A stretch of DNA of 64,000 nt from Serratia nevei (lineage in GTDB: Bacteria; Pseudomonadota; Gammaproteobacteria; Enterobacterales; Enterobacteriaceae), in the NCBI RefSeq assembly GCF_037948395.1, contig NZ_CP149940.1, positions 2,790,001-2,854,000 on the forward strand, in the 5' to 3' direction. The stretch's first letter is position 1, and the number at the start of each line of letters is the position of its first letter. Made by a program: the position numbers and the translations under genes. The notes beneath the pieces were generated by a model. It was not told the origin of the DNA and did not search any database. It saw nothing but the letters and a program-made list of their open reading frames with translations. Shown one piece after another: positions 1 to 64,000 of the stretch.

Positions 1-1
1 C

Positions 2-1603
2 CGACGCGGCGCGCGTATCGTCAGCTTCAACACCCTGCGCGAGCGCGGGCTGGAAAGGTTCGCCGATCCGCAGGATCCGGTACAGATGCTGACGCCAAAA
101 TCCTCGCCGATCAGCTCTTCCTATTACCAGCCGAATCTGGGCGGCGATATGGCGGCGGTGCGCGGCATGGTGAAAGCCCTGCTGGAAACCCACCGTCAGC
201 GTTTAGCCTCCGGCGAGCCCGCCCTGTTCGACCTGGCGTTTATCGAACGGCACAGCGTCGGCGTGGAGGCTTACCTGGCGCAGGTAGACGCCACCGAGTG
301 GCAGACCATTACCGCGCAGTCGGGCCTGAGCGAGGCGCAGCTGCGCCAGGCGGCGGCCACCTATCAGGGCGCCGAACGGGTGATCTGCACCTGGGCGATG
401 GGCGTGACTCAGCATAAACACTCTATTGCGACGGTGCGTGAAATCACCAACCTGCAGCTGCTGTTCGGGCAGTTGGGCAAACCGGGCGCCGGCCTGTGCC
501 CGGTACGCGGCCACAGCAACGTCCAGGGTAACCGCACTATGGGAATCGACGAGAAGTCGCCGAAGGCGCTGCTCGACAGCCTGGAGCGCCACTTTAACTT
601 CACCGCCAATCGCGCGCTGGGCCACAACACGGTGGAAGCGATCGAAGCGATGCTGCGCGGCGAAGTGAAAGTGCTGATCGCGCTGGGTGGCAACCTGGCC
701 GCCGCGGCGCCGGACACCGAACGCACCGCCCGCGCCCTGCGCAACTGCGATTTGACGGTGCATATCAGCACCAAGCTTAACCGCAGCCACCTGGTGACCG
801 GCAAAGACGCGCTGATCCTGCCGACGCTCGGCCGCACCGAGCTGGACATGCAGGCCAGCGGCTCGCAGTACATTACGGTCGAGGATTCGTTCAGCATGGT
901 CCACGCCTCGGAAGGCATCGGCAAGCCGCTGGCGGAGACCCAACGTTCGGAGACGGCGATCGTCTGCGGCATCGCCGACGCGGTGCTGGGCACCCAGCAG
1001 CTGGACTGGCTGGAATTGGCCGACGACTATTCGCTGATCCGCGATCACATCGCCGCCACCATTCCCGGCTTCGAAGATTTCAACCGGCGCTGCGACCAGC
1101 CCGGCGGTTTCTACCTCGGCAATGCCGCCGCCGAACTGCGCTTCGCCACGCCGAGCGGCAAGGCAGAGTTCAGCGCCGCCGCGCTGCCGACCACCCTGTT
1201 CCCACAGCTGGGCAGCGAGAAAGCGCCGTTCACCCTGCAAACGCTGCGCTCGCACGATCAGTACAACACCACCATCTATGGTCTGGATGACCGCTACCGC
1301 GGCGTTTACGGTCAGCGTGAAGTGCTGTTCATCCATCCGGAGGATCTGGCGGCGCTGGGCCTGCAGGACGGCGAACGGGTAGAGATAGAAACCCTGTGGA
1401 ACGACGGCGTGGTGCGCAAAGTGGACGGGTTCAAGCTGGTGAGTTACGACATTCCGCGTGGCAACCTGGCGGCCTACTACCCGGAAACCAACCCGCTGGT
1501 GCCGCTGGCCAGCTTCGGCGACGGCACCGGTACCCCGACCTCGAAGTCGATTCCGGTGGTGATCCGCCGTAGCGAACAGCAACCTTCGCTGCGCATCGCC
1601 TGA
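2..1603 (+). CDS. FdhF/YdeP-family molybdopterin oxidoreductase, C-terminal part (gene starts upstream of window)
   Basis: The frame is open from base 2 to the stop at 1603 (533 codons), so the gene enters from the left edge; the first internal ATG (86) is not the start. The protein belongs to the formate-dehydrogenase-alpha-like oxidoreductases typified by E. coli YdeP, which is about 760 residues, so roughly the first 225 residues are missing. Visible family blocks are the cofactor-domain segment GQLGKPGAGLCPVRGHSNVQ and, in the last third, a molybdopterin dinucleotide-binding domain (HPEDLAALGLQDG...). The family binds bis-MGD; the physiological substrate of YdeP is not established, though it is linked to acid resistance in E. 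coli. The iron-sulphur end of the protein is outside the window. A LysR regulator converges on it from the other strand. Confidence 0.85.
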   Translation, partial: RRGARIVSFNTLRERGLERFADPQDPVQMLTPKSSPISSSYYQPNLGGDMAAVRGMVKALLETHRQRLASGEPALFDLAFIERHSVGVEAYLAQVDATEWQTITAQSGLSEAQLRQAAATYQGAERVICTWAMGVTQHKHSIATVREITNLQLLFGQLGKPGAGLCPVRGHSNVQGNRTMGIDEKSPKALLDSLERHFNFTANRALGHNTVEAIEAMLRGEVKVLIALGGNLAAAAPDTERTARALRNCDLTVHISTKLNRSHLVTGKDALILPTLGRTELDMQASGSQYITVEDSFSMVHASEGIGKPLAETQRSETAIVCGIADAVLGTQQLDWLELADDYSLIRDHIAATIPGFEDFNRRCDQPGGFYLGNAAAELRFATPSGKAEFSAAALPTTLFPQLGSEKAPFTLQTLRSHDQYNTTIYGLDDRYRGVYGQREVLFIHPEDLAALGLQDGERVEIETLWNDGVVRKVDGFKLVSYDIPRGNLAAYYPETNPLVPLASFGDGTGTPTSKSIPVVIRRSEQQPSLRIA

Positions 1604-1618
1604 AAATGCGCGCCCGGT

Positions 1619-2473
1619 TCACGCCGGGTGCGCCAATATCCCCAGGATGGTCTGCAACTCGTCCGACAGCTGATGCCGTCGCCAGACGAAATACAGGTCG
1701 CTCAGCCCCTCTTCGCCCATTTCCACCACCTTCAGCCCCGGCGCCGGCAAGATCAGCGGCAGCAACGAACCAGGGACGCAGGCGACACCACAACCGGCCT
1801 GTACGCAGGCCGCCATCGCGGCATAAGACTCCATTTCCAGCGTCATGCGCGGTTTCAGCCCACGCGAGGCCAGCCAGTGATCCACCTTCAGACGAAACGA
1901 ACATTCGCGGCTGAACGTGTAAAACTCCAGCGGCGCCAGCGTGGCGGCGTCGGGTTCCCCGGCATCGGCCGGCATCAACAATACCAGCCGTTCATCGAAT
2001 GCCTTTTGGCTGGCGAGCAGCGGATGTTCAATCGGGCCGTCGGTGATCGCCAGGTCGAGATCGCTGTCGATCAGCATGCGTTCCAGCACCAGCGAGTCGC
2101 GGCTCAGCACGTTGATGTGCAGATGAGGCTGTAAACGGCGCAGCCGGGCAATGCGCGCCGGCAAATGGCTGACCAGCGAGAAATCCAGCGCCCCGAGGTT
2201 CAGCAGCCCACGCTGATGCTCGCCGGCGAACAGCTGCTTGCTGCGCTCCGCCTGCGCCACAATGTCGCGCGCCTGCTGATAGAACAGCCGCCCTTTGGGA
2301 TTGACGTACAGCCGATTCTTGTCGCGGAAAAACAGTTCGCCGCCCAGCGACTCCTCCAGTTCGCGCAGCCGCAGCGTGACGTTGGAAGGCACGCAGTGCA
2401 GCTCGCGCGCGGCCGCGGCGATGGTTTTGTGCTCCACCACGGTACAGAAAAACTTCAGCTGGCTCAGCTTCAT
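1619..2473 (-). CDS. LysR-family transcriptional regulator
   Basis: 284 residues with the LysR layout: winged helix-turn-helix at about residues 1-60 (SQLKFFCTVVEHKTIAAAAR...) and an effector-binding domain at about 90-280. It converges on the YdeP-like gene (15 bp between stops) and is divergent from the glyoxalase gene (99 bp between starts). That is the usual position for a LysR protein controlling its neighbour, so either neighbour could be a target. The A+T-rich gap with TTAGTTAGTGTTTTAGTTAA (2490-2509) is a plausible binding and promoter region. The inducer cannot be read from the sequence. LysR membership is certain; the specific role is not. Confidence 0.85.
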   Translation of the reverse strand: MKLSQLKFFCTVVEHKTIAAAARELHCVPSNVTLRLRELEESLGGELFFRDKNRLYVNPKGRLFYQQARDIVAQAERSKQLFAGEHQRGLLNLGALDFSLVSHLPARIARLRRLQPHLHINVLSRDSLVLERMLIDSDLDLAITDGPIEHPLLASQKAFDERLVLLMPADAGEPDAATLAPLEFYTFSRECSFRLKVDHWLASRGLKPRMTLEMESYAAMAACVQAGCGVACVPGSLLPLILPAPGLKVVEMGEEGLSDLYFVWRRHQLSDELQTILGILAHPA

Positions 2474-2572
2474 CTATCATTCACTTTTAGTTAGTGTTTT
2501 AGTTAAAAACAATCACTTTAGATTAGCATCGATTTCACCTACAGTCTGCCGACACCCTGAGGAGGATCTCTG

Positions 2573-3100
2573 ATGCCACTGAATGATCTACTGACGCTGC
2601 CCGGCGTGGCGGCCCAACCGGACGCGGTAACCGACGGTTACGTGTTCAACCACACCATGATCCGCGTGAAGGATCTGACCAAAGCGCTGGATTTCTACAC
2701 CCGCGTGCTGGGCTTTACCCCGGTCTATCTGGAAACGTTCGAAGAAGCCGCTTTTACCATCTGCTACCTGACGCGCAGCCCGCGTGAACAGATCCCGCAG
2801 GACGACGATGAGCGCAAACGCTGGGCGCTGAGCCAGCCGGGCATTCTCGAGCTGACCCATAACCACGGCACCGAAAATCAGGCCGATTTCCATTACCACA
2901 ACGGCAACGGTGAGCCGCGCGGCTTTGGCCACCTGTGCGTCACGGTGCCGGACGTGCGCGCCGCCTGCGAGCGGTTTGAGCGCCTCGGCGTCACCTTCCA
3001 AAAGCGCCTGCATGAAGGCCGTATGAACTACGTGGCGTTCATTCGCGATCCGGACGATTACTGGATTGAAATCCTGCAGCCGACGCCGCTGCGGGACTGA
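2573..3100 (+). CDS. gloA: Lactoylglutathione lyase (glyoxalase I), long zinc-type form
   Basis: Glyoxalase I converts the hemithioacetal of methylglyoxal and glutathione to S-lactoylglutathione. At 175 residues with an N-terminal extension it resembles the human/yeast/Pseudomonas long form rather than the 135-residue Ni-dependent GloA of E. coli. By alignment to remembered sequences the metal ligands are H27 (Gln in the human enzyme), E93 (ILELTHNHG), H120 (GFGHLC) and E166 (YWIEIL). AGGAGG lies 7 bases before the ATG. The gene is monocistronic, followed by a terminator, and divergent from the LysR gene. E. coli GloA lies elsewhere (next to rnt), so this copy may be a second glyoxalase I. 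Confidence 0.9.
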   Translation: MPLNDLLTLPGVAAQPDAVTDGYVFNHTMIRVKDLTKALDFYTRVLGFTPVYLETFEEAAFTICYLTRSPREQIPQDDDERKRWALSQPGILELTHNHGTENQADFHYHNGNGEPRGFGHLCVTVPDVRAACERFERLGVTFQKRLHEGRMNYVAFIRDPDDYWIEILQPTPLRD

Positions 3101-3117
3101 TCGCCACCCGCCCTTCA

Positions 3118-3141
3118 CCCCGGCCTTCGCGCCGGGGTTTT
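3118..3141 (+). terminator. Rho-independent terminator of the glyoxalase gene
   Basis: Perfect CCCCGGC/GCCGGGG stem (3118-3124 and 3131-3137) followed by TTTT, 17 bases after the stop codon. Confidence 0.8.
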
Positions 3142-3287
3142 CCCTCGATAGCACTCCGATTGACCATTCTTGCGCAAAATCGCGTGGCAACGCGGGGTTC
3201 CGTGACGTTAGGCTTGCTCGCAGCGGGTGATTCGCGTAAAACTGTCAGCCGCAAATCTTGCCACTCACAACCCATTCACTGGACGAT

Positions 3288-5222
3288 ATGTTTCAAGATA
3301 ACCCGCTGCTGGCGCAGCTTAAACAGCAACTTCACTCTCAGACCCCGCGCGTTGAAGGCGTAGTGAAAGGGACTGAGAAAGGCTTTGGCTTTCTTGAAGT
3401 AGACGGTCAAAAAAGTTACTTCATTCCGCCGCCGTACATGAAGAAAGTCATGCACGGGGATCGCATTATCGCCACCCTGCACACCGAGAAAGAGCGCGAA
3501 ATCGCCGAGCCGGAAACCCTGGTCGAGCCGTTCCTGTCGCGCTTTGTCGGCCGCGTGCAAAAGCGCGACGACCGTCTGTCCATCGTGCCCGATCATCCGT
3601 TGCTGAAAGATGCGATTCCGTGCCGCCCGGTGCGTGAATTGACCCACAACTTCCAGGCCGGCGACTGGGCGGTGGCGGAAATGCGCCGTCACCCGCTGAA
3701 AGGCGATCGCAGCTTCAACGCCGATCTGACCCACTTTATCACCGAAGGTGAAGACCATTTCGCCCCGTGGTGGGTGACGCTGGCGCGTCACAACCTGGAG
3801 AAAGAGGCACCGGAGATGCAGGCTCTCAGCGAGCCGGCCGCTGCGCTGGTGCGTGAAGACCTGACCGCGCTCGAATTCGTCACCATCGACAGCGCCAGCA
3901 CCGAAGACATGGACGATGCGCTGTATGTGACCGACAACGGCGACGGTTCGCTGCAGTTGACCATCGCCATCGCCGATCCGACCGCCTACGTCGAACAAGG
4001 CAGCAAGCTGGACGATATCGCCCGCGTGCGCGCCTTCACCAACTACCTGCCGGGCTTCAACATCCCGATGCTGCCGCGCGATCTGTCGGACAACCTGTGC
4101 TCGCTGCGCCCTAACGAGCGCCGCCAGGTGCTGGCTTGCCGCGTAACCATCGCCGCCGACGGCGCGCTGGGCGAGGATATTCAGTTCTTCGCCGCCGAGA
4201 TCGAATCCAAAGCCAAGCTGGTATACGACGAAGTCTCCGACTGGCTGGAAGGCATTGCCGGCTGGCAGCCGCCGAGCGACGCCATCGCGCAACAAATCAC
4301 CCTGCTGAAGCGCGTTTGCGACGCGCGCAACGCCTGGCGCCATCAGCATGCGCTGGTGTTCAAAGACCGCCCGGACTACCGCTTCGTGCTGGGTGAAAAA
4401 GGCGACGTGCTCGAGATCGTTACCGAGCAACGCCGCAGCGCCAACCGCATCGTTGAAGAGTGCATGATCGCCGCCAACGTCTGCGCCGCCATCGTGCTGC
4501 GCGATCGCCTGGGCTTCGGCGTGTACAACGTGCACACCGGTTTCGATCCTGCTCTGGTCGAGCAAGCGGTCACCGTATTGCAGGCCAACGGCGTGGAAGC
4601 CGAGGCCGAGAAGCTGCTGACCCTCGACGGTTTCTGCGAACTGCGCCGCCACCTGGATGCGCAGCCGACCCAGTTCCTCGACAGCCGCATCCGCCGCTTC
4701 CAGACCTTCGCCGAGATCAGCACCACGCCGGGGCCACACTTCGGTCTGGGTCTGGAGGCTTACGCCACCTGGACATCGCCGATCCGTAAATACGGCGATA
4801 TGGTCAACCATCGCTTGCTGAAGGCGATCATCAACCAGCAGCCGGCAGAAAAACCGCAGGATGACGTCACGGTGCAGCTGGCGGAACGCCGCCGCCTGAA
4901 CCGCATGGCGGAGCGCGACGTCGGCGACTGGCTGTACGCCCGCTTCCTGCAGGACAAGGCCGGTACCGATACCCGCTTCAACGCCGAGATCATCGACGTG
5001 ACCCGCGGCGGCCTGCGCGTGCGCCTGCTGGACAATGGTGCGGTTGCCTTCATCCCGGCACCGTTTATTCACGCGGTGCGCGACGAGATGCAGTGCAGCC
5101 AGGAAACCGGCACCGTGCAGATCAAGGGTGAAGTGGTTTACCGCCAGAGCGACACCTTGCAGGTCACCATCGCCGAAGTGCGCATGGAAACCCGCAGCGT
5201 GATCGCCCGTCCGGCGGCCTGA
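3288..5222 (+). CDS. rnb: Exoribonuclease II (RNase II)
   Basis: 3'-5' processive hydrolytic exoribonuclease acting on single-stranded RNA in mRNA decay. 644 residues, the same as E. coli RNase II, using the ATG at 3288 ([11 protein letters not shown], as in E. coli); a longer TTG-started version at 3258 would add ten residues not found in homologues. Order: two cold-shock domains (about 1-170), RNB catalytic domain with [16 protein letters not shown] (magnesium-binding Asp cluster at about 200-210) and the [23 protein letters not shown] block, and a C-terminal S1 domain from about 560. It stands alone between two terminators. In E. coli rnb lies close to yciT and osmB; here about 9 kb of other genes separates them. 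Confidence 0.97.
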
Positions 5223-5250
5223 ACGCCCGCCTGAAACGGCCGCAACGCAA

Positions 5251-5284
5251 AACGCCGACGGTGAAAACCGCCGGCGTTTTTTTT
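5251..5284. terminator. Bidirectional terminator between rnb and the MFS gene
   Basis: AACGCCG-AC-GGT/ACC-GC-CGGCGTT hairpin followed by eight T on the + strand; an A-rich flank on the left (gcaaaacg) gives a weaker T tract on the - strand. It separates convergent rnb and the MFS gene. Confidence 0.85.
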
Positions 5285-5287
5285 CGA

Positions 5288-6598
5288 CTAGCGCAGCGGC
5301 TCGCCGCCGGTTTCACGCAGCAGCGGCAGCACCGCCAGCGAAGCCAGCGTCGCCAGCATCAGATAGACGGCGGGCGCCAGCAGCGAACCGCTCAGCGCGA
5401 TCGACTGCGAAGCGATGTACTGGGCGAAGCCGCCGAAGATCGCCACCCCGAGGCTGTAGACCAAGGCAAACCCCAGCGCCCGAATGCGCTGCGGGAACAG
5501 CTCCGAAATCATCAGCATGGTCGGCACCGAACCGAGCGTGGTCAACCCGACCAGCACCGCGACAATCAGCAGCAGCACCGCCGGATGCGGTACCGCGCTC
5601 AGCCACCAAAATGCCGGCAGGGCCACGATCAGAATCGCGATCCGCGACCCACGGATCAGCGGCAAACGGCCATAACGATCGCACCAGTGCCCGACCAGCA
5701 GACTGCCGCCGAAGGTGACGAGGCCCGCCAGCAGCATCGCGGCATAGCCGTAAGCCTGCGCCATCCCCAGGTATTTCACCGCGTAGGTGCCGAGATAATA
5801 CATCGAGATGTAAGTGGCGACGGTCGCGCCGATGGTCAACATCACGCCGAGCACCACCGCCCGCGAGTACTTTCGCAACTGCGCAGGCGGCTCGTGGGCT
5901 CGCGACACCGACGGCCGATCGCTCTCCAACCCGAGGCGCAGCCAGCAACCGAGCGGCGCCAGCGCCACGCCGATAAAGAAAGGAATGCGCCATCCCCACT
6001 CAGCCATAGCGTTCGGCTCACCGGAAAGCACCGGCAAGGCCGCGCTGAGCGCCAGCGCGGTAACGCCGCCGACCACGGTAGCGATGCCCTGCGTCGCCAG
6101 CGACCAGCTGGAATAGAAGCCGCGCCGGTTGGGCGGCGCCGACTCCACCAGCAACGACATCGATGCCCCCACCTCGCCGCCCGCCGCCACGCCCTGGATC
6201 AGGCGTGCCGCCACCAGCGTGACGGTTCCCCAATAGCCGGCGCTGGCGTAGGTCGGCGCAAAACCGATCATCGCCGTGCCCAGGCTCATCAAGGAAATTG
6301 TCAGGATCATCGCCGGCTTGCGGCCATGGCGATCGGCATAGGCGCCAATCAGAATGCCGCCCAGCGGCCGCATGAAGAAGCTGACGCCGAACGTGGCAAA
6401 CGCCAACAGCAACGCCAGATGCGGATCGCTGGACGGCGGAAAGAACAATACGCTGATGTAAATAACGAAGAAGTTATAAATACCGAAATCGAAAAACTCC
6501 AGCGCATTGCCGAAGGAGGCGGCGAATATAACCTTTTTGCCGCCGGCCTTCGGGGCCGATATTATTGCCGCCTGGGTTTCAGCCATATTTTCACTCAT
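5288..6598 (-). CDS. MFS transporter, metabolite:H+ symporter (MHS) type
   Basis: About 436 residues with 12 predicted membrane helices. The N-terminal block ASFGNALEFFDFGIYNFF and the loop GAYADRHGRKPAM (the D-R-x-G-R-[RK] motif between helices 2 and 3), plus [13 protein letters not shown], are typical of the MHS/ProP-ShiA-KgtP group of proton-linked carriers of organic acids, betaines or aromatic acids. A cytoplasmic loop lies near residue 225. GGGAAGG at 6604-6610 fits the ATG at 6598 best; ATG 6601 is equally possible. It is transcribed just after the M20 hydrolase gene (29 bp gap), so they are probably one operon and the transporter likely imports that enzyme's substrate. The substrate itself cannot be inferred. 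Confidence 0.85.
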   Translation of the reverse strand: MSENMAETQAAIISAPKAGGKKVIFAASFGNALEFFDFGIYNFFVIYISVLFFPPSSDPHLALLLAFATFGVSFFMRPLGGILIGAYADRHGRKPAMILTISLMSLGTAMIGFAPTYASAGYWGTVTLVAARLIQGVAAGGEVGASMSLLVESAPPNRRGFYSSWSLATQGIATVVGGVTALALSAALPVLSGEPNAMAEWGWRIPFFIGVALAPLGCWLRLGLESDRPSVSRAHEPPAQLRKYSRAVVLGVMLTIGATVATYISMYYLGTYAVKYLGMAQAYGYAAMLLAGLVTFGGSLLVGHWCDRYGRLPLIRGSRIAILIVALPAFWWLSAVPHPAVLLLIVAVLVGLTTLGSVPTMLMISELFPQRIRALGFALVYSLGVAIFGGFAQYIASQSIALSGSLLAPAVYLMLATLASLAVLPLLRETGGEPLR

Positions 6599-6627
6599 CA
6601 TTACCTTCCCTGTTATTATTTTCGAGT

Positions 6628-7791
6628 TTATTTTAAATAGGCTTCCGCCAACGCTCCCCAATACTGGCTGCCGGCCGCCAGGCAGCCGTCGTTAAAGTCA
6701 TATCCCGGGTTATGCACCATGCAGCTGCCTTCGCCATCGCCGTTGCCGATGATCAGGTAGCAGCCCTGCGGATGCGCATCGAGCATGAAGGCGAAATCTT
6801 CACTGCCCATCAGCGGCCGGGCGCCGTAGTGTGCGCGGTCATCGCCGAACTGCTGCTGCGCCACGCGGTGGGCGAAACGGGTCATCGCTTCGTCGTTGAC
6901 CAGTACCGGTGTGCCGTTAACGTGTTCCACCACCGCGTGAGCGCCGAAGCTTGCCGCCTGCGCCTCGATCAGCGCCGGAATGCGCGCCAGCAAGGTGGCG
7001 CGCGCCTGGCGATCCAGCGAGCGCACGCTGAGCTTCATCTCCGCGCTGTCCGGGATCACGTTGGCCGCCTCACCGGCCTTGATGCTGCCGACGGTGATCA
7101 CCGCCGCCTCCAGCGGATCGATATTGCGCGAAACGATGCTCTGCAGCGCGACGGTGATATGCGAAGCCACCAGCACCGGATCGACCGTCAGCTGCGGAAT
7201 GGCACCGTGGCCGCCGCGCCCCTGCACCCGCACGTTGAACTGATCCATCGAGGCCATAAACGGGCCGTGCTGGAAGAAGAATTCGCCGAGCGGCATCCCC
7301 GGCATGTTGTGCATGGCGAAGATGGCGTCGCAAGGGAAGCGCTCGAACAGCCCCTGTTCGACCATGCGCGCACCGCCGTTCAGCATCTCTTCCGCCGGTT
7401 GGAAAATCAGGTGCAGCATGCCGTTGAAGTTGCGCGTTTGCGCCAGGTAACGAGCGGCACCGAGCAGCATGGTGGTGTGGCCGTCATGGCCACAGGCGTG
7501 CATGCGGTTGGCCACGCTGCTGCGCCAGGGCTTGCCGTTGTTCTCCTCGATCGGCAAGGCGTCCATATCGGCACGCAATCCTAGGCGTTTAACGCCGTCG
7601 CCCCCCCGCAGCGTGCCCACCACGCCGGTGCCCGCCAATCCGCGGTGCACCTCATAGCCCCACGAATTCAGATAATCCGCCACCAGATCGCTGGTGCGAA
7701 ACTCTTCGAAACCCAGTTCAGGGTGTTGATGAATATCGTGCCGAATGGCCGTGAGCTGCGGTAAATACCCTTCGATGATTTTATTTATCAT
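6628..7791 (-). CDS. M20-family metallo-amidohydrolase (hippurate hydrolase / N-acyl amino acid hydrolase type)
   Basis: 387 residues, the usual size for M20D amidohydrolases (HipO, AmaA, IAA-amino acid hydrolases), which cleave N-acyl or amide bonds and release a free amino acid or amine. Likely metal ligands: C100 and H102 (ACGHDGHT), E135 (QPAEEMLNGG; E134 is the catalytic base candidate), H161 (AMHNMPG) and a His in the C-terminal MVHNPGYDFND block. The dimerisation domain is inserted at about 180-290 (GRGGHGAIPQ...). AAAGGA precedes the ATG. No signal peptide, so cytoplasmic. It is first gene of a two-gene unit with the MHS transporter, which suggests uptake and hydrolysis of one conjugated compound. 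Confidence 0.88.
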   Translation of the reverse strand: MINKIIEGYLPQLTAIRHDIHQHPELGFEEFRTSDLVADYLNSWGYEVHRGLAGTGVVGTLRGGDGVKRLGLRADMDALPIEENNGKPWRSSVANRMHACGHDGHTTMLLGAARYLAQTRNFNGMLHLIFQPAEEMLNGGARMVEQGLFERFPCDAIFAMHNMPGMPLGEFFFQHGPFMASMDQFNVRVQGRGGHGAIPQLTVDPVLVASHITVALQSIVSRNIDPLEAAVITVGSIKAGEAANVIPDSAEMKLSVRSLDRQARATLLARIPALIEAQAASFGAHAVVEHVNGTPVLVNDEAMTRFAHRVAQQQFGDDRAHYGARPLMGSEDFAFMLDAHPQGCYLIIGNGDGEGSCMVHNPGYDFNDGCLAAGSQYWGALAEAYLK

Positions 7792-8176
7792 AATTAAATT
7801 CCTTTCGTGACTTTATTATTTATTTTATGAATGATTAAACCTGCGGGTTGAAATAAAGGTATAACACGGCACGGATGATTTTATTTCGGCACGCCTCGAC
7901 AGATAAAATAATAATTCGCCAGACGCCGTGCCCGAATAAAAAACGACGATAATTCGCTGTACGTGCCGTGAAAATGCAGAATGAATAACTGCCGGGGATT
8001 GCGTGGGCGGCAGCCTGCGCCAACGCGGTTTCATCACGTTGTTTTTACACTAAAACCCCACCTGCTTCACATTTCTCATCCGACCTGCCGCGGTTCGGCG
8101 GCAAAACTTCTACTGTTAAAACGTCATTCCTAATAACAACGTCGATTTTTACCTCTGTACGCCAAGGAGTTGTTTC
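7792..8176. promoter_or_regulatory. Divergent control region between the M20 and CstA-family genes
   Basis: 385 bp without a convincing gene. The left 170 bp is A+T-rich (runs such as TTTATTATTTATTTTATGAA), unlike the surrounding coding DNA. It carries a perfect 9-bp inverted pair, CACGGCACG at 7865-7873 and CGTGCCGTG at 7962-7970. AAGGAG lies before the CstA-family ATG. The region must hold the promoters of both divergent units. I could not place -35/-10 boxes with confidence. Confidence 0.45.
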
Positions 8177-10243
8177 ATGAAAAACATCAGGTCAGGACTT
8201 ATCTGGCTGCTGGTGGCGTTGGTCGGCGCCTTCGCCTTCGCCATGCTGGCGCTCAGCCGCGGCGAACACGTCAACGCCGTCTGGCTGGTGGTCGCCGCCG
8301 TCGCCTGCTACAGCATCGCCTACCGCTTCTACAGCCGGTTCATTGCCGACAAGGTCTTTGAACTGGACGACCGCCGTCTGACCCCGGCAGAACGCCACAA
8401 CGACGGCCTGGACTACGTGCCCACCAACAAATGGGTGCTGTTCGGCCACCACTTCGCCGCCATCGCCGGCGCCGGGCCGCTGGTGGGGCCGATTCTGGCC
8501 GCGCAGATGGGCTTCCTGCCGGGAACCATCTGGATCCTGGTCGGCGTTATGCTGGCCGGCGCGGTGCAGGATTTCCTGGTGCTGTTCATCTCCACACGCC
8601 GCGACGGACGTTCGCTGGGGGAAATGGCCAAGCAAGAGCTGGGCGCATTCGCCGGGGTGATCACCATGCTCGGCGCGCTGGGGGTGATGATCATCATCCT
8701 GTCGGCGCTGGCGCTGGTGGTGGTAAAAGCCTTGGCCGACAGCCCGTGGGGGCTGTTCACCATCGCCGCCACCATCCCGATCGCCCTGTTCATGGGCATC
8801 TACATGCGCTTTATCCGGCCGGGCAAGATCGCTGAAATCTCGGTGATCGGCTTCGTGCTGATGCTGCTGGCGATTATTTACGGCGGCAACGTGGCGCAAG
8901 ATCCTTACTGGGGGCCGTTCTTCACGCTGCACGGCACCACCCTGACCTGGGTGCTGGTGATCTACGGCTTCGTCGCTTCGGTGCTGCCGGTGTGGCTGCT
9001 GCTGGCACCGCGCGACTACCTTTCCACCTTTATGAAAATCGGCGTCATCATCGGCCTGGCCATCGGCATCGTCTTCGCCATGCCGGAGATGAAAATGCCG
9101 GCGGTCTCGCGCTTCATCGACGGCAGCGGCCCGGTGTTCGCCGGCGCCCTGTTCCCGTTCCTGTTCATCACCATCGCCTGCGGCGCCATTTCCGGCTTCC
9201 ACGCGCTGGTCTCCAGCGGCACCACGCCCAAGCTGGTGGAACGCGAAAGCCACATTCGCTTTATCGGTTACGGCGCCATGCTGATGGAGTCTTTCGTCGC
9301 CATCATGGCGTTGATCTGCGCCTCGGTACTGGATCCGGGCGTTTACTTCGCCATGAACTCACCGGCGGCGCTGATCGGCACCACGGTGGAAAATGCTTCG
9401 CAGGTCATTAACAGCTGGGGCTTTATCGTCACGCCGGAAACGCTGGCGCTGATCGCCAAAGAGGTAGGTGAGAACTCCATCCTGTCGCGCGCCGGCGGTG
9501 CCCCAACCTTCGCCGTGGGCATGGCGCACATCATCAGCGAGGTGTTCAACAGCCGGGCGATGATGGCCTTCTGGTACCACTTCGCCATTCTGTTCGAAGC
9601 GCTGTTCATCCTGACCGCCGTCGACGCCGGTACCCGCGCCTGCCGCTTTATGGTGCAGGATCTGGTGGGCGTGGCGGTGCCGCAGCTGGCTAACAACCGT
9701 TCCTGGTTCGGCAATCTGGCGGGCACCACGGTGGCGGTAGCCGGCTGGGGCTTCTTCGTGTATCAAGGCGTGGTCGATCCGCTCGGCGGCATCAATACCC
9801 TGTGGCCGCTGTTCGGCATCGGCAACCAGATGCTGGCATCGATGGCGCTGATCCTCGGCACCGTGGTGCTGTTCAAGATGAAAAAACAGCGTTACGCCTG
9901 GGTTACCATCCTGCCGACCGCCTGGCTGTTCGTGACCTCCATGACCGCCGGCTGGCAAAAAATCTTCCACGAGAAACCGAGCATCGGTTTCCTGGCGCAG
10001 GCGAAGAAATTCTCCACCGGCATTGAGCAAGGCACGATCATTGCGCCGGCCAAATCGCTGAAAGACATGGAGACCATCGTGTTCAGCAACCAAATCAACG
10101 CCGCGCTGTGCGGGTTCTTTATGCTGGTGGCGGTAACCATGCTGATCGCCGCCTTCTTCGCGATCCGCCGGGCGCTGCGTGCCGAACAGCCGACGGCGCA
10201 TGAGGTGAGCGCCGCGCTTAGGGAAGAAACCGGCCGCAGCTAA
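8177..10243 (+). CDS. CstA/BtsT-family carbon-starvation carrier, probable pyruvate/peptide transporter
   Basis: 688-residue polytopic inner-membrane protein of the carbon-starvation family. It has the family's signature stretches NDGLDYVPTNKWVLFGHHFA, AIAGAGPLVGPILAAQMG, FITIACGAISGFHALVSSGT and GGINTLWPLFGIGNQM. The best-studied members are E. coli BtsT, a pyruvate:H+ symporter, and CstA, also implicated in pyruvate and peptide uptake. The sequence looks about equally related to both, so I give no symbol. AAGGAG sits 8 bases before the ATG. It is monocistronic with a strong terminator. A pyruvate-type carrier beside a glycyl-radical enzyme cluster and an aldolase is suggestive but not proof of shared metabolism. 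BtsT is controlled by a two-component system in E. coli; none is encoded here. Confidence 0.88.
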   Translation: MKNIRSGLIWLLVALVGAFAFAMLALSRGEHVNAVWLVVAAVACYSIAYRFYSRFIADKVFELDDRRLTPAERHNDGLDYVPTNKWVLFGHHFAAIAGAGPLVGPILAAQMGFLPGTIWILVGVMLAGAVQDFLVLFISTRRDGRSLGEMAKQELGAFAGVITMLGALGVMIIILSALALVVVKALADSPWGLFTIAATIPIALFMGIYMRFIRPGKIAEISVIGFVLMLLAIIYGGNVAQDPYWGPFFTLHGTTLTWVLVIYGFVASVLPVWLLLAPRDYLSTFMKIGVIIGLAIGIVFAMPEMKMPAVSRFIDGSGPVFAGALFPFLFITIACGAISGFHALVSSGTTPKLVERESHIRFIGYGAMLMESFVAIMALICASVLDPGVYFAMNSPAALIGTTVENASQVINSWGFIVTPETLALIAKEVGENSILSRAGGAPTFAVGMAHIISEVFNSRAMMAFWYHFAILFEALFILTAVDAGTRACRFMVQDLVGVAVPQLANNRSWFGNLAGTTVAVAGWGFFVYQGVVDPLGGINTLWPLFGIGNQMLASMALILGTVVLFKMKKQRYAWVTILPTAWLFVTSMTAGWQKIFHEKPSIGFLAQAKKFSTGIEQGTIIAPAKSLKDMETIVFSNQINAALCGFFMLVAVTMLIAAFFAIRRALRAEQPTAHEVSAALREETGRS

Positions 10244-10263
10244 GCGTTTCAGTCATCCAGCAA

Positions 10264-10285
10264 GGGCGCCGCGGCGCCCTTTTTA
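10264..10285 (+). terminator. Rho-independent terminator after the CstA-family gene
   Basis: GGGCGCC-GC-GGCGCCC hairpin followed by six T, 20 bases after the stop codon. Confidence 0.88.
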
Positions 10286-10296
10286 CTGGCCAGGCT

Positions 10297-10962
10297 TTAA
10301 CCCAGCAGCGTGGAGCCGAAAGCCCCCTGCCAATCCTGCTCGAACTTCTCGACCGCGGCCTGCACCGCTGGCGCGCTGAGGAACTGCTCCGCCACATCCA
10401 CCGGCAGCGTGATGGCCTGGCAGCCCGCCAGCAGGCATTCCAGCGCCTGGCGCGGCGTTTTAAAGCTGGCGGCCAGCACCTGCGCCGACGGCGCGTGCAG
10501 GCTCAGCAGCTGCTGCAGCTCGTGCACCATTTCGATACCGTCGCCGCCCTGCGCATCTACCCGATTGACGTAAGGCGCCACATATTCCGCCCCGGCCAAG
10601 GCCGCCAGCAGCCCCTGCCCGGCGCCGTATACCGCCGTGCCCAGCGTTGGAATGGACATCGTTTTAAGCTTCTTGATCGCAGCCAGCCCCTCGGCGGTTG
10701 CCGGGATCTTCACCACCAGCCCCGGTACGCGCTGGCTGAGCAGCGCCGCCTCCGCCACCATGCGCTCGGCATCGGCCGCCATCACCTGCGCGAACAGCTT
10801 GCCGGTGCCGCCGAGGGCGTCGCGCAGCGCAGGCAGCACTTCCCAGATCGGCTTGCCTTCCTTCGCCACGATGCTCGGGTTGGTGGTGACGCCGTGCAGC
10901 GGCAGAATGCGCGCCAGGCGTTTTACCGCAGTCACATCGGCGGTATCGAGATAAAGCTCCAT
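10297..10962 (-). CDS. fsaA: Fructose-6-phosphate aldolase
   Basis: 221 residues, transaldolase-like TIM barrel. It reversibly cleaves fructose 6-phosphate to dihydroxyacetone and glyceraldehyde 3-phosphate. With the start at 10962 (AGGAG six bases upstream; the upstream in-frame ATG at 10980 would place the ribosome-binding site inside the gene) the catalytic lysine falls at K85 ([10 protein letters not shown]). The family residues Q59 and Y131 also fall at the E. coli FsaA positions. It is divergent from the glycyl-radical activase gene (149 bp between starts). E. coli fsaA likewise lies beside the orthologous ybiWY pair, so the association is conserved although the chromosomal site is different. 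Cytoplasmic. Confidence 0.93.
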
Positions 10963-11054
10963 CACGGACTCCTGTGTCATGTTCTGTGGGCGGATTCAAA
11001 CTCTGATCATCATAGGGCAAAAACCCTGTCAACTTTTGACCAAAATCAATTCAA

Positions 11055-11085
11055 CTTTCATTCGAAACATCTTTAATGGCGAAAG
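11055..11085. promoter_or_regulatory. Possible DeoR-family operator between fsaA and the glycyl-radical genes
   Basis: An A+T-rich stretch carries CTTTCATTCGAAA (11055-11067) and CGAAAG (11080-11085). Repeated TTTC/GAAA elements of this kind are typical of DeoR/GlpR/AgaR binding sites. It lies between two divergent units and the nearest regulator is the DeoR-family gene at 14499. Assignment is by pattern only. Confidence 0.35.
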
Positions 11086-11111
11086 ATTCAGCAACGCCAA
11101 ACGGGTGACTC

Positions 11112-12011
11112 ATGTTCTTCAATCTGCAGCGCTACTCGACCCATGATGGCCCTGGCATCCGCAGCGTGGTCTTTTTAAAAGGGTGCCCGCTGAGCTGCCG
11201 CTGGTGTCAGAACCCGGAAAGCCGCTCGCGCCACGCGGATCTGCTGTTTGACGAGCGCCTGTGCCTGAGCGGCTGTACGCTGTGCACCGAGCGCTGCCCG
11301 CAAGGCCTGCGGCGTGACGAGGGAGCATTGACGCTGCGGCGCGACGTCATCAGCAAAGACGACTATGCGGCGCTGGCCGCCGCCTGCCCGACCGGCGCGC
11401 TCAGCCTGTGCGGCAGCGCGGTCAACCCCGACGATATCATGGCCGAGGTGATGCGGGATAAGCCTTTCTACCTGCGCAGCGGCGGCGGTTTAACGCTGTC
11501 CGGCGGCGAACCCTTTATGCAGCCGGAAATCGCGGCGGAGCTGCTGCGGCGCGGCCGGGAAGCCGGCATCCACACCGCCGTCGAATCCTGTCTGCACGTT
11601 CCCTGGCGCTACATCGCCCCTTCGTTGCCCTGGCTGGATCTGCTGTTGGCCGATCTCAAACACACCGATGAAGCGCGTTTTAAAACCTGGACCGGCGGCT
11701 CCGCCCGTCGGGTGATGAACAATTTTCGTCGTCTGGCGGCGCACGGCGTGCCAATGACCGTGCGCGTGCCGCTGATCCCCGATTTCAACGCCGATCGGCA
11801 CTCTGTCCGCGCGATTGTCGACTTCGCCGTCGACGAGATCGGCGTATCGGAGATCCATTTTCTGCCGTACCACACGCTGGGCATCAACAAGTATCACCTG
11901 CTCGGCGAGCCCTACCGCGCCGCCCGCACGCCGCTGGACGCGCCCGATCTGCTGGCCTTCGCCGAAGCGTACGCCGGCGCCAAAGGCCTGACCGCCATTT
12001 TGCGAGGATAA
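11112..12011 (+). CDS. Glycyl-radical-enzyme activating enzyme (radical SAM), YbiY/PflE type
   Basis: 299 residues. It transfers a hydrogen atom to generate the glycyl radical on its partner enzyme. Radical-SAM cluster: C25-x3-C29-x2-C32 ([16 protein letters not shown]). A ferredoxin-like insert with further cysteines ([15 protein letters not shown] and a later [11 protein letters not shown]) sits at about 55-105, as in the larger activases and unlike PflA of about 245 residues. The [14 protein letters not shown] stretch is the SAM-binding GGE region. The partner gene starts 4 bases after the stop, so the two are co-transcribed. Oxygen-sensitive, so probably used anaerobically. The upstream gap has a DeoR-like repeat. 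Confidence 0.92.
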
Positions 12012-12015
12012 CGCC

Positions 12016-14448
12016 ATGACCACATTGGATTTGACCACCCTCAGCGCCCGTATTCAGGCGCATAAGAACGCGCTGATCCACATCGTCAAACCGCCGGTGT
12101 GCACCGAACGCGCGCAGCACTATACCGAAGCCTATCAACAGCATCAGGATCGGCCGCTGCCGGTGCGCCGTGCGCTGGCGCTGGCCAACCACCTGGCGAA
12201 GCGCAGTATCTGGATCGCCAACGACGAGCTGATCATCGGCAACCAGGCCAGTGAGCTGCGCGCCGCGCCGATCTTCCCCGAATACACCGTCGGCTGGATA
12301 GAAAACGAGATCGACCAGTTGGCCGACCGGCCGGGCGCCGGCTTCTCGGTCAGCGAAGAGAACAAGGCGATTTTGCACCGTCTTTGCCCCTGGTGGCGCG
12401 GCCAAACGGTGCAGGATCGCTGCTACGGCATGTTTACCGACGAACAGAAGGCGCTGCTGGCCACCGGCATCATCAAGGCCGAGGGCAACATGACCTCCGG
12501 CGACGCCCACCTGGCGGTCAACTTCCCGCTGCTGCTGGCGCTAGGCCTCGACGGCCTGCGTGAAAAGGTGAACGCGCGCCGCAGCCGCCTGCACCTGACC
12601 GAATGGGAAGATCTGCACAAAGCGCAGTTTCTCAACGCCATCGACATCGTACTGGCGGCGCTGAGCGAGCACATCCTGCGCTTCGCTCGCCTGGCGCGCG
12701 ACATGGCGCAACGCGAAACCCGCGACTGGCGGCGCACCGAGCTGCTGGCTATCGCAGACAACTGCGATCTGATCGCCCATCGCCCGCCGCGGACCTTCTG
12801 GCAGGCGCTGCAGCTGTGCTATTTCATCCAGCTGACGTTGCAGATCGAATCCAACGGCCATTCGGTTTCCTTTGGTCGTCTCGACCAATATCTCTATCCC
12901 TGGTATCGGCGCGACGTCGAGCTGGAGCAAAACCTGGCGCGGGAAGACGCCATCGAGCTGCTGCACAGCTGCTGGCTGAAGCTGCTGGAGGTCAACAAGA
13001 TCCGCTCCGGCTCGCACTCCAAGGCCTCCGCCGGCAGCCCGCTGTACCAAAACGTCACCATCGGCGGCCAAAAACTGATCGACGGCCGGCCGTGCGACGC
13101 GGTCAACCCGCTGTCCTACGCCATTCTCGAATCCTGCGGCCGCCTGCGCTCCACCCAACCCAACCTCAGCGTACGTTACCACGCCGGAATGAGCGCCGAC
13201 TTCCTCGACGCCTGCGTGCAGGTGATCCGCTGCGGCTTCGGCATGCCGGCGTTCAACAACGACGAAATCGTCATTCCCGAGTTCATCAAACTGGGGGTTG
13301 AGCCGCAGGATGCCTACGACTATGCCGCCATCGGCTGCATCGAGACCGCCGTCGGCGGCAAATGGGGCTATCGCTGCACCGGCATGAGCTTCATCAACTT
13401 CGCCCGCGTGCTGCTGGCGGCGCTGGAACAGGGCCGCGACGCCACCTCCGGGCAGATTTTCCTGCCGCAGGAACAGGCGCTATCCAAAGGGAACTTCGCC
13501 GATTTCGAGCAGGTGATGGCAGCGTGGAATCGGCAAATCCGTTACTACACGCGCAAGTCAATTGAGATCGAATGCGTGGTGGACAGCGTGCTGGAGGAGA
13601 ACGCCCACGATATCCTCTGTTCCGCGCTGGTGGACGACTGCATCGAACGCGGCAAAAGCATCAAGCAAGGCGGCGCCAAGTACGACTGGGTTTCCGGCCT
13701 GCAGGTCGGCATCGCCAACCTCGGCAACAGCCTGGCGGCGGTGCGCAAACTGGTGTTCGAGCAAGGGACAATCGGCCAGCAGCAGTTGGCGGCGGCGCTG
13801 GCCGACGACTTCGCCGGGTTGGATGGCGAACAGCTGCGCCAGCGGCTGCTCAACGCCGCGCCCAAATACGGCAACGACGTGGACGACGTCGATCGGCTGC
13901 TGGTGCGCGCCTACCAAACCTACATCGAGGAACTGAAGCAGTATCGCAACACCCGCTTCGGCCGCGGGCCGATCGGCGGCGGCTACTACGCCGGTACGTC
14001 GTCTATCTCAGCCAACGTGCCCTTCGGCGCCGCCACCTTGGCGACCCCGGATGGCCGTAAGGCGCACCAGCCGCTGGCGGAAGGCGCCAGCCCGGCGTCC
14101 GGCACCGACCACCTGGGGCCGACGGCGGTGTTCAATTCGCTCGCCAAGCTACCTACCGAAGCGATCCTCGGCGGCGTGTTGCTCAACCAAAAGCTGAACC
14201 CGACGACGCTGGACAACCCACGCGATCGGGAAAAGCTGATGCTGATGTTGCGCACCTTCTTCGAGAGCTATCGCGGCTGGCATGTGCAGTACAACATCGT
14301 GTCGCGCGAAACGCTGCTGGCAGCGAAGCAACACCCTGACCAATATCGTGATTTAGTGGTTCGCGTAGCTGGCTATTCCGCCTTCTTTACCGCATTATCC
14401 CCTGAGGCGCAGGATGATATTATTGCGCGCACAGAACATACTCTTTAA
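12016..14448 (+). CDS. Glycyl-radical enzyme, YbiW/PflF family (PFL/glycerol-dehydratase-like)
   Basis: 810 residues, the length of E. coli YbiW (PflF) and highly similar to it as remembered. The active-site thiyl cysteine is C441 (AAIGCIETAVGGKWGY). The glycyl-radical glycine is G786 (VRVAGYSAFF), 25 residues from the end. The reaction is unknown: YbiW-like enzymes lack a proven substrate. A single Cys, rather than the Cys-Cys pair of pyruvate formate-lyase, argues for a dehydratase, lyase or eliminase rather than formate C-acetylation. GAGGA precedes the ATG. It is co-transcribed with its activase; the divergent aldolase FsaA makes a three-carbon or dihydroxyacetone-linked pathway plausible, by inference only. 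Confidence 0.9.
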   Translation: MTTLDLTTLSARIQAHKNALIHIVKPPVCTERAQHYTEAYQQHQDRPLPVRRALALANHLAKRSIWIANDELIIGNQASELRAAPIFPEYTVGWIENEIDQLADRPGAGFSVSEENKAILHRLCPWWRGQTVQDRCYGMFTDEQKALLATGIIKAEGNMTSGDAHLAVNFPLLLALGLDGLREKVNARRSRLHLTEWEDLHKAQFLNAIDIVLAALSEHILRFARLARDMAQRETRDWRRTELLAIADNCDLIAHRPPRTFWQALQLCYFIQLTLQIESNGHSVSFGRLDQYLYPWYRRDVELEQNLAREDAIELLHSCWLKLLEVNKIRSGSHSKASAGSPLYQNVTIGGQKLIDGRPCDAVNPLSYAILESCGRLRSTQPNLSVRYHAGMSADFLDACVQVIRCGFGMPAFNNDEIVIPEFIKLGVEPQDAYDYAAIGCIETAVGGKWGYRCTGMSFINFARVLLAALEQGRDATSGQIFLPQEQALSKGNFADFEQVMAAWNRQIRYYTRKSIEIECVVDSVLEENAHDILCSALVDDCIERGKSIKQGGAKYDWVSGLQVGIANLGNSLAAVRKLVFEQGTIGQQQLAAALADDFAGLDGEQLRQRLLNAAPKYGNDVDDVDRLLVRAYQTYIEELKQYRNTRFGRGPIGGGYYAGTSSISANVPFGAATLATPDGRKAHQPLAEGASPASGTDHLGPTAVFNSLAKLPTEAILGGVLLNQKLNPTTLDNPRDREKLMLMLRTFFESYRGWHVQYNIVSRETLLAAKQHPDQYRDLVVRVAGYSAFFTALSPEAQDDIIARTEHTL

Positions 14449-14462
14449 ACCTTTGACTCTTA

Positions 14463-14484
14463 GCGGCCGCACCTTGGCGGCCGC
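14463..14484 (+). terminator. GC-rich hairpin after the glycyl-radical gene
   Basis: Two copies of the self-complementary octamer GCGGCCGC six bases apart (14463-14470, 14477-14484) form an 8-bp stem. There is no T tract, so it may attenuate rather than fully terminate transcription into the DeoR-family gene that starts 15 bases later. Confidence 0.45.
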
Positions 14485-14498
14485 ATCATCAGGCCGAT

Positions 14499-15245
14499 AT
14501 GAATTTACGACAACAGACCATATTGCAGTTGGTTAACGATCGCCGGCGGATCAGCGTCAATGAGCTGGCGCGCGCCTCGGGCGTCTCGGAAGTCACCATC
14601 CGGCAAGATCTCAACCTGCTGGAAAAGCGCAGTTATCTGAAGCGAGTACATGGCTCCGCCGTGGCGCTGGAGAGCGACGACGTCGACGCCCGCATGATGT
14701 CCAACTTCACTCTCAAGCAGCGGCTGGCGCAGTACGCCGCCGCGCAGGTCAACGACGGCGAGACGATCTTCATCGAGAGCGGCAGCGCCAACGCCCTGCT
14801 GGCACGCTACATCGCCGAACGCAAGCGCATTACGCTGATCACCGTCAGCCATTACATCGCCAACCTGCTGAAAGAAACCGACTGCGACGTGATTGTGCTG
14901 GGCGGCATGTACCAGAAGAAAAGCGAGACCGTGGTCGGCCCACTCACGCGGCTGTGCATTCAGCAGGTGCATTTCAACAAGGCGTTTATCGGCATTGACG
15001 GCTTTCAGGCCGAAACCGGCTTTACCGGCCGCGACATGATGCGCGCCGACGTGGTCAGCGCAGTGCTGGCCAAGGGCGTGGAGAATATCGTGCTAACGGA
15101 CTCCAGCAAATTCGGCCAGATCCAGCCCAACCCGCTGGCGCAGCCGGGCCAGATCAGCCGGGTGATCACCGATTCGCGTTTGGCGCTCGAGTATCAGCAT
15201 CAGCTGAAACGCCAGGGCATACAGGTGGAGTTGGTCAACGACTAA
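14499..15245 (+). CDS. yciT: DeoR-family transcriptional regulator YciT
   Basis: 248 residues, closely matching E. coli YciT by memory ([31 protein letters not shown]). N-terminal DeoR helix-turn-helix at about 5-55 ([21 protein letters not shown]). C-terminal sugar-phosphate-isomerase-like sensor domain with [14 protein letters not shown] and [15 protein letters not shown], which in this family binds a phosphorylated sugar. It lies 50 bp after the glycyl-radical gene in the same direction, and the osmB-yciH-pyrF side is as in E. coli. The sensor type and the aldolase and glycyl-radical neighbours suggest it regulates them; that is inference. Confidence 0.9.
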
Positions 15246-15452
15246 CGCGGGCCCCCATCATACCAAGCGCGCCGCGCGGGCCACGCCGCGCGCCTTTCCC
15301 CCTGCGCAGCGGGATTTTAAGACTATTTACCTGTTTATCCTTCCCGAGAAACCTATACTCAGTTTCGGCAACTTTTGGGTCGTAACTTGCTAATTATTCG
15401 GCTTTTAACAAAAAATGCCATTTTTTATATCGATACTGTATGGGAACCAACG

Positions 15453-15483
15453 GCAGGCCTGATTTATGGTTAACGCCTATACT
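15453..15483 (+). promoter_or_regulatory. Probable sigma-S-type promoter of osmB
   Basis: CTATACT at 15477-15483 (context GCCTATACTTATAGGG) matches the extended -10 element favoured by RpoS. The -35 region at about 15453-15459 is poor, as usual for such promoters. E. coli osmB is known to be RpoS-dependent and osmotically induced. A second CCTATACTC at 15351-15359 could be a distal promoter. Confidence 0.5.
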
Positions 15484-15525
15484 TATAGGGCACTTCCATA
15501 TAGCCAATGCTAAGGAGAAGTCATT

Positions 15526-15744
15526 ATGATGATTATCAATAAACGTTTCGCCACCGCCGCTCTGGCACTGACTCTGGCGTTTTCACTCAGCGCCTGTTCC
15601 AACATGTCCAAACGCGATCGCAACACCGCAATCGGTGCCGGTGCCGGTGCAGTCGGCGGTGCAGTGCTGACCAACGGCAGCGCGTTGGGCACGCTGGGTG
15701 GGGCTGCGGTGGGGGGCATTATCGGTCACCAGGTTGGCAAATAA
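15526..15744 (+). CDS. osmB: Osmotically inducible lipoprotein OsmB
   Basis: 72 residues, the same length as E. coli OsmB. Signal sequence with lipobox LSAC gives a lipidated Cys at residue 24. The mature part is a glycine zipper (GAGAGAVGGAVLTNGSALGTLGGAAVGGIIGHQVG), a membrane-associating glycine-rich repeat. AAGGAG lies 8 bases before the ATG at 15526. It sits between yciT and yciH as in E. coli. An outer-membrane lipoprotein induced by osmotic and stationary-phase stress; its molecular role is unknown. Confidence 0.95.
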   Translation: MMIINKRFATAALALTLAFSLSACSNMSKRDRNTAIGAGAGAVGGAVLTNGSALGTLGGAAVGGIIGHQVGK

Positions 15745-15775
15745 CCTGACCGAGCGTCCTCGGCCAACAGGCTGG

Positions 15776-15796
15776 CAAAAGCGCCTCGGCGCTTTG
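15776..15796 (+). terminator. Probable osmB terminator
   Basis: AAAGCG-CCTCGG-CGCTTT hairpin 34 bases after the osmB stop, with only a short T run. Moderate strength. Confidence 0.45.
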
Positions 15797-15895
15797 ACGT
15801 ATTAACCAGAATAACGATGATTTCAGGTCTGTTTTACTTTAAGTCTATGGTTCTTTTGCCGTTAACGGGCTAACCCCCGGCAGCAACAACCTCAA

Positions 15896-15926
15896 GCCAT
15901 GCCGCGGCATTGCACCGCGGCATGGC
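15896..15926 (-). terminator. Strong hairpin downstream of yciH
   Basis: Perfect 12-bp stem GCCATGCCGCGG / CCGCGGCATGGC with a 7-base loop, 8 bases beyond the yciH stop. No real T tract on either strand. It could stabilise the pyrF-yciH mRNA end or act as an imperfect terminator. Confidence 0.5.
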
Positions 15927-15934
15927 GATTCAGC

Positions 15935-16261
15935 TCAACCGCCCGCCAGTTTGACCTTCATGCCTTTGGCTTCCAGCAGCTGCTTGAGCAGATCGCGTTT
16001 ATCGCCCTGGATTTCGATGATCCCGTCTTTCACCGAACCGCCGCAGCCACATTTCTTCTTCAGCTCGGCCGCCAGTTTGTCGAGCGCAGCGTCATCCAGA
16101 TCGACACCGGCGATCAGGCACACGCCCTTCCCCTTGCGGCCGCTGGTTTGACGCTGGATGCGCACGATGCCGTCACCCTTGGCGCGTTGCGGTTTAACCT
16201 CTTCCTGCTTGATACGGCCGGTGTCCGTGGAATACACCAGGCGGCTGTTATCGTCATTCAT
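15935..16261 (-). CDS. yciH: YciH, SUI1/eIF1-like translation factor
   Basis: 108 residues with the eIF1/SUI1 fold (GVCLIAGVDLDDAALDKLAAELKKKCGCGG...). E. coli YciH discriminates against non-canonical initiation complexes and represses translation in stress. Start at 16261 (MNDDNSRLVYSTD, preceded by GAGGAA); a longer frame to 16342 runs back into pyrF and is not used. The C-terminal half has the conserved CGCGGSVKDG and IEIQGDKRDLL segments. The gene follows pyrF by 10 bases and is probably co-transcribed with it, the same order as in E. coli. Confidence 0.95.
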   Translation of the reverse strand: MNDDNSRLVYSTDTGRIKQEEVKPQRAKGDGIVRIQRQTSGRKGKGVCLIAGVDLDDAALDKLAAELKKKCGCGGSVKDGIIEIQGDKRDLLKQLLEAKGMKVKLAGG

Positions 16262-16271
16262 TGGCGGTTCC

Positions 16272-17027
16272 TCAGGCCAAAGAGGCGCGGATCGCGCGCA
16301 GCGTCGCGGCCGGATCGGCAGATTGGGTGATCGGACGCCCAATCACCATGTAGTCCACGCCGGCGGCCTGTGCCTGCACCGGCGTCATGATACGGCGCTG
16401 ATCGCCCGCTGCGCTGCCTTCAGGGCGGATCCCCGGCGTAACCAGCTGGAATGCCTGCCCGCAGGCCGCCTTCAGCCGCTGCGCTTCGTGTGCCGAACAC
16501 ACCACGCCGTCCAGCCCACAGTCGCGGGTCAGGCGCGCCAGGCGCTCGGCGTGTTCCGCCGGGCTGGCCTCGATGCCGATGCCGCGCAGGTCTTCCGCTT
16601 CCATGCTGGTGAGCACCGTCACGGCGATCAGAAGCGGCGCATCCGCCCCGAATGACGCCAGCGCTTCTTTAGCGGCGGTCATCATGCGCGCGCCGCCGCT
16701 GGCGTGGACGTTGACCATCCAAACGCCCAGCTCGGCCGCCGCCGCGACCGCATGCGCGGTGGTATTGGGAATATCGTGGAATTTCAGGTCAAGAAACACG
16801 TCGAAGCCACGCCCATGCAGATCGCGCACCAGCTGCGGCCCAAACAGCGTGAACATTTCTTTGCCCACTTTCAGCCGGCAGTCTTGCGGATCGATACGGT
16901 CGGCGAACGCCAGCGCAGCGTTCTTATCGGCGTAATCTAGCGCCACAACGATTGGAGATGATTTTAAGTCATTGTTATTAGCGTTATTTTCAGACTTCAT
17001 TTCTTCTACCTTCTCTAAAATAGACAT
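16272..17027 (-). CDS. pyrF: Orotidine 5'-phosphate decarboxylase
   Basis: Last step of UMP synthesis: OMP to UMP plus CO2. 251 residues from the ATG at 17027; a second in-frame ATG at 17000 gives 242 and has a better upstream GAAGG. E. coli PyrF is 245, so the start is unsettled. Catalytic Lys/Asp network in [11 protein letters not shown], plus [12 protein letters not shown] and the phosphate-binding VTPGIRP and VIGRPIT motifs. A TIM-barrel dimer in the cytosol. First gene of a pyrF-yciH unit. In E. coli it follows lapB directly; here about 1.1 kb with two + strand genes intervenes, so it must have its own promoter. Confidence 0.95.
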
Positions 17028-17329
17028 AATCAGGGACTCACCCGCGAAACTGACCGCCGCATTCTACATGTCGGGGGCCAGAAATCCCAGCCACAGCACG
17101 CACCGGCGCTCTGTCATGTTACCTCTCACCTTTGTCATGGCGCGTCAACGAAAGCGCATCAGCGATAAACCACGCAGCGTAAAACGCCGTAAAGATGCGT
17201 AAATTGTTAATCATATATTTTGAATGACTTACTCAGCATTATCAGATTTTCAATCTGTGCAGATGCTTTATTATTCAGTCCATCGGAAGCGAATGGCTTC
17301 CTTCCTAAATAAACAGACTGGAGTCACCT
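17028..17329. other. Intergenic region between pyrF and the DUF1471 gene
   Basis: 302 bp. The left part presumably holds the pyrF promoter. The right part, from about 17200, is A+T-rich and holds the promoter of the + strand DUF1471 gene. A 21-codon basic ORF lies at 17137-17202 (listed separately). A small hairpin, CAGATTTTCAATCTG at 17246-17260, precedes the right-hand gene. No RNA gene recognised. Confidence 0.4.
17137..17202 (+). CDS. Possible very small basic protein (21 residues)
   Basis: ATG to TAA, 21 codons starting MARQRKRISDKPRS and ending RKDA; about half of the residues are Arg or Lys. No clear ribosome-binding site, and an upstream in-frame ATG at 17119 is also possible. I do not recognise it. 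The run of basic codons could mark an RNA-binding peptide or be chance in a control region. Confidence 0.2.
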   Translation: MARQRKRISDKPRSVKRRKDA

Positions 17330-17590
17330 ATGAAAACCATCAAATATTTTGCAGCCGCTGCCGCTATCGCACTGACCTCTTTCGCCACCTTCGCCGCTGA
17401 ACCGGTCAACAGCCAGCAGGCCGATAACCTGACCGCCACCGGCATCGTTTCCGCAGGCCACGCGACCACCCTCAGCAGCCTGGAGAAAAAGCTGGCCGCT
17501 AAGGCCGACGCTCAGGGCGCCAGCAGCTACCGCATCATCTCCGCCGGTGGTAACAACATGCTGAGCGGCACCGCCATCATCTACAAATAA
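17330..17590 (+). CDS. DUF1471 (YdgH/BhsA/McbA-like) periplasmic stress protein
   Basis: 86 residues. Signal peptide MKTIKYFAAAAAIALTSFA with likely cleavage after TFA, then one DUF1471 domain (LTATGIVSAGHATTLSSLEKKLAAKADAQGASSYRIISAGG...ML-SGTAIIYK). Small proteins of this family (BhsA, McbA, YhcN and others) are secreted to the periplasm and linked to stress, biofilm and envelope phenotypes; none has a known catalytic activity. CTGGAGTC precedes the ATG. It stands alone and is inserted, relative to E. coli, between pyrF and lapB. A second, diverged DUF1471 gene lies at 61273. Confidence 0.85.
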   Translation: MKTIKYFAAAAAIALTSFATFAAEPVNSQQADNLTATGIVSAGHATTLSSLEKKLAAKADAQGASSYRIISAGGNNMLSGTAIIYK

Positions 17591-17601
17591 CATTTCTGGT
17601 A

Positions 17602-17625
17602 CAGGGCTCGCGCGTTCGGGCCCTG
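17602..17625 (+). terminator. Weak hairpin after the DUF1471 gene
   Basis: CAGGGC / GCCCTG six-base stem with a 12-base loop, 11 bases after the stop; only a loose T-rich tail follows. Confidence 0.4.
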
Positions 17626-17761
17626 CCTCTGTTTCTCGCCTAAAAACCCGCGTTTTCCTTGCCCCTATTTGTTACAGAAATATTAAATTTTTATTACACA
17701 CTAGACACCCGATCGCCAGTGGCTTAGCTTGAAGGCATCTTCCTGCAGAAAGGCTTTCAAA

Positions 17762-18061
17762 ATGAGCGAGATATCGACACTTACCATTAAAATTCCTCTG
17801 GAACTCAAGGAAAAAATCCGCGCCGCCGCCGCTGAAAACGAATTTTCGTTGAGCGTGGAAGTGTGCCAGCGCCTGGAAAGCACCTTCAGTGCGCCCGCCG
17901 CCAAGGCAGAAAAACCGGCCAAAAAGGCGGATGAGCTGCACCATGGCGAGATCGACAACCAAAGCACCGAAGAAGAAATTGAACAGCCTCTGAGCCAGAA
18001 AGAGCTGAAGAAACTCCGCCAGCTGTTGAAAACCGGCGCCAAAGGCGGCAAGAAAAAGTAA
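17762..18061 (+). CDS. Arc/MetJ-like ribbon-helix-helix DNA-binding protein
   Basis: 99 residues. Start at 17762 with AGAAAGG just upstream; the frame continues back to 17729 without a ribosome-binding site. Residues about 5-45 (STLTIKIPLELKEKIRAAAAENEFSLSVEV) have the beta strand, helix, helix layout of Arc-type repressors, ending at FSLSVEVCQRLESTF. The rest is charged and probably disordered: an Ala/Lys segment, an acidic stretch, then a Lys-rich tail ending KGGKKK. No toxin-like gene adjoins it, so antitoxin is unlikely. It lies between the DUF1471 gene and convergent lapB. Target unknown. Confidence 0.75.
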   Translation: MSEISTLTIKIPLELKEKIRAAAAENEFSLSVEVCQRLESTFSAPAAKAEKPAKKADELHHGEIDNQSTEEEIEQPLSQKELKKLRQLLKTGAKGGKKK

Positions 18062-18081
18062 ACGACGAACAGACAAACATA

Positions 18082-18116
18082 AAAAAACGGGGCGATAAAT
18101 CGCCCCGTTTTATTTT
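18082..18116. terminator. Bidirectional terminator between the RHH gene and lapB
   Basis: AACGGGGCGAT-AA-ATCGCCCCGTT hairpin with A-rich left flank and TTTATTTT right flank, so it can end both converging transcripts. Confidence 0.88.
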
Positions 18117-18130
18117 GTCGAGCCGCGGCG

Positions 18131-19303
18131 TTATTGCCCATCCAGGCCGCGGATCGGTTTAACCGATGACCAGGCGCGGCACGACGGGCAATGCCAATAG
18201 AGCGAGTGCGCGGTGAAGCCGCATTTGTGGCAGCGGTAACGCGGTTTGGTGCGAATTTGCTCGCCGACCATATCGCGCAACAGCAGCAGGCTCTCTTTCG
18301 CCCGGCCGTCTTCGGCGTCCGCCAGGTGATAATCCATCAGCCGGTAAAATACCCGCATGGTCGGATGGCGTTGCAGCTGGCGGTTGATATAGACCTGCAC
18401 CACATCGCGCCCTTCGTGCTGCTCGATGATCTCTGCCAGCATCAGATCGGCGGTGGCACCGGTGTTTTCTTCTACGCAGCGCTTCAGGAATTCAGCCCAG
18501 TTGTGCTGTTGTTCCGGCAGATGGGTGTAGCATTCCTGCAGCATCGGCAGCGTTTCGCTGACCAGCTCTTTATCCTGACTCAGTACGCGTTGCAGCGACT
18601 CGGCAGCTTTGGCGTAGTCGTTTTGCGCCATATAGATGCGGCCGAACATGATGGACACGCGCGCACACTGTTTATCGGCTGCGTCCGCACGCTTGAGCAG
18701 GCTCATCGCCCGATCGAGATCGTCGCTGCCCATCGCCTGCAGCGCCAGTTCACAATAGAAGTGTGCGATCTCGACGCGTTGTTTCTCTTTACCCAGCTTG
18801 ACCAACTTTTCCGCCACGTCGATCGCTTTTTGCCAATCGCTGGTGGCCTGATGGATCACCAGCAGTTGCTGCAGCGCCGATACGCGAAAATCCGCTTCGT
18901 CAGTCAACTGGCTGAACATGTCTTCCGCACGATCGTACAGCCCGGCCGCCATATAGTCGCGGCCCAGCTGCTGTACCGCCAGCAGACGCTGTTCGAAGGT
19001 CAGGGAGGCGCTTTCCATCAAGGCCTGATGGATGCGGATGGCGCGGTCGACTTCGCCACGCGAACGGAACAGGTTACCCAGCGTCAGGTGGGCTTCAACG
19101 GTGTTGCTGTCCTCTTTCAACATGTCGAGGAACAGATCGACCGCCTTGTCCTGCTGGTTGGAAAGCAGAAAGTTCACCCCTGCCACGTATTCACGCGACA
19201 GGCGGTTGGCTTCTTGCTGTTTATCCTGCTGAGCGCTTCTGCGCCCCATGTACCAACCGTACGCGGCAGCCACGGGCAGCAACAGAAACAGCAGTTCTAA
19301 CAT
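18131..19303 (-). CDS. lapB: LapB (YciM), lipopolysaccharide assembly regulator
   Basis: 390 residues, like E. coli LapB (389). N-terminal membrane helix (LELLFLLLPVAAAYGWYMG), about nine tetratricopeptide repeats (about 35-330) and a C-terminal rubredoxin-type metal site with CHKCGF and CPSC pairs. It tethers LpxC to FtsH, controlling LPS synthesis rate. ATG at 19303; it follows lapA after a 6-base gap, so it is co-transcribed with it. In E. coli pyrF follows directly; here it is separated by the RHH and DUF1471 genes on the other strand. Confidence 0.97.
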   Translation of the reverse strand: MLELLFLLLPVAAAYGWYMGRRSAQQDKQQEANRLSREYVAGVNFLLSNQQDKAVDLFLDMLKEDSNTVEAHLTLGNLFRSRGEVDRAIRIHQALMESASLTFEQRLLAVQQLGRDYMAAGLYDRAEDMFSQLTDEADFRVSALQQLLVIHQATSDWQKAIDVAEKLVKLGKEKQRVEIAHFYCELALQAMGSDDLDRAMSLLKRADAADKQCARVSIMFGRIYMAQNDYAKAAESLQRVLSQDKELVSETLPMLQECYTHLPEQQHNWAEFLKRCVEENTGATADLMLAEIIEQHEGRDVVQVYINRQLQRHPTMRVFYRLMDYHLADAEDGRAKESLLLLRDMVGEQIRTKPRYRCHKCGFTAHSLYWHCPSCRAWSSVKPIRGLDGQ

Positions 19304-19309
19304 AGAGGG

Positions 19310-19612
19310 TTATTCCTTGCTGACAACGGGCTGAGCCGCCGGTTCAGCGGGCTGCTCAAGCTGCAGCTCCAGCCTTTTGATCTTGCGCTCGGCGCGGCCC
19401 AGCGCAATGCGCGTGCGCAGGTAGAACAGACCGCAAATGATCCAGCCAAGAACGAAACCGGCGCCAAACAGCGTGGCCAACAGGGTCGATACGCGATAAT
19501 CGCCCTGCGCAACCAGATAGTTAAAATTGACCACCTGATCGTTATGCGCACCCAAGGTGACGGAAATCACGAAGATCACCAGAACCAACAAAAAAATCAG
19601 CAAATATTTCAC
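19310..19612 (-). CDS. lapA: LapA (YciS), inner-membrane LPS assembly protein
   Basis: 100 residues. The start is a GTG at 19612 with GGGAAAG upstream, giving KYLLIFLLVLVIFVISVTLG as in E. coli LapA; the longer frame to 19837 has no family support. Two membrane helices (about 2-21 and 43-66) and a cytoplasmic coiled-coil-prone tail (RAERKIKRLELQLEQ). It acts with LapB at the LPS assembly site. First gene of the lapA-lapB pair, with the upstream promoter in the 297-bp gap from pgpB (19613-19909). Confidence 0.95.
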   Translation of the reverse strand: MKYLLIFLLVLVIFVISVTLGAHNDQVVNFNYLVAQGDYRVSTLLATLFGAGFVLGWIICGLFYLRTRIALGRAERKIKRLELQLEQPAEPAAQPVVSKE

Positions 19613-19861
19613 ATTCTTTCCCGCGATGCCGAGTGAATCGGATGAACGATGCCAAAACGTGGCGTCCCTAACCCTTAAGTTAGCATTTCCCGTTGCGGCA
19701 GGGAAACCCTGCGGCACGATAAAACCACATATCTGCTGGCATATTCGGCAGTAAACGGCCTTAGCGAACAAATTGATGAGAAAGCTTCTCAAAACGTCGA
19801 ATTTATAAGGATATGGGGGCGGCCGGGCGGATTGCAATGGCGGGAAAATGTAAGCGGTTAA

Positions 19862-19893
19862 TGCGGCGCCGATCCGACGCCGCCTTTTTGTGA
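19862..19893 (+). terminator. Terminator-like hairpin in pgpB-lapA gap, facing pgpB
   Basis: GCGGCG-CCGATCCGA-CGCCGC stem at 19863-19883 followed by CTTTTTG reads as a terminator on the + strand. No + strand gene lies to its left nearby; both flanking genes are on the - strand. Confidence 0.4.
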
Positions 19894-19909
19894 CATGGTC
19901 ACATAACGA

Positions 19910-20674
19910 TCATATCTCCGGCTTGCGCGCCGCGATTTCCTGCTGCTCTTGCGGCGGCGGCGTCAGCGGGCCGAACCAGCGCTGCGCCAGCCAGCAGGTA
20001 ACCACCACCAGCAGCCAGCTGATCAGCGTGGCCATCGCCAGATCGCGCGGCCAGTGCATGCCCAACAGCAGACGGCTGCCCATCACGCCGGTCGCCCACA
20101 CCATCAGCAGCGCGACGGTTTTATAATGGCGGCGTGGCCACAGCAGCCCTACGCCCAACAGCGCCCAGGTGGCGGCGAACATGGTGTGCCCCGACGGGAA
20201 AGCGAAGCCGGTTTCAAACTGCCAGTGCTTGCGCAGCCAGTTCGGCACCAGCGTCTGATCCTGCAATTGCTCGCGCACCAGCGCGCTGCGCTCTTTGCGA
20301 TGCAGCGAATAGAAGTATTTGCCGTCCACGCCGTGGGTTTGCTCCAGCCATACCACGAACGGCCGCGGTTCCTGCACCCGATCCTTGATTAACGACTTGA
20401 CCCCCTGCCCGATCACCAGTGCGGCGAAAAGCAGAAGCGCCAGACCGATGGCCGCCTTCAGGCGAAAGCGCAGGCACCACAAAAACCAACCGCAGAGGAT
20501 AGCGCTGGTCAGAATGCCCCACGGCGAGGTCACGGTTTCGGTCACCCAGTACAGCGCTTTGAGCAGCGGCTCATTGCCGCCGGGTTGCCAGTGCCAACCG
20601 GATACCCAGACCGCCAGCGGCATCAACAGCAGCAGCAGTGCGCCGCCCGCCGTGCGTTTTGCTATCTCATACAT
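19910..20674 (-). CDS. pgpB: Phosphatidylglycerophosphatase B (PAP2 family)
   Basis: 254 residues, multi-pass membrane phosphatase. The three PAP2 signature parts are present: KSLIKDRVQEPRP (C1), PSGHTM (C2, catalytic His) and SRLLLGMHWPRDLAMATLI (C3, nucleophilic His in the MHWPRD stretch). Six predicted membrane helices. It dephosphorylates phosphatidylglycerophosphate, phosphatidic acid and undecaprenyl pyrophosphate. It lies between ribA and lapA as in E. coli and is divergent from ribA. Confidence 0.95.
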   Translation of the reverse strand: MYEIAKRTAGGALLLLLMPLAVWVSGWHWQPGGNEPLLKALYWVTETVTSPWGILTSAILCGWFLWCLRFRLKAAIGLALLLFAALVIGQGVKSLIKDRVQEPRPFVVWLEQTHGVDGKYFYSLHRKERSALVREQLQDQTLVPNWLRKHWQFETGFAFPSGHTMFAATWALLGVGLLWPRRHYKTVALLMVWATGVMGSRLLLGMHWPRDLAMATLISWLLVVVTCWLAQRWFGPLTPPPQEQQEIAARKPEI

Positions 20675-20953
20675 TCTATTCTTCCTCTGCGTGAATCAGG
20701 CAGCAGTGTAACAAGAGTGCAATATTGATAACACGCGAAAAATTAAACAGATAGGCAACCTATCGCAATAATAGGTGGCCAGAAAACGCCATCTGCTGGT
20801 TTGCTGAGCACCGCCCGGCAAGAAGTTGTGGCAAAATAGCCGATAATTAACGAAATAGAGATCGGCGTAGCACGTTTTAGTCTTGGTCAATTTACCGAAC
20901 CGGACTTAGGATGCGCGACAATGATTGAATCGTACGCTTTTGTGGAGAGTGAC

Positions 20954-21547
20954 ATGCAGCTTAAACGGGTGGCAGAGGCTAAACTGCCGACACCTTGGGG
21001 CGATTTCCTGATGGTAGGATTCGAAGAACTGGCGACCGGGCATGACCATCTGGCGCTGGTATTCGGTGATATTTCCGGCGAAGCGCCGGTGCTCGCGCGC
21101 GTGCATTCCGAATGTCTGACCGGCGATGCTCTGTTCAGCCTGCGCTGCGACTGCGGTTTTCAACTGGAAGCCGCGCTGGAGCAGATCGCCGAAGAAGGCC
21201 GCGGCATCCTGCTTTATCATCGCCAGGAGGGCCGCAATATCGGCCTGTTGAACAAGATCCGCGCCTATGCCCTGCAGGATAAGGGCGCAGACACCGTGGA
21301 AGCCAACCACCAGCTCGGCTTCGCCGCCGACGAGCGCGACTTCACCCTGTGCGCCGACATTTTCAAACTGCTGGGCGTCGACGCGGTGCGTTTGCTAACC
21401 AACAACCCGAAAAAGGTCGAGATCCTGACCGAAGCCGGCATCAACATCAGCGAGCGCGTGCCGCTGATCGTCGGCCGCAACCCGAAGAACGAACACTACC
21501 TGGCGACCAAGGCCGCCAAAATGGGCCATTTGCTCGACCAGAAGTGA
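20954..21547 (+). CDS. ribA: GTP cyclohydrolase II
   Basis: First step of riboflavin synthesis from GTP. Start at the ATG 20954 ([20 protein letters not shown], as in E. coli, with GGAGAG upstream); the longer frame from 20921 adds eleven residues without support. 197 residues. Zinc cysteines in [17 protein letters not shown]; the catalytic and GTP-binding stretch is [24 protein letters not shown] follows. A homodimer in the cytosol. Divergent from pgpB and convergent with acnA. A clear terminator follows. Confidence 0.97.
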
Positions 21548-21571
21548 TCGCCGCCGCGGCGGATACAATCA

Positions 21572-21596
21572 GGGCGCCTTGCGGCGCCCTTTTTTA
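21572..21596 (+). terminator. ribA terminator
   Basis: GGGCGCC-TTGC-GGCGCCC stem followed by TTTTTTATT, 25 bases after the ribA stop. The opposite strand lacks a good T tract. Confidence 0.88.
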
Positions 21597-21604
21597 TTGC
21601 TTAA

Positions 21605-24277
<2,673 letters not shown>

Positions 24278-24453
24278 AGCTCCTCCATTTCTTATTGTGA
24301 CTAAAACAGGGTAATCAGTGAGGTCTTGTTTAAAGATACCACAAAGATAAGTTAACGTTTTGATAACAACACGATTTGATCACAACGATAGGCGGGAACA
24401 ATCAGCGGGAAGGAAGTGCGAGCGCCACCAAGGGGTTAGGCAATGCGTCAACA

Positions 24454-24479
24454 AAAACGCCGCGACGAGGCGGCGTTTT
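24454..24479 (-). terminator. Terminator of the small membrane-protein gene
   Basis: AAAACGCCG / CGGCGTTTT inverted repeat with an 8-base loop, 22 bases past the gene's end; on the - strand it continues in TTTTTGT. Confidence 0.78.
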
Positions 24480-24500
24480 GGCAGAGAAGATCTCGCGGCT

Positions 24501-24737
24501 TTAGCGGGGTTTACGCACCAGGCGGCGACAGACTATTAGGACAACCGCCGCAATGATGGCAGAGACACCCAATTTAATGGCAATGACAACCGAGTCGAAA
24601 TTATTCATCCCTATTTCACCATCACCGCTAATTTCTATGTTGTTGGAAACGAAGCTGTCGAAAATGCCGTCTGGTAGGTAGCGCAGCAACAAAAGGGTGA
24701 GCAACAAGAACAGAACAATCCAGAGACTTTTTTTCAT
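24501..24737 (-). CDS. Small membrane protein of unknown function
   Basis: 78 residues from ATG 24737; an upstream ATG at 24752 gives 83. Neither start has a strong ribosome-binding site. Two hydrophobic helices, residues about 4-19 (LWIVLFLLLTLLLLRYLP) and 48-68, joined by an acidic, Asn-rich loop of about 30 residues; the C-terminus is basic (CRRLVRKPR). This hairpin topology and its own terminator suggest a real gene. It occupies the acnA-cysB gap where E. coli has the small genes ymiA and yciX, but I see no sequence match to them. Confidence 0.6.
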   Translation of the reverse strand: MKKSLWIVLFLLLTLLLLRYLPDGIFDSFVSNNIEISGDGEIGMNNFDSVVIAIKLGVSAIIAAVVLIVCRRLVRKPR

Positions 24738-24780
24738 CGTGATACCACGCATTTACGGTAATCAGTACGGATTTCCGGGC

Positions 24781-24815
24781 TAAAAAAAACCCGGTTAGGC
24801 AGGCGCCTAACCGGG
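24781..24815 (-). terminator. cysB terminator
   Basis: CCCGGTTAGGC / GCCTAACCGGG 11-bp stem with a 4-base loop, 23 bases beyond the cysB stop; a run of eight A to its left gives the T tract on the - strand. Confidence 0.92.
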
Positions 24816-24837
24816 ATTGATTTGATATCGTCGATGG

Positions 24838-26121
<1,284 letters not shown>

Positions 26122-26149
26122 AAAAAACCAGCCGCCGGGGCTGGTTTTT
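26122..26149 (-). terminator. topA terminator
   Basis: AACCAGCC-GCCG-GGGCTGGTT hairpin; on the - strand it is followed by TTTTTTATTG. It lies 25 bases after the topA stop. Confidence 0.9.
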
Positions 26150-26173
26150 CATCTTACTGGCAGGACAGCGGCC

Positions 26174-28771
26174 TTACTTCTTGCCTTCGACCCACTTGCC
26201 GTCCACGTAGAACGCGGACCAACCGGTCGCCTTGCCATCTTTTTCAGAAGAGACGTACTGCTGTTTGGTTTTACGGCTGAAACGCACCAGCGTTTTATTG
26301 CCTTCGGCATCCGCCACCGGCGCATCGGCCAGATAGCGCAGCTTCTCCGGCAGGCGATCCTTGAAGCGAGCCAGCTCTTCCACCAGCGGCGCACGGGTCT
26401 CGCGCGATTTAGGGAAGGTGTTGGCCGCCAGGAACACGCCGGCAGCGCCGTCACGCAGCACGAAATAGGCGTCGGACTTCTCGCACGGCAGCTCCGGCAA
26501 CGGCACCGGATCTTCCTTCGGCGGCGCGACATCGCCGTTACGCAGGATCTTGCGGGTGTTTTTACAGTTCTCGTTGGTACAGCCCATGTACTTGCCGAAA
26601 CGCCCCATTTTCAGGTGCATTTCCGAGCCGCACTTGTCGCACTCCACCACCGGGCCATCGTAGCCTTTCAGACGGAACTCGCCCTCTTCGATTTCATAGC
26701 CGTCACACGCCGGGTTGTTACCGCAAACGTGCAGCTTGCGCTGGTTGTCGATCAGGTAGCTGTCCATTGCCGTACCGCATTTCTTGCAGCGACGGCGGGC
26801 GCGCAGCGCGTTGGTTTCCGCGTCGTCGCCTTCGAGGATGTTGAGCACTTCCGCTTCAGGCACCAGATTGATGGTGGTTTTGCAGCGCTCCTTCGGCGGC
26901 AGCGCGTAGCCGGAACAGCCGAGGAACACGCCGGTGCTGGCAGTACGGATACCCATCTTGCGGCCGCAGGTCGGGCAGTCGATGCTGGTCATCACCATCT
27001 GGTTAGGCCGCATGCCGCCTTCTTCCGGATCTTTCTCCGCCGTTTCCAGCTGCTCGCTGAAGTCGACGAAGAACTCGTCCAGCACCGCTTTCCACTCGGC
27101 CTGGTTGTTGGCAACCTCATCGAGACCGTCTTCCATGCGCGCGGTGAAGTCATAGTTCATCAGCTCGCGGAAGTTTTCTTCCAGGCGATCGGTGACGATC
27201 TCGCCCATTTTCTCGGCATAGAAGCGGCGGCTTTCCACCCGCACATAACCGCGATCCTGAATGGTCGAGATGATGGAGGCATAGGTGGACGGACGGCCGA
27301 TACCGCGTTTTTCCAGCTCTTTCACCAGCGAGGCTTCGCTGTAACGCGCCGGCGGCTTGGTGAAGTGCTGGCTCGGGATCAGTTTCTGCAGATCCAGCTC
27401 GCTGCCGATTTCGACGTATGGCAGGGTGCGATCTTCATCGCCCTTGCGCAGCGCCGGCATCACCTTGGTCCAGCCGTCAAAGCGCAGCGTACGACCCTTG
27501 GCGCGCAGCTGATAATCGCCGGCCTTCACCGTCAGCGTGGTGGAATCGTATTGCGCCGGCGTCATCTGGCAAGCGACGAACTGGCGCCAGATCAGCTGAT
27601 ACAGCTTCTGCGCGTCCGCCTCCATGTCTTTCAACTGCTCGGCGAGCACGTTCACGTCCGAAGGTCGGATCGCTTCGTGCGCTTCCTGCGAATTCTCTTT
27701 GCTGCTGTACTGATTCGGCGCCTTCGGCAGGTATTTATCGCCGAAGTTGTCGCCGATGTAGCCACGCACCATGTTGAGCGCATCCTGGCTCAGGTTGGTG
27801 GAATCGGTACGCATATAGGTGATGTGGCCGGCTTCATACAGCCGTTGCGCCATCATCATGGTTTTCTTCACGCCGAAGCTCAGGCGGGTGCTGGCGGCCT
27901 GTTGCAGCGTGGAGGTAATGAAAGGCGCGCCCGGTTTGCTGCTGGTCGGTTTGTCTTCGCGATCCAGCACCGTGTAACGGGCTTTTTCCAGCAGTTTGAC
28001 CGCGGCGTGAGTCTGCTCGCGGTTGACCGGCTTGAACGGTTTGTCGTGCGCATGGGTCACTTCCATCTGCAGCGCGGTTTCGCCCTTCGCCAGCAGATCG
28101 GCATGCAGCTCCCAGTACTCTTCCGGCACGAAGGCCTTGATATCGCGCTCGCGCTCAACCACCAGGCGCACCGCCACCGACTGCACGCGGCCGGCGGACA
28201 GGCCGCGGGCGATTTTCTTCCACAGCAGTGGCGAGACCATATAGCCCACCACGCGGTCCATAAACCGGCGCGCCTGCTGCGCGTTGACGCGGTCAATGTT
28301 CAGCTCGCCCGGCTGTTTGAACGCCTGCTGGATCGCGTTTTTGGTGATTTCGTTAAACACCACGCGGCTAAAGCGTTTGTCATCCCCACCGATCACTTCC
28401 CGCAGGTGCCAGGCGATGGCTTCCCCTTCGCGGTCAAGGTCGGTTGCGAGATAAATGTGGTCGGCGTTTTCCGCCAACGATTTTAACTCGGCGACCACTT
28501 TTTCTTTACCCGGCAGGATTTCATAATGCGCTTTCCAGCCGTGGTAAGGGTCGACGCCCATGCGATTTACCAGCGCCGCCTTCTCATCTTTTTTAACTTT
28601 TTTCTTGGCTTTGTCTTCGGTTGAGTCAGCGCTCTTTTTGCTGGCTGAGCCACTGGTCGGCAAATCACGGATATGACCGACGCTGGACTTCACCACGTAG
28701 TCACTTCCTAAATATTTATTAATAGTTTTGGCTTTTGCCGGGGACTCAACTATTACGAGAGCTTTACCCAT
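26174..28771 (-). CDS. topA: DNA topoisomerase I
   Basis: 865 residues (E. coli 865). Type IA enzyme that relaxes negative supercoils. Toprim domain at the N-terminus ([20 protein letters not shown], later [16 protein letters not shown]). The active-site tyrosine is in the segment [20 protein letters not shown] near residue 320. Three tetracysteine zinc ribbons follow from about 600 ([27 protein letters not shown]...) and zinc-ribbon-like repeats to the end. It is divergent from yciN, with 427 bp between them. Cytoplasmic, essential in most backgrounds. Confidence 0.97.
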
Positions 28772-29198
28772 ATTTACCTTTACCTAATTTATTTCTTCTA
28801 AAAAGAAGTCTTTTATCTCGCCGTGCCGCGGCAATTCGTGTCTCTTTTTTTATATTGCGGCAGTCTGGCAAGAGATCAACAGATTTTTTTCTTTTGGTTG
28901 CCCAACTGCTCAACCTGAACGCAACTTGTTGATCCTGCCTGCTATTCACCCATGCCCCAGAAGTATGGCTGTGTGAGTTTTATTCATGGCGTAAACAAAA
29001 CCTTCCACCCGACGCCGCAAAATCCCACACTGTACCTGATAAAAAGCGTCACGCAACCTAATTAGCACGGAAAGACCGATTTCGCCAACCGGCGGCCGCC
29101 CATGGCCATCCAGACGGCAAATAAACCTTAGTCGGTTTGCGGATAAAAGCGAACCGGCGTTAGAATATGCGCAGAGTTTTTAGTTTGGAGTCTAATAA
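28772..29198. promoter_or_regulatory. Divergent topA/yciN control region
   Basis: 427 bp with no supported gene. The left half is rich in T runs (CTCTTTTTTTATATTGCGG) and presumably holds the topA promoters, which in E. coli are several and supercoiling-sensitive. A small CTTCT/AGAAG hairpin lies at 28795-28809. On the right a plausible yciN promoter is TTGCGG (29137-29142), an 18-base spacer, and TAGAAT (29161-29166). Confidence 0.5.
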
Positions 29199-29450
29199 AT
29201 GCGCACAAATACTGCCCCTATCGGCCGCGAGGCCCTGCTGGCGGAAGCAAATAACATCATCCGCCAACACGAAGATTATCTGCACGGCATGATCGCCACC
29301 GACGTTGAACAAAAAAGCGGCGTTTTAGTTTTCCGCGGCGAATACTTTTTGGATGCCGATGGATTGCCCACCGCCAAAACCACCGCGGTATTTAATATGT
29401 TTAAACACTTGGCCCATCTGCTTTCGGAAAAATACCACCTGGTCGATTGA
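29199..29450 (+). CDS. yciN: YciN family protein (DUF2498)
   Basis: 83 residues, same length as E. coli YciN and with the same C-terminal block [22 protein letters not shown] (here [20 protein letters not shown]). Small cytoplasmic protein of unknown biochemical role. TTTGGAG precedes the ATG. Between topA and sohB, as in E. coli. No membrane segment or metal motif. Confidence 0.92.
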
Positions 29451-29481
29451 GAAAAGAAAACGGGGGCAGTTGGCCCCCGTT
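29451..29481 (-). terminator. Terminator between yciN and sohB
   Basis: CGGGGGC-AGTTG-GCCCCCG hairpin. The A-rich left flank GAAAAGAAAA gives a T tract for the - strand, so it mainly serves sohB. The + strand side is weaker. Confidence 0.75.
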
Positions 29482-29501
29482 GATTCACGCTATCGCCGCC
29501 G

Positions 29502-30548
29502 TTACAGCAGCGGCTTTTCACCACGCTGCCACCAGCGCAACAGCAAGCGATCGACGCTTTCCACCGCGCTGCCGGTTAAGCGATCCATCAGGCGTTTGCG
29601 GCGCGTATAGCGCACGGCGATCACTTCGTGGTTGTCCAGCTCGGCGATCAGCAAGTCATCGCTGGTGCCGATGGCGTCGATCAGCCCCTTCTCTTTCGCC
29701 TGTGAACCGAACCAGTGCTCACCGGTGGCGACGCTGTCGATGTCCAGCGACGGGCGCTGCTCATGCACGAAGCGCTTGAACAGCTCGTGGGTTTCGTTCA
29801 GATCTTCGCGGAACTTCTCGCGCCCCTGCTCGGTGTTTTCGCCAAACAGCGTCAGCGTGCGTTTGAATTGCCCGGCAGTGTGCAGCTCCACGTCGATGTC
29901 GTTCTTCTTCAGCAGGCGGTGGAAGTTCGGGATCTGCGCCACCACGCCGATGGAGCCGATGATGGCGAACGGCGCCGCCACGATGCGATCCGCGACGCAG
30001 GCCATCATGTAGCCGCCGCTGGCCGCCACTTTATCCACCGCTACCGTCAGGCGAATGCCGCCTTTGCGCAGGCGCTCCAGCTGCGAGGCCGCCAGGCCGT
30101 AGCCGTGCACCACCCCGCCCGGGCTTTCCAGGCGCAACAGAACTTCATCCTGCGCCGACGCTACCGCCAGCACCGCCGAGATCTCTTCGCGCAGCGAGGT
30201 CACCTCGTGCGCGTCCATGCTGCCCTTGAAGTCCAGCACATACAGGCACGGCTTAGTCACTTCCACCGCGCCGGACTTGGCGCGCTGCTTCTTCAGCTTG
30301 TCGTCGGCCTTGGTCTGCTTCTTGAACTGTTTCAGCCAGACCTTCTGCTCGGCGGTATCCATACGCGCCAGGCGCATATCACGCTGCATCTCGCGATACT
30401 GTTCACCGAGATCGGTCAGCTGCAGCTCCCCTTTCTGGCGGTTCTTGCGTTGCCCCAAACTGACCGCCAGGATGGCCAACGCGGCGATGGCGAGCACCAC
30501 CGTGGCGACCTTGGCCAGAAACAGGCCATAAACAGATATAAACTCCAC
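29502..30548 (-). CDS. sohB: SohB, S49-family inner-membrane/periplasmic peptidase
   Basis: 348 residues (E. coli 349). N-terminal membrane helix (VATVVLAIAALAILAVSLG). S49 (SppA-like) protease domain from about 100; LRLESPGGVVHGYGLAA and DKVAASGGYMMACVAD carry the nucleophile Ser and oxyanion region (the latter Ser of ASGGYM). A Lys general base is expected near KRTLTLFGENTE. It was found as a multicopy suppressor of htrA loss in E. coli. Gene order topA-yciN-sohB-yciK is conserved. Confidence 0.95.
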   Translation of the reverse strand: MEFISVYGLFLAKVATVVLAIAALAILAVSLGQRKNRQKGELQLTDLGEQYREMQRDMRLARMDTAEQKVWLKQFKKQTKADDKLKKQRAKSGAVEVTKPCLYVLDFKGSMDAHEVTSLREEISAVLAVASAQDEVLLRLESPGGVVHGYGLAASQLERLRKGGIRLTVAVDKVAASGGYMMACVADRIVAAPFAIIGSIGVVAQIPNFHRLLKKNDIDVELHTAGQFKRTLTLFGENTEQGREKFREDLNETHELFKRFVHEQRPSLDIDSVATGEHWFGSQAKEKGLIDAIGTSDDLLIAELDNHEVIAVRYTRRKRLMDRLTGSAVESVDRLLLRWWQRGEKPLL

Positions 30549-30907
30549 AGATTCCGCCTTTATTTACAGGTTGTTAGTATGCTTCTTTCCATTTTAGCCA
30601 ACCGCAGCGGCTGCTGTCGCGGCTAAATGAAAATTCATTGCGCACGGATCATCACTATGGGGACGATTCAAGGCCGAACCAAGGCGCCGCCGCCGTGCTT
30701 TTGTTACAAAAGAATGCCATTTCAGCCTGCTACGCATTGAAAATGCCCACGGATTAAGGCATATAACACCCATTATTCATCAATACGATGAGACGGATTC
30801 GCTGCGCGGCCCGCAGACGGTCGAGCCTTCGCTCCCGCCCCGGCCGCGCGTTTCACCCTTGCTCCCCGATATTCACGGGAGAACAGCCACCCAGGCGAGG
30901 ATTTATC
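30549..30907. promoter_or_regulatory. Divergent sohB/yciK control region
   Basis: 359 bp without a supported gene. It contains a nested inverted repeat at 30593-30627 (TTTAGCC...GGCTAAA, inner CAGC-GGCT-GCTG) 45 bp upstream of sohB, and a perfect palindrome CTTTTGT-T-ACAAAAG at 30698-30712. The right 120 bp before yciK is GC-rich with GAGGA just before its GTG start. Confidence 0.45.
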
Positions 30908-31669
30908 GTGCATTACCAACCCAAACAAGATCTGCTCGAACAACGTATCATTTTGGTCACCGGCGCTGGCGACGGCATCGGCCGTGAAGCGGCGCTGACC
31001 TACGCGCGCTTCGGCGCTCAGTTGGTGCTGCTGGGGCGCACCGAGAGCAAGCTGCTGGCGGTACAACAAGAGATAGCGGCCCAGGGCGGCGCCCCGGCCT
31101 TAGTGGTGACACTGGACTTGCTGCACGCCACTCCGGAGCAATGCTGGCAGATAGCCGACGATCTGGCGAGCCAGATCCCCCGCCTTGACGGCGTTCTGCA
31201 CAACGCCGGCCTGCTCGGCGACATCGCGCCGATGGCCGACCTGTCGATGACCATGTGGCAAGAGGTGATGCAGGTTAACGTCAACGCCACCTTTATGCTG
31301 ACTCAGGCGCTGCTGCCGCTGCTGCTGAAATCCCACGCCGGTTCGCTGGTGTTCACCAGTTCCAGCGTCGGGCGCACCGGCCGCGCAGACTGGGGTGCCT
31401 ATGCGGTGTCGAAGTTCGCCACCGAGGGCATGATGCAGGTGTTGGCCGACGAGTATAAAAACCGCAATTTGCGGGTGAACTGCATCAATCCGGGCGGCAC
31501 CCGCACCAAAATGCGCGCATCTGCCTTCCCGCACGAAGACAAGAACAAGCTGAAAACCCCGGCCGATATCATGCCGCTGTATCTGTATCTGATGGGCGAA
31601 GACAGCCGCCGCAAAACCGGCATGAGCTTCGACGCGCAGCCGAACCGTAAACCCGGCGCGGCCGAATAA
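30908..31669 (+). CDS. yciK: YciK, short-chain dehydrogenase/reductase
   Basis: 253 residues. Start is GTG at 30908 (HYQPKQDLL as in E. coli YciK, GAGGA upstream); the frame runs back to an ATG at 30788 with no family support. SDR features: NAD(P) site TGAGDGIGREAA, HNAGLLGD, catalytic Ser in VFTSSSVG and Tyr-Lys in YAVSKFA, then INPGGTRTKMRA. Substrate unknown. btuR begins 13 bases after the stop, so they form an operon as in E. coli. Confidence 0.95.
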   Translation: MHYQPKQDLLEQRIILVTGAGDGIGREAALTYARFGAQLVLLGRTESKLLAVQQEIAAQGGAPALVVTLDLLHATPEQCWQIADDLASQIPRLDGVLHNAGLLGDIAPMADLSMTMWQEVMQVNVNATFMLTQALLPLLLKSHAGSLVFTSSSVGRTGRADWGAYAVSKFATEGMMQVLADEYKNRNLRVNCINPGGTRTKMRASAFPHEDKNKLKTPADIMPLYLYLMGEDSRRKTGMSFDAQPNRKPGAAE

Positions 31670-31682
31670 TAAGGAGCGTTTC

Positions 31683-32273
31683 ATGGCGGAAGATCGTCAT
31701 CAACAGCGCCAGCAGCGCCTGAAAGAACAGGTCGATGCCCGCATCGCCGCCGCGCAGGACACGCGCGGCCTGCTGCTGGTGTTTACCGGCAACGGCAAGG
31801 GTAAAACCACGGCCGCCTTCGGCACCGTCACCCGGGCGGTTGGCCACGGCATGCGCGCCGGGGTGATCCAGTTCATCAAGGGCGAGTGGCCCAATGGCGA
31901 AAAAAACCTGCTGCAGCAACACGGCGTTGAATTCCAGGTGATGGCCACCGGTTTTACCTGGGAGACGCAGAATAAAGCCGGTGATACCGCCGCCTGTCAG
32001 GCGGTGTGGCAGCACGGCAAACGCATGCTGGCCGACAGCAGCCTGGATCTGGTGCTGCTGGACGAAGTAACCTACATGCTGACCTATGGCTATCTGGAAC
32101 TGGAAGAGCTGAAGGCAGCGTTGCTGGAGCGCCCTGCGCACCAAACGGTGATCTTGACCGGGCGCGGTTGCCATCGCGATCTGCTGGAACTGGCGGATAC
32201 GGTCACGGAGATGCGGCCGGTGAAACACGCGTTCGATGCAGGCGTGAAGGCGCAACAGGGGATCGATTGGTAA
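31683..32273 (+). CDS. btuR: Cob(I)alamin adenosyltransferase BtuR/CobO
   Basis: 196 residues. It adenosylates corrinoids to make coenzyme B12 (ATP:co(I)rrinoid adenosyltransferase, CobA type). Modified P-loop GNGKGKTTAAFG at about residues 36-47 and the VLLDEVTYML segment. Basic N-terminal helix (HQQRQQRLKEQVDARI) as in the family. AAGGAG precedes the ATG. Co-transcribed with yciK. Converges on rluB with a shared hairpin. Confidence 0.95.
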   Translation: MAEDRHQQRQQRLKEQVDARIAAAQDTRGLLLVFTGNGKGKTTAAFGTVTRAVGHGMRAGVIQFIKGEWPNGEKNLLQQHGVEFQVMATGFTWETQNKAGDTAACQAVWQHGKRMLADSSLDLVLLDEVTYMLTYGYLELEELKAALLERPAHQTVILTGRGCHRDLLELADTVTEMRPVKHAFDAGVKAQQGIDW

Positions 32274-32304
32274 CAAAAAGTTCTGGCCCCGAACGGGGCC
32301 AGAA
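32274..32304 (-). terminator. rluB terminator
   Basis: TTCTGGCCCC-GAAC-GGGGCCAGAA 10-bp stem just past rluB's stop. AACAAAAAG on the left gives CTTTTTGTT on the - strand. On the + strand it also folds after btuR but lacks a T tract. Confidence 0.82.
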
Positions 32305-32311
32305 TGAGGGA

Positions 32312-33217
32312 TTAGCTGCGTTTGCTTGGCTTGCCCGGTTTACCCGGCTTGCTGCCTGGCGCACTGCGGCGGCCGCTGCCGGCCACCTGAGAGTGGCGCT
32401 TGACCGCGCGGCGGATCTGGTTGGCCTTCACGCGGCGGCGTTCACGCTCCACCGGCATTTTGCTGACCGTTTCCGGCTTCAATTCCACCAGCTCGCGCAG
32501 GTAGTTGATCGCCGGCAGATCCAGCTCGGCCCAGCCGCCGCGCGGCAGGCCTTTCGGCAGATCGATGTCGCCGTAGCGCACGCGGATCAGGCGGCTCACC
32601 TGCACACCCACCGCTTCCCACAGGCGACGCACTTCACGGTTACGGCCTTCGGTCAGGGTCACGTTGTACCACTGGTTGAGGCCTTCTCCGCCCTGGAAGC
32701 TGATGGTGCGGAAGGCGGCCGGGCCGTCTTCCAGCTGCACACCCTTGCTCAGCTGCTTCACTTTCGCATCGTCAACCTGGCCGAACACGCGTACCGCGTA
32801 CTCGCGCTCCACTTCACGGCTCGGGTGCATCAGACGGTTGGCCAGTTCGCCATCGGTGGTGAACAGCAGCAGACCGGAGGTGTTGACGTCCAGTCGCCCT
32901 ACCGCCACCCAGCGCGAACCGCGTAGCTTCGGCAAGCGATCGAACACCGTCGGGCGGCCTTCAGGATCGCTGCGGGTACACAGCTCGCCTTCCGGTTTGT
33001 AGTAAGCCAGCACCCGGCAAACCACCTCTTCGGATTCTTTGATCGACAGGACATGACCGTCCAGACGAATTTTCATCGCCGGCGTCACTTCAACGCGATC
33101 GCCCAGCTTGGCGACCTTGCCGTCGACGCTGACGCGCCCGGCTTCAATCATGGTTTCGATTTCACGACGCGAGCCATGCCCGGCGCGCGCTAAAACTTTC
33201 TGTAACTTTTCGCTCAT
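32312..33217 (-). CDS. rluB: 23S rRNA pseudouridine(2605) synthase RluB
   Basis: 301 residues. Start ATG 33217 ([19 protein letters not shown], preceded by GAGGT); the frame extends upstream to 33376 without homologue support. S4 RNA-binding domain at about 1-60, then the RsuA-type catalytic domain with Asp in [14 protein letters not shown]. It makes pseudouridine 2605 in 23S rRNA. The C-terminal tail is basic and low-complexity ([19 protein letters not shown]), which varies among species. Placement beside btuR is conserved. Confidence 0.95.
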
Positions 33218-33341
33218 TGAGCAACCTCTAATGTCGCCTTCACAGGCGTCGGGGGGATAACCGCCGCGGCCAAGCGCCACCACGGTAATAATACGTTTAT
33301 CAGGATCGAACCGCGCATTATACAGGCTTTCTAAGGTGTTG

Positions 33342-33364
33342 AAACCCACTTTATCGGTGGGTTT
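33342..33364 (-). terminator. Hairpin downstream of the DinB-like gene
   Basis: AAACCCAC-TTTATCG-GTGGGTTT 8-bp stem, 48 bases after the DinB-like stop. Weak T content on either side, so a modest terminator at best. Confidence 0.4.
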
Positions 33365-33412
33365 CGGCCACCGCATCTCCTGTCTGCGTTATGTTGGTAT
33401 AGCGTTCGACGA

Positions 33413-33907
33413 TTAAGCTACACCCCCATCGCGTACAAACACGGTCAAAACATCCTGTGGCGCTTTGACAGCACTTTCAGTAATCAGCCATCCCACCGCA
33501 CCACGGTGGTAGCAGCCATGGTGTTCAACGTGCGCCAACATTTCCCGTCGCAGCATATCCCCAGGGCCGCCGTCGACGAAGGTAAAATGAATGCGCTCAT
33601 CCAGTTGCGCTTCGCTCAGCGAAGCGATATACGCGAGGTAGCGACGATCGCTGGCCAACATCGCCTCTTCCAGCGCTTCCAACGTTGGGGTTTCTTGGGT
33701 GTTCAACGCCGTATAGCCATGGCGTTGTCCTTGCAAATTGGCGATAAAAATCTGATCGACGACATAGATATGATTCATCAAGCGAAGCATCAAATGACGC
33801 TGCTTAGGCCAAGCATCGGCGTCCACTTTTCGAATGGCGGCGAAGGCCTCCGCATCCGCCCATTGCTTATAATTGAACAGTTGCTCCAAGTGCTTTTTCA
33901 ATGACAT
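33413..33907 (-). CDS. DinB/YfiT-family putative metal-dependent protein
   Basis: 164 residues with the four-helix DinB fold pattern: an N-terminal YKQWADAEAFAAI helix, a conserved His in LMNHIYVVDQIF (about residue 45), and the C-terminal HVEHHGCYHRGAVGWLI with two or three candidate metal-binding His. Family members include DNA-damage-inducible DinB proteins of Gram-positive bacteria and thiol-S-transferases (bacillithiol or mycothiol dependent); the role here is unknown. It lies, with the next two genes, where E. coli has yciQ, so it belongs to an inserted segment. It is 63 bases after the dioxygenase-like gene in the same direction, so they could be co-transcribed. Confidence 0.75.
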   Translation of the reverse strand: MSLKKHLEQLFNYKQWADAEAFAAIRKVDADAWPKQRHLMLRLMNHIYVVDQIFIANLQGQRHGYTALNTQETPTLEALEEAMLASDRRYLAYIASLSEAQLDERIHFTFVDGGPGDMLRREMLAHVEHHGCYHRGAVGWLITESAVKAPQDVLTVFVRDGGVA

Positions 33908-33970
33908 TATGACCTCTTAATTCAGGGGTGCCGTAACGATTTCGACAGCCAGTATAATAGCGCCATCCTG

Positions 33971-34777
33971 TTATTTTAGGGCGATGGACAAAAAATCCTC
34001 CACCGCCCACAGCACCGCGTCGGGCCGTTCCAGAATGCCGAGGTGAGTACGAGCCTCCCCTAACCGTACCACGGAGAAAAACGGCTGCTCGGCGGCAAAT
34101 GCCTGCTGCTGCCGCAGATAGTCGTCGCGGCGATCCAACGAGTAAATATGCCGGCACGGCGGCGGCGCGCTCATTCCCGCCAGGCGTTGCAGCGGCGAGC
34201 CGAATTGCCGGTAGGCCTGTTCGATGGCCACACCGGCGGCACGCCAGAGCCGGTAATCTTCCTGCGCCATCTCGACCTCCAGATGGCGTTTGACCCGATC
34301 GTGGCGGATGCCGCCCTGCCAGAAGTCGAACAAGGCGTCGCGCGCCGCCAGCCACTGCTGCGGCTGCTGCATACGGCTCACCGCCGTAAAGAACGCCGGC
34401 TCCGGCTGCGTCATGATCCAGTCGAGAAACACCATGCCCCGTACCCGCTGCGGCAATGCTTCGGCCAGCGCCACCGCCAGCCAGCTGGCGTGCGCCACCG
34501 ACAGGGTGCTCACGTTGTCCAAACGCAGCGCCGTCAGCAGCTGACGCACATCTTCCAGCAAATCGTCCGCCGCCAGCGACATCCCCGCCGCTTTTGACGA
34601 CAGGCCGTGGCCGCGCCAATCGATGCTGATCACCCGATAGCGCTCGGCCGCCAAGGCGATAAACGGTTCGAATACGGTTTTCGGTTCGCACCAGCCGGGC
34701 AGCAACACCAGTGTGAGCGGCCCTGAGCCGATATCCTGATAGTCGAGCATCATGTTGGCGCTGTGAAATGCGGTCAT
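33971..34777 (-). CDS. Alpha/beta-hydrolase-fold protein resembling cofactor-free quinolone dioxygenases (HOD/QDO/AqdC)
   Basis: 268 residues, alpha/beta-hydrolase fold. It looks specifically like 1H-3-hydroxy-4-oxoquinaldine 2,4-dioxygenase (HOD), a cofactor-independent dioxygenase: LLPGWC (W29 = HOD W36), WRGHGLS, FLDWIMTQPEPAF (D119 = HOD D126), the GSPLQRL region and ARTHLGIL (H245 = HOD H251). Those residues and the catalytic His/Asp dyad are kept. The nucleophile elbow is VAHASW, so the family Ser (HOD S101) is Ala95, and there is no GxSxG serine. An ordinary esterase is therefore unlikely. Homology to HOD is from memory. The substrate, possibly a 4-quinolone such as an alkylquinolone signal, is inference. 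Confidence 0.7.
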   Translation of the reverse strand: MTAFHSANMMLDYQDIGSGPLTLVLLPGWCEPKTVFEPFIALAAERYRVISIDWRGHGLSSKAAGMSLAADDLLEDVRQLLTALRLDNVSTLSVAHASWLAVALAEALPQRVRGMVFLDWIMTQPEPAFFTAVSRMQQPQQWLAARDALFDFWQGGIRHDRVKRHLEVEMAQEDYRLWRAAGVAIEQAYRQFGSPLQRLAGMSAPPPCRHIYSLDRRDDYLRQQQAFAAEQPFFSVVRLGEARTHLGILERPDAVLWAVEDFLSIALK

Positions 34778-34925
34778 ATTACCTCCTGCGCGTCTCTCCC
34801 CGACCCGTTCGGGAAATACCGACGGGGATAAAGTGACAGCGCAGCAGGCATTGATCTATTGAAGTTCGTGCGGAAAGAGTCCGAGCGCACCTTATGAAAA
34901 AATGCGCACGAATTGGAATAGGAAC

Positions 34926-35285
34926 TTAATGGCGGACGCAGGGATAGGCGGCGCTTAACGCCAGCATGATCACCGACGGTGCGGAATAATGCAGCTGCTC
35001 AGGATGCTCGTTCAAATATTGCATCACCGCGTCGGCGGCTACGCCGATGCTCATCCCGGCTTCGGGGCAAATATTGCGATTGCCCTGCATGGAGTAGGTA
35101 TCGAATACGCCGGCGACGTATCCCATGAACATGCCGCCATTCAGCGCTTCGGCCACGGTGGCTTCACCGCTTTTATTTTTTACGTAACCGCCGGATTCCG
35201 CCAGCAAACCGCTGCCCGAATAAAACCCCGCATTTGCCATTGAGGAAAATAATAAGGCCGCTAAAAAAGAAACCTGTTTAATCAT
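34926..35285 (-). CDS. Rap1a/Tai-family periplasmic protein (T6SS immunity-like)
   Basis: 119 residues. Signal peptide ending about residue 19 (SSMANA|GF). The mature part has the Rap1a-family pattern: GSGLLAE..., FMGYVAGVFDTY, a Cys in NICPEAG (C73), ADAVMQYLNEHPEQLHYSAPS and a final Cys in AAYPC (C116), which would form the family disulphide. Rap1a and relatives in Serratia are immunity proteins against type VI amidase effectors. No effector gene is adjacent, so this is an orphan. The family also has non-T6SS members, so function is uncertain. Single-gene unit, 115 bp from yciO. Confidence 0.7.
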   Translation of the reverse strand: MIKQVSFLAALLFSSMANAGFYSGSGLLAESGGYVKNKSGEATVAEALNGGMFMGYVAGVFDTYSMQGNRNICPEAGMSIGVAADAVMQYLNEHPEQLHYSAPSVIMLALSAAYPCVRH

Positions 35286-35400
35286 TGCTGCGCATCCTGC
35301 CCATTATCAATTCTGAAGTATTCAAGAATAGCGGCTTTCAGGCGAAATAGCGTCGCTTCAGCCGATTTTCAGACAATGGGCAAGGTGGCAACAATTGACA

Positions 35401-36021
35401 TCAACGGAAAGGCGCCGCGTCACCCGCCCCTTCACGCACCACTTCCGGTGAGGATTCGGTCAGATCGATAACCGTCGTCGGCTGTTGGCCGAGGAAGCCG
35501 CCGTGGATCACCAGATCGACCACCTTGCCTAGATGATCGCTGATCTCTTCCGGATCGGACTCGGCAAAGTCATTGCCCGGCAGCATCAGCGTGGTGGACA
35601 TCATCGGCTCGTTCAACGCCTCCAGCAGCGCCAATGCGATCGGGTTCGACGGCACGCGCAGGCCGATGGTTTTGCGCTTGTCATTCATCAGACGGCGCGG
35701 CACTTCTTTGGTCGCTTTCAGAATAAAGGTGTAGTTGCCCGGCGTATTGTTTTTGATCAGGCGGAACGCCGTATTATCGACGTGCGCATAGGTCGACAGC
35801 TCGGAAAGATCGCGGCACATCAGGGTAAAGTTGTGGTTGCCGTCCAACTGACGGATGCGGCAAATGCGCTCCATCGCCGCCTTCTCTTCCAGCATGCAAC
35901 CCAGCGCATAGCCGGAATCGGTGGGATAAACGATCACCCCGCCCTTGCGCAGCACGTCAACCGCCTGGTTAATCAAACGCGGCTGCGGGTTGTCCGGGTG
36001 AATATAAAAAAGCTGACTCAT
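35401..36021 (-). CDS. yciO: YciO, Sua5/YrdC-family protein
   Basis: 206 residues as in E. coli YciO. Sua5/YrdC/YwlC domain with the nucleotide-binding segments YPTDSGYALGC and KNNTPGNYTFILKAT and VPSNPIALALLEAL. The related TsaC makes threonylcarbamoyl-AMP for tRNA t6A; YciO itself binds nucleotides and RNA but its role is less certain. It follows rnm (47 bp), the same order as in E. coli, and is likely co-transcribed. Confidence 0.93.
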   Translation of the reverse strand: MSQLFYIHPDNPQPRLINQAVDVLRKGGVIVYPTDSGYALGCMLEEKAAMERICRIRQLDGNHNFTLMCRDLSELSTYAHVDNTAFRLIKNNTPGNYTFILKATKEVPRRLMNDKRKTIGLRVPSNPIALALLEALNEPMMSTTLMLPGNDFAESDPEEISDHLGKVVDLVIHGGFLGQQPTTVIDLTESSPEVVREGAGDAAPFR

Positions 36022-36068
36022 GACTTGCTCCTAAAATGATGCCCGCGCGCGTTGCCACGCGCGTAAAA

Positions 36069-36950
36069 TCAGACCGCCTCGCCCGGCTGCGGCCAATCGC
36101 GCCACACCGGCTCGACGCCGCCCGGCAGCCACAGTTTGCGGCCCAGTTCGATCCACGAACAAGGCTGATGAAAATCAGAGCCTTGCGAGGCCAACAGGCG
36201 GTAGTCCTGGGCGTATTTCGCCAATTGCGAGCGCTCATGCGGCGCCTGCTGACACTGCGCCACTTCCATGGCGTCGCCGCCGTGTTCGGCGAAATACGCC
36301 AGCAAACGTTTCAGCCACTTCGCGGTCAGATCGTAACGGCCGGGATGTGCCATCACCGCCTGACCGCCCGATTGATGAATCGCATCAATGGCTTGTTCTA
36401 TTGTACACCACTGCGGCGGCACGTAACCGGTTTTGCCCTTGGCCAGGTATTTCTTGAACACCTGCGCCATGTTGTCCGCCACGCCTATCTCCACCAGGTA
36501 ACGGGCGAAATGGCCGCGGGTCACCGCACCGGCCCCCGCCAACCGCTGGGCGCCGGCATAGGCGTCGGGAATGCGCGCCTTGCCCAGACGCACGCCGATC
36601 TCCTGCGCACGGCGATTGCGGCGTTCGGTTTGTTCCGCCAATAGCGCCACCAGCGCCGGGTGCGCGACGTCCATGCCCAATCCAACGATATGGATCTCAT
36701 GATTTTCCCACAGCGTCGAGATTTCCACCCCGTTGACCAACCGCAGCGGCAACGCCTGCTCCGCAATGGCGGCGGCGGCCTCGGCCAACCCGGCGGTGGT
36801 ATCGTGATCGGTGATCGCCAGCACGCCCACGCGCATCTCGACCGCCCGCTGCACCAGCTGCGTCGGCGTCAGGTAGCCGTCGGAGGCGGTCGTGTGGCTG
36901 TGGAGGTCGTACAGAGTCAAAGCGGTCGATTGGGGGTTACTGTCTGTCAA
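36069..36950 (-). CDS. rnm: Rnm (TrpH/YciV), PHP-domain 5'-3' exoribonuclease
   Basis: 293 residues. Start is TTG at 36950: it gives exactly the E. coli length and N-terminal form ([24 protein letters not shown]); the ATG at 37109 lies in the trp promoter and is not used. Metal ligands of the PHP domain: YDLHSH, ITDHD, the His of GVEIST..HEIHIVG, MAHPGRY and GSDFH. E. coli Rnm processes 5' ends of rRNA and short RNAs. Divergent from trpE with the trp promoter between them. Expressed away from trp. The TTG start has only a weak GGA upstream. Confidence 0.9.
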
Positions 36951-37093
36951 AACGGCTATCCGGCAATGGCTTGGATTTCTATCATACCCGCGATCGGCGG
37001 CCGGACGGAAATCTATTCTGTCCTGGCCGCAGGCGCCAGGCGGATGATGAATAGAATTCACGCTAACCGCTAAAACATTGTGCAAAAAGAGGG

Positions 37094-37129
37094 TTGACTT
37101 TGCCGCCACGAACCAGTTAACTAGTACAC
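37094..37129 (+). promoter_or_regulatory. trp promoter and TrpR operator
   Basis: -35 TTGACT (37094-37099), 17-base spacer, -10 TTAACT (37117-37122). The operator GAACCAGTTAACTAGTACAC (37110-37129) overlaps the -10, matching the E. coli trp operator GAACTAGTTAACTAGTACGC at most positions. The arrangement fits TrpR repression when tryptophan is plentiful. Confidence 0.93.
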
Positions 37130-37181
37130 AAGTTCACGGCAACGGCCGTGTCAGATGAACGTTAACAGAGAGAGTCGGCAA

Positions 37182-37241
37182 ATGAACAAATATATTTCTC
37201 TTCACGGTTGGTGGCGTACCTCCCTCTTGCGGGCGGTGTAA
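37182..37241 (+). CDS. trpL: trp operon leader peptide
   Basis: 19 codons (MNKYISLHGWWRTSLLRAV) with tandem Trp codons at 37209-37214. The segment TGCGGGC (37228-37234) at its end can pair with the GCCCGCA of the terminator's left arm (37280-37286), giving the antiterminator. AGAGAG just upstream serves as a ribosome-binding site. Matches the known S. marcescens trp leader as I recall it. Confidence 0.95.
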   Translation: MNKYISLHGWWRTSLLRAV

Positions 37242-37278
37242 TCGCGCATAGCTGTCATCTGACAATGCAGATTTCCTG

Positions 37279-37304
37279 AGCCCGCACCTGATGCGGGCTT
37301 TTTT
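37279..37304 (+). terminator. trp attenuator
   Basis: AGCCCGCA-CCTGA-TGCGGGCT hairpin with TTTTT, ending 30 bp before trpE. It forms when the leader is translated without stalling. With ribosome stalling at the Trp codons the alternative pairing with 37228-37234 prevents it. Confidence 0.95.
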
Positions 37305-37333
37305 ATGGACAGAATTCACTGGAACCACCGATG

Positions 37334-38893
37334 ATGAACACCAAACCACAACTGACATTGCTGAAGGCGCAAGCCAGCTACCGGGGCGACCCCACCACCA
37401 TTTTCCACCAGTTGTGCGGTGCCCGTCCGGCCACCCTGCTGCTGGAATCGGCGGAAATCAACAGCAAACAGAATCTGCAGAGCCTGCTGGTGATTGACAG
37501 CGCGCTGCGCATTACCGCACTGGGTCATACCGTCAGCGTGCAGGCGCTGACCGCCAACGGCGCAGCGCTGCTGCCGCTGCTGGACGAAGCGCTGCCACCC
37601 GAGGTGCGCAATCAGGCGCGCCCCAACGGCCGCGAACTGACCTTCCCGGCGATCGACGCGGTGCAGGACGAAGACGCCCGCTTGCGCTCACTGTCGGTGT
37701 TCGATGCGCTGCGCACGCTGCTGACCCTGGTGGACTCCCCGGCGGACGAGCGCGAAGCCGTGATGCTGGGCGGCCTGTTTGCCTACGATTTGGTCGCCGG
37801 TTTCGAAGACCTGCCGGCGCTGCGCCAGGATCAGCGCTGCCCGGACTTCTGCTTCTATCTGGCGGAAACCCTGCTGGTGCTGGATCACCAACGCGGTACG
37901 GCCCGTCTGCAGGCCAGCGTCTTCAGCGAGCAGGCGAGTGAAGCGCAGCGTTTGCAGCAACGTCTGGAACAGCTGCAGACCGAGTTGCAACAAACCCCGC
38001 AGCCGATCCCGCATCAAACGCTGGAGAATATGCAGCTGAGCTGCAACCAGAGCGATGAAGAGTACGGCGCGGTGGTCAGCGGGCTGCAAGAAGCGATCCG
38101 TCAGGGCGAGATTTTCCAGGTGGTGCCGTCGCGCCGCTTCTCCCTGCCTTGCCCGGCGCCGCTGGCGGCCTACCAGACCTTGAAAGACAACAACCCCAGC
38201 CCGTACATGTTCTTCATGCAGGATGATGACTTCACCCTGTTCGGCGCTTCACCGGAGAGCGCGTTGAAATACGACGCGGGCAATCGCCAAATCGAAATCT
38301 ACCCGATCGCCGGCACTCGCCCGCGCGGTCGGAGTAAGGACGGTTCGCTGGATCTGGATCTCGACAGCCGCATCGAGCTGGAAATGCGCACCGACCACAA
38401 AGAGCTGGCCGAGCACCTGATGCTGGTCGATCTGGCGCGCAACGATCTGGCGCGCATCTGCCAGGCCGGCAGCCGCTACGTGGCCGACCTGACCAAGGTG
38501 GACCGCTATTCGTTCGTCATGCATCTGGTTTCCCGGGTGGTGGGCACTCTGCGCGCCGATCTCGACGTGCTGCACGCCTACCAGGCCTGCATGAACATGG
38601 GCACCCTGAGCGGCGCGCCGAAAGTGCGGGCGATGCAGCTGATCGCCGCCTCCGAAGGCACACGCCGCGGCAGCTACGGCGGCGCGGTGGGCTACTTCAC
38701 CGCCACCGGCGATCTGGATACCTGCATCGTCATCCGTTCCGCCTACGTTGAAGACGGCATCGCCACCGTGCAGGCCGGCGCCGGCGTGGTGCTGGATTCC
38801 ATCCCGCAGGCGGAAGCCGACGAAACCCGTAATAAAGCCCGTGCCGTGCTGCGCGCCATCGCCACTGCGCACCATGCCAAGGAGGTGTTCTGA
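37334..38893 (+). CDS. trpE: Anthranilate synthase component I
   Basis: 519 residues from the second ATG ([20 protein letters not shown]), the start of the described S. marcescens TrpE; ATG 37331 is directly upstream. Makes anthranilate from chorismate with ammonia from TrpG. The N-terminal feedback-inhibitor site includes LLLESAEIN. The catalytic part has [42 protein letters not shown] and GAGVVLDS. Feedback inhibited by tryptophan. It ends in TGATG, overlapping trpG by one base, so the two subunits are translationally coupled. Confidence 0.98.
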
Positions 38894-39474
38894 TGGCCGA
38901 TATCCTGTTGCTCGACAACGTCGACTCCTTTACCTACAACCTGGTCGATCAGCTGCGCGCCAGCGGCCACCAGGTGGTGATTTACCGTAACCAGATCGCC
39001 GCCGAGGTGATCATCGAACGCCTGGAACACATGACCCAGCCGGTGCTGATGCTGTCGCCCGGCCCCGGTACGCCGTCCGAAGCGGGCTGCATGCCGGAAC
39101 TGCTGCAGCGCCTGCGCGGCCGGCTGCCGATCATCGGCATCTGCCTCGGTCACCAGGCGATCGTCGAAGCCTACGGCGGCCAGGTCGGCCAGGCGGGCGA
39201 GATCCTGCACGGCAAAGCCTCGGCAATCGTTCACGATGGCGCAGGCATGTTCGCCGGCATGGCTAACCCCCTGCCGGTGGCGCGCTACCACTCGCTGGTC
39301 GGCAGCAATATCCCGGCCGATCTTACCGTCAACGCCCGTTTCGGCGAGATGGTGATGGCGGTGCGCGACGACCGTCGCCGCGTGTGCGGCTTCCAGTTCC
39401 ACCCGGAATCGATTCTGACCACCCACGGCGCGCGCCTGCTTGAGCAGACCCTGGCCTGGGCGCTGGCGAAGTAA
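38893..39474 (+). CDS. trpG: Anthranilate synthase component II (glutamine amidotransferase)
   Basis: 193 residues, class I glutamine amidotransferase: [11 protein letters not shown], nucleophile Cys in GICLGHQAI, and FQFHPESI for the His-Glu pair. It supplies ammonia to TrpE. Here it is a separate gene, unlike E. coli where it is fused to trpD. It ends 16 bases before trpD. Confidence 0.98.
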
Positions 39475-39490
39475 TATAAGGAACACGACG

Positions 39491-40489
39491 ATGCAACCTA
39501 TTCTTGAGAAACTGTACCGCGCCGAGTCGATGAGCCAGCAGGAAAGCCAACAGCTGTTCAGCGCCATCGTGCGCGGCGAACTGGAGCCGAGCCAACTGGC
39601 GGCGGCGTTGATCAGCATGAAAGTCCGCGGCGAGCGCCCGGAAGAGATCGCCGGCGCCGCCAAAGCGCTGCTGGACGACGCTCAGCCGTTCCCGCGTCCT
39701 GACTACCCGTTCGCCGATATCGTCGGCACCGGCGGCGACGGCACCAACAGCATCAATATTTCCACCGCCAGCGCCTTCGTGGCGGCGGCGTGCGGCGCGA
39801 AGATCGCCAAGCACGGCAACCGCAGCGTTTCCAGCCGCTCCGGCTCCTCGGATCTGCTCGCGGCGTTCGGCATCCGTCTGGATCTACCGGCGGAAGAAGC
39901 GCGCAAGGCGCTGGACGATCTCGGCGTGTGTTTCCTGTTCGCGCCGCAGTACCACACCGGTTTTCGCCACGCCATGCCGGTGCGCCAGCAGTTGAAAACC
40001 CGCACGCTGTTCAACGTGCTGGGCCCGCTGATCAACCCGGCGCGTCCGCCGCTGGCGCTGATCGGCGTATACAGCCCGGAACTGGTGCTGCCGATTGCCG
40101 AAACCCTGCGCGTGCTGGGTTATCAGCGTGCGGCGGTGGTTCACGGCGGCGGCATGGACGAGGTGGCGATCCACGCCACGACGCACGTGGCGGAATTGAA
40201 CAACGGCGAAATCAGCAGCTACCAGCTCACGCCGCAGTCCTTCGGATTGGAAACCTATCCGCTGGAAGCCTTGCTGGGCGGCACGCCGGAAGAAAACCGT
40301 GACATTTTGGCGCGGCTGTTACAAGGTAAAGGCGAGCCGGCGCACGCCGCGGCGGTCGCGGCCAACGTCGCGTTGCTTCTGAAGTTATTCGGACATGAAG
40401 ACCTGCGCCAAAATGCGCGGCAGGCACTGGATATGATCAACAGCGGGCAGGCCTATGAGCGTGTCATCGCACTGGCGGCAAGAGGATAA
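39491..40489 (+). CDS. trpD: Anthranilate phosphoribosyltransferase
   Basis: 332 residues starting [14 protein letters not shown] at ATG 39491 with AAGGA upstream. Joins anthranilate to PRPP. Phosphate and PRPP-binding stretch [17 protein letters not shown], the [19 protein letters not shown] segment, and [26 protein letters not shown]. Stand-alone, without the TrpG domain of E. coli TrpD. Its stop abuts the trpC ATG. Confidence 0.98.
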
Positions 40490-41854
40490 ATGATGCAGGA
40501 AACCGTGCTACACAAGATTGTCCGCGACAAAGCGCAATGGATCGCGGCGCGACAACAGCAACAGCCCCTAGCCGGCTTTCAGAATGACATCGTACCGAGC
40601 GAACGCAGCTTCTACCACGCGCTGCAGGGCACCCGGACGGCTTTCATTCTTGAATGCAAGAAGGCCTCGCCTTCCAAGGGTCTGATTCGCGAGAACTTTG
40701 ATCCGGTGGAGATCGCCACGGTCTATAAAGACTTCGCCTCGGCAATCTCGGTGCTGACCGACGAGAAATACTTCCAGGGCAGCTTCGATTTCCTGCCGCT
40801 GGTCAGTAAAACCGTCAGCCAACCGGTGTTGTGCAAAGACTTTATCATCGACCCGTATCAGATTTACCTGGCACGCTACTATCAGGCCGACGCCATCCTG
40901 CTGATGCTATCGGTGTTGACCGACGAGCAGTACCGCCAACTGGCGGCGGTGGCTCATAGCCTGAACATGGGCGTGCTGACCGAAGTGATCAGTGAAGAAG
41001 AGCTGCAGCGCGCGATCGCGCTGGAAGCGCGCGTGGTCGGCATCAACAACCGCGATCTGCGCGATCTGAGCATCGATCTGAACCGCACCCGTCAACTGGC
41101 GCCGCGCGTGCCGCATGGCGTGACGGTGATCAGCGAGTCGGGCATCAACAACTACGGGCAGATCCGCGAGCTGAGCCATTACGCCAACGGTTTCCTGATC
41201 GGCAGCGCGCTGATGTCGGAAGCCGATCTGCGCGCCGCCGTGCGCCGCGTGATCCTGGGCGACAACAAAGTGTGCGGCCTGACCCGTCCGCAGGACGCCG
41301 CCGCCGCCTATCAGGCCGGCGCCATCTACGGCGGGCTGATTTTCGTTGGGCGTTCACCGCGCTATGTGGACATCACCCGCGCCCGCGAAGTGATCTCCGG
41401 CGCGCCGCTGAAGTACGTCGGCGTGTTCTGCGACGCCCAGGTCGATACCGTGGCGTTGACCGTTGAGCGCCTCGGGCTGCATGCGGTGCAATTGCACGGC
41501 GCGGAAGACCAGGCCTATATCAGCGCCCTGCGCGCCCGCCTGCCGGCCGATTGCCGCATCTGGAAAGCGCTGAGCGTGAAAGATCGGGTGCCGGCGCGCG
41601 ATCTGCAGCATGTCGATCGCTATCTGCTGGACAACGGCGCCGGCGGCACCGGCCAACGCTTCGACTGGTCGGTATTGCAAGGCGAAGATCTGACTAACGT
41701 GATGCTGGCGGGCGGCCTGCGCGCCGACAACTGCGTCGATGCGGCCAAGCTCGGCTGCGCCGGGCTGGACTTCAACTCCGGCGTGGAAAGCGAACCGGGC
41801 ATCAAAGATCCCGCGCGCCTGGCCTCGGTCTTCCAGACCCTGCGCGCCTACTGA
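40490..41854 (+). CDS. trpC: Bifunctional indole-3-glycerol-phosphate synthase / PRA isomerase
   Basis: 454 residues, fused TrpC-TrpF as in E. coli. N-terminal IGPS barrel (about 1-258: FILECKKASPSKG, CKDFIIDPYQIYLARYYQAD, VGINNRDL, ISESGI) and C-terminal PRAI barrel (about 259-454: KVCGLTRPQDAAAAYQAGA, VQLHGAED, LAGGL and GLDFNSGVE). Starts right after trpD's stop with AGAGGA before it; a second ATG three bases on is possible. Two sequential steps in tryptophan synthesis. Confidence 0.98.
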   Translation: MMQETVLHKIVRDKAQWIAARQQQQPLAGFQNDIVPSERSFYHALQGTRTAFILECKKASPSKGLIRENFDPVEIATVYKDFASAISVLTDEKYFQGSFDFLPLVSKTVSQPVLCKDFIIDPYQIYLARYYQADAILLMLSVLTDEQYRQLAAVAHSLNMGVLTEVISEEELQRAIALEARVVGINNRDLRDLSIDLNRTRQLAPRVPHGVTVISESGINNYGQIRELSHYANGFLIGSALMSEADLRAAVRRVILGDNKVCGLTRPQDAAAAYQAGAIYGGLIFVGRSPRYVDITRAREVISGAPLKYVGVFCDAQVDTVALTVERLGLHAVQLHGAEDQAYISALRARLPADCRIWKALSVKDRVPARDLQHVDRYLLDNGAGGTGQRFDWSVLQGEDLTNVMLAGGLRADNCVDAAKLGCAGLDFNSGVESEPGIKDPARLASVFQTLRAY

Positions 41855-41895
41855 ATACGGCTCTATATTAATAACGGATAATAACGGGAAATCTC

Positions 41896-43086
41896 ATGAC
41901 GCTGCTTAACCCCTACTTCGGCGAATTTGGTGGCCAGTATGTGCCGCAAATTCTGATGCCGGCCCTGAAACAACTGGAAGAAGCCTTTGTCAGCGCCCAG
42001 CGCGATCCGGCATTTCAGGCGGAATTTATCGATCTGCTGAAGAACTACGCAGGCCGCCCGACGGCGCTGACGCTGTGCAAAAACCTCACCGCCGGCAGCA
42101 ACACCAAGCTTTATCTGAAGCGTGAAGACCTGCTGCACGGCGGCGCGCACAAGACCAACCAGGTGCTGGGCCAGGCGTTGCTGGCCAAGCGCATGGGCAA
42201 AACCGAGATCATCGCGGAAACCGGCGCCGGCCAGCACGGCGTCGCGTCGGCGCTGGCCTGCGCGCTGCTCGGCCTGAAGTGCCGCATCTATATGGGCGCC
42301 AAAGACGTCGAGCGCCAGTCGCCGAACGTGTTCCGCATGCGGCTGATGGGCGCGGAAGTGATCCCGGTGCACAGCGGCTCCGCCACCCTGAAAGACGCCT
42401 GCAACGAAGCGCTGCGCGACTGGTCCGGCAGCTATGAAACCGCGCACTATATGCTCGGCACCGCCGCCGGCCCGCACCCGTACCCCACCATCGTGCGTGA
42501 ATTCCAGCGCATGATCGGCGAAGAAACCAAAGCGCAGGTGCTGGAGCGCGAAGGCCGCCTGCCGGATGCGGTTATCGCCTGCGTCGGCGGCGGCTCCAAC
42601 GCCATCGGCATGTTCGCCGACTTTATCGATGACGCCGACGTTGGGCTGATCGGGGTGGAACCCGCCGGTCTGGGCATCGAAACCGGCCAGCACGGCGCAC
42701 CGCTCAAGCACGGCCACGTCGGCATCTACTTCGGCATGAAGGCACCGATGATGCAGACCGCCGAAGGCCAGATTGAAGAGTCCTATTCGATTTCCGCCGG
42801 GCTGGACTTCCCGTCCGTCGGGCCGCAGCATGCCTACCTGAACAGCACCGGCCGCGCCGAATACGTGTCGATAACCGACGACGAAGCGCTGGAAGCGTTC
42901 AAGGCACTGTCGCGCCATGAAGGCATCATCCCGGCGCTGGAATCCTCACATGCCCTGGCGCACGCGCTGAAAATGATCCGTGAAACGCCGCAGAAAGAGC
43001 AGATCCTGGTGGTCAACCTGTCCGGCCGCGGCGACAAAGACATATTTACCGTTCACGACATTTTGAAAGCACGGGGAGAAATCTGA
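41896..43086 (+). CDS. trpB: Tryptophan synthase beta subunit
   Basis: 396 residues. PLP Lys in [15 protein letters not shown], phosphate-binding [10 protein letters not shown], and [10 protein letters not shown]. Condenses indole with serine. Overlaps trpA by one base (TGATG), which couples equal synthesis of the alpha and beta subunits. Standard length and position. Confidence 0.98.
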
Positions 43087-43892
43087 TGGAACGTTATCAG
43101 CAACTGTTCACGCGTCTGGAAAGCAGCAAGGAAGGCGCCTTCGTCCCGTTCGTGACGCTGGGCGATCCTAATCCGGCGCTGTCGCTGCAGATTATCGACA
43201 CCCTGATCGAAGCCGGCGCGGACGCGCTGGAGCTGGGCATCCCCTTCTCCGATCCGCTGGCGGATGGCCCGACCATCCAAAGCGCGACGCTGCGCGCCTT
43301 CGCCGCCGGCGTCACGCCGACCCAGTGCTTCGAGATGTTGGCGGCCATCCGCCAGAAGCACCCGACCATTCCCATCGGCCTGCTGATGTACGCCAACCTG
43401 GTGTTCCATAAAGGCATCGATGCGTTTTACCAGCGCTGCGCCGAAGTGGGTGTGGATTCGGTGCTGGTCGCCGACGTGCCCTTTGAAGAGTCTGCGCCGT
43501 TCCGCGCGGCCGCCGCGCGCCACGGTATCGCACCGATCTTCATCTGCCCGCCGAACGCCGATGACGATCTGCTGCGTGAAATCGCCTCGCACGGCCGCGG
43601 CTACACCTATCTGCTGTCGCGCGCCGGGGTGACCGGCACCGAAAGCCGGGCGCAGCTGCCGCTGCATCACCTGGTGAACAAGCTGCGCGAGTATCACGCC
43701 GCGCCGCCGCTGCAGGGCTTCGGCATCTCCGAACCCGAGCAGGTGAAGGCCGCGCTGCAGGCCGGGGCCGCCGGCGCGATCTCCGGCTCGGCAATCGTCA
43801 AAATCATCGAACAGCACCATGCCAACCCGGCGGAGATGCTGACCAAGCTGGCGGCCTTCGCCAGCAGTATGAAGCGCGCCACCCGGGCGTGA
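43086..43892 (+). CDS. trpA: Tryptophan synthase alpha subunit
   Basis: 268 residues, TIM barrel. Catalytic Glu in [16 protein letters not shown] (E49 equivalent is in [11 protein letters not shown]) and the Asp of [14 protein letters not shown]. Makes indole and glyceraldehyde 3-phosphate from indole glycerol phosphate and passes indole to TrpB. Last gene of the trp operon. Confidence 0.98.
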
Positions 43893-43900
43893 TCCTCTCC

Positions 43901-43927
43901 AGCGAGCGCCCCGCCGGCGCTCGCTTT
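43901..43927 (+). terminator. trp operon terminator (trp t-like)
   Basis: AGCGAGCGCC-CCGCC-GGCGCTCGCT ten-base stem then TTAAC. The T tract is short, like the E. coli trp t site, where Rho action downstream completes termination. Confidence 0.75.
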
Positions 43928-44109
43928 AACAGCTTGTTTCCCCTCAAAGTTTATTCCATTTATTTACAGCAAAAATTTGAACAAACTCAGGTCTTGTCTC
44001 ACAATGAAGTTTGTTCGCTATGCATTTCTTCGTTTGATTTGGGGAATGCGCTCGCTGCGGCGAAAAACCGTAGCGAATTTCAACCATAACATTGCATGGA
44101 GAGTAATTT

Positions 44110-44424
44110 ATGAAGCTGTTTAAAACCCTTTCAGCCTTGTGCATGGCAGCCGTTGTGGCGGTCGCGGTGAGCGCTTGCGCGCCGACGGCAAAATCAGAGG
44201 GAACAGGCGGTTATATCGATGACACCGTAGTCACCACCAAAGTGAAATCGGCACTGTTGGCGGATAAAAACATCAAGTCGCGCGAGATCAGCGTGGAAAC
44301 CTTTAAAGGTCGCGTGCAGCTGAGCGGCTTTGTGACGTCCAGCGATGACGCCAACCGTGCGGTGCAGGTCACACGCGGCGTGGCCGGTGTGAAATCGGTT
44401 GAAAACGTAATGCAGATTAAATAA
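44110..44424 (+). CDS. BON-domain lipoprotein
   Basis: 104 residues. Signal peptide and lipobox with lipidated Cys near residue 23 (AVSAC), then a single BON domain (YIDDTVVTTKVKSALLADKNIKSREISVETFKGRVQLSGFVTS...). BON domains (OsmY, DolP, Kbp) bind membranes or peptidoglycan in stress. The mature N-terminus lacks an Asp at +2, so outer-membrane sorting is expected. GGAGAG precedes the ATG. It stands alone in the trpA-ompW gap where E. coli has yciGFE. Confidence 0.85.
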   Translation: MKLFKTLSALCMAAVVAVAVSACAPTAKSEGTGGYIDDTVVTTKVKSALLADKNIKSREISVETFKGRVQLSGFVTSSDDANRAVQVTRGVAGVKSVENVMQIK

Positions 44425-44468
44425 TACCGACACAGGGAGGCGCAACGCCTCCCTGATTGCGGCCTTCA

Positions 44469-45101
44469 TCAGAAGCGATAACCCGCCCCGAACATGAACA
44501 CCCACGGATCCAGACGCGTATCGAAGCTGTGGTGCCCGCCATTCGCATCGTTGAAGCGAGTTTTGGTTTCGATGTTCATCCACCACACCGACATGTTCAG
44601 CATCCAGTGTTCATCCAGGTTGTAATCCAGGCCGGCCTGCGCCGCCACACCCCAGGAGTTTTTCAGGTCGAGATTGCTCAACCCGGCGCTTTTGCCGTAG
44701 TCGTTGAACTTCTCGTCGAAGAAGGTGGTGTAGTTAACGCCGACGCCCAGGTAAGGACGCAGTTTGTCCTGCTTGTCGCCGAAGTAGTATTGCGCCATCA
44801 GCGTAGGCGGCAATTGGTGAACGGTCGCCAGATCGGTGCCGCCCAGCGTAACCTTGTGGCGGAATGGCGTTGCGGCCAACAACTCAACGCCGATGTTGTC
44901 CGTCACCATGTAACCGAAGGTCAGACCGAGCTGGGTGTTATTTTTCGCATCCAGCGAACCCAACCCCAATACGTTGTCCGAACCCGCATTTGGACGCACC
45001 GTTGCGGTGCCCGCGCGGAACAGGAAATCACCGGCCTGATGCGCACTTGCCAACATAGGCGCCATCATCGTCGCCAATACCACCAGAGTTGTCTTTTTCA
45101 T
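44469..45101 (-). CDS. ompW: Outer-membrane protein OmpW
   Basis: 210 residues (E. coli 212). Start ATG 45101 (MKKTTLVVLATMMAPMLASAH) with signal cleavage after ASA; ATG 45113 has no ribosome-binding site. Eight-stranded barrel that forms a narrow hydrophobic channel; ends in aromatic F (GAGYRF) as needed for BAM insertion. The KAPYLGVGVNYT-like LRPYLGVGVNYTTFF is conserved. In E. coli it is controlled by FNR, CRP and NarL; a perfect FNR box lies 147 bp upstream. Confidence 0.95.
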   Translation of the reverse strand: MKKTTLVVLATMMAPMLASAHQAGDFLFRAGTATVRPNAGSDNVLGLGSLDAKNNTQLGLTFGYMVTDNIGVELLAATPFRHKVTLGGTDLATVHQLPPTLMAQYYFGDKQDKLRPYLGVGVNYTTFFDEKFNDYGKSAGLSNLDLKNSWGVAAQAGLDYNLDEHWMLNMSVWWMNIETKTRFNDANGGHHSFDTRLDPWVFMFGAGYRF

Positions 45102-45157
45102 TATCCATTCCATTTGTGTGGTTAATCGCTCGAGGGGGAATATACCTACTTTCGGGT

Positions 45158-45184
45158 ATTTGTGATCCCATCGAGATCACATCT
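45158..45184. promoter_or_regulatory. Inverted repeat upstream of ompW
   Basis: TGTGATC (45161-45167) and GATCACA (45175-45181) form a 7-bp inverted repeat with a 7-base spacer. It resembles a CRP site, but the half-site spacing is five bases too long. Between ompW and the cysteine-cluster gene. Confidence 0.4.
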
Positions 45185-45247
45185 TATGTGTAAAAATTTA
45201 AAATCCCACTAAAAACAAGGTTACCTAACCGCTTAATAAATCAAGGA

Positions 45248-45261
45248 TTGATCTGCATCAA
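45248..45261. promoter_or_regulatory. FNR box
   Basis: TTGATCTGCATCAA equals the FNR consensus TTGAT-N4-ATCAA exactly. It lies 147 bp upstream of ompW and 127 bp upstream of the cysteine-cluster gene, so it may regulate either or both with oxygen. Confidence 0.75.
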
Positions 45262-45387
45262 AAAATCGATTTTGTTGCAAATTATCTACATGTTCAAATT
45301 TCGGTTGCGGAGAAAAATGCGGCTGAGGTAATTTCATTTTCCGTGTTGGTTTTGGTTGGTGCCGTAAGGAGTCGGTGGGCAATCAAG

Positions 45388-45828
45388 ATGAGCGAAATCC
45401 TTAATCCCTGTGTCAGCTGCGGCGCATGCTGCGGTTATTTTCGAGTGTCATTCTATTGGGCCGAAGCCGAAGACGGCGGCGGCACCGTTCCCCTTTCCTT
45501 AACGGAGCCTTTGACCCCGTTCCTGCGCTGCATGCAGGGGACCAACAGCAAGTCCCCCCGCTGCAACGCGCTGGACGGCGAGATAGGCAAAGCCGTGTCC
45601 TGCTCGATCTACCTCAATCGGCCCAGTCCGTGCAGAGAGTTCGATCAGTCCGGTGAAAACGGCCTGCGCAACGAAGCCTGCGATCGCGCCCGGGAACGCT
45701 ACGGGCTGCCGCCCCTGCCGGTGCCCCTGCCGCTCTCGCTGCCTGAGACGACGATCGTTGAAGAAATAGGCGTAGTGCAATTCGCGGGGTGCCACAGCGG
45801 CGTGGAACAGGGTACAATCACCCACTGA
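45388..45828 (+). CDS. YkgJ-family cysteine-cluster protein
   Basis: 146 residues from ATG 45388 ([20 protein letters not shown]). The frame extends to 45343 but the start at 45388 fits the family. Cysteines: CVSCGACC at the N-terminus, C near RCMQG, RCNALDG, SCSIYL and PCREF. This is the YkgJ/UPF0153 pattern of a zinc- or iron-sulphur-binding protein of unknown function, similar to E. coli YeiW. Separated from yciC by 34 bp, so maybe co-transcribed. An FNR box lies upstream. Confidence 0.85.
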
Positions 45829-45862
45829 TTTATCTCTGTTTTCCCGACGCCAAGGAGTCTGC

Positions 45863-46615
45863 ATGCCTATCACGGCCAACGCTTTGTACCGTGACAGTTT
45901 TAACTTTTTACGCAACCAACTGGCCAGCATCCTGATGCTGGCCCTGTTGACGGCGTTTATTTCCGTGCTGCTGAATCAGGCCTTCAGCCCCGATGCCGAA
46001 CAGCTGGCGACGCTCGCTGCCACCACCAGCGATTTCGCTTCGTCTACCGGCATGGGCATTCAGGAAGTGATCCAGCAGATGACGCCGGAACAGCAGATGG
46101 TGTTGCTGAAAGTGTCGGCGGCCGCCACCTTCTCCGCGCTGGTCGGCAACGTGCTGCTGGTCGGCGGGATGCTGACGCTGATCCGTCTGGTGTCGCAAGG
46201 GGAACGCACCAGCGCCCTGCGCGCGCTCGGCGCCTCGGCGCCCGATCTGCCGCGTCTGCTGCTGCTGCTGTTTATCTGCACCCTACTGATCCAGCTCGGC
46301 CTGACGCTGTTTGTGGTGCCGGGTGTGCTCATGGCGATCGCCTTCGCGCTGGCGCCGGTGATCGCCTCCGTCGATAAAAAAGGCGTGTTCGCTTCGCTCA
46401 AGCTGAGCAGCAAATTGGCCTTCGCCAATGCGCGCGTGATCGTGCCGGCGATGATGCTGTGGCTGGCGGCCAAGCTGCTGGTGCTGTTTTTGGTGAGCCA
46501 TCTGTCGGTGCTGACGCCGAACGTCGCCAGCGTGGTGTTGACCGCGTTGAGCAACCTGGTGTCTGCCCTGCTGCTGATCTACCTGTTCCGCCTGTACATG
46601 CTGCTGCGCGGCTAA
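45863..46615 (+). CDS. yciC: YciC, UPF0259 membrane protein
   Basis: 250 residues (E. coli 247), five or six membrane helices, ending in the family block [13 protein letters not shown]. Starts ATG 45863 with AAGGAG upstream. Unknown function. Follows the cysteine-cluster gene, and precedes an inserted SulP gene and then yciB; in E. coli yciC and yciB are adjacent. Confidence 0.93.
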
Positions 46616-46635
46616 CGCCGACGCAACCAAAACCC

Positions 46636-46663
46636 AAGGGGCACGCTTCGGCGCGCCCCTTTC
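46636..46663. terminator. Bidirectional hairpin between yciC and the SulP gene
   Basis: AAGGGGC ... GCCCCTT stem (46636-46642, 46655-46661), with inner CGC-TTCG-GCG pairs and a TTCTATTT tail on the + strand. Ends both converging transcripts. Confidence 0.7.
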
Positions 46664-46666
46664 TAT

Positions 46667-48370
46667 TTACCCCACCGTGGCGGCTTCCGCCTGCTCCTTA
46701 CTCTGAATCAGTTTCAGCGCCAGATACAGGTCCGGCACCAAAATCAGCTCTTTGTCGCGCCCTAAGCGGTTGATACGGAACCAGCGCGTCAGCTCGGTGC
46801 GTCGTCCCGCCAGCACCAGCTTAACATTACGCTGTAACAGGTCGCGTTTCAGCTCGTCGATGGCCGCCAGCACGCTGATATCGGCATGGGTAAAACTGGC
46901 TACCGCATCCACCACCACCCAGCGCGGCTGGAACGGCGTGCCGTCGACCAAATTGAGAATACGGCGTTTGAAGTACGCCACGTTGAAATAGGTCAGCGGT
47001 GAATTGAAGCGATACATCATGACGCCAGGTACCGCCTTCACCCCATTGTTGTTGCCCATGGAGTGGATCATGCCTTCGTCGTTGACGCCCAGCAGCTGCT
47101 CCGTCGGCCGGAAGACGGTGCGCAGAAACTGCATTAGCCCCAGCAACACCGCCAGCCCGATGCCGCTGATCACCCCCACCAGCAGCACGCTGAGGAAGGT
47201 AAACAGCGCCAGGCGAAACGCCTGCGCGTTGCGGCGGCGCAAAACCCAGATGCCGCGAATGTCCAGCAGCGACCAGGCCGCATACATCAGCACCACGCCC
47301 AATCCTGCCACCGGAATAAACTGCAGCGGCGCCATCAGGAACAGCAAGACGAAGGCGATGACCGCAGCGGCGATGACCGACACCAGCTGGCTCTTGCCGC
47401 CGTTGGCGTCATTCACCGCGGTGCGCGAGTCCGCACCGCTGATGGCGAAACCTTGCGACAGCGCGGAGACGATATTCACCAGCCCCAGCGCACGAAACTC
47501 GGCGTCGGCGTTCACCTCATAACCGTTCTTGGCGGCAAAGCTGCGGGCGGTGAGCATCATGCTGACAAAACTCACCACCGCCAGGTTAAGCGCCGGGATC
47601 ACCATGTCGCGCAGCAAGCCGGGCTGGAAGTCCGGCCACTGGACGATCGGCAACACGCCGCTGAAACCGCCCACCGTCACCACGCCATGCTGCTGCAGGC
47701 CGCCGGCCCAGGTGACGAACGCCGCCAGCACGATGGCAAACAGCGGTGCCGGCCAGTTAGGCCGCCATTTTTTAAATCCGAGCAGCGTCACCAGCGTCAA
47801 CAACGACACCGCCATCGTCAACCAGTCGCTGTGCAGCAGGTTGCCGGGCAGCGCGTAGATGCGCTCGATCAGCTGCGCCGGGCGCACCGTGAATCCCAAC
47901 ACCTTGCCGATCTGATCGACGATGATGGTGATCGCCACCCCGTTCAGCAGCCCGCTGAGGATCGGCCGCGACAGCAGATCCGCCAGCGCCCCCAGCTTGA
48001 ACCGGCTGGCCAGCAGGCACCAGCCGCCCATCATCGCGGTCATCATGATGGTCAGCTGCCAATGGCGCTCCATATTACCCGCCGCCAGCGGCGTCACCAC
48101 CGCGGCGATCACCGCACAGGTGGCGGCGTCGGGCCCGACGATCAGCTGGCGCGACGAGCCGAACAGCGCATAGGCCACCATCGGCAAGATACAGGAATAG
48201 AGCCCCACCACCGGGCTGACCCCGGCCAGCTCGGCATAGGCGATGGCCACCGGCAAGGCGACGGCGGCGACGGAAAGGCCGGCGCGAATATCCGGCTTGA
48301 GCCAGCTGCGTTGATACCCCAATAAATGCGTCAAACCCGGCGTCAAGGCCTGGAGAGATTTCCACTGCAT
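46667..48370 (-). CDS. SulP/SLC26-family anion transporter with STAS domain
   Basis: 567 residues. Membrane part (about 1-420) with SLC26 features: VALPVAIAYAELAGVSPVVGLYSCILP and SRQLIVGPDAATCAVIAAVV, and a conserved SGADSRTAVNDANGGKSQ segment. Cytoplasmic STAS domain at about 440-555 (VVVDAVASFTHADISVLAAIDELKRDLL). Relatives transport sulphate, bicarbonate or dicarboxylates (E. coli DauA/YchM carries C4-dicarboxylates); the substrate is not inferable. It is inserted on the opposite strand between yciC and yciB relative to E. coli. Confidence 0.88.
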   Translation of the reverse strand: MQWKSLQALTPGLTHLLGYQRSWLKPDIRAGLSVAAVALPVAIAYAELAGVSPVVGLYSCILPMVAYALFGSSRQLIVGPDAATCAVIAAVVTPLAAGNMERHWQLTIMMTAMMGGWCLLASRFKLGALADLLSRPILSGLLNGVAITIIVDQIGKVLGFTVRPAQLIERIYALPGNLLHSDWLTMAVSLLTLVTLLGFKKWRPNWPAPLFAIVLAAFVTWAGGLQQHGVVTVGGFSGVLPIVQWPDFQPGLLRDMVIPALNLAVVSFVSMMLTARSFAAKNGYEVNADAEFRALGLVNIVSALSQGFAISGADSRTAVNDANGGKSQLVSVIAAAVIAFVLLFLMAPLQFIPVAGLGVVLMYAAWSLLDIRGIWVLRRRNAQAFRLALFTFLSVLLVGVISGIGLAVLLGLMQFLRTVFRPTEQLLGVNDEGMIHSMGNNNGVKAVPGVMMYRFNSPLTYFNVAYFKRRILNLVDGTPFQPRWVVVDAVASFTHADISVLAAIDELKRDLLQRNVKLVLAGRRTELTRWFRINRLGRDKELILVPDLYLALKLIQSKEQAEAATVG

Positions 48371-48591
48371 GCTGTTTTCCGCGGTAAATTATCTGGTTAT
48401 TATGACACTTACTATGCGGCCTGCGGCCCGCACTGGCAATGTGCCCGCGCTTTCTTGCGTAAGTTTATGCAAATTCCTGCTTTCGCGGCAGAAATCCGCC
48501 GGCCAAACGCCGATAATCGGCAACGCCCGGCGGTACACAGAGCTCGCCGAATCCGGTATAGTCGGCCGATGAACAGATGATGGATTGATTT

Positions 48592-49131
48592 ATGAAGCAG
48601 TTTCTTGATTTCCTCCCGCTAATTGTCTTTTTCGCTTTTTACAAGCTGTACGACATTTACGTCGCTTCCGGCGCGTTAATTGTCGCCACCGCGCTGGCGC
48701 TGGTGTTCACCTGGGTGAAATACCGCAAGGTCGAGAAGATGACGCTGATCACCTTCCTGATGGTGCTGGTGTTCGGCACCCTGACGCTGGTGTTCCACAA
48801 CGATTTGTTCATCAAATGGAAGGTCACGGTGATTTACGCGCTGTTCGCGCTGGCGCTGCTGATCAGCCAATGGGTGCTCAAAAAACCGCTGGTTCAACGC
48901 ATGCTGGGCAAAGAGCTGACGCTGCCGGACAAAGTGTGGAGCAACCTCAACCTGGCCTGGGCGGTCTTCTTCCTGGCCTGCGGCCTGGCGAACATCTATG
49001 TCGCCTTCTGGCTGCCGCAAAGCGTCTGGGTCAATTTCAAAGTCTTTGGCCTGACGGTGCTGACGCTGGTCTTCACCCTCCTCAGCGGTATCTATATTTA
49101 CCGGCACATGCCGGAAGAACAGAAAAAATAG
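48592..49131 (+). CDS. yciB: YciB, inner-membrane septation protein
   Basis: 179 residues, five membrane helices ([31 protein letters not shown]...). The family (IspA/YciB) affects cell-envelope synthesis and septation; loss in Shigella disturbs cell division. [14 protein letters not shown] start and PEEQKK end match E. coli. No strong ribosome-binding site, only GGA near. Followed by yciA after 76 bp. Confidence 0.95.
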
Positions 49132-49207
49132 TTACAAAATTGTTAATGCCTGCGGCGCTTGCCGCGGGCAGTATGATGTTATTCCCTCCTTTTAAAAGCA
49201 GACTGCT

Positions 49208-49636
49208 ATGACACAACAACGACCTTTACCCAGCGGCGAGCTGGTGCTGCGCACGCTGGCCATGCCGGCCGATACCAATGCCAACGGTGATATCTTCGGC
49301 GGCTGGCTGATGTCGCAAATGGACATCGGCGGCGCCATCCAGGCAAAAGAGATCGCCGAAGGGCGCGTGGTGACCGTGCGCGTGGACGGCATGACCTTCC
49401 TGAAACCAGTGGCGGTCGGCGACGTGGTTTGCTGCTATGCGCACTGCATCCGCACCGGGCGCAGCTCGATCACCATCAATATCGAAGTGTGGGTCAAGAA
49501 AGTCTCTTCCGCGCCGATCGGCCAGCGCTACCGGGCGACCGAAGCGGTGTTCACCTATGTGGCGGTCGATGCGGAAGGCAACTCGCGCGCGCTGCCTGAG
49601 GGCAAAATGAATTTCCGCGTTGGCTTCGAAGAATAA
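49208..49636 (+). CDS. yciA: YciA, acyl-CoA thioesterase
   Basis: 142 residues, single hot-dog domain with MPADTNANGDIFGGWLMSQMD carrying the family Asp in the Asn-Ala-Asn-Gly-Asp stretch. A broad acyl-CoA thioesterase in Haemophilus and E. coli. Hexameric in the family. Between yciB and tonB as in E. coli; converges on tonB with a shared terminator. Confidence 0.95.
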   Translation: MTQQRPLPSGELVLRTLAMPADTNANGDIFGGWLMSQMDIGGAIQAKEIAEGRVVTVRVDGMTFLKPVAVGDVVCCYAHCIRTGRSSITINIEVWVKKVSSAPIGQRYRATEAVFTYVAVDAEGNSRALPEGKMNFRVGFEE

Positions 49637-49661
49637 GCCGGCGGCTGTACCGCAAATACAA

Positions 49662-49690
49662 AAAGGGTCGCCGAGGCGACCCTTTCTTTT
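49662..49690. terminator. Bidirectional yciA/tonB terminator
   Basis: AAAGGGTCGCC-GA-GGCGACCCTTT with T tracts on both strands (CTTTTT to the right; TTTTTG on the - strand side). In E. coli the tonB terminator is likewise bidirectional. Confidence 0.9.
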
Positions 49691-49706
49691 TGGGTGGTTA
49701 CCGGAC

Positions 49707-50480
<774 letters not shown>

Positions 50481-50486
50481 TTAAAT

Positions 50487-50505
50487 GCAAATAGCAATCA
50501 TATTC
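50487..50505. promoter_or_regulatory. Candidate Fur box of tonB
   Basis: GCAAATAGCAATCATATTC matches 12 of 19 positions of the consensus GATAATGATAATCATTATC. It lies just upstream of tonB. Iron repression of tonB is known in enterobacteria. Confidence 0.6.
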
Positions 50506-50640
50506 AATAACGAAAGGCAAACTATCGCTTTAATCGTCAGTCTGCGCGGCTAAAACCAGCAAACTCATAAGGATATTAACCTCACCGTTGCTTTTTTATC
50601 GCCGGAACAACACGCTTCATTAACGTTTGGCCGGGCGTCA

Positions 50641-50669
50641 AAAAATAAAAAACCCGCCGTAGCGGGTTG
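50641..50669 (-). terminator. queH terminator
   Basis: AACCCGC-CGTA-GCGGGTT stem; on the - strand the next bases are TTTTATTTTTT. It lies 18 bp past the queH stop. Confidence 0.87.
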
Positions 50670-50686
50670 ATTGCGGTGATTAAGCG

Positions 50687-51340
50687 TTATTCTTCATCAC
50701 CATAGTAAAGCACGCCCAGCTTAATCAGCGGCCGCCCTTGCGCCTTGCGGTGCAGGTTGGTGTCGCGCAGCGAATAGACGCAGCCGCAGTATTCCTGCTG
50801 ATAGAAGCGTTCGCGCTTGCTGATCTCTATCATGCGCGACGAACCGCCCTTCTTGCGCCAGTTGTAATCCCAGTACACCAAATCGGGATATTTTTCCGCC
50901 GCCCGGATGCCGCAGTCGGTGATCTGCTGCATGTTCTTCCAGCGCGAAATGCCCAGCGAGCTGGAGATGGTGTCGTAACCGTGCTCATGCGCATACAGCG
51001 CCGTGCGCTCGAAACGCATGTCAAAACACATGGTGCAACGAATCCCGCGCTCCGGCTCATTCTCCATCCCCTTGGCGCGGGCGAACCAGTTGTCGGTGTC
51101 GTAATCGGCATCGATGATCGGCACCCCGTGCTGCTCGGCGAAACGGATGTTCTCTTCCTTGCGCAGCAGATACTCTTTTTGCGGGTGAATGTTAGGGTTA
51201 TAGAAGAAAATGGCGTACTCGATCCCGGACGCCTGGATCGCTTCCATCACCTCGCCGGAACAGGGCGCGCAGCAAGAGTGCAGCAGCAGTTTACTTTTGC
51301 CCGCCGGCAAATCGAGTTTTTCCCTTACCAGTTCCGTCAT
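50687..51340 (-). CDS. queH: Epoxyqueuosine reductase QueH
   Basis: 217 residues. Last step of queuosine synthesis, reduction of epoxyqueuosine in tRNA. QueH (DUF208) is unrelated to QueG of E. coli. Iron-sulphur and metal Cys: [12 protein letters not shown] (C23, C24, C27) and RCTMCFDMR (C102, C105). A distal CGC motif is at [20 protein letters not shown] precedes the ATG. Located between tonB and yciI, on the - strand; E. coli has no QueH here. Whether queG is also present elsewhere cannot be seen. Confidence 0.9.
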
Positions 51341-51515
51341 ATCCTCACCTCAATGGCATATCAGTTTAAGCGCGCCGCACTATACGAATAAAAAGTAGCG
51401 GCTTCAAGGTATAAGCGCCAATCCGCCGGGAAATTCGCCGCGCACCGTTCCCCTGCCGCGCCTTTTGCGCTACCTTGGTAGCACCGTTTTATAGCCATGA
51501 TTTTAAAGGTGAAAC

Positions 51516-51812
51516 ATGCTTTATCTGATCTACGCGCAAGACGTCCCCAACTCGCTGGAAAACCGTCTGGCGGTGCGCCCGGCACACCTGGCGCGCCTGC
51601 AGGCGCTGCGCGACGCCGGCCGCCTGGTGGTCGCCGGCCCTAACCCGGCCATCGACAGCAACGATCCCGGCGCCGCCGGCTTTACCGGTTCGACGGTGAT
51701 CGCCGAATTCGAGTCGCTGGCGCAAGCCCAGGCCTGGGCGCAGCAGGATCCCTATATCGCCGCCGGCGTCTATGCCGACGTGACGGTGAAGCCGTTCAAA
51801 CAGGTGTTCTGA
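51516..51812 (+). CDS. yciI: YciI-family protein
   Basis: 98 residues, same length as E. coli YciI, with [11 protein letters not shown] and [22 protein letters not shown]. The dimeric ferredoxin-like alpha+beta barrel fold of muconolactone isomerase-like proteins; conserved His and Asp form a putative active site (PAHL and SNDPG). Function unknown. AAAGGTGA precedes the ATG. In E. coli it follows tonB; here queH is between them. Confidence 0.95.
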
Positions 51813-51830
51813 TCTCCAGCCCTCCCAATA

Positions 51831-51861
51831 CCGGGAACGCCCGTTCGCGCGCCGTTCCCGG
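51831..51861 (+). terminator. Hairpin after yciI
   Basis: CCGGGAACG / CGTTCCCGG perfect nine-base stem, no T tract. Possible terminator or mRNA-end structure 18 bases after yciI. Confidence 0.5.
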
Positions 51862-51935
51862 ATCAATGCGTGCTCTCACCCTAACCCGTCGGTAGAAAAA
51901 ATGCCCTCCCTCCAGGGGCTGTCGCGTCGCCTGCC

Positions 51936-51941
51936 TATACT
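51936..51941 (+). promoter_or_regulatory. Possible -10 of the amidohydrolase gene
   Basis: TATACT in the context TGCCTATACTC, 43 bp before the gene, resembling an extended or RpoS-type -10. No good -35. Confidence 0.35.
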
Positions 51942-51984
51942 CTTCTGAACCCGCGGCATCGCCGCGAACTCAGGAGATCGACCG

Positions 51985-52935
51985 ATGCGACTCGACGTAC
52001 ACGCCCACCTGTGGAGCACAGAGTATCTGGATCTTTTGCAAGCGCATGGCGTGCATGAAGTTGCCGCCTATCGGCACCTGGGCGCCGGCCGCACCGAGCG
52101 CGAGCTCGACGCGCGTTTCGCCCTGCTGGATAAGGCCGGCATCGACATGCAAATCCTGTCGGCGACGCCGCTGTCGCCGCATCTGGAAGACGAGCAGGCG
52201 GCCGTTGATGCCGCGCGCCGGATCAATGATGAATATGCGGAGCTGGTAGCGCGTTATCCCACCCGCTTCCGGGCTATCGCTTCCTTGCCGCTGCCGCATA
52301 TCGACGTTGCGTTACGCGAGCTTGAAAGGGCCTTTACCCAGCTCAATATGCTGGGCGCCTGCATCACCACCTCAGTGCTCGGGTTGTCTATCGCCAACCC
52401 GCTGTTCGAGCCGCTCTATCAGGAACTCAACCGCCGCCACAGCGTGTTGGCCATTCATCCCGCCGGCCGCGGCGCGCACTCGCCGCTCATCGCCGACTAC
52501 GCCTTGACCTGGTCGATCGGCGCGCCGATCGAAGACACGGTCGCCGCCATGCACTTTATCCTCAACGGCCTCCCTCAACGCTTTCCGGAGATGAAAATCA
52601 TTGTGCCGCATCTGGGCGGCCTGCTGCCGATGACGCTGGAACGCCTCGACCAGACCGTCGCGTGGGAGGCGCCGAATACGCCGGAACCCCCAAGCCGCGC
52701 CGCCCTGCGCATGTGGTACGACACGGTAGGCCACGATCAGGTGCCCGCACTGCAAGCGGCGGCAGCGACGTTCGGCGCACAGCGGTTGCTGTTCGGCACC
52801 GATTTTCCGTTCCAACCAGGCGACCTGTTTCAAACCACGGTAGACTACATCCGGCGAGCAGGTTTGCCGGAGGAAGAGGTGAACGCCATTTTGGATCGCA
52901 ATGCGGCAGCGCTGTTTGGGCTGGGTACAAACTGA
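51985..52935 (+). CDS. Amidohydrolase-2 (ACMSD-like) family hydrolase/decarboxylase
   Basis: 316 residues, PF04909-type TIM barrel. Metal ligands by pattern: H6 and H8 (DVHAHLW), H158 (AIHPAG), D273 (FGTDFPF) with H209 (PHLGG) nearby. The family includes 2-amino-3-carboxymuconate-6-semialdehyde decarboxylase, gamma-resorcylate decarboxylase and dehydratases; the substrate cannot be told. Strong AGGAG before the ATG. Alone on the + strand, convergent with the LacI gene 53 bp away. No clear link to the pentose locus beyond adjacency. Confidence 0.82.
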   Translation: MRLDVHAHLWSTEYLDLLQAHGVHEVAAYRHLGAGRTERELDARFALLDKAGIDMQILSATPLSPHLEDEQAAVDAARRINDEYAELVARYPTRFRAIASLPLPHIDVALRELERAFTQLNMLGACITTSVLGLSIANPLFEPLYQELNRRHSVLAIHPAGRGAHSPLIADYALTWSIGAPIEDTVAAMHFILNGLPQRFPEMKIIVPHLGGLLPMTLERLDQTVAWEAPNTPEPPSRAALRMWYDTVGHDQVPALQAAAATFGAQRLLFGTDFPFQPGDLFQTTVDYIRRAGLPEEEVNAILDRNAAALFGLGTN

Positions 52936-52988
52936 CACGTCAAGGCTCAGTGAGCCCCTGTGCCGCCCATCAGGTGTCGTGCGCCGCG

Positions 52989-53990
52989 TTATATGACCAG
53001 TTTTCCCCGCACCACCACCTTGCCCGGCTTGATTTCGGGGTCGGCAATGCGGCGGATCGCCAGATTCAACGCTTGCCAGGCGATCTCTTGCAAATCGTGT
53101 GACACGCAGGGGAAATGAAAACCGTAGATCTCGGCATGTGAAACCTCATCGATGCTGAACAGCGACACGTCCTGCATCAACGGCAGCCGATGCTCGATGC
53201 AGGACTTGATGATACCCAGGGAGATCTGGTTATTGCAGCCAACGAAAAAGTCCGGCGCGCGGTTATTGGCCAGCCAACGGCTCGTCTCTTGCCAGGCGAC
53301 ATCCATAAAGAAATCGGCATACAGCACTTCAAGCGACGCCACCTTGCCTTGTAATGCCGCTTGCAAGCCAGTGACCCTGTCACGCGCCACGTTGGAATTT
53401 TCCGGCCCGGAGACCACCACCACCCGCTGCGCCTTCTGTTCCAGCAGCCAGCGCCCCGCCTGGAGGCCGCAGTCCAGGTTATCGATATACACCCCGCTGC
53501 AGTGGCGATTGTCCAGCTCCCGGTCGATCAGCACCACCGGAATATTCAAGGTTTCCAACCGTTTTAGGTAGGAAGGCTGGTACAAATGATCGTTGGAAAT
53601 GACCGAGAGAATGATCGCATCGACGTTGTAGCCAATCAGTTTGTCGATGATTCTGTCTTCGCTTTCCTGAGACTCATAGGAGTCGAACACCAGGGTGTCA
53701 TATCCCATTTTTTGCGCTTCAAGCGTCATCAGCCGCGTCAGGCCGCCAAAGAACGGGTTGGCCATATCAGGGTTGACGATGCCGATGGTTCTGCTGCTTT
53801 TTGCCCGCAGGTTGCGCGCCGCGGCATTGACCACATAGCCGAGCTCGGCAGCGGTCTCCCGAATGCGGCGCAGCGTTTCCGGATGAACCTTGTCCGGCTG
53901 TGAAAATGCCCGCGACGCGGTGATTTTACTGACGTTTGCCTGTGCGGCGACGCTAGCCAGCGTCGCTTTCCGTCCTCGATCCCCTGCCAA
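52989..53990 (-). CDS. LacI-family repressor of the pentitol/pentose locus
   Basis: 333 residues. Helix-turn-helix at the N-terminus (TLASVAAQANVSKITASRAFSQPDKV) and a periplasmic-binding-protein-like sensor with NPFFGGLTRLM, GYNVDAII and GVYIDNLDCG. Start is a TTG at 53990, with AAGGAG six bases ahead. Upstream, GGTATCATTT and TGTATCATTT repeats (54011-54030) share an 11-mer with the dehydrogenase operator, which predicts autoregulation. Likely inducer is a pentose or pentitol or its derivative. Divergent placement with the isomerase and dehydrogenase units makes it the local repressor. Confidence 0.85.
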   Translation of the reverse strand: MAGDRGRKATLASVAAQANVSKITASRAFSQPDKVHPETLRRIRETAAELGYVVNAAARNLRAKSSRTIGIVNPDMANPFFGGLTRLMTLEAQKMGYDTLVFDSYESQESEDRIIDKLIGYNVDAIILSVISNDHLYQPSYLKRLETLNIPVVLIDRELDNRHCSGVYIDNLDCGLQAGRWLLEQKAQRVVVVSGPENSNVARDRVTGLQAALQGKVASLEVLYADFFMDVAWQETSRWLANNRAPDFFVGCNNQISLGIIKSCIEHRLPLMQDVSLFSIDEVSHAEIYGFHFPCVSHDLQEIAWQALNLAIRRIADPEIKPGKVVVRGKLVI

Positions 53991-54010
53991 ATGCAGCTCC
54001 TTAGCCTTAA

Positions 54011-54030
54011 GGTATCATTTTGTATCATTT
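54011..54030. promoter_or_regulatory. Candidate LacI-family operator half-sites at the repressor's promoter
   Basis: GGTATCATTTTGTATCATTT contains two tandem ten-base half-sites. GGTATCATTTT (54011-54021) is the exact reverse complement of AAAATGATACC at 54803-54813 in the dehydrogenase operator. Confidence 0.55.
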
Positions 54031-54061
54031 TTAGCATCATGACAGAACTTGGTTCATGGCG

Positions 54062-54616
54062 CTAATGGTTTACGCCGGCAAGACGATTAATCCGGGGATC
54101 GGTAAAAATATCCAGCTCATCACGGCTCTCGGAAGAAAACTCGGACACCACGGCGCCCTGCTCGCCAGCCTGGAACCAGTGCCGGGTATTGGGCGCGATG
54201 GTATATTGCTCGCCGGGCCGCAAAAGGATATAGCGATTGCAGGTATACCACGGCTCCGCGCCCTCGGGTACCCGGCATACCGGTTCGCCGCCGGCGTCAT
54301 TAAGCGTCAGGTTTTCATCATCGACAAACAGGAACACCGCGCCCCAACGGCAGCGGAAAGTCTCTTGCTTGCCGGGCGTGCCGGCGAAAGGAGGATGCAA
54401 ATGTTCCGGGCAGGTTTGCCCCGGAAACAGCACCAGCTCTTTCGCACAATACCGCGGTGAGTTGACGTAGGTCAGCAGCTGCAGCCCTGACACGGGATAG
54501 TCGGCCAGGCCAAATGTTGCAATTTCAATACGTTGCTGCTCTTCATCGGTCAGGACAATGTCCGCCTGGCGCAAATATCCCAGCGTAGCGGCTCTGGCGC
54601 TTTGGTGTATCTTCAT
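54062..54616 (-). CDS. D-lyxose/D-mannose-type ketol-isomerase (cupin)
   Basis: 184 residues from ATG 54616 (AGGGGG five bases upstream), cupin fold with metal ligands H72, H74 (CPEHLHPPF), E85 (KQETF) and H146 (NTRHWF). The motif set matches D-lyxose isomerases, which interconvert D-lyxose and D-xylulose. LacI, dehydrogenase and xylulokinase neighbours fit that reaction. Direct homology to the biochemically tested isomerases is from pattern, not computed. Transcribed towards lacI, 71 bp before its start. Operator-like sequence at 54631-54644 lies at its upstream edge. Confidence 0.75.
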   Translation of the reverse strand: MKIHQSARAATLGYLRQADIVLTDEEQQRIEIATFGLADYPVSGLQLLTYVNSPRYCAKELVLFPGQTCPEHLHPPFAGTPGKQETFRCRWGAVFLFVDDENLTLNDAGGEPVCRVPEGAEPWYTCNRYILLRPGEQYTIAPNTRHWFQAGEQGAVVSEFSSESRDELDIFTDPRINRLAGVNH

Positions 54617-54630
54617 CATTTCCCCCTGCA

Positions 54631-54644
54631 AAGTAACGGTATCG
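54631..54644. promoter_or_regulatory. Candidate operator upstream of the isomerase
   Basis: AAGTAACGGTATCG shares the 11-base core GTAACGGTATC with the reverse complement of the operator at 54807-54820. Confidence 0.55.
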
Positions 54645-54806
54645 ATATCAACGCGCTGATATTAAAACCGTCATTGCCCCGCCGATTTTGTGATCGCTAT
54701 CCCCATATTGAATAACAACCCACCAGCAAAATTAACCCCCGTCGAGTAATTCCAACATTGATCACAGTTTAACCACTCGCTTTGGCCCAATATCGCCTCA
54801 CTAAAA

Positions 54807-54820
54807 TGATACCGTTACCA
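54807..54820. promoter_or_regulatory. LacI-family operator upstream of the dehydrogenase
   Basis: TGATACCGTTACCA fits the LacI/GalR consensus TGnnAnCGnTnnCA at every fixed base. It lies 26 bp ahead of the start codon, near the transcription start, and is expected to bind the product of 52989-53990. Confidence 0.75.
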
Positions 54821-54845
54821 TAAAAATGATTCACCAGGAGGCCAT

Positions 54846-55880
54846 ATGAAAGCATTAGTGTTGGCGAAGGCGGGAGAAATCGCTATCGAGGACGTCCAGC
54901 TTGCCGAGGCGTTGGGGCCCGATGATGTACAGATAAAAATTCATTCCGTAGGCATTTGCGGCAGTGATGTGCACTATTACCAGCATGGCCGCATTGGCCC
55001 GTTCGTGGTTAACGCCCCGATGGTGCTCGGCCATGAAGCCTCCGGGGTGGTGCTCGCGACAGGTAAAAACGTCACTCACCTCAGCGTCGGCGATCGCGTT
55101 TGCATGGAGCCCGGCATTCCCGATCTCAACTCTGCCCAGACGCGCGCCGGTATTTACAACCTTGACCCGGCCGTTCGCTTCTGGGCGACGCCGCCGGTGC
55201 ACGGCTGCCTGCGCGAAACCGTCATCCACCCTGCCGCCTTCACGTTCAAATTGCCGGACAACGTCAGTTTCGCTGAAGGCGCCATGGTGGAACCCTTGGC
55301 CATCGGCATGCAAGCGGCCACCAAAGCCGGGATCAAACCCGGCGATATCGCCCTGGTGATCGGCGCCGGGCCGATCGGCGTGGTCACCGCCCTCGCGGCG
55401 CTGGCGGGCGGCTGCTCGGACGTCATTATTTGCGACCAGTTTGACGAGAAACTCGCCGTGGCGGCCAGTTACGAGGGGCTGCACGCCGTCAATATCAAAA
55501 CCGGCGACCTGGCGGGGAAAGTGGCCACGCTCACCAGCGGCAATGGCGCCGATGTCGTGTTTGAATGCAGCGGCGCAAAACCGGCTATCGCAACGCTGGC
55601 CGAACATGCGGCGCCAGGGGCGACCGCGGTGCTGGTCGGCATGCCGATCGATGCCGCGCCGCTGGATATCGTCGCCGCGCAGGCCAAGGAAATCACCTTC
55701 AAGACCATTTTCCGCTACGCCAACATGTACCCGCGCACGCTGCGGCTGTTGAGCAGCGGCAAGTTGCGCGTCCAGCCGTTGATAAGCCAAACCTACAAGT
55801 TCTCCGACAGCGTGGCCGCCTTCGAGCGCGCGGCGGCGGGACATGCCTCGGACATCAAAATCATGCTGGAGATGGAGTAA
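54846..55880 (+). CDS. Zinc-containing NAD-dependent polyol (xylitol/sorbitol-type) dehydrogenase
   Basis: 344 residues, medium-chain dehydrogenase. Catalytic zinc ligands C38 (VGICGSDVH), H63 and E64 (LGHEA); NAD site [10 protein letters not shown] and D in ICDQF, indicating NAD rather than NADP. The structural-zinc loop of most alcohol dehydrogenases (four Cys) is replaced by [18 protein letters not shown] with none. Expected reaction: xylitol to D-xylulose. AGGAGG is close to the ATG. First gene of a five-gene operon with xylulokinase and an ABC importer; xylulokinase starts 4 bases after its stop. Confidence 0.82.
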
Positions 55881-55884
55881 TCCT

Positions 55885-57402
55885 ATGACGCTCTATGCTG
55901 GCATAGACTGCGGTACGCAAGGCACGAAAGTCGTGATTGTCGACAGCACACAGGGCGCGATCCTCGGTGAGGGCAATGCCCCTCACCGTCTCATCAGCCA
56001 AGCCAATGGCCGGCGCGAACAAGAGGCCAACTGGTGGATTGAGGCGTTAGTCATCGCTTTTCGCCAAGCAGTGACTAACGCCGGCGTTGATGCGCGGGAG
56101 ATTCATGCTCTGGGGGTATCGGGCCAACAACATGGGTTTGTGCCGCTGGACGCAGACGGCAACGTGCTGCACAGCGTCAAGCTGTGGTGCGATACCGAAA
56201 CCGCGGAAGAAAACGCACGGCTCCTGCAACAGCTCGGCGGCGCCAACGGCTCGCTGGAAACGCTCGGTTTGCGGCTCGCCACCGGCTATACCGCGTCAAA
56301 AATCCTTTGGTTCAAGACGCACCATCCGGCGCTGTGGGCAAAACTGCACACCGTGCTGCTGCCCCATGACTACTTGAACTTCTGGCTGACCGGGGAGCGC
56401 GTAGCAGAATATGGCGACGCTTCCGGCAGCGGGCTGTTCGATGTACGCACCCGTAGCTGGAGCAAAACCGCCGTCGAGCTCATCGATGACAGCGGCCGCC
56501 TGTGGCAAGCTTTGCCGCCGCTCAAAAGCGCGGAGTGCTGCATCGGCACGGTGCGCCCCGCCGCGGCGGAAAAACTCGGCCTCGGCCCAACGGTGCGGGT
56601 ATCGACCGGCGGCGGCGACAACATGATGGCGGCCATCGGTTCCGGCAACATCGAGGCCGGCACCCTCACCCTGAGCCTGGGCACCTCCGGCACGCTGTTC
56701 GCCTGGTCTGCCGCCCCCGTCGCGGCGGAATCGGACATGATTGCCGGCTTCTGCTCCAGCACCAACGGGTGGCTGCCCTTGATTTGCACCATGAATGTCA
56801 CCTCGGCCACCACCGCAGTGCAAACGCTGCTGGATGAAGATCTTGCCGGCTTTAACGCGTTGTTGGCGCAGGCCTCGCCCGGCGCAGGCGGTGTCGAAAT
56901 GCTGCCGTTCTTCAATGGCGAACGCGTTCCGCCGCTGCCCCACGCGCGCGCCAGCCTGCATAACCTCGACAGCGACAACTTTACCCGCGCCAATCTCTGC
57001 CTGGCGGTAGTCGAAAGCGCCACGTATGGGTTGCGCTATGGCATCGAGCTGTTTCGCCGTCAGGGCATCGAAGCGCGCGAAATCCGCCTCACCGGCGGCG
57101 GCGCCCGCAGCGCCGCCTGGCGACAAATCGTCGCGGACGTGATGGGCTGCCCGGTGGTCTGTCTGAAAGCCAAAGAGACCGCCGCGCTGGGCGGCGCCAT
57201 TCAGGCGATGTGGGCGACAATGTTGGCTGACGATCCGCGCCGGAACGCCGGCGCGTTGCTGGCCGAACTGTGCCAACGCTTCGTTGCGCTGGATGAGGCC
57301 ACGCGCACACGGCCAAACGCCGGCAGACAGGCACAATACGAGACGCTTTATCAACGGTACCTGCAACGCTTGCAGCAGACCTACCCGGAGGTGCAACTGT
57401 GA
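55885..57402 (+). CDS. xylB: Xylulokinase (FGGY family)
   Basis: 505 residues starting at ATG 55885 (MTLYAGIDCGTQGTKVVIVD). FGGY kinase features: the N-terminal P-loop-like GIDCGTQGTK, LSVSGQQHG-like ALGVSGQQHGFV, and CSSTNGW and RLTGGGARSAAWRQIVADVMG. Phosphorylates D-xylulose to D-xylulose 5-phosphate, which enters the pentose phosphate pathway. Translation is coupled to the ABC gene, whose GTG overlaps its stop (GTGA). Xylose isomerase is absent, so the xylulose must come from a pentitol or lyxose. Confidence 0.9.
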   Translation: MTLYAGIDCGTQGTKVVIVDSTQGAILGEGNAPHRLISQANGRREQEANWWIEALVIAFRQAVTNAGVDAREIHALGVSGQQHGFVPLDADGNVLHSVKLWCDTETAEENARLLQQLGGANGSLETLGLRLATGYTASKILWFKTHHPALWAKLHTVLLPHDYLNFWLTGERVAEYGDASGSGLFDVRTRSWSKTAVELIDDSGRLWQALPPLKSAECCIGTVRPAAAEKLGLGPTVRVSTGGGDNMMAAIGSGNIEAGTLTLSLGTSGTLFAWSAAPVAAESDMIAGFCSSTNGWLPLICTMNVTSATTAVQTLLDEDLAGFNALLAQASPGAGGVEMLPFFNGERVPPLPHARASLHNLDSDNFTRANLCLAVVESATYGLRYGIELFRRQGIEAREIRLTGGGARSAAWRQIVADVMGCPVVCLKAKETAALGGAIQAMWATMLADDPRRNAGALLAELCQRFVALDEATRTRPNAGRQAQYETLYQRYLQRLQQTYPEVQL

Positions 57403-58904
57403 CGCAAGATCCCCATACGCCAGCGCCCGCCTACCTGCTGGAGGTCAGCGGCGTCAAAAAAGCCTTTGGCCCGGTCGTGGCGCTCAAGAATGCGGAGTTT
57501 TGCCTGCGGCGCGGATCCATCCATGCCCTGTGCGGCGGCAACGGCGCGGGCAAATCCACCTTTCTCAGCATTCTGATGGGCTTTATTCAACCCGATGGCG
57601 GCGATATTTTTATCAATGGCCAACGCTGTGAATTTCATCACCCTCGGGAAGCCCTCAACGCCGGCATCGCCATCGTGCAGCAGGAACTGAGCGCGATCCC
57701 GGATCTGACGGTGGCCGAAAACATTTGGCTGGGCCGCGAGCCGAGACGCTTGGGGTTCGTCGACTTCGCAACGCTCAACCAGCGCACAACCCGCCTGCTC
57801 AAAGAACTCGATTTCAAGATCGACGCCCGAGAAAAAACGCGCAACCTGAGCGTCGCCGAGCAACAGCTGGTCGAGATCGCCAAGGCGCTGTCGCATGCTA
57901 ATGCCGACATCATCATCATGGATGAACCCACCTCGGCGATTGGCGAAGAGGATGCGCAGAAAATCTTTCAGACGCTTCAGCAACTGGCGGCGAAAGGTAA
58001 AGGCATTATCTACGTCTCTCACCGTTTGTCAGAGATATTCCAAATCGCGGACAGCTACACCATCTTCCGCGACGGCGCCTACATCCATGAAGGCTATATC
58101 GCCGACATCACCCGTGAACAGCTGATCGAACACATTATTGGCGGCGAGTACGACAGCGAGTTCGCCAAATTCAATCAGCCTGGCGAAGAGGTTTTGCTGG
58201 AGGTCAACAACCTGTGTTGGCGCAGCAAGATAAAAGATATCAGCCTGCAGCTTAAGCACGGTGAGATCCTGGGCATCTATGGTCTGGTGGGCTCGGGGCG
58301 CAGCGAGTTTCTCGATCTTATCTTCGGCATTCAGCATGCCGACAGCGGCACGATCCGCTTGGGTGACAAGACGCTGAACCGCCACTCTCCGCGCAAGGCC
58401 ATCGACAGCGGTATTGCCTACGTAACGGAAGATCGCAAGGAAACCGGCCTGGTGCTGTGCCGCTCCGTCAGTGAAAACATCAATATCGCCTCTTTTGCCG
58501 CCATCAGCCGGATGGGGTTTGTCAGCGAGAAACGAGAGCAGGTGCGGACCCGCGACATGATCCAGCGCTTCAACGTTAAAACCCATGACGGCGAACAGCC
58601 GGTGGGCAACCTGAGCGGCGGCAACCAGCAAAAGGTCGTGCTGGGCCGTTGGGCGCTGCTGGATCCGGAGGTTTTGCTGCTCGACGAGCCGACGCGCGGT
58701 ATCGACGTCGGGGCCAAGAAAGAGATCTATCGATTTATGTCGGAGTTCGCCTTGCAAAACAAAGGGATCATCATGGTTTCCTCCGAGCTTTCGGAAATTA
58801 TCGGCATGAGCGATCGCATATTGGTGTTTCGTGACGGGCAGTTGGCCGGCGAGCTTTCGGCAGCCGATGCGACCCAGGCAGCACTGATGAAACTTGCGGT
58901 TTAA
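57399..58904 (+). CDS. Sugar ABC transporter, double ATP-binding subunit
   Basis: 501 residues, GTG start overlapping the xylB stop, with GGAGG upstream. Two ABC domains as in RbsA, XylG and AraG. First: Walker A GGNGAGKSTFLS, signature LSVAEQQLVEIA, Walker B IIIMDEPTSA. Second: a degenerate Walker A (YGLVGSGRSEFLD), LSGGNQQKVVLGRWALLDPEVLLLDEPTRGID. Powers import of the pentitol or pentose. Confidence 0.93.
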   Translation: MTQDPHTPAPAYLLEVSGVKKAFGPVVALKNAEFCLRRGSIHALCGGNGAGKSTFLSILMGFIQPDGGDIFINGQRCEFHHPREALNAGIAIVQQELSAIPDLTVAENIWLGREPRRLGFVDFATLNQRTTRLLKELDFKIDAREKTRNLSVAEQQLVEIAKALSHANADIIIMDEPTSAIGEEDAQKIFQTLQQLAAKGKGIIYVSHRLSEIFQIADSYTIFRDGAYIHEGYIADITREQLIEHIIGGEYDSEFAKFNQPGEEVLLEVNNLCWRSKIKDISLQLKHGEILGIYGLVGSGRSEFLDLIFGIQHADSGTIRLGDKTLNRHSPRKAIDSGIAYVTEDRKETGLVLCRSVSENINIASFAAISRMGFVSEKREQVRTRDMIQRFNVKTHDGEQPVGNLSGGNQQKVVLGRWALLDPEVLLLDEPTRGIDVGAKKEIYRFMSEFALQNKGIIMVSSELSEIIGMSDRILVFRDGQLAGELSAADATQAALMKLAV

Positions 58905-58919
58905 CAGAGAGAGAAAAAA

Positions 58920-59957
58920 ATGAGCAGCGCCCACTCCTTATCACCAGGAATTTCATTTTTCACCCGCAATAAGCGCCGCATGCACAAATACGGCATTATC
59001 ATCGCCTTTTTCGCCCTGTGCCTGATCGTGGCGCTGATTGGCGAATATCAGGTCGCTCAGGGGGCCTGGAGCAGCAACTATTTTCTCAGCAATGAAAACA
59101 CCCTGATCGTCCTGCGCCAGGTCTCGATCAACGGCATTCTGGCCATCGGCATGACCTTCGTCATTATCACGGCCGGGGTCGATCTCTCCGTGGGATCGGT
59201 GCTGGCGCTAAGCGGGATCGTCGCCGCCCGCTTCGCTACCAACAACAGCGGATTGGCTATCGGCGATACCGCGACCGCCGTCATGGCACCGCTGATTGTG
59301 GCGCTCGGTATCGGCATCGTTTGCGGCTTGGTGAACGGCACCGTGTTAGCCCGCTACCGCCTGCAGCCGTTTATCGTCACCATGGGCATGCTCTCCGCGG
59401 CGCGCGGTTTAACCATGTTGACCACCAACGGCAATCCGGTATCGCAATTGAACAGCGATTTCCGCTGGTTGGGCAATGGCTATGTCGGCGGCGTTCCGGT
59501 GCCCGTCATCATCTTCATCGTGCTGTTCGCCCTCGCCTGGCTCGTGCTGAATAAAACCCTCTTCGGGCGCTACATCTACGCCGTCGGCGGCAACCCGAAA
59601 AGCGCGCGCACCTCGGGGATTAACGTCACCCGCATCAAAATACTGGTGTATACGCTGTGCGGCGCGCTGGCCGGCATCGCCGGCCTGATCCTCACGGCGC
59701 GCACCGGCTCGGCGCAGACCAACGCCGGTGCTGGGTATGAGCTGGACGCCATCGCGGCGGTGGTGATCGGCGGCACCAGCATGGCCGGCGGCGTCGGTAC
59801 GCTGGTCGGCACCTTCTTCGGCGTGCTGATTATCGGGGTGATGAATAACGGCCTCGATCTGCTCGGCGTGCAATCGTATTACCAACAGATTATCAAAGGC
59901 GCATTGATCGTTCTTGCCGTCTTGCTCGACCCCTCGCGTAAGCAACAGCGCGATTAA
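58920..59957 (+). CDS. Sugar ABC transporter permease
   Basis: 345 residues, RbsC/XylH family with about 8-10 membrane helices. Conserved LNINGILAIGMTFVIITAGVDLSVGS stretch (as VSINGILAIGMTFVIITAGVDLS) and GLILTARTGSAQTNAGAGYELDAIAAVVIGGTSMAGGVGT. Forms the channel with the double ATPase. GAGAGAG precedes the ATG. 15 bp after the ATPase gene. Confidence 0.93.
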   Translation: MSSAHSLSPGISFFTRNKRRMHKYGIIIAFFALCLIVALIGEYQVAQGAWSSNYFLSNENTLIVLRQVSINGILAIGMTFVIITAGVDLSVGSVLALSGIVAARFATNNSGLAIGDTATAVMAPLIVALGIGIVCGLVNGTVLARYRLQPFIVTMGMLSAARGLTMLTTNGNPVSQLNSDFRWLGNGYVGGVPVPVIIFIVLFALAWLVLNKTLFGRYIYAVGGNPKSARTSGINVTRIKILVYTLCGALAGIAGLILTARTGSAQTNAGAGYELDAIAAVVIGGTSMAGGVGTLVGTFFGVLIIGVMNNGLDLLGVQSYYQQIIKGALIVLAVLLDPSRKQQRD

Positions 59958-59990
59958 TAACATCAGACCCAACTCTACCAGGAGAAAACC

Positions 59991-60998
59991 ATGAATAAGA
60001 CCAAGATAGCGTTGTTTGCCTCAGCCATGATGCTGGGTAGCCTGTCGGCAGCTCAGGCCGCCCCGGTTAAAATCGCGGTATTGATGTACGGCAACAAAGC
60101 CGAGTTCGTGCAATTGATGGAAAGGTTCGGCAAGGAACACCCGGCGGTGAAAAGCGGCGAAGCCGTGCTGACCTTCTACGATGGACGTTATGATGCATCG
60201 GTGCAAAACGATCAGGCCGCCACCGCTATCCAGACGCGCGCCGATGCCATTATCGTCAACCCTATGGATTTTGAGGCCAATATCGATATCGTCACTAATG
60301 CCAACGAAGCCAAAATCCCGGTGGTGGTCACCAACGCGCGCCTGAACACGGACGCGATGACGTCTGAAGTGGTGTCTAATGACGAGTTGGGGGGGTATCT
60401 GGAAGCCAAAGCCGTCCTGGACAAACTCGACTGCAAGAACCACAAGGTGAACGTGGTGATTATCGAAGGCCCGAAAGGCGGCAGCGGCGAGATCCAGCGC
60501 GGTAAGGGCAACGATAAAGCGATTGCCGAGTGCGGCGCCGGCCAGGTCACGGTACTTGAGCGCAAAACGGCCAACTGGTCACGCGCGGAAGCGCAGCCGC
60601 TGATGGAAAACTGGCTGCAGAAACACCGGGGTAAAATCAACGGCGTGATCGGCCAAAATGACGAGATGGCGCTGGGTGCTATCGAGGCGATCAAAGGCGC
60701 CGGCCTGAATGTGAAAGACTTCGCGATTGCCGGCGTTGACGGCGTTTCCGACGCGATTCATGCGGTGCAGGCCGGTGAAATGGTCTCTATCCTGCAAGAT
60801 GCCAAAGGCCAGATGCAGGGGTCCATCGACGTCGCGCTGCGCGCCGTGAAAGGTGAAAGCTATCAACCTCAGTCGGATATCTGGAAGCAGTACGCCAAGG
60901 ATCTGAAATGGGAGGGCGGCACGCAGAAGCATTACTACATTCCGTGGACCGTCGTTACCGCAGAGAACGCTCAAGCGCTGTTGGATGCCCGCAAATAA
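59991..60998 (+). CDS. Sugar ABC transporter substrate-binding protein
   Basis: 335 residues, periplasmic binding protein. Signal peptide MNKTKIALFASAMMLGSLSAAQA with cleavage near 23, then RbsB-type domain (PVKIAVLMYGNKAEFVQLMERFG, ADAIIVNPMDFEAN, GVIGQNDEMALGAIEAIKGAG, DFAIAGVDGVSDAI). Expected ligand is a pentitol or pentose in keeping with the operon. Last gene of the unit. AGGAG upstream. Confidence 0.92.
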   Translation: MNKTKIALFASAMMLGSLSAAQAAPVKIAVLMYGNKAEFVQLMERFGKEHPAVKSGEAVLTFYDGRYDASVQNDQAATAIQTRADAIIVNPMDFEANIDIVTNANEAKIPVVVTNARLNTDAMTSEVVSNDELGGYLEAKAVLDKLDCKNHKVNVVIIEGPKGGSGEIQRGKGNDKAIAECGAGQVTVLERKTANWSRAEAQPLMENWLQKHRGKINGVIGQNDEMALGAIEAIKGAGLNVKDFAIAGVDGVSDAIHAVQAGEMVSILQDAKGQMQGSIDVALRAVKGESYQPQSDIWKQYAKDLKWEGGTQKHYYIPWTVVTAENAQALLDARK

Positions 60999-61004
60999 TC
61001 CCCC

Positions 61005-61024
61005 GCCCCCTGGCTCCAGGGGGC
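61005..61024 (+). terminator. Hairpin after the binding-protein gene
   Basis: GCCCCCTGG-CT-CCAGGGGGC nine-base stem six bases past the stop; no T tract. Confidence 0.5.
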
Positions 61025-61045
61025 CCTGCTATGGCACTTGTCTGC

Positions 61046-61076
61046 AAAAAAAAAGCCAGCACGGAGTGGCTGGCTT
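61046..61076 (-). terminator. Terminator-like hairpin in the minus orientation
   Basis: AAGCCAGC-ACGGAGTG-GCTGGCTT stem with nine A on the left, giving a T tract only on the - strand. There is no - strand gene just upstream of it, the nearest being the TetR gene at 61584. Confidence 0.45.
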
Positions 61077-61272
61077 AAAGGTTCTTCGAGGGAATATCTT
61101 GTTCGATAAACATACGCCTTTCGCCGCCCCCTTGACTAACTATCAGTGTGATAGGCGCCGCCGTCTGAGACTATTTTTTGCCGTTGCATGGTAAAGCGCC
61201 GCCGCTGACCTACACTTGAGCCGTAGTCAAGATGCAGTTACGGGTCGTTTTTATCTTCCAAAAGGAATAATT

Positions 61273-61536
61273 ATGAAGGCAACTAAATATCTCTTGGCAC
61301 TGCTGGCGTTCACCTCATTCTCTTCCCTGGCGGCAATTGAAATCACTCGGGAAGAGGCGGCGAAACATACCGAGATCGGTCCGGTGACCATTTCACAAGA
61401 CGGCGACGACACCGTGGGGATCGACCATGCGCGTCTGTCGAAAGCGGTAGATGAAAAAGGCGGTAAGTATTACGTCATTATCGGCCGCGAGGGGAAAACC
61501 ACCTTCGAAACCATCAATGCGATAGCCTATAAATAA
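61273..61536 (+). CDS. DUF1471 (YdgH/BhsA/McbA-like) periplasmic protein
   Basis: 87 residues from ATG 61273 (AAAGGA upstream). Signal peptide MKATKYLLALLAFTSFSSLA with cleavage near AA/IE, then a domain of the DUF1471 kind: an acidic pattern EITREEAAKHTEIGPVTIS, VGIDHARLSKAVDEKGGKYYVIIG and a C-terminal TINAIAYK. Small secreted stress proteins. It is more divergent from the copy at 17330. Unknown function. Monocistronic; converges on the TetR gene. Confidence 0.75.
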   Translation: MKATKYLLALLAFTSFSSLAAIEITREEAAKHTEIGPVTISQDGDDTVGIDHARLSKAVDEKGGKYYVIIGREGKTTFETINAIAYK

Positions 61537-61549
61537 TCAGGCTTAGCCC

Positions 61550-61571
61550 GCGGCAGGCTGCTTCCTGCCGC
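61550..61571. terminator. Hairpin between the DUF1471 and TetR genes
   Basis: GCGGCAGG-CTGCTT-CCTGCCGC eight-base stem between convergent stops, with only a minimal T run. Confidence 0.5.
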
Positions 61572-61583
61572 TTGTCCCTGCGT

Positions 61584-62135
61584 TTACTTGTCGCCGCCCG
61601 TCAATATCAATGCCTGCATATCGGCGAACATCGTTTGCCATTCCGCCTGGTCGATATCCATCAAACCAAAGTAACGCAGCATAAAGGCGCCTTCGGTGGC
61701 GAGAAACGCCAGGCGCGCGCGCTTGCCGTCTTCGGTCGTCAAATCCAAACCGGCGATGCGGCTGCGATACCATTCGCGCGTGCTCGCCAGATGCTCCGGC
61801 GTTTGAATTAACGTTGCCATCAGCCCGGCGGCCTTGGCGCTGGAGGCCTGATCCGAACTGTGGGTGGCCAGCATATGCGCCCGCACGGCGGTCGGCGGCG
61901 AAGGCTCGTCGCCGGCAATCGCCGTGAACAGCGTCTCATAGGCACTGCCCCAGCGATCGAACATGGCATCGATAAGGGCGTCTTTGCTGCCGAAACAATA
62001 CTGCACCCCGCCCTTGGAGATCCCCATCGCTTTGGCGACGGCGTCGATGGTCAAGCCGGCGGCGCCCTGGGTGGCGACGATCTCTTCGGCGGTGTCCAAA
62101 ACCTTGTCGCGATCGATGCTGCGTTGACGTCCCAT
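61584..62135 (-). CDS. TetR-family repressor (probable regulator of the adjacent MFS pump)
   Basis: 183 residues. N-terminal helix-turn-helix DKVLDTAEEIVATQGAAGLTIDAVAKAMGISKGGVQYCFGSKDAL. C-terminal ligand-binding helices with TAVRAHMLATHSS. Divergent from the MFS gene with 126 bp between starts, the usual arrangement for TetR-efflux pairs such as SmvR-SmvA. A palindrome ATACG-AA-CGTAT lies just before its start. Identity with SmvR is a suggestion, not shown. Confidence 0.85.
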   Translation of the reverse strand: MGRQRSIDRDKVLDTAEEIVATQGAAGLTIDAVAKAMGISKGGVQYCFGSKDALIDAMFDRWGSAYETLFTAIAGDEPSPPTAVRAHMLATHSSDQASSAKAAGLMATLIQTPEHLASTREWYRSRIAGLDLTTEDGKRARLAFLATEGAFMLRYFGLMDIDQAEWQTMFADMQALILTGGDK

Positions 62136-62154
62136 TAAGAAACCCTTCTTTTCA

Positions 62155-62166
62155 ATACGAACGTAT
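62155..62166. promoter_or_regulatory. TetR operator candidate
   Basis: ATACG-AA-CGTAT perfect five-base inverted repeat 20 bases before the TetR gene start, and 96 bp from the MFS start. TetR proteins often bind such palindromes in divergent promoters. Confidence 0.6.
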
Positions 62167-62261
62167 GGATATATATTATCATCAGTATACCACCCGGCAT
62201 CGCCGGTGGGTTACCCCAATGGCGGCGTCTCCGCGCCGCCCACGTTAACTGGATATGAATT

Positions 62262-63734
62262 ATGTACGCCAAGAACCGCTGGTTGATCCTGACGATGGTC
62301 GCCAGCGCCCTTTTCCTGATCGTCATCGATATGACGGTGTTATATACCGCCCTGCCGCGCTTAACCCAGGCGCTGGACGCCAGCGCCTCACAAAAACTCT
62401 GGATCGTCAACGCCTACCCGCTGGTGGTGGCCGGCCTGCTGCCCGGCGCCGGCATGCTGAGCGACCGCATCGGCCATAAGCGGCTGTTTCTCGCCGGGCT
62501 GCCGGTGTTTGCCGTCGCGTCACTGTGCGCCGCGTTCTCGCCCACCGCCGAGTGGCTGATCGCCGCCCGGGTGTTCCTCGCCGTTGGCGCGGCAATGATG
62601 ATGCCCGCCACGCTGTCCATCGTGCGCCACGTCTTTACCGACGAACGCGAACGCGCGCTGGCAATCGGCATCTGGGCCTCGGTGGCCTCCGGCGGCGCGG
62701 CCATCGGCCCGGTGGTCGGCGGCCTGCTGCTGGAGTATTTCTGGTGGGGGTCGGTGTTCCTGATCAATGTGCCGGTCGTACTGCTGGTCTGGCCGCTGGC
62801 GTGGAAACTGATCCCGCGCTGCGGTGGCGATAACCCGCGCCCTTCGGACATCGTCGGTTCGGTGCAGATCATGATGGGTCTGGTCGGCGCCATCTATGCG
62901 CTGAAGGAGCTGAGCAAGCCGACGCCTGATGTGAGCGCCTTGCTTGTGGCGGCCCTGATCGGCGTGTTGTTCCTGGTGCTGTTCGTGCGTCGTCAGCAGC
63001 GCAGCGCCCACCCGATGATCGATTTCTCCCTGTTCCGCAACCGGCTGTTCGCAGGCGGCATCGGCGTGGCCCTGCTGTCGATGGTGGCGCTGATCGGCGT
63101 CGAGCTGGTGCTCAGCCAACGCCTACAGCTGGTGCTCGGCCTCAGCCCGCTGCAGGCGGCGCTGTTTATTTTGCCGATCCCGCTGGCCTCGGCGCTGGCG
63201 GGGCCCGTAGCCGGCCTGCTGTTGCCGCGCTACGGCGAACGCAGCATCATCCTCGGCGGCTTTGTCCTGACTACCCTCGGCATCGCCGGTCTTGCCGTGT
63301 GGTACCAGAGCGGCATGGCGCCGCAATTGGTCAGCCTGGCGCTGGTGGGCTTTGGCCTCGGCGGCGTGATCACCGCCGCTTCTACCGCCATCATGCTGAA
63401 CGCGCCGGAGGAGAAATCCGGCATGGCGGCGTCCATCGAAGACGTCTCCTACGAACTGGGTGGCGTACTGGGCGTGACGCTGCTCGGCGGGTTGATGACG
63501 GCGGTTTACAGCCACAGCCTGGCACTGCCGGCGGAGCTGCCGGTCAGCGATTTGGCCTACGACAGCATCGACGAAGCCCTGCGGCTGGCGGCCGGGCTGG
63601 CGGCCGATCGCGCGCAGCAGCTGACGCAGCTGGCGCGTCTGGCCTTTGATCGCGCGTTTATTACGGTGCTGATCGCCGCCGCATTGCTAATGGCGCTGGG
63701 CGCCGGCGCGGTGAAACTGGCGCTGCGCAAGTAA
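62262..63734 (+). CDS. MFS efflux transporter, DHA2 family (SmvA/QacA-like)
   Basis: 490 residues, 14 predicted membrane helices. DHA2 features: VLYTALPRLTQALDAS, VNAYPLVVAGLLPGAGMLSDRIGHKR (motif A), and GSGGAAIGPVVGG-like ASGGAAIGPVVGGLLLEYFWW (motif C). The SmvA-type group exports cationic drugs such as methyl viologen, and the SmvR-SmvA pair is known for chlorhexidine tolerance. Divergent TetR supports an inducible pump. Substrates here are unknown. Confidence 0.85.
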   Translation: MYAKNRWLILTMVASALFLIVIDMTVLYTALPRLTQALDASASQKLWIVNAYPLVVAGLLPGAGMLSDRIGHKRLFLAGLPVFAVASLCAAFSPTAEWLIAARVFLAVGAAMMMPATLSIVRHVFTDERERALAIGIWASVASGGAAIGPVVGGLLLEYFWWGSVFLINVPVVLLVWPLAWKLIPRCGGDNPRPSDIVGSVQIMMGLVGAIYALKELSKPTPDVSALLVAALIGVLFLVLFVRRQQRSAHPMIDFSLFRNRLFAGGIGVALLSMVALIGVELVLSQRLQLVLGLSPLQAALFILPIPLASALAGPVAGLLLPRYGERSIILGGFVLTTLGIAGLAVWYQSGMAPQLVSLALVGFGLGGVITAASTAIMLNAPEEKSGMAASIEDVSYELGGVLGVTLLGGLMTAVYSHSLALPAELPVSDLAYDSIDEALRLAAGLAADRAQQLTQLARLAFDRAFITVLIAAALLMALGAGAVKLALRK

Positions 63735-63934
63735 CCGATAAAAGCGGCTTTTTTCGCCTGCGGATCCTGCGTAAACTGATTCGGCAATTTGCTCGACGGA
63801 TTTATCGTCATCGGTTTTAGCGATGGCAATAATGCCTGTTATCGTGTTTAACCCTGCGATAAATCCGGTTACTGTAACAGCTATGGAAATTGATTCTGTC
63901 TACTATCGGAACAAATAATCAGGAGAAGATTATT
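63735..63934. other. Intergenic region before the last gene
   Basis: About 200 bp between the pump gene and the partial gene at the edge. No feature recognised beyond the AGGAGAAG ribosome-binding site at 63921-63928. Confidence 0.3.
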
Positions 63935-64000
63935 ATGGCAACGGCAAAGAAAGCAGCGAAAACCCATATCGGCCTCGACAGTAAACAATCGGCAAAACTC
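63935..64000 (+). CDS. Start of a gene, possibly Dps/ferritin-like (cut by window end)
   Basis: ATG 63935 with AGGAGAAG seven bases ahead; 22 codons visible (MATAKKAAKTHIGLDSKQSA...). A basic, Ala/Lys-rich N-terminus then an IGLDSKQSAKL segment resembling the start of Dps-like stress ferritins. Only 22 residues are seen, so the identity is weak. Confidence 0.4.
   Translation, partial: MATAKKAAKTHIGLDSKQSAKL

Follow-up and report, generated by a model that had tools for sequence, protein, structure and literature searches.

The HQD subfamily was reportedly defined by Wullich et al. in 2020 through two motifs, H-x(2)-W at the nucleophile elbow and HFP-x(4)-P with the catalytic histidine, and nine of its enzymes are said to have been validated. 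In HOD (MeqE) of Arthrobacter sp. Rue61a the base is His251, which is modulated by Asp126 (PMC3961685, excerpts). In HOD the S101A exchange leaves kcat as it is and raises KM 60-fold, and AqdC, which cleaves PQS, naturally has an alanine at the elbow; the elbow residue is discussed as tuning O2 against water, and nine core and ten cap residues of HOD are listed as ligand contacts (PMC10548524, excerpts). AqdC of Mycobacteroides abscessus and AqdC2 of Rhodococcus erythropolis are both PQS dioxygenases, and a further solved relative is QDO of Pseudomonas putida 33/1 (3ibt).

The window, which is the whole 64,000-nucleotide stretch of Serratia nevei DNA analysed here, encodes a HOD-like alpha/beta-hydrolase-fold protein (the target) that is matched by the generic Pfam families Abhydrolase_1 and Abhydrolase_6. 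Its translation contains W29, A95, D119 and H245 and the elbow motif LSVAHASWL, and its coordinates and aligned residues are listed in Table 1; in addition, W99 and W153 align with HOD W105 and W160. The closest solved relatives by sequence and by predicted fold are HOD, AqdC and QDO, followed by a wide gap before any esterase. The predicted model (mean pLDDT 95.2) has the alpha/beta-hydrolase fold with a helical cap. The relationship to HOD and QDO claimed in the preliminary description is therefore borne out by sequence and predicted fold, and the dyad histidine and aspartate and W29 are conserved as it had proposed. D119 and H245 are invariant in alignment A1 (20 rows), and in the larger alignment A2 (63 rows) H245 is invariant and D119 nearly so. 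H96 and W99 are also invariant in A2, and the window elbow H96-A-S-W99 matches H-x(2)-W. NCBIfam yielded no HQD model, not even for HOD, AqdC2 or the Nocardia protein.

Table 1. Coordinates of the target, its aligned residues and two adjacent genes in the window
Feature	Position	Strand	Basis
HOD-like protein ORF, 268 aa	33971..34777	-	ORF list, Pfam, alignment, predicted fold
Trp29 codon = HOD W36, oxyanion-hole loop	34691..34693	-	alignment
Lys33 codon = HOD H40	34679..34681	-	alignment, clade counts
Ala95 codon, nucleophile-elbow position = HOD S101	34493..34495	-	alignment
His96 codon = HOD H102, first residue of H-x2-W elbow motif	34490..34492	-	alignment
Asp119 codon, acid of His/Asp dyad = HOD D126	34421..34423	-	alignment
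His245 codon, expected catalytic base = HOD H251	34043..34045	-	alignment
HLGILERP segment vs HFPxxxxP in HQD-type rows	34022..34045	-	alignment, clade counts
DinB-family gene	33413..33907	-	Pfam DinB, 7e-18
Rap1a-immunity-family protein	34926..35285	-	Pfam, 3.9e-20

The position of the catalytic serine was inspected in the model and in the alignment. In the predicted model strand 89-94 ends and helix 95-107 starts at A95, so the elbow apex is an alanine, as the preliminary description had read it from the sequence. A serine elsewhere in the elbow could have taken over the role of the nucleophile. Of the two candidates, S93 is aligned to HOD S99 and S98 to HOD G104, which together with the apical A95 rules out a displaced nucleophile.

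The tree was built from alignment A2, which consists of the window protein, 35 of 59 homologous proteins and 27 of 60 homologous loci, selected for spread. The 60 loci had been found by the patterns LPGWC and an elbow with HA(G/S)W, a choice that favours the sister branch described below and misses relatives with other motifs. Seven reference rows and, as outgroup, four generic hydrolases taken from the same 59 proteins bring the tree to 74 rows, and the Ser/Ala counts given here concern these tree rows only. Six rows are of the HQD type: five HQDs, characterised or presumed, and a QDO-like protein from Serratia. For Nocardia farcinica the row is the protein of strain NCTC11134, presumed to be the HQD characterised from strain IFM 10152.

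The 70 family rows separate from the four generic hydrolases (support 100/100). HOD, AqdC, AqdC2 and the Nocardia protein form one group (98/82), and QDO and the second Serratia protein form another (100/98). The remaining 64 rows are one branch (98/94), sister to the characterised quinolone dioxygenases, that holds the target and none of HOD, AqdC, AqdC2, the Nocardia protein and QDO, although some of the nine HQDs reportedly validated by Wullich et al. may lie in it. The fork that places the QDO pair closer than HOD to this branch is weak (95/56); branches are long for the outgroup rows and fairly long for HOD and QDO. Inside the 64-row branch, 19 enterobacterial rows, the target among them, form a clade (100/100).

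Several positions distinguish this clade. At HOD position 40 a lysine is found in 19/19 rows of the target clade and an arginine in 45/45 other rows of the branch, whereas the HQD-type rows have histidine (four) or leucine (two). All 19 clade rows have alanine at the elbow, valine at HOD position 100, serine at HOD position 104 and HL(G/A) after the catalytic histidine, i.e. leucine and then glycine or alanine at HOD positions 252-253. The other 45 branch rows have phenylalanine at position 252 in 34 cases and proline at position 253 in 44. HFP is present in 6/6 HQD-type rows and in 0/19 rows of the target clade, and the window protein itself reads HLGILERP in place of HFP-x(4)-P. Judged by the two motifs, the enterobacterial clade keeps H-x(2)-W and lacks HFP-x(4)-P, a motif that much of the rest of the branch would satisfy. 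The dyad aspartate is not invariant in the wider branch, being replaced by glutamate in L068 and by serine in L092.

In the alignment the elbow residue is alanine in AqdC, AqdC2 and the Nocardia farcinica HQD-type protein, and serine in HOD, QDO and the second, QDO-like Serratia protein. The 74 tree rows comprise 43 with alanine and 31 with serine (43 and 27 in the 70 rows without the outgroup), and alanine is found in 40/64 rows of the sister branch, the 19 clade rows among them. On a tree built without the elbow column, serine and alanine switch at least nine times. The Ala variant looked for among homologues was thus found, in the whole target clade and in three of the six HQD-type rows, which rules out the alanine as a novelty or as a mutation specific to the window. 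The missing active-site serine is real and is already known in working family members. Sequence, model and literature all support the earlier idea that an alanine elbow is compatible with cofactor-free oxygenation, but the alanine is not new; because it is already documented in AqdC, it adds little by itself.

The same evidence makes it extremely improbable that the target is an ordinary esterase or lipase. Such an enzyme would agree with the generic Pfam matches and with the public names of homologues (e.g. 'alpha/beta hydrolase', 'pimeloyl-ACP methyl ester carboxylesterase'). However, a serine esterase or lipase has Ser, Cys or Asp as the elbow nucleophile, where the target and the other clade members (19/19) have alanine with no displaced serine. 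Together with the wide gap in sequence and fold score, the absent nucleophile rules out this candidate, and the closest characterised homologues are dioxygenases rather than esterases.

The pocket was compared with that of the solved enzymes. The target has in common with HOD the fold, the dyad, GWC in the oxyanion loop and 7/10 cap contacts (F136, L156, W160, M177, W185, G189 and I192 in HOD numbering), whereas only 4/9 core contacts are kept (G35, W36, C37 and H102) and the other five are changed (H38 to E, H100 to V, S101 to A, G103 to A and F252 to L). The residues of the target at HOD positions 103, 104, 252 and 253 (Ala, Ser, Leu and Gly) occur in none of the six HQD-type rows. AqdC and AqdC2, about 30% identical to the target, have the motifs HDL, AHAHGGW and HFP versus EPK, SVAHASW and HLG. 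QDO differs from the target in its elbow serine, in its HFP and in the histidine at HOD position 40. QDO also lacks H38 and H100, so these two changes do not exclude quinolone cleavage.

The preliminary description had suggested alkylquinolone signals as a conceivable substrate. A true 2-alkyl-3-hydroxy-4-quinolone 2,4-dioxygenase, which would cleave PQS-type signals and act in quorum quenching, agrees with HOD and AqdC as the closest solved relatives, with the retained H-x(2)-W, His/Asp dyad, W153 and W178, and with the shared loss of H38 and H100 in QDO. This reading is nevertheless quite unlikely, since the target falls outside the characterised HQDs in the tree, its clade has replaced HFP throughout and HOD position 40 is Lys/Arg in its branch. 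The rest of the pathway was also searched for in the genome of the window. The best AqdB match is a FAD oxidoreductase elsewhere on the chromosome (27% identity, E 2.9e-17), which could be counted in favour of quinolone cleavage, and the AqdA match is partial (E 5.9e-5) and lies away from the target as well. Both matches to these operon partners are distant, and the AqdA match is also weak; they speak against the target belonging to an operon for alkylquinolone catabolism, and this candidate was rejected. Unlike the target gene, aqdC2 adjoins genes for a FAD oxidoreductase and a carboxylesterase. The AqdB-like gene (G000:C1:2424730-2426249) directly adjoins another alpha/beta hydrolase. A quinolone signal is possible as the substrate, but less likely, and the proposal is not supported. 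No Serratia enzyme of this kind was found among the listed titles and opening parts of abstracts; one paper names Serratia for iron transport in the excerpts seen.

A second, QDO-like protein exists as a separate gene in 3/30 Serratia genomes (L030, L031 and L032 in G006, G008 and G007) and is absent from the genome of the window. It has a serine elbow and the HFP motif (L032 versus 3ibt, 3.3e-75), and among the Serratia proteins it is preferable to the target as a candidate HQD. Its gene adjoins an amidohydrolase-like gene, so named by reading the sequence, and the copy in L031 is broken by a stop.

The target gene was searched for in Serratia and across the order. At E 1e-20 or better 24/30 Serratia genomes match, 21 nearly full-length and three partially (G003, G014 and G022), and six have no match; at 1e-25 an order-wide sample gave 3/394 genomes, the window's own counted. 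The closest named homologue is 98% identical and comes from Serratia marcescens. Other named relatives are from Photorhabdus, Rahnella, Ewingella and Erwinia and from Pantoea and Rahnella plasmids, and relatives of 33-38% identity occur in cyanobacteria, myxobacteria, acidobacteria, actinobacteria and Candidatus Nitrosocaldus, among others. In 20 Serratia orthologues the reading frame is intact along the 263-264 codons matched. For 18 of them (two of different length were left out), comparison with the window gene gives a dN/dS of 0.039-0.165. The open orthologues and the low dN/dS show that the ORF did not arise by chance. The partial copies are decay of a dispensable gene, and together with the absences and the low dN/dS they indicate that the gene is under selection where it is kept and yet dispensable. 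Partial copies at the same site were seen in several Serratia (L027, L028, L029 and L054 from G014, G022, G003 and S. nevei).

This selection bears on whether the target has an activity at all. RsbQ and D14 demonstrate that the alpha/beta-hydrolase fold can serve signalling. Both are among the lower-ranked fold matches of the target, and the absence of a nucleophile would also suit a pseudoenzyme or sensor that binds a ligand. Such a role is very unlikely, given the strong purifying selection on the gene in Serratia and a dyad kept throughout A1, with D119 nearly invariant even in A2.

The gene order in the 34 Serratia loci is rluB, target, Rap1a-like and yciO at a fixed site, where the neighbours are named rluB and yciO from their sequences. 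The genes around the target are close matches to those in Serratia records. The closeness of the target to the trp genes (anthranilate) is presumably inherited enterobacterial gene order. The Rap1a-immunity-family gene that adjoins the target was matched in the 34 Serratia loci. In the window the DinB-family gene lies between the target and rluB. Among the 34 loci, some of which represent identical or nearly identical genomes, it was otherwise found only in L028, which rules out a DinB-hydrolase operon. At the junction the target ends in residues other than those of L007.

Outside Serratia the neighbourhoods are different. In Photorhabdus a set of holin, endolysin and Rz-like spanin genes lies downstream of the homologue (families assigned from L049), and L050 has a YycE-like glyoxalase-superfamily gene nearby. 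Among five Rahnella loci, an ABM-domain gene adjoins the homologue in L037 and L052 (L089, which resembles L037, was outside the scan). A glyoxalase-superfamily gene is located upstream in 6/8 cyanobacterial loci (L069, L070, L072, L073, L077 and L079), with another ORF in between in L073, and five of these six have a divergent MarR-type regulator (Pfam from one representative). The cyanobacterial homologue, the glyoxalase-superfamily gene and the regulator possibly form a small inducible operon. No partner gene is common to the whole target clade, as the neighbourhoods of Serratia, Photorhabdus and Rahnella/Erwinia/Pantoea/Ewingella differ. A standalone chromosomal gene of this kind suggests a minor role in detoxification or degradation rather than an essential pathway.

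Taken as a whole, sequence and model make it reasonably probable that the target is a cofactor-free, His/Asp base-catalysed oxygenase whose substrate is probably not PQS. It would be a soluble enzyme working like HOD, in which the His245/Asp119 dyad, as the general base, would take the proton from an acidic hydroxyl (or enol) group; the substrate would be an aromatic or heteroaromatic compound bound beneath the helical cap. O2, placed close to Trp29 and Ala95 around the oxyanion hole, would react with the resulting anion directly, and neither a metal nor a cofactor would take part. Lys33, or the arginine of other branch members, may form an ion pair with a negatively charged part of the substrate. 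Homology, predicted fold, the dyad, Trp29, H-x(2)-W, most cap residues, purifying selection and the absent nucleophile all agree with this proposal, and the changed residues of the oxyanion loop, the elbow and the segment after the catalytic histidine point to a different substrate. By analogy we infer the oxygenation itself and a non-PQS, perhaps anionic, aromatic substrate. Against the proposal stand the 4/9 core contacts, the variable dyad aspartate of L068 and L092, the missing common partner gene, and a gene that is partial in three and unmatched in six of the 30 Serratia genomes.

Oxygenase chemistry does not follow from homology and fold. Methylketone synthase lacks a canonical triad and uses a conserved histidine as the base (PMC10548524, excerpts). 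This precedent, like that of hydroxynitrile lyases, would allow the target to use the same dyad without O2, as a lyase, decarboxylase or isomerase, and the lost nucleophile and the changed core pocket fit equally well with such chemistry. It is nonetheless an unlikely alternative, as oxygenases are by far the nearest structures to the target, which also retains the oxyanion-loop tryptophan and most residues of the cap pocket.

Returning to a HOD-like oxygenase, the preliminary description named the family correctly and rightly took the serine to be dispensable, but was weak about the substrate; the remaining interest lies in the sister branch and not in the alanine elbow. Branch members were found in Enterobacterales, cyanobacteria, myxobacteria, acidobacteria, actinobacteria and archaea (Candidatus Nitrosocaldus). 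Of the source names seen for them, most are those of a hydrolase or esterase, although one source calls a Photorhabdus member 'Dioxygenase'. Tentatively, the branch could be a second, widely distributed lineage of alpha/beta-hydrolase oxygenases that need no cofactor and attack an anionic, non-quinolone aromatic compound, with the Serratia protein in an all-Ala, HFP-less enterobacterial clade. Its marks would then be Lys/Arg in the oxyanion loop (64/64 rows) and an elbow that toggles between serine and alanine. Such a branch could matter because hydrolase and esterase names prevail although alanine holds the nucleophile position in most of its rows. The repeated Ser/Ala switches are natural pairs for testing the role of the elbow residue, and a substrate for any member of the branch would tell whether cofactor-free oxygenation on this fold reaches beyond quinolones.
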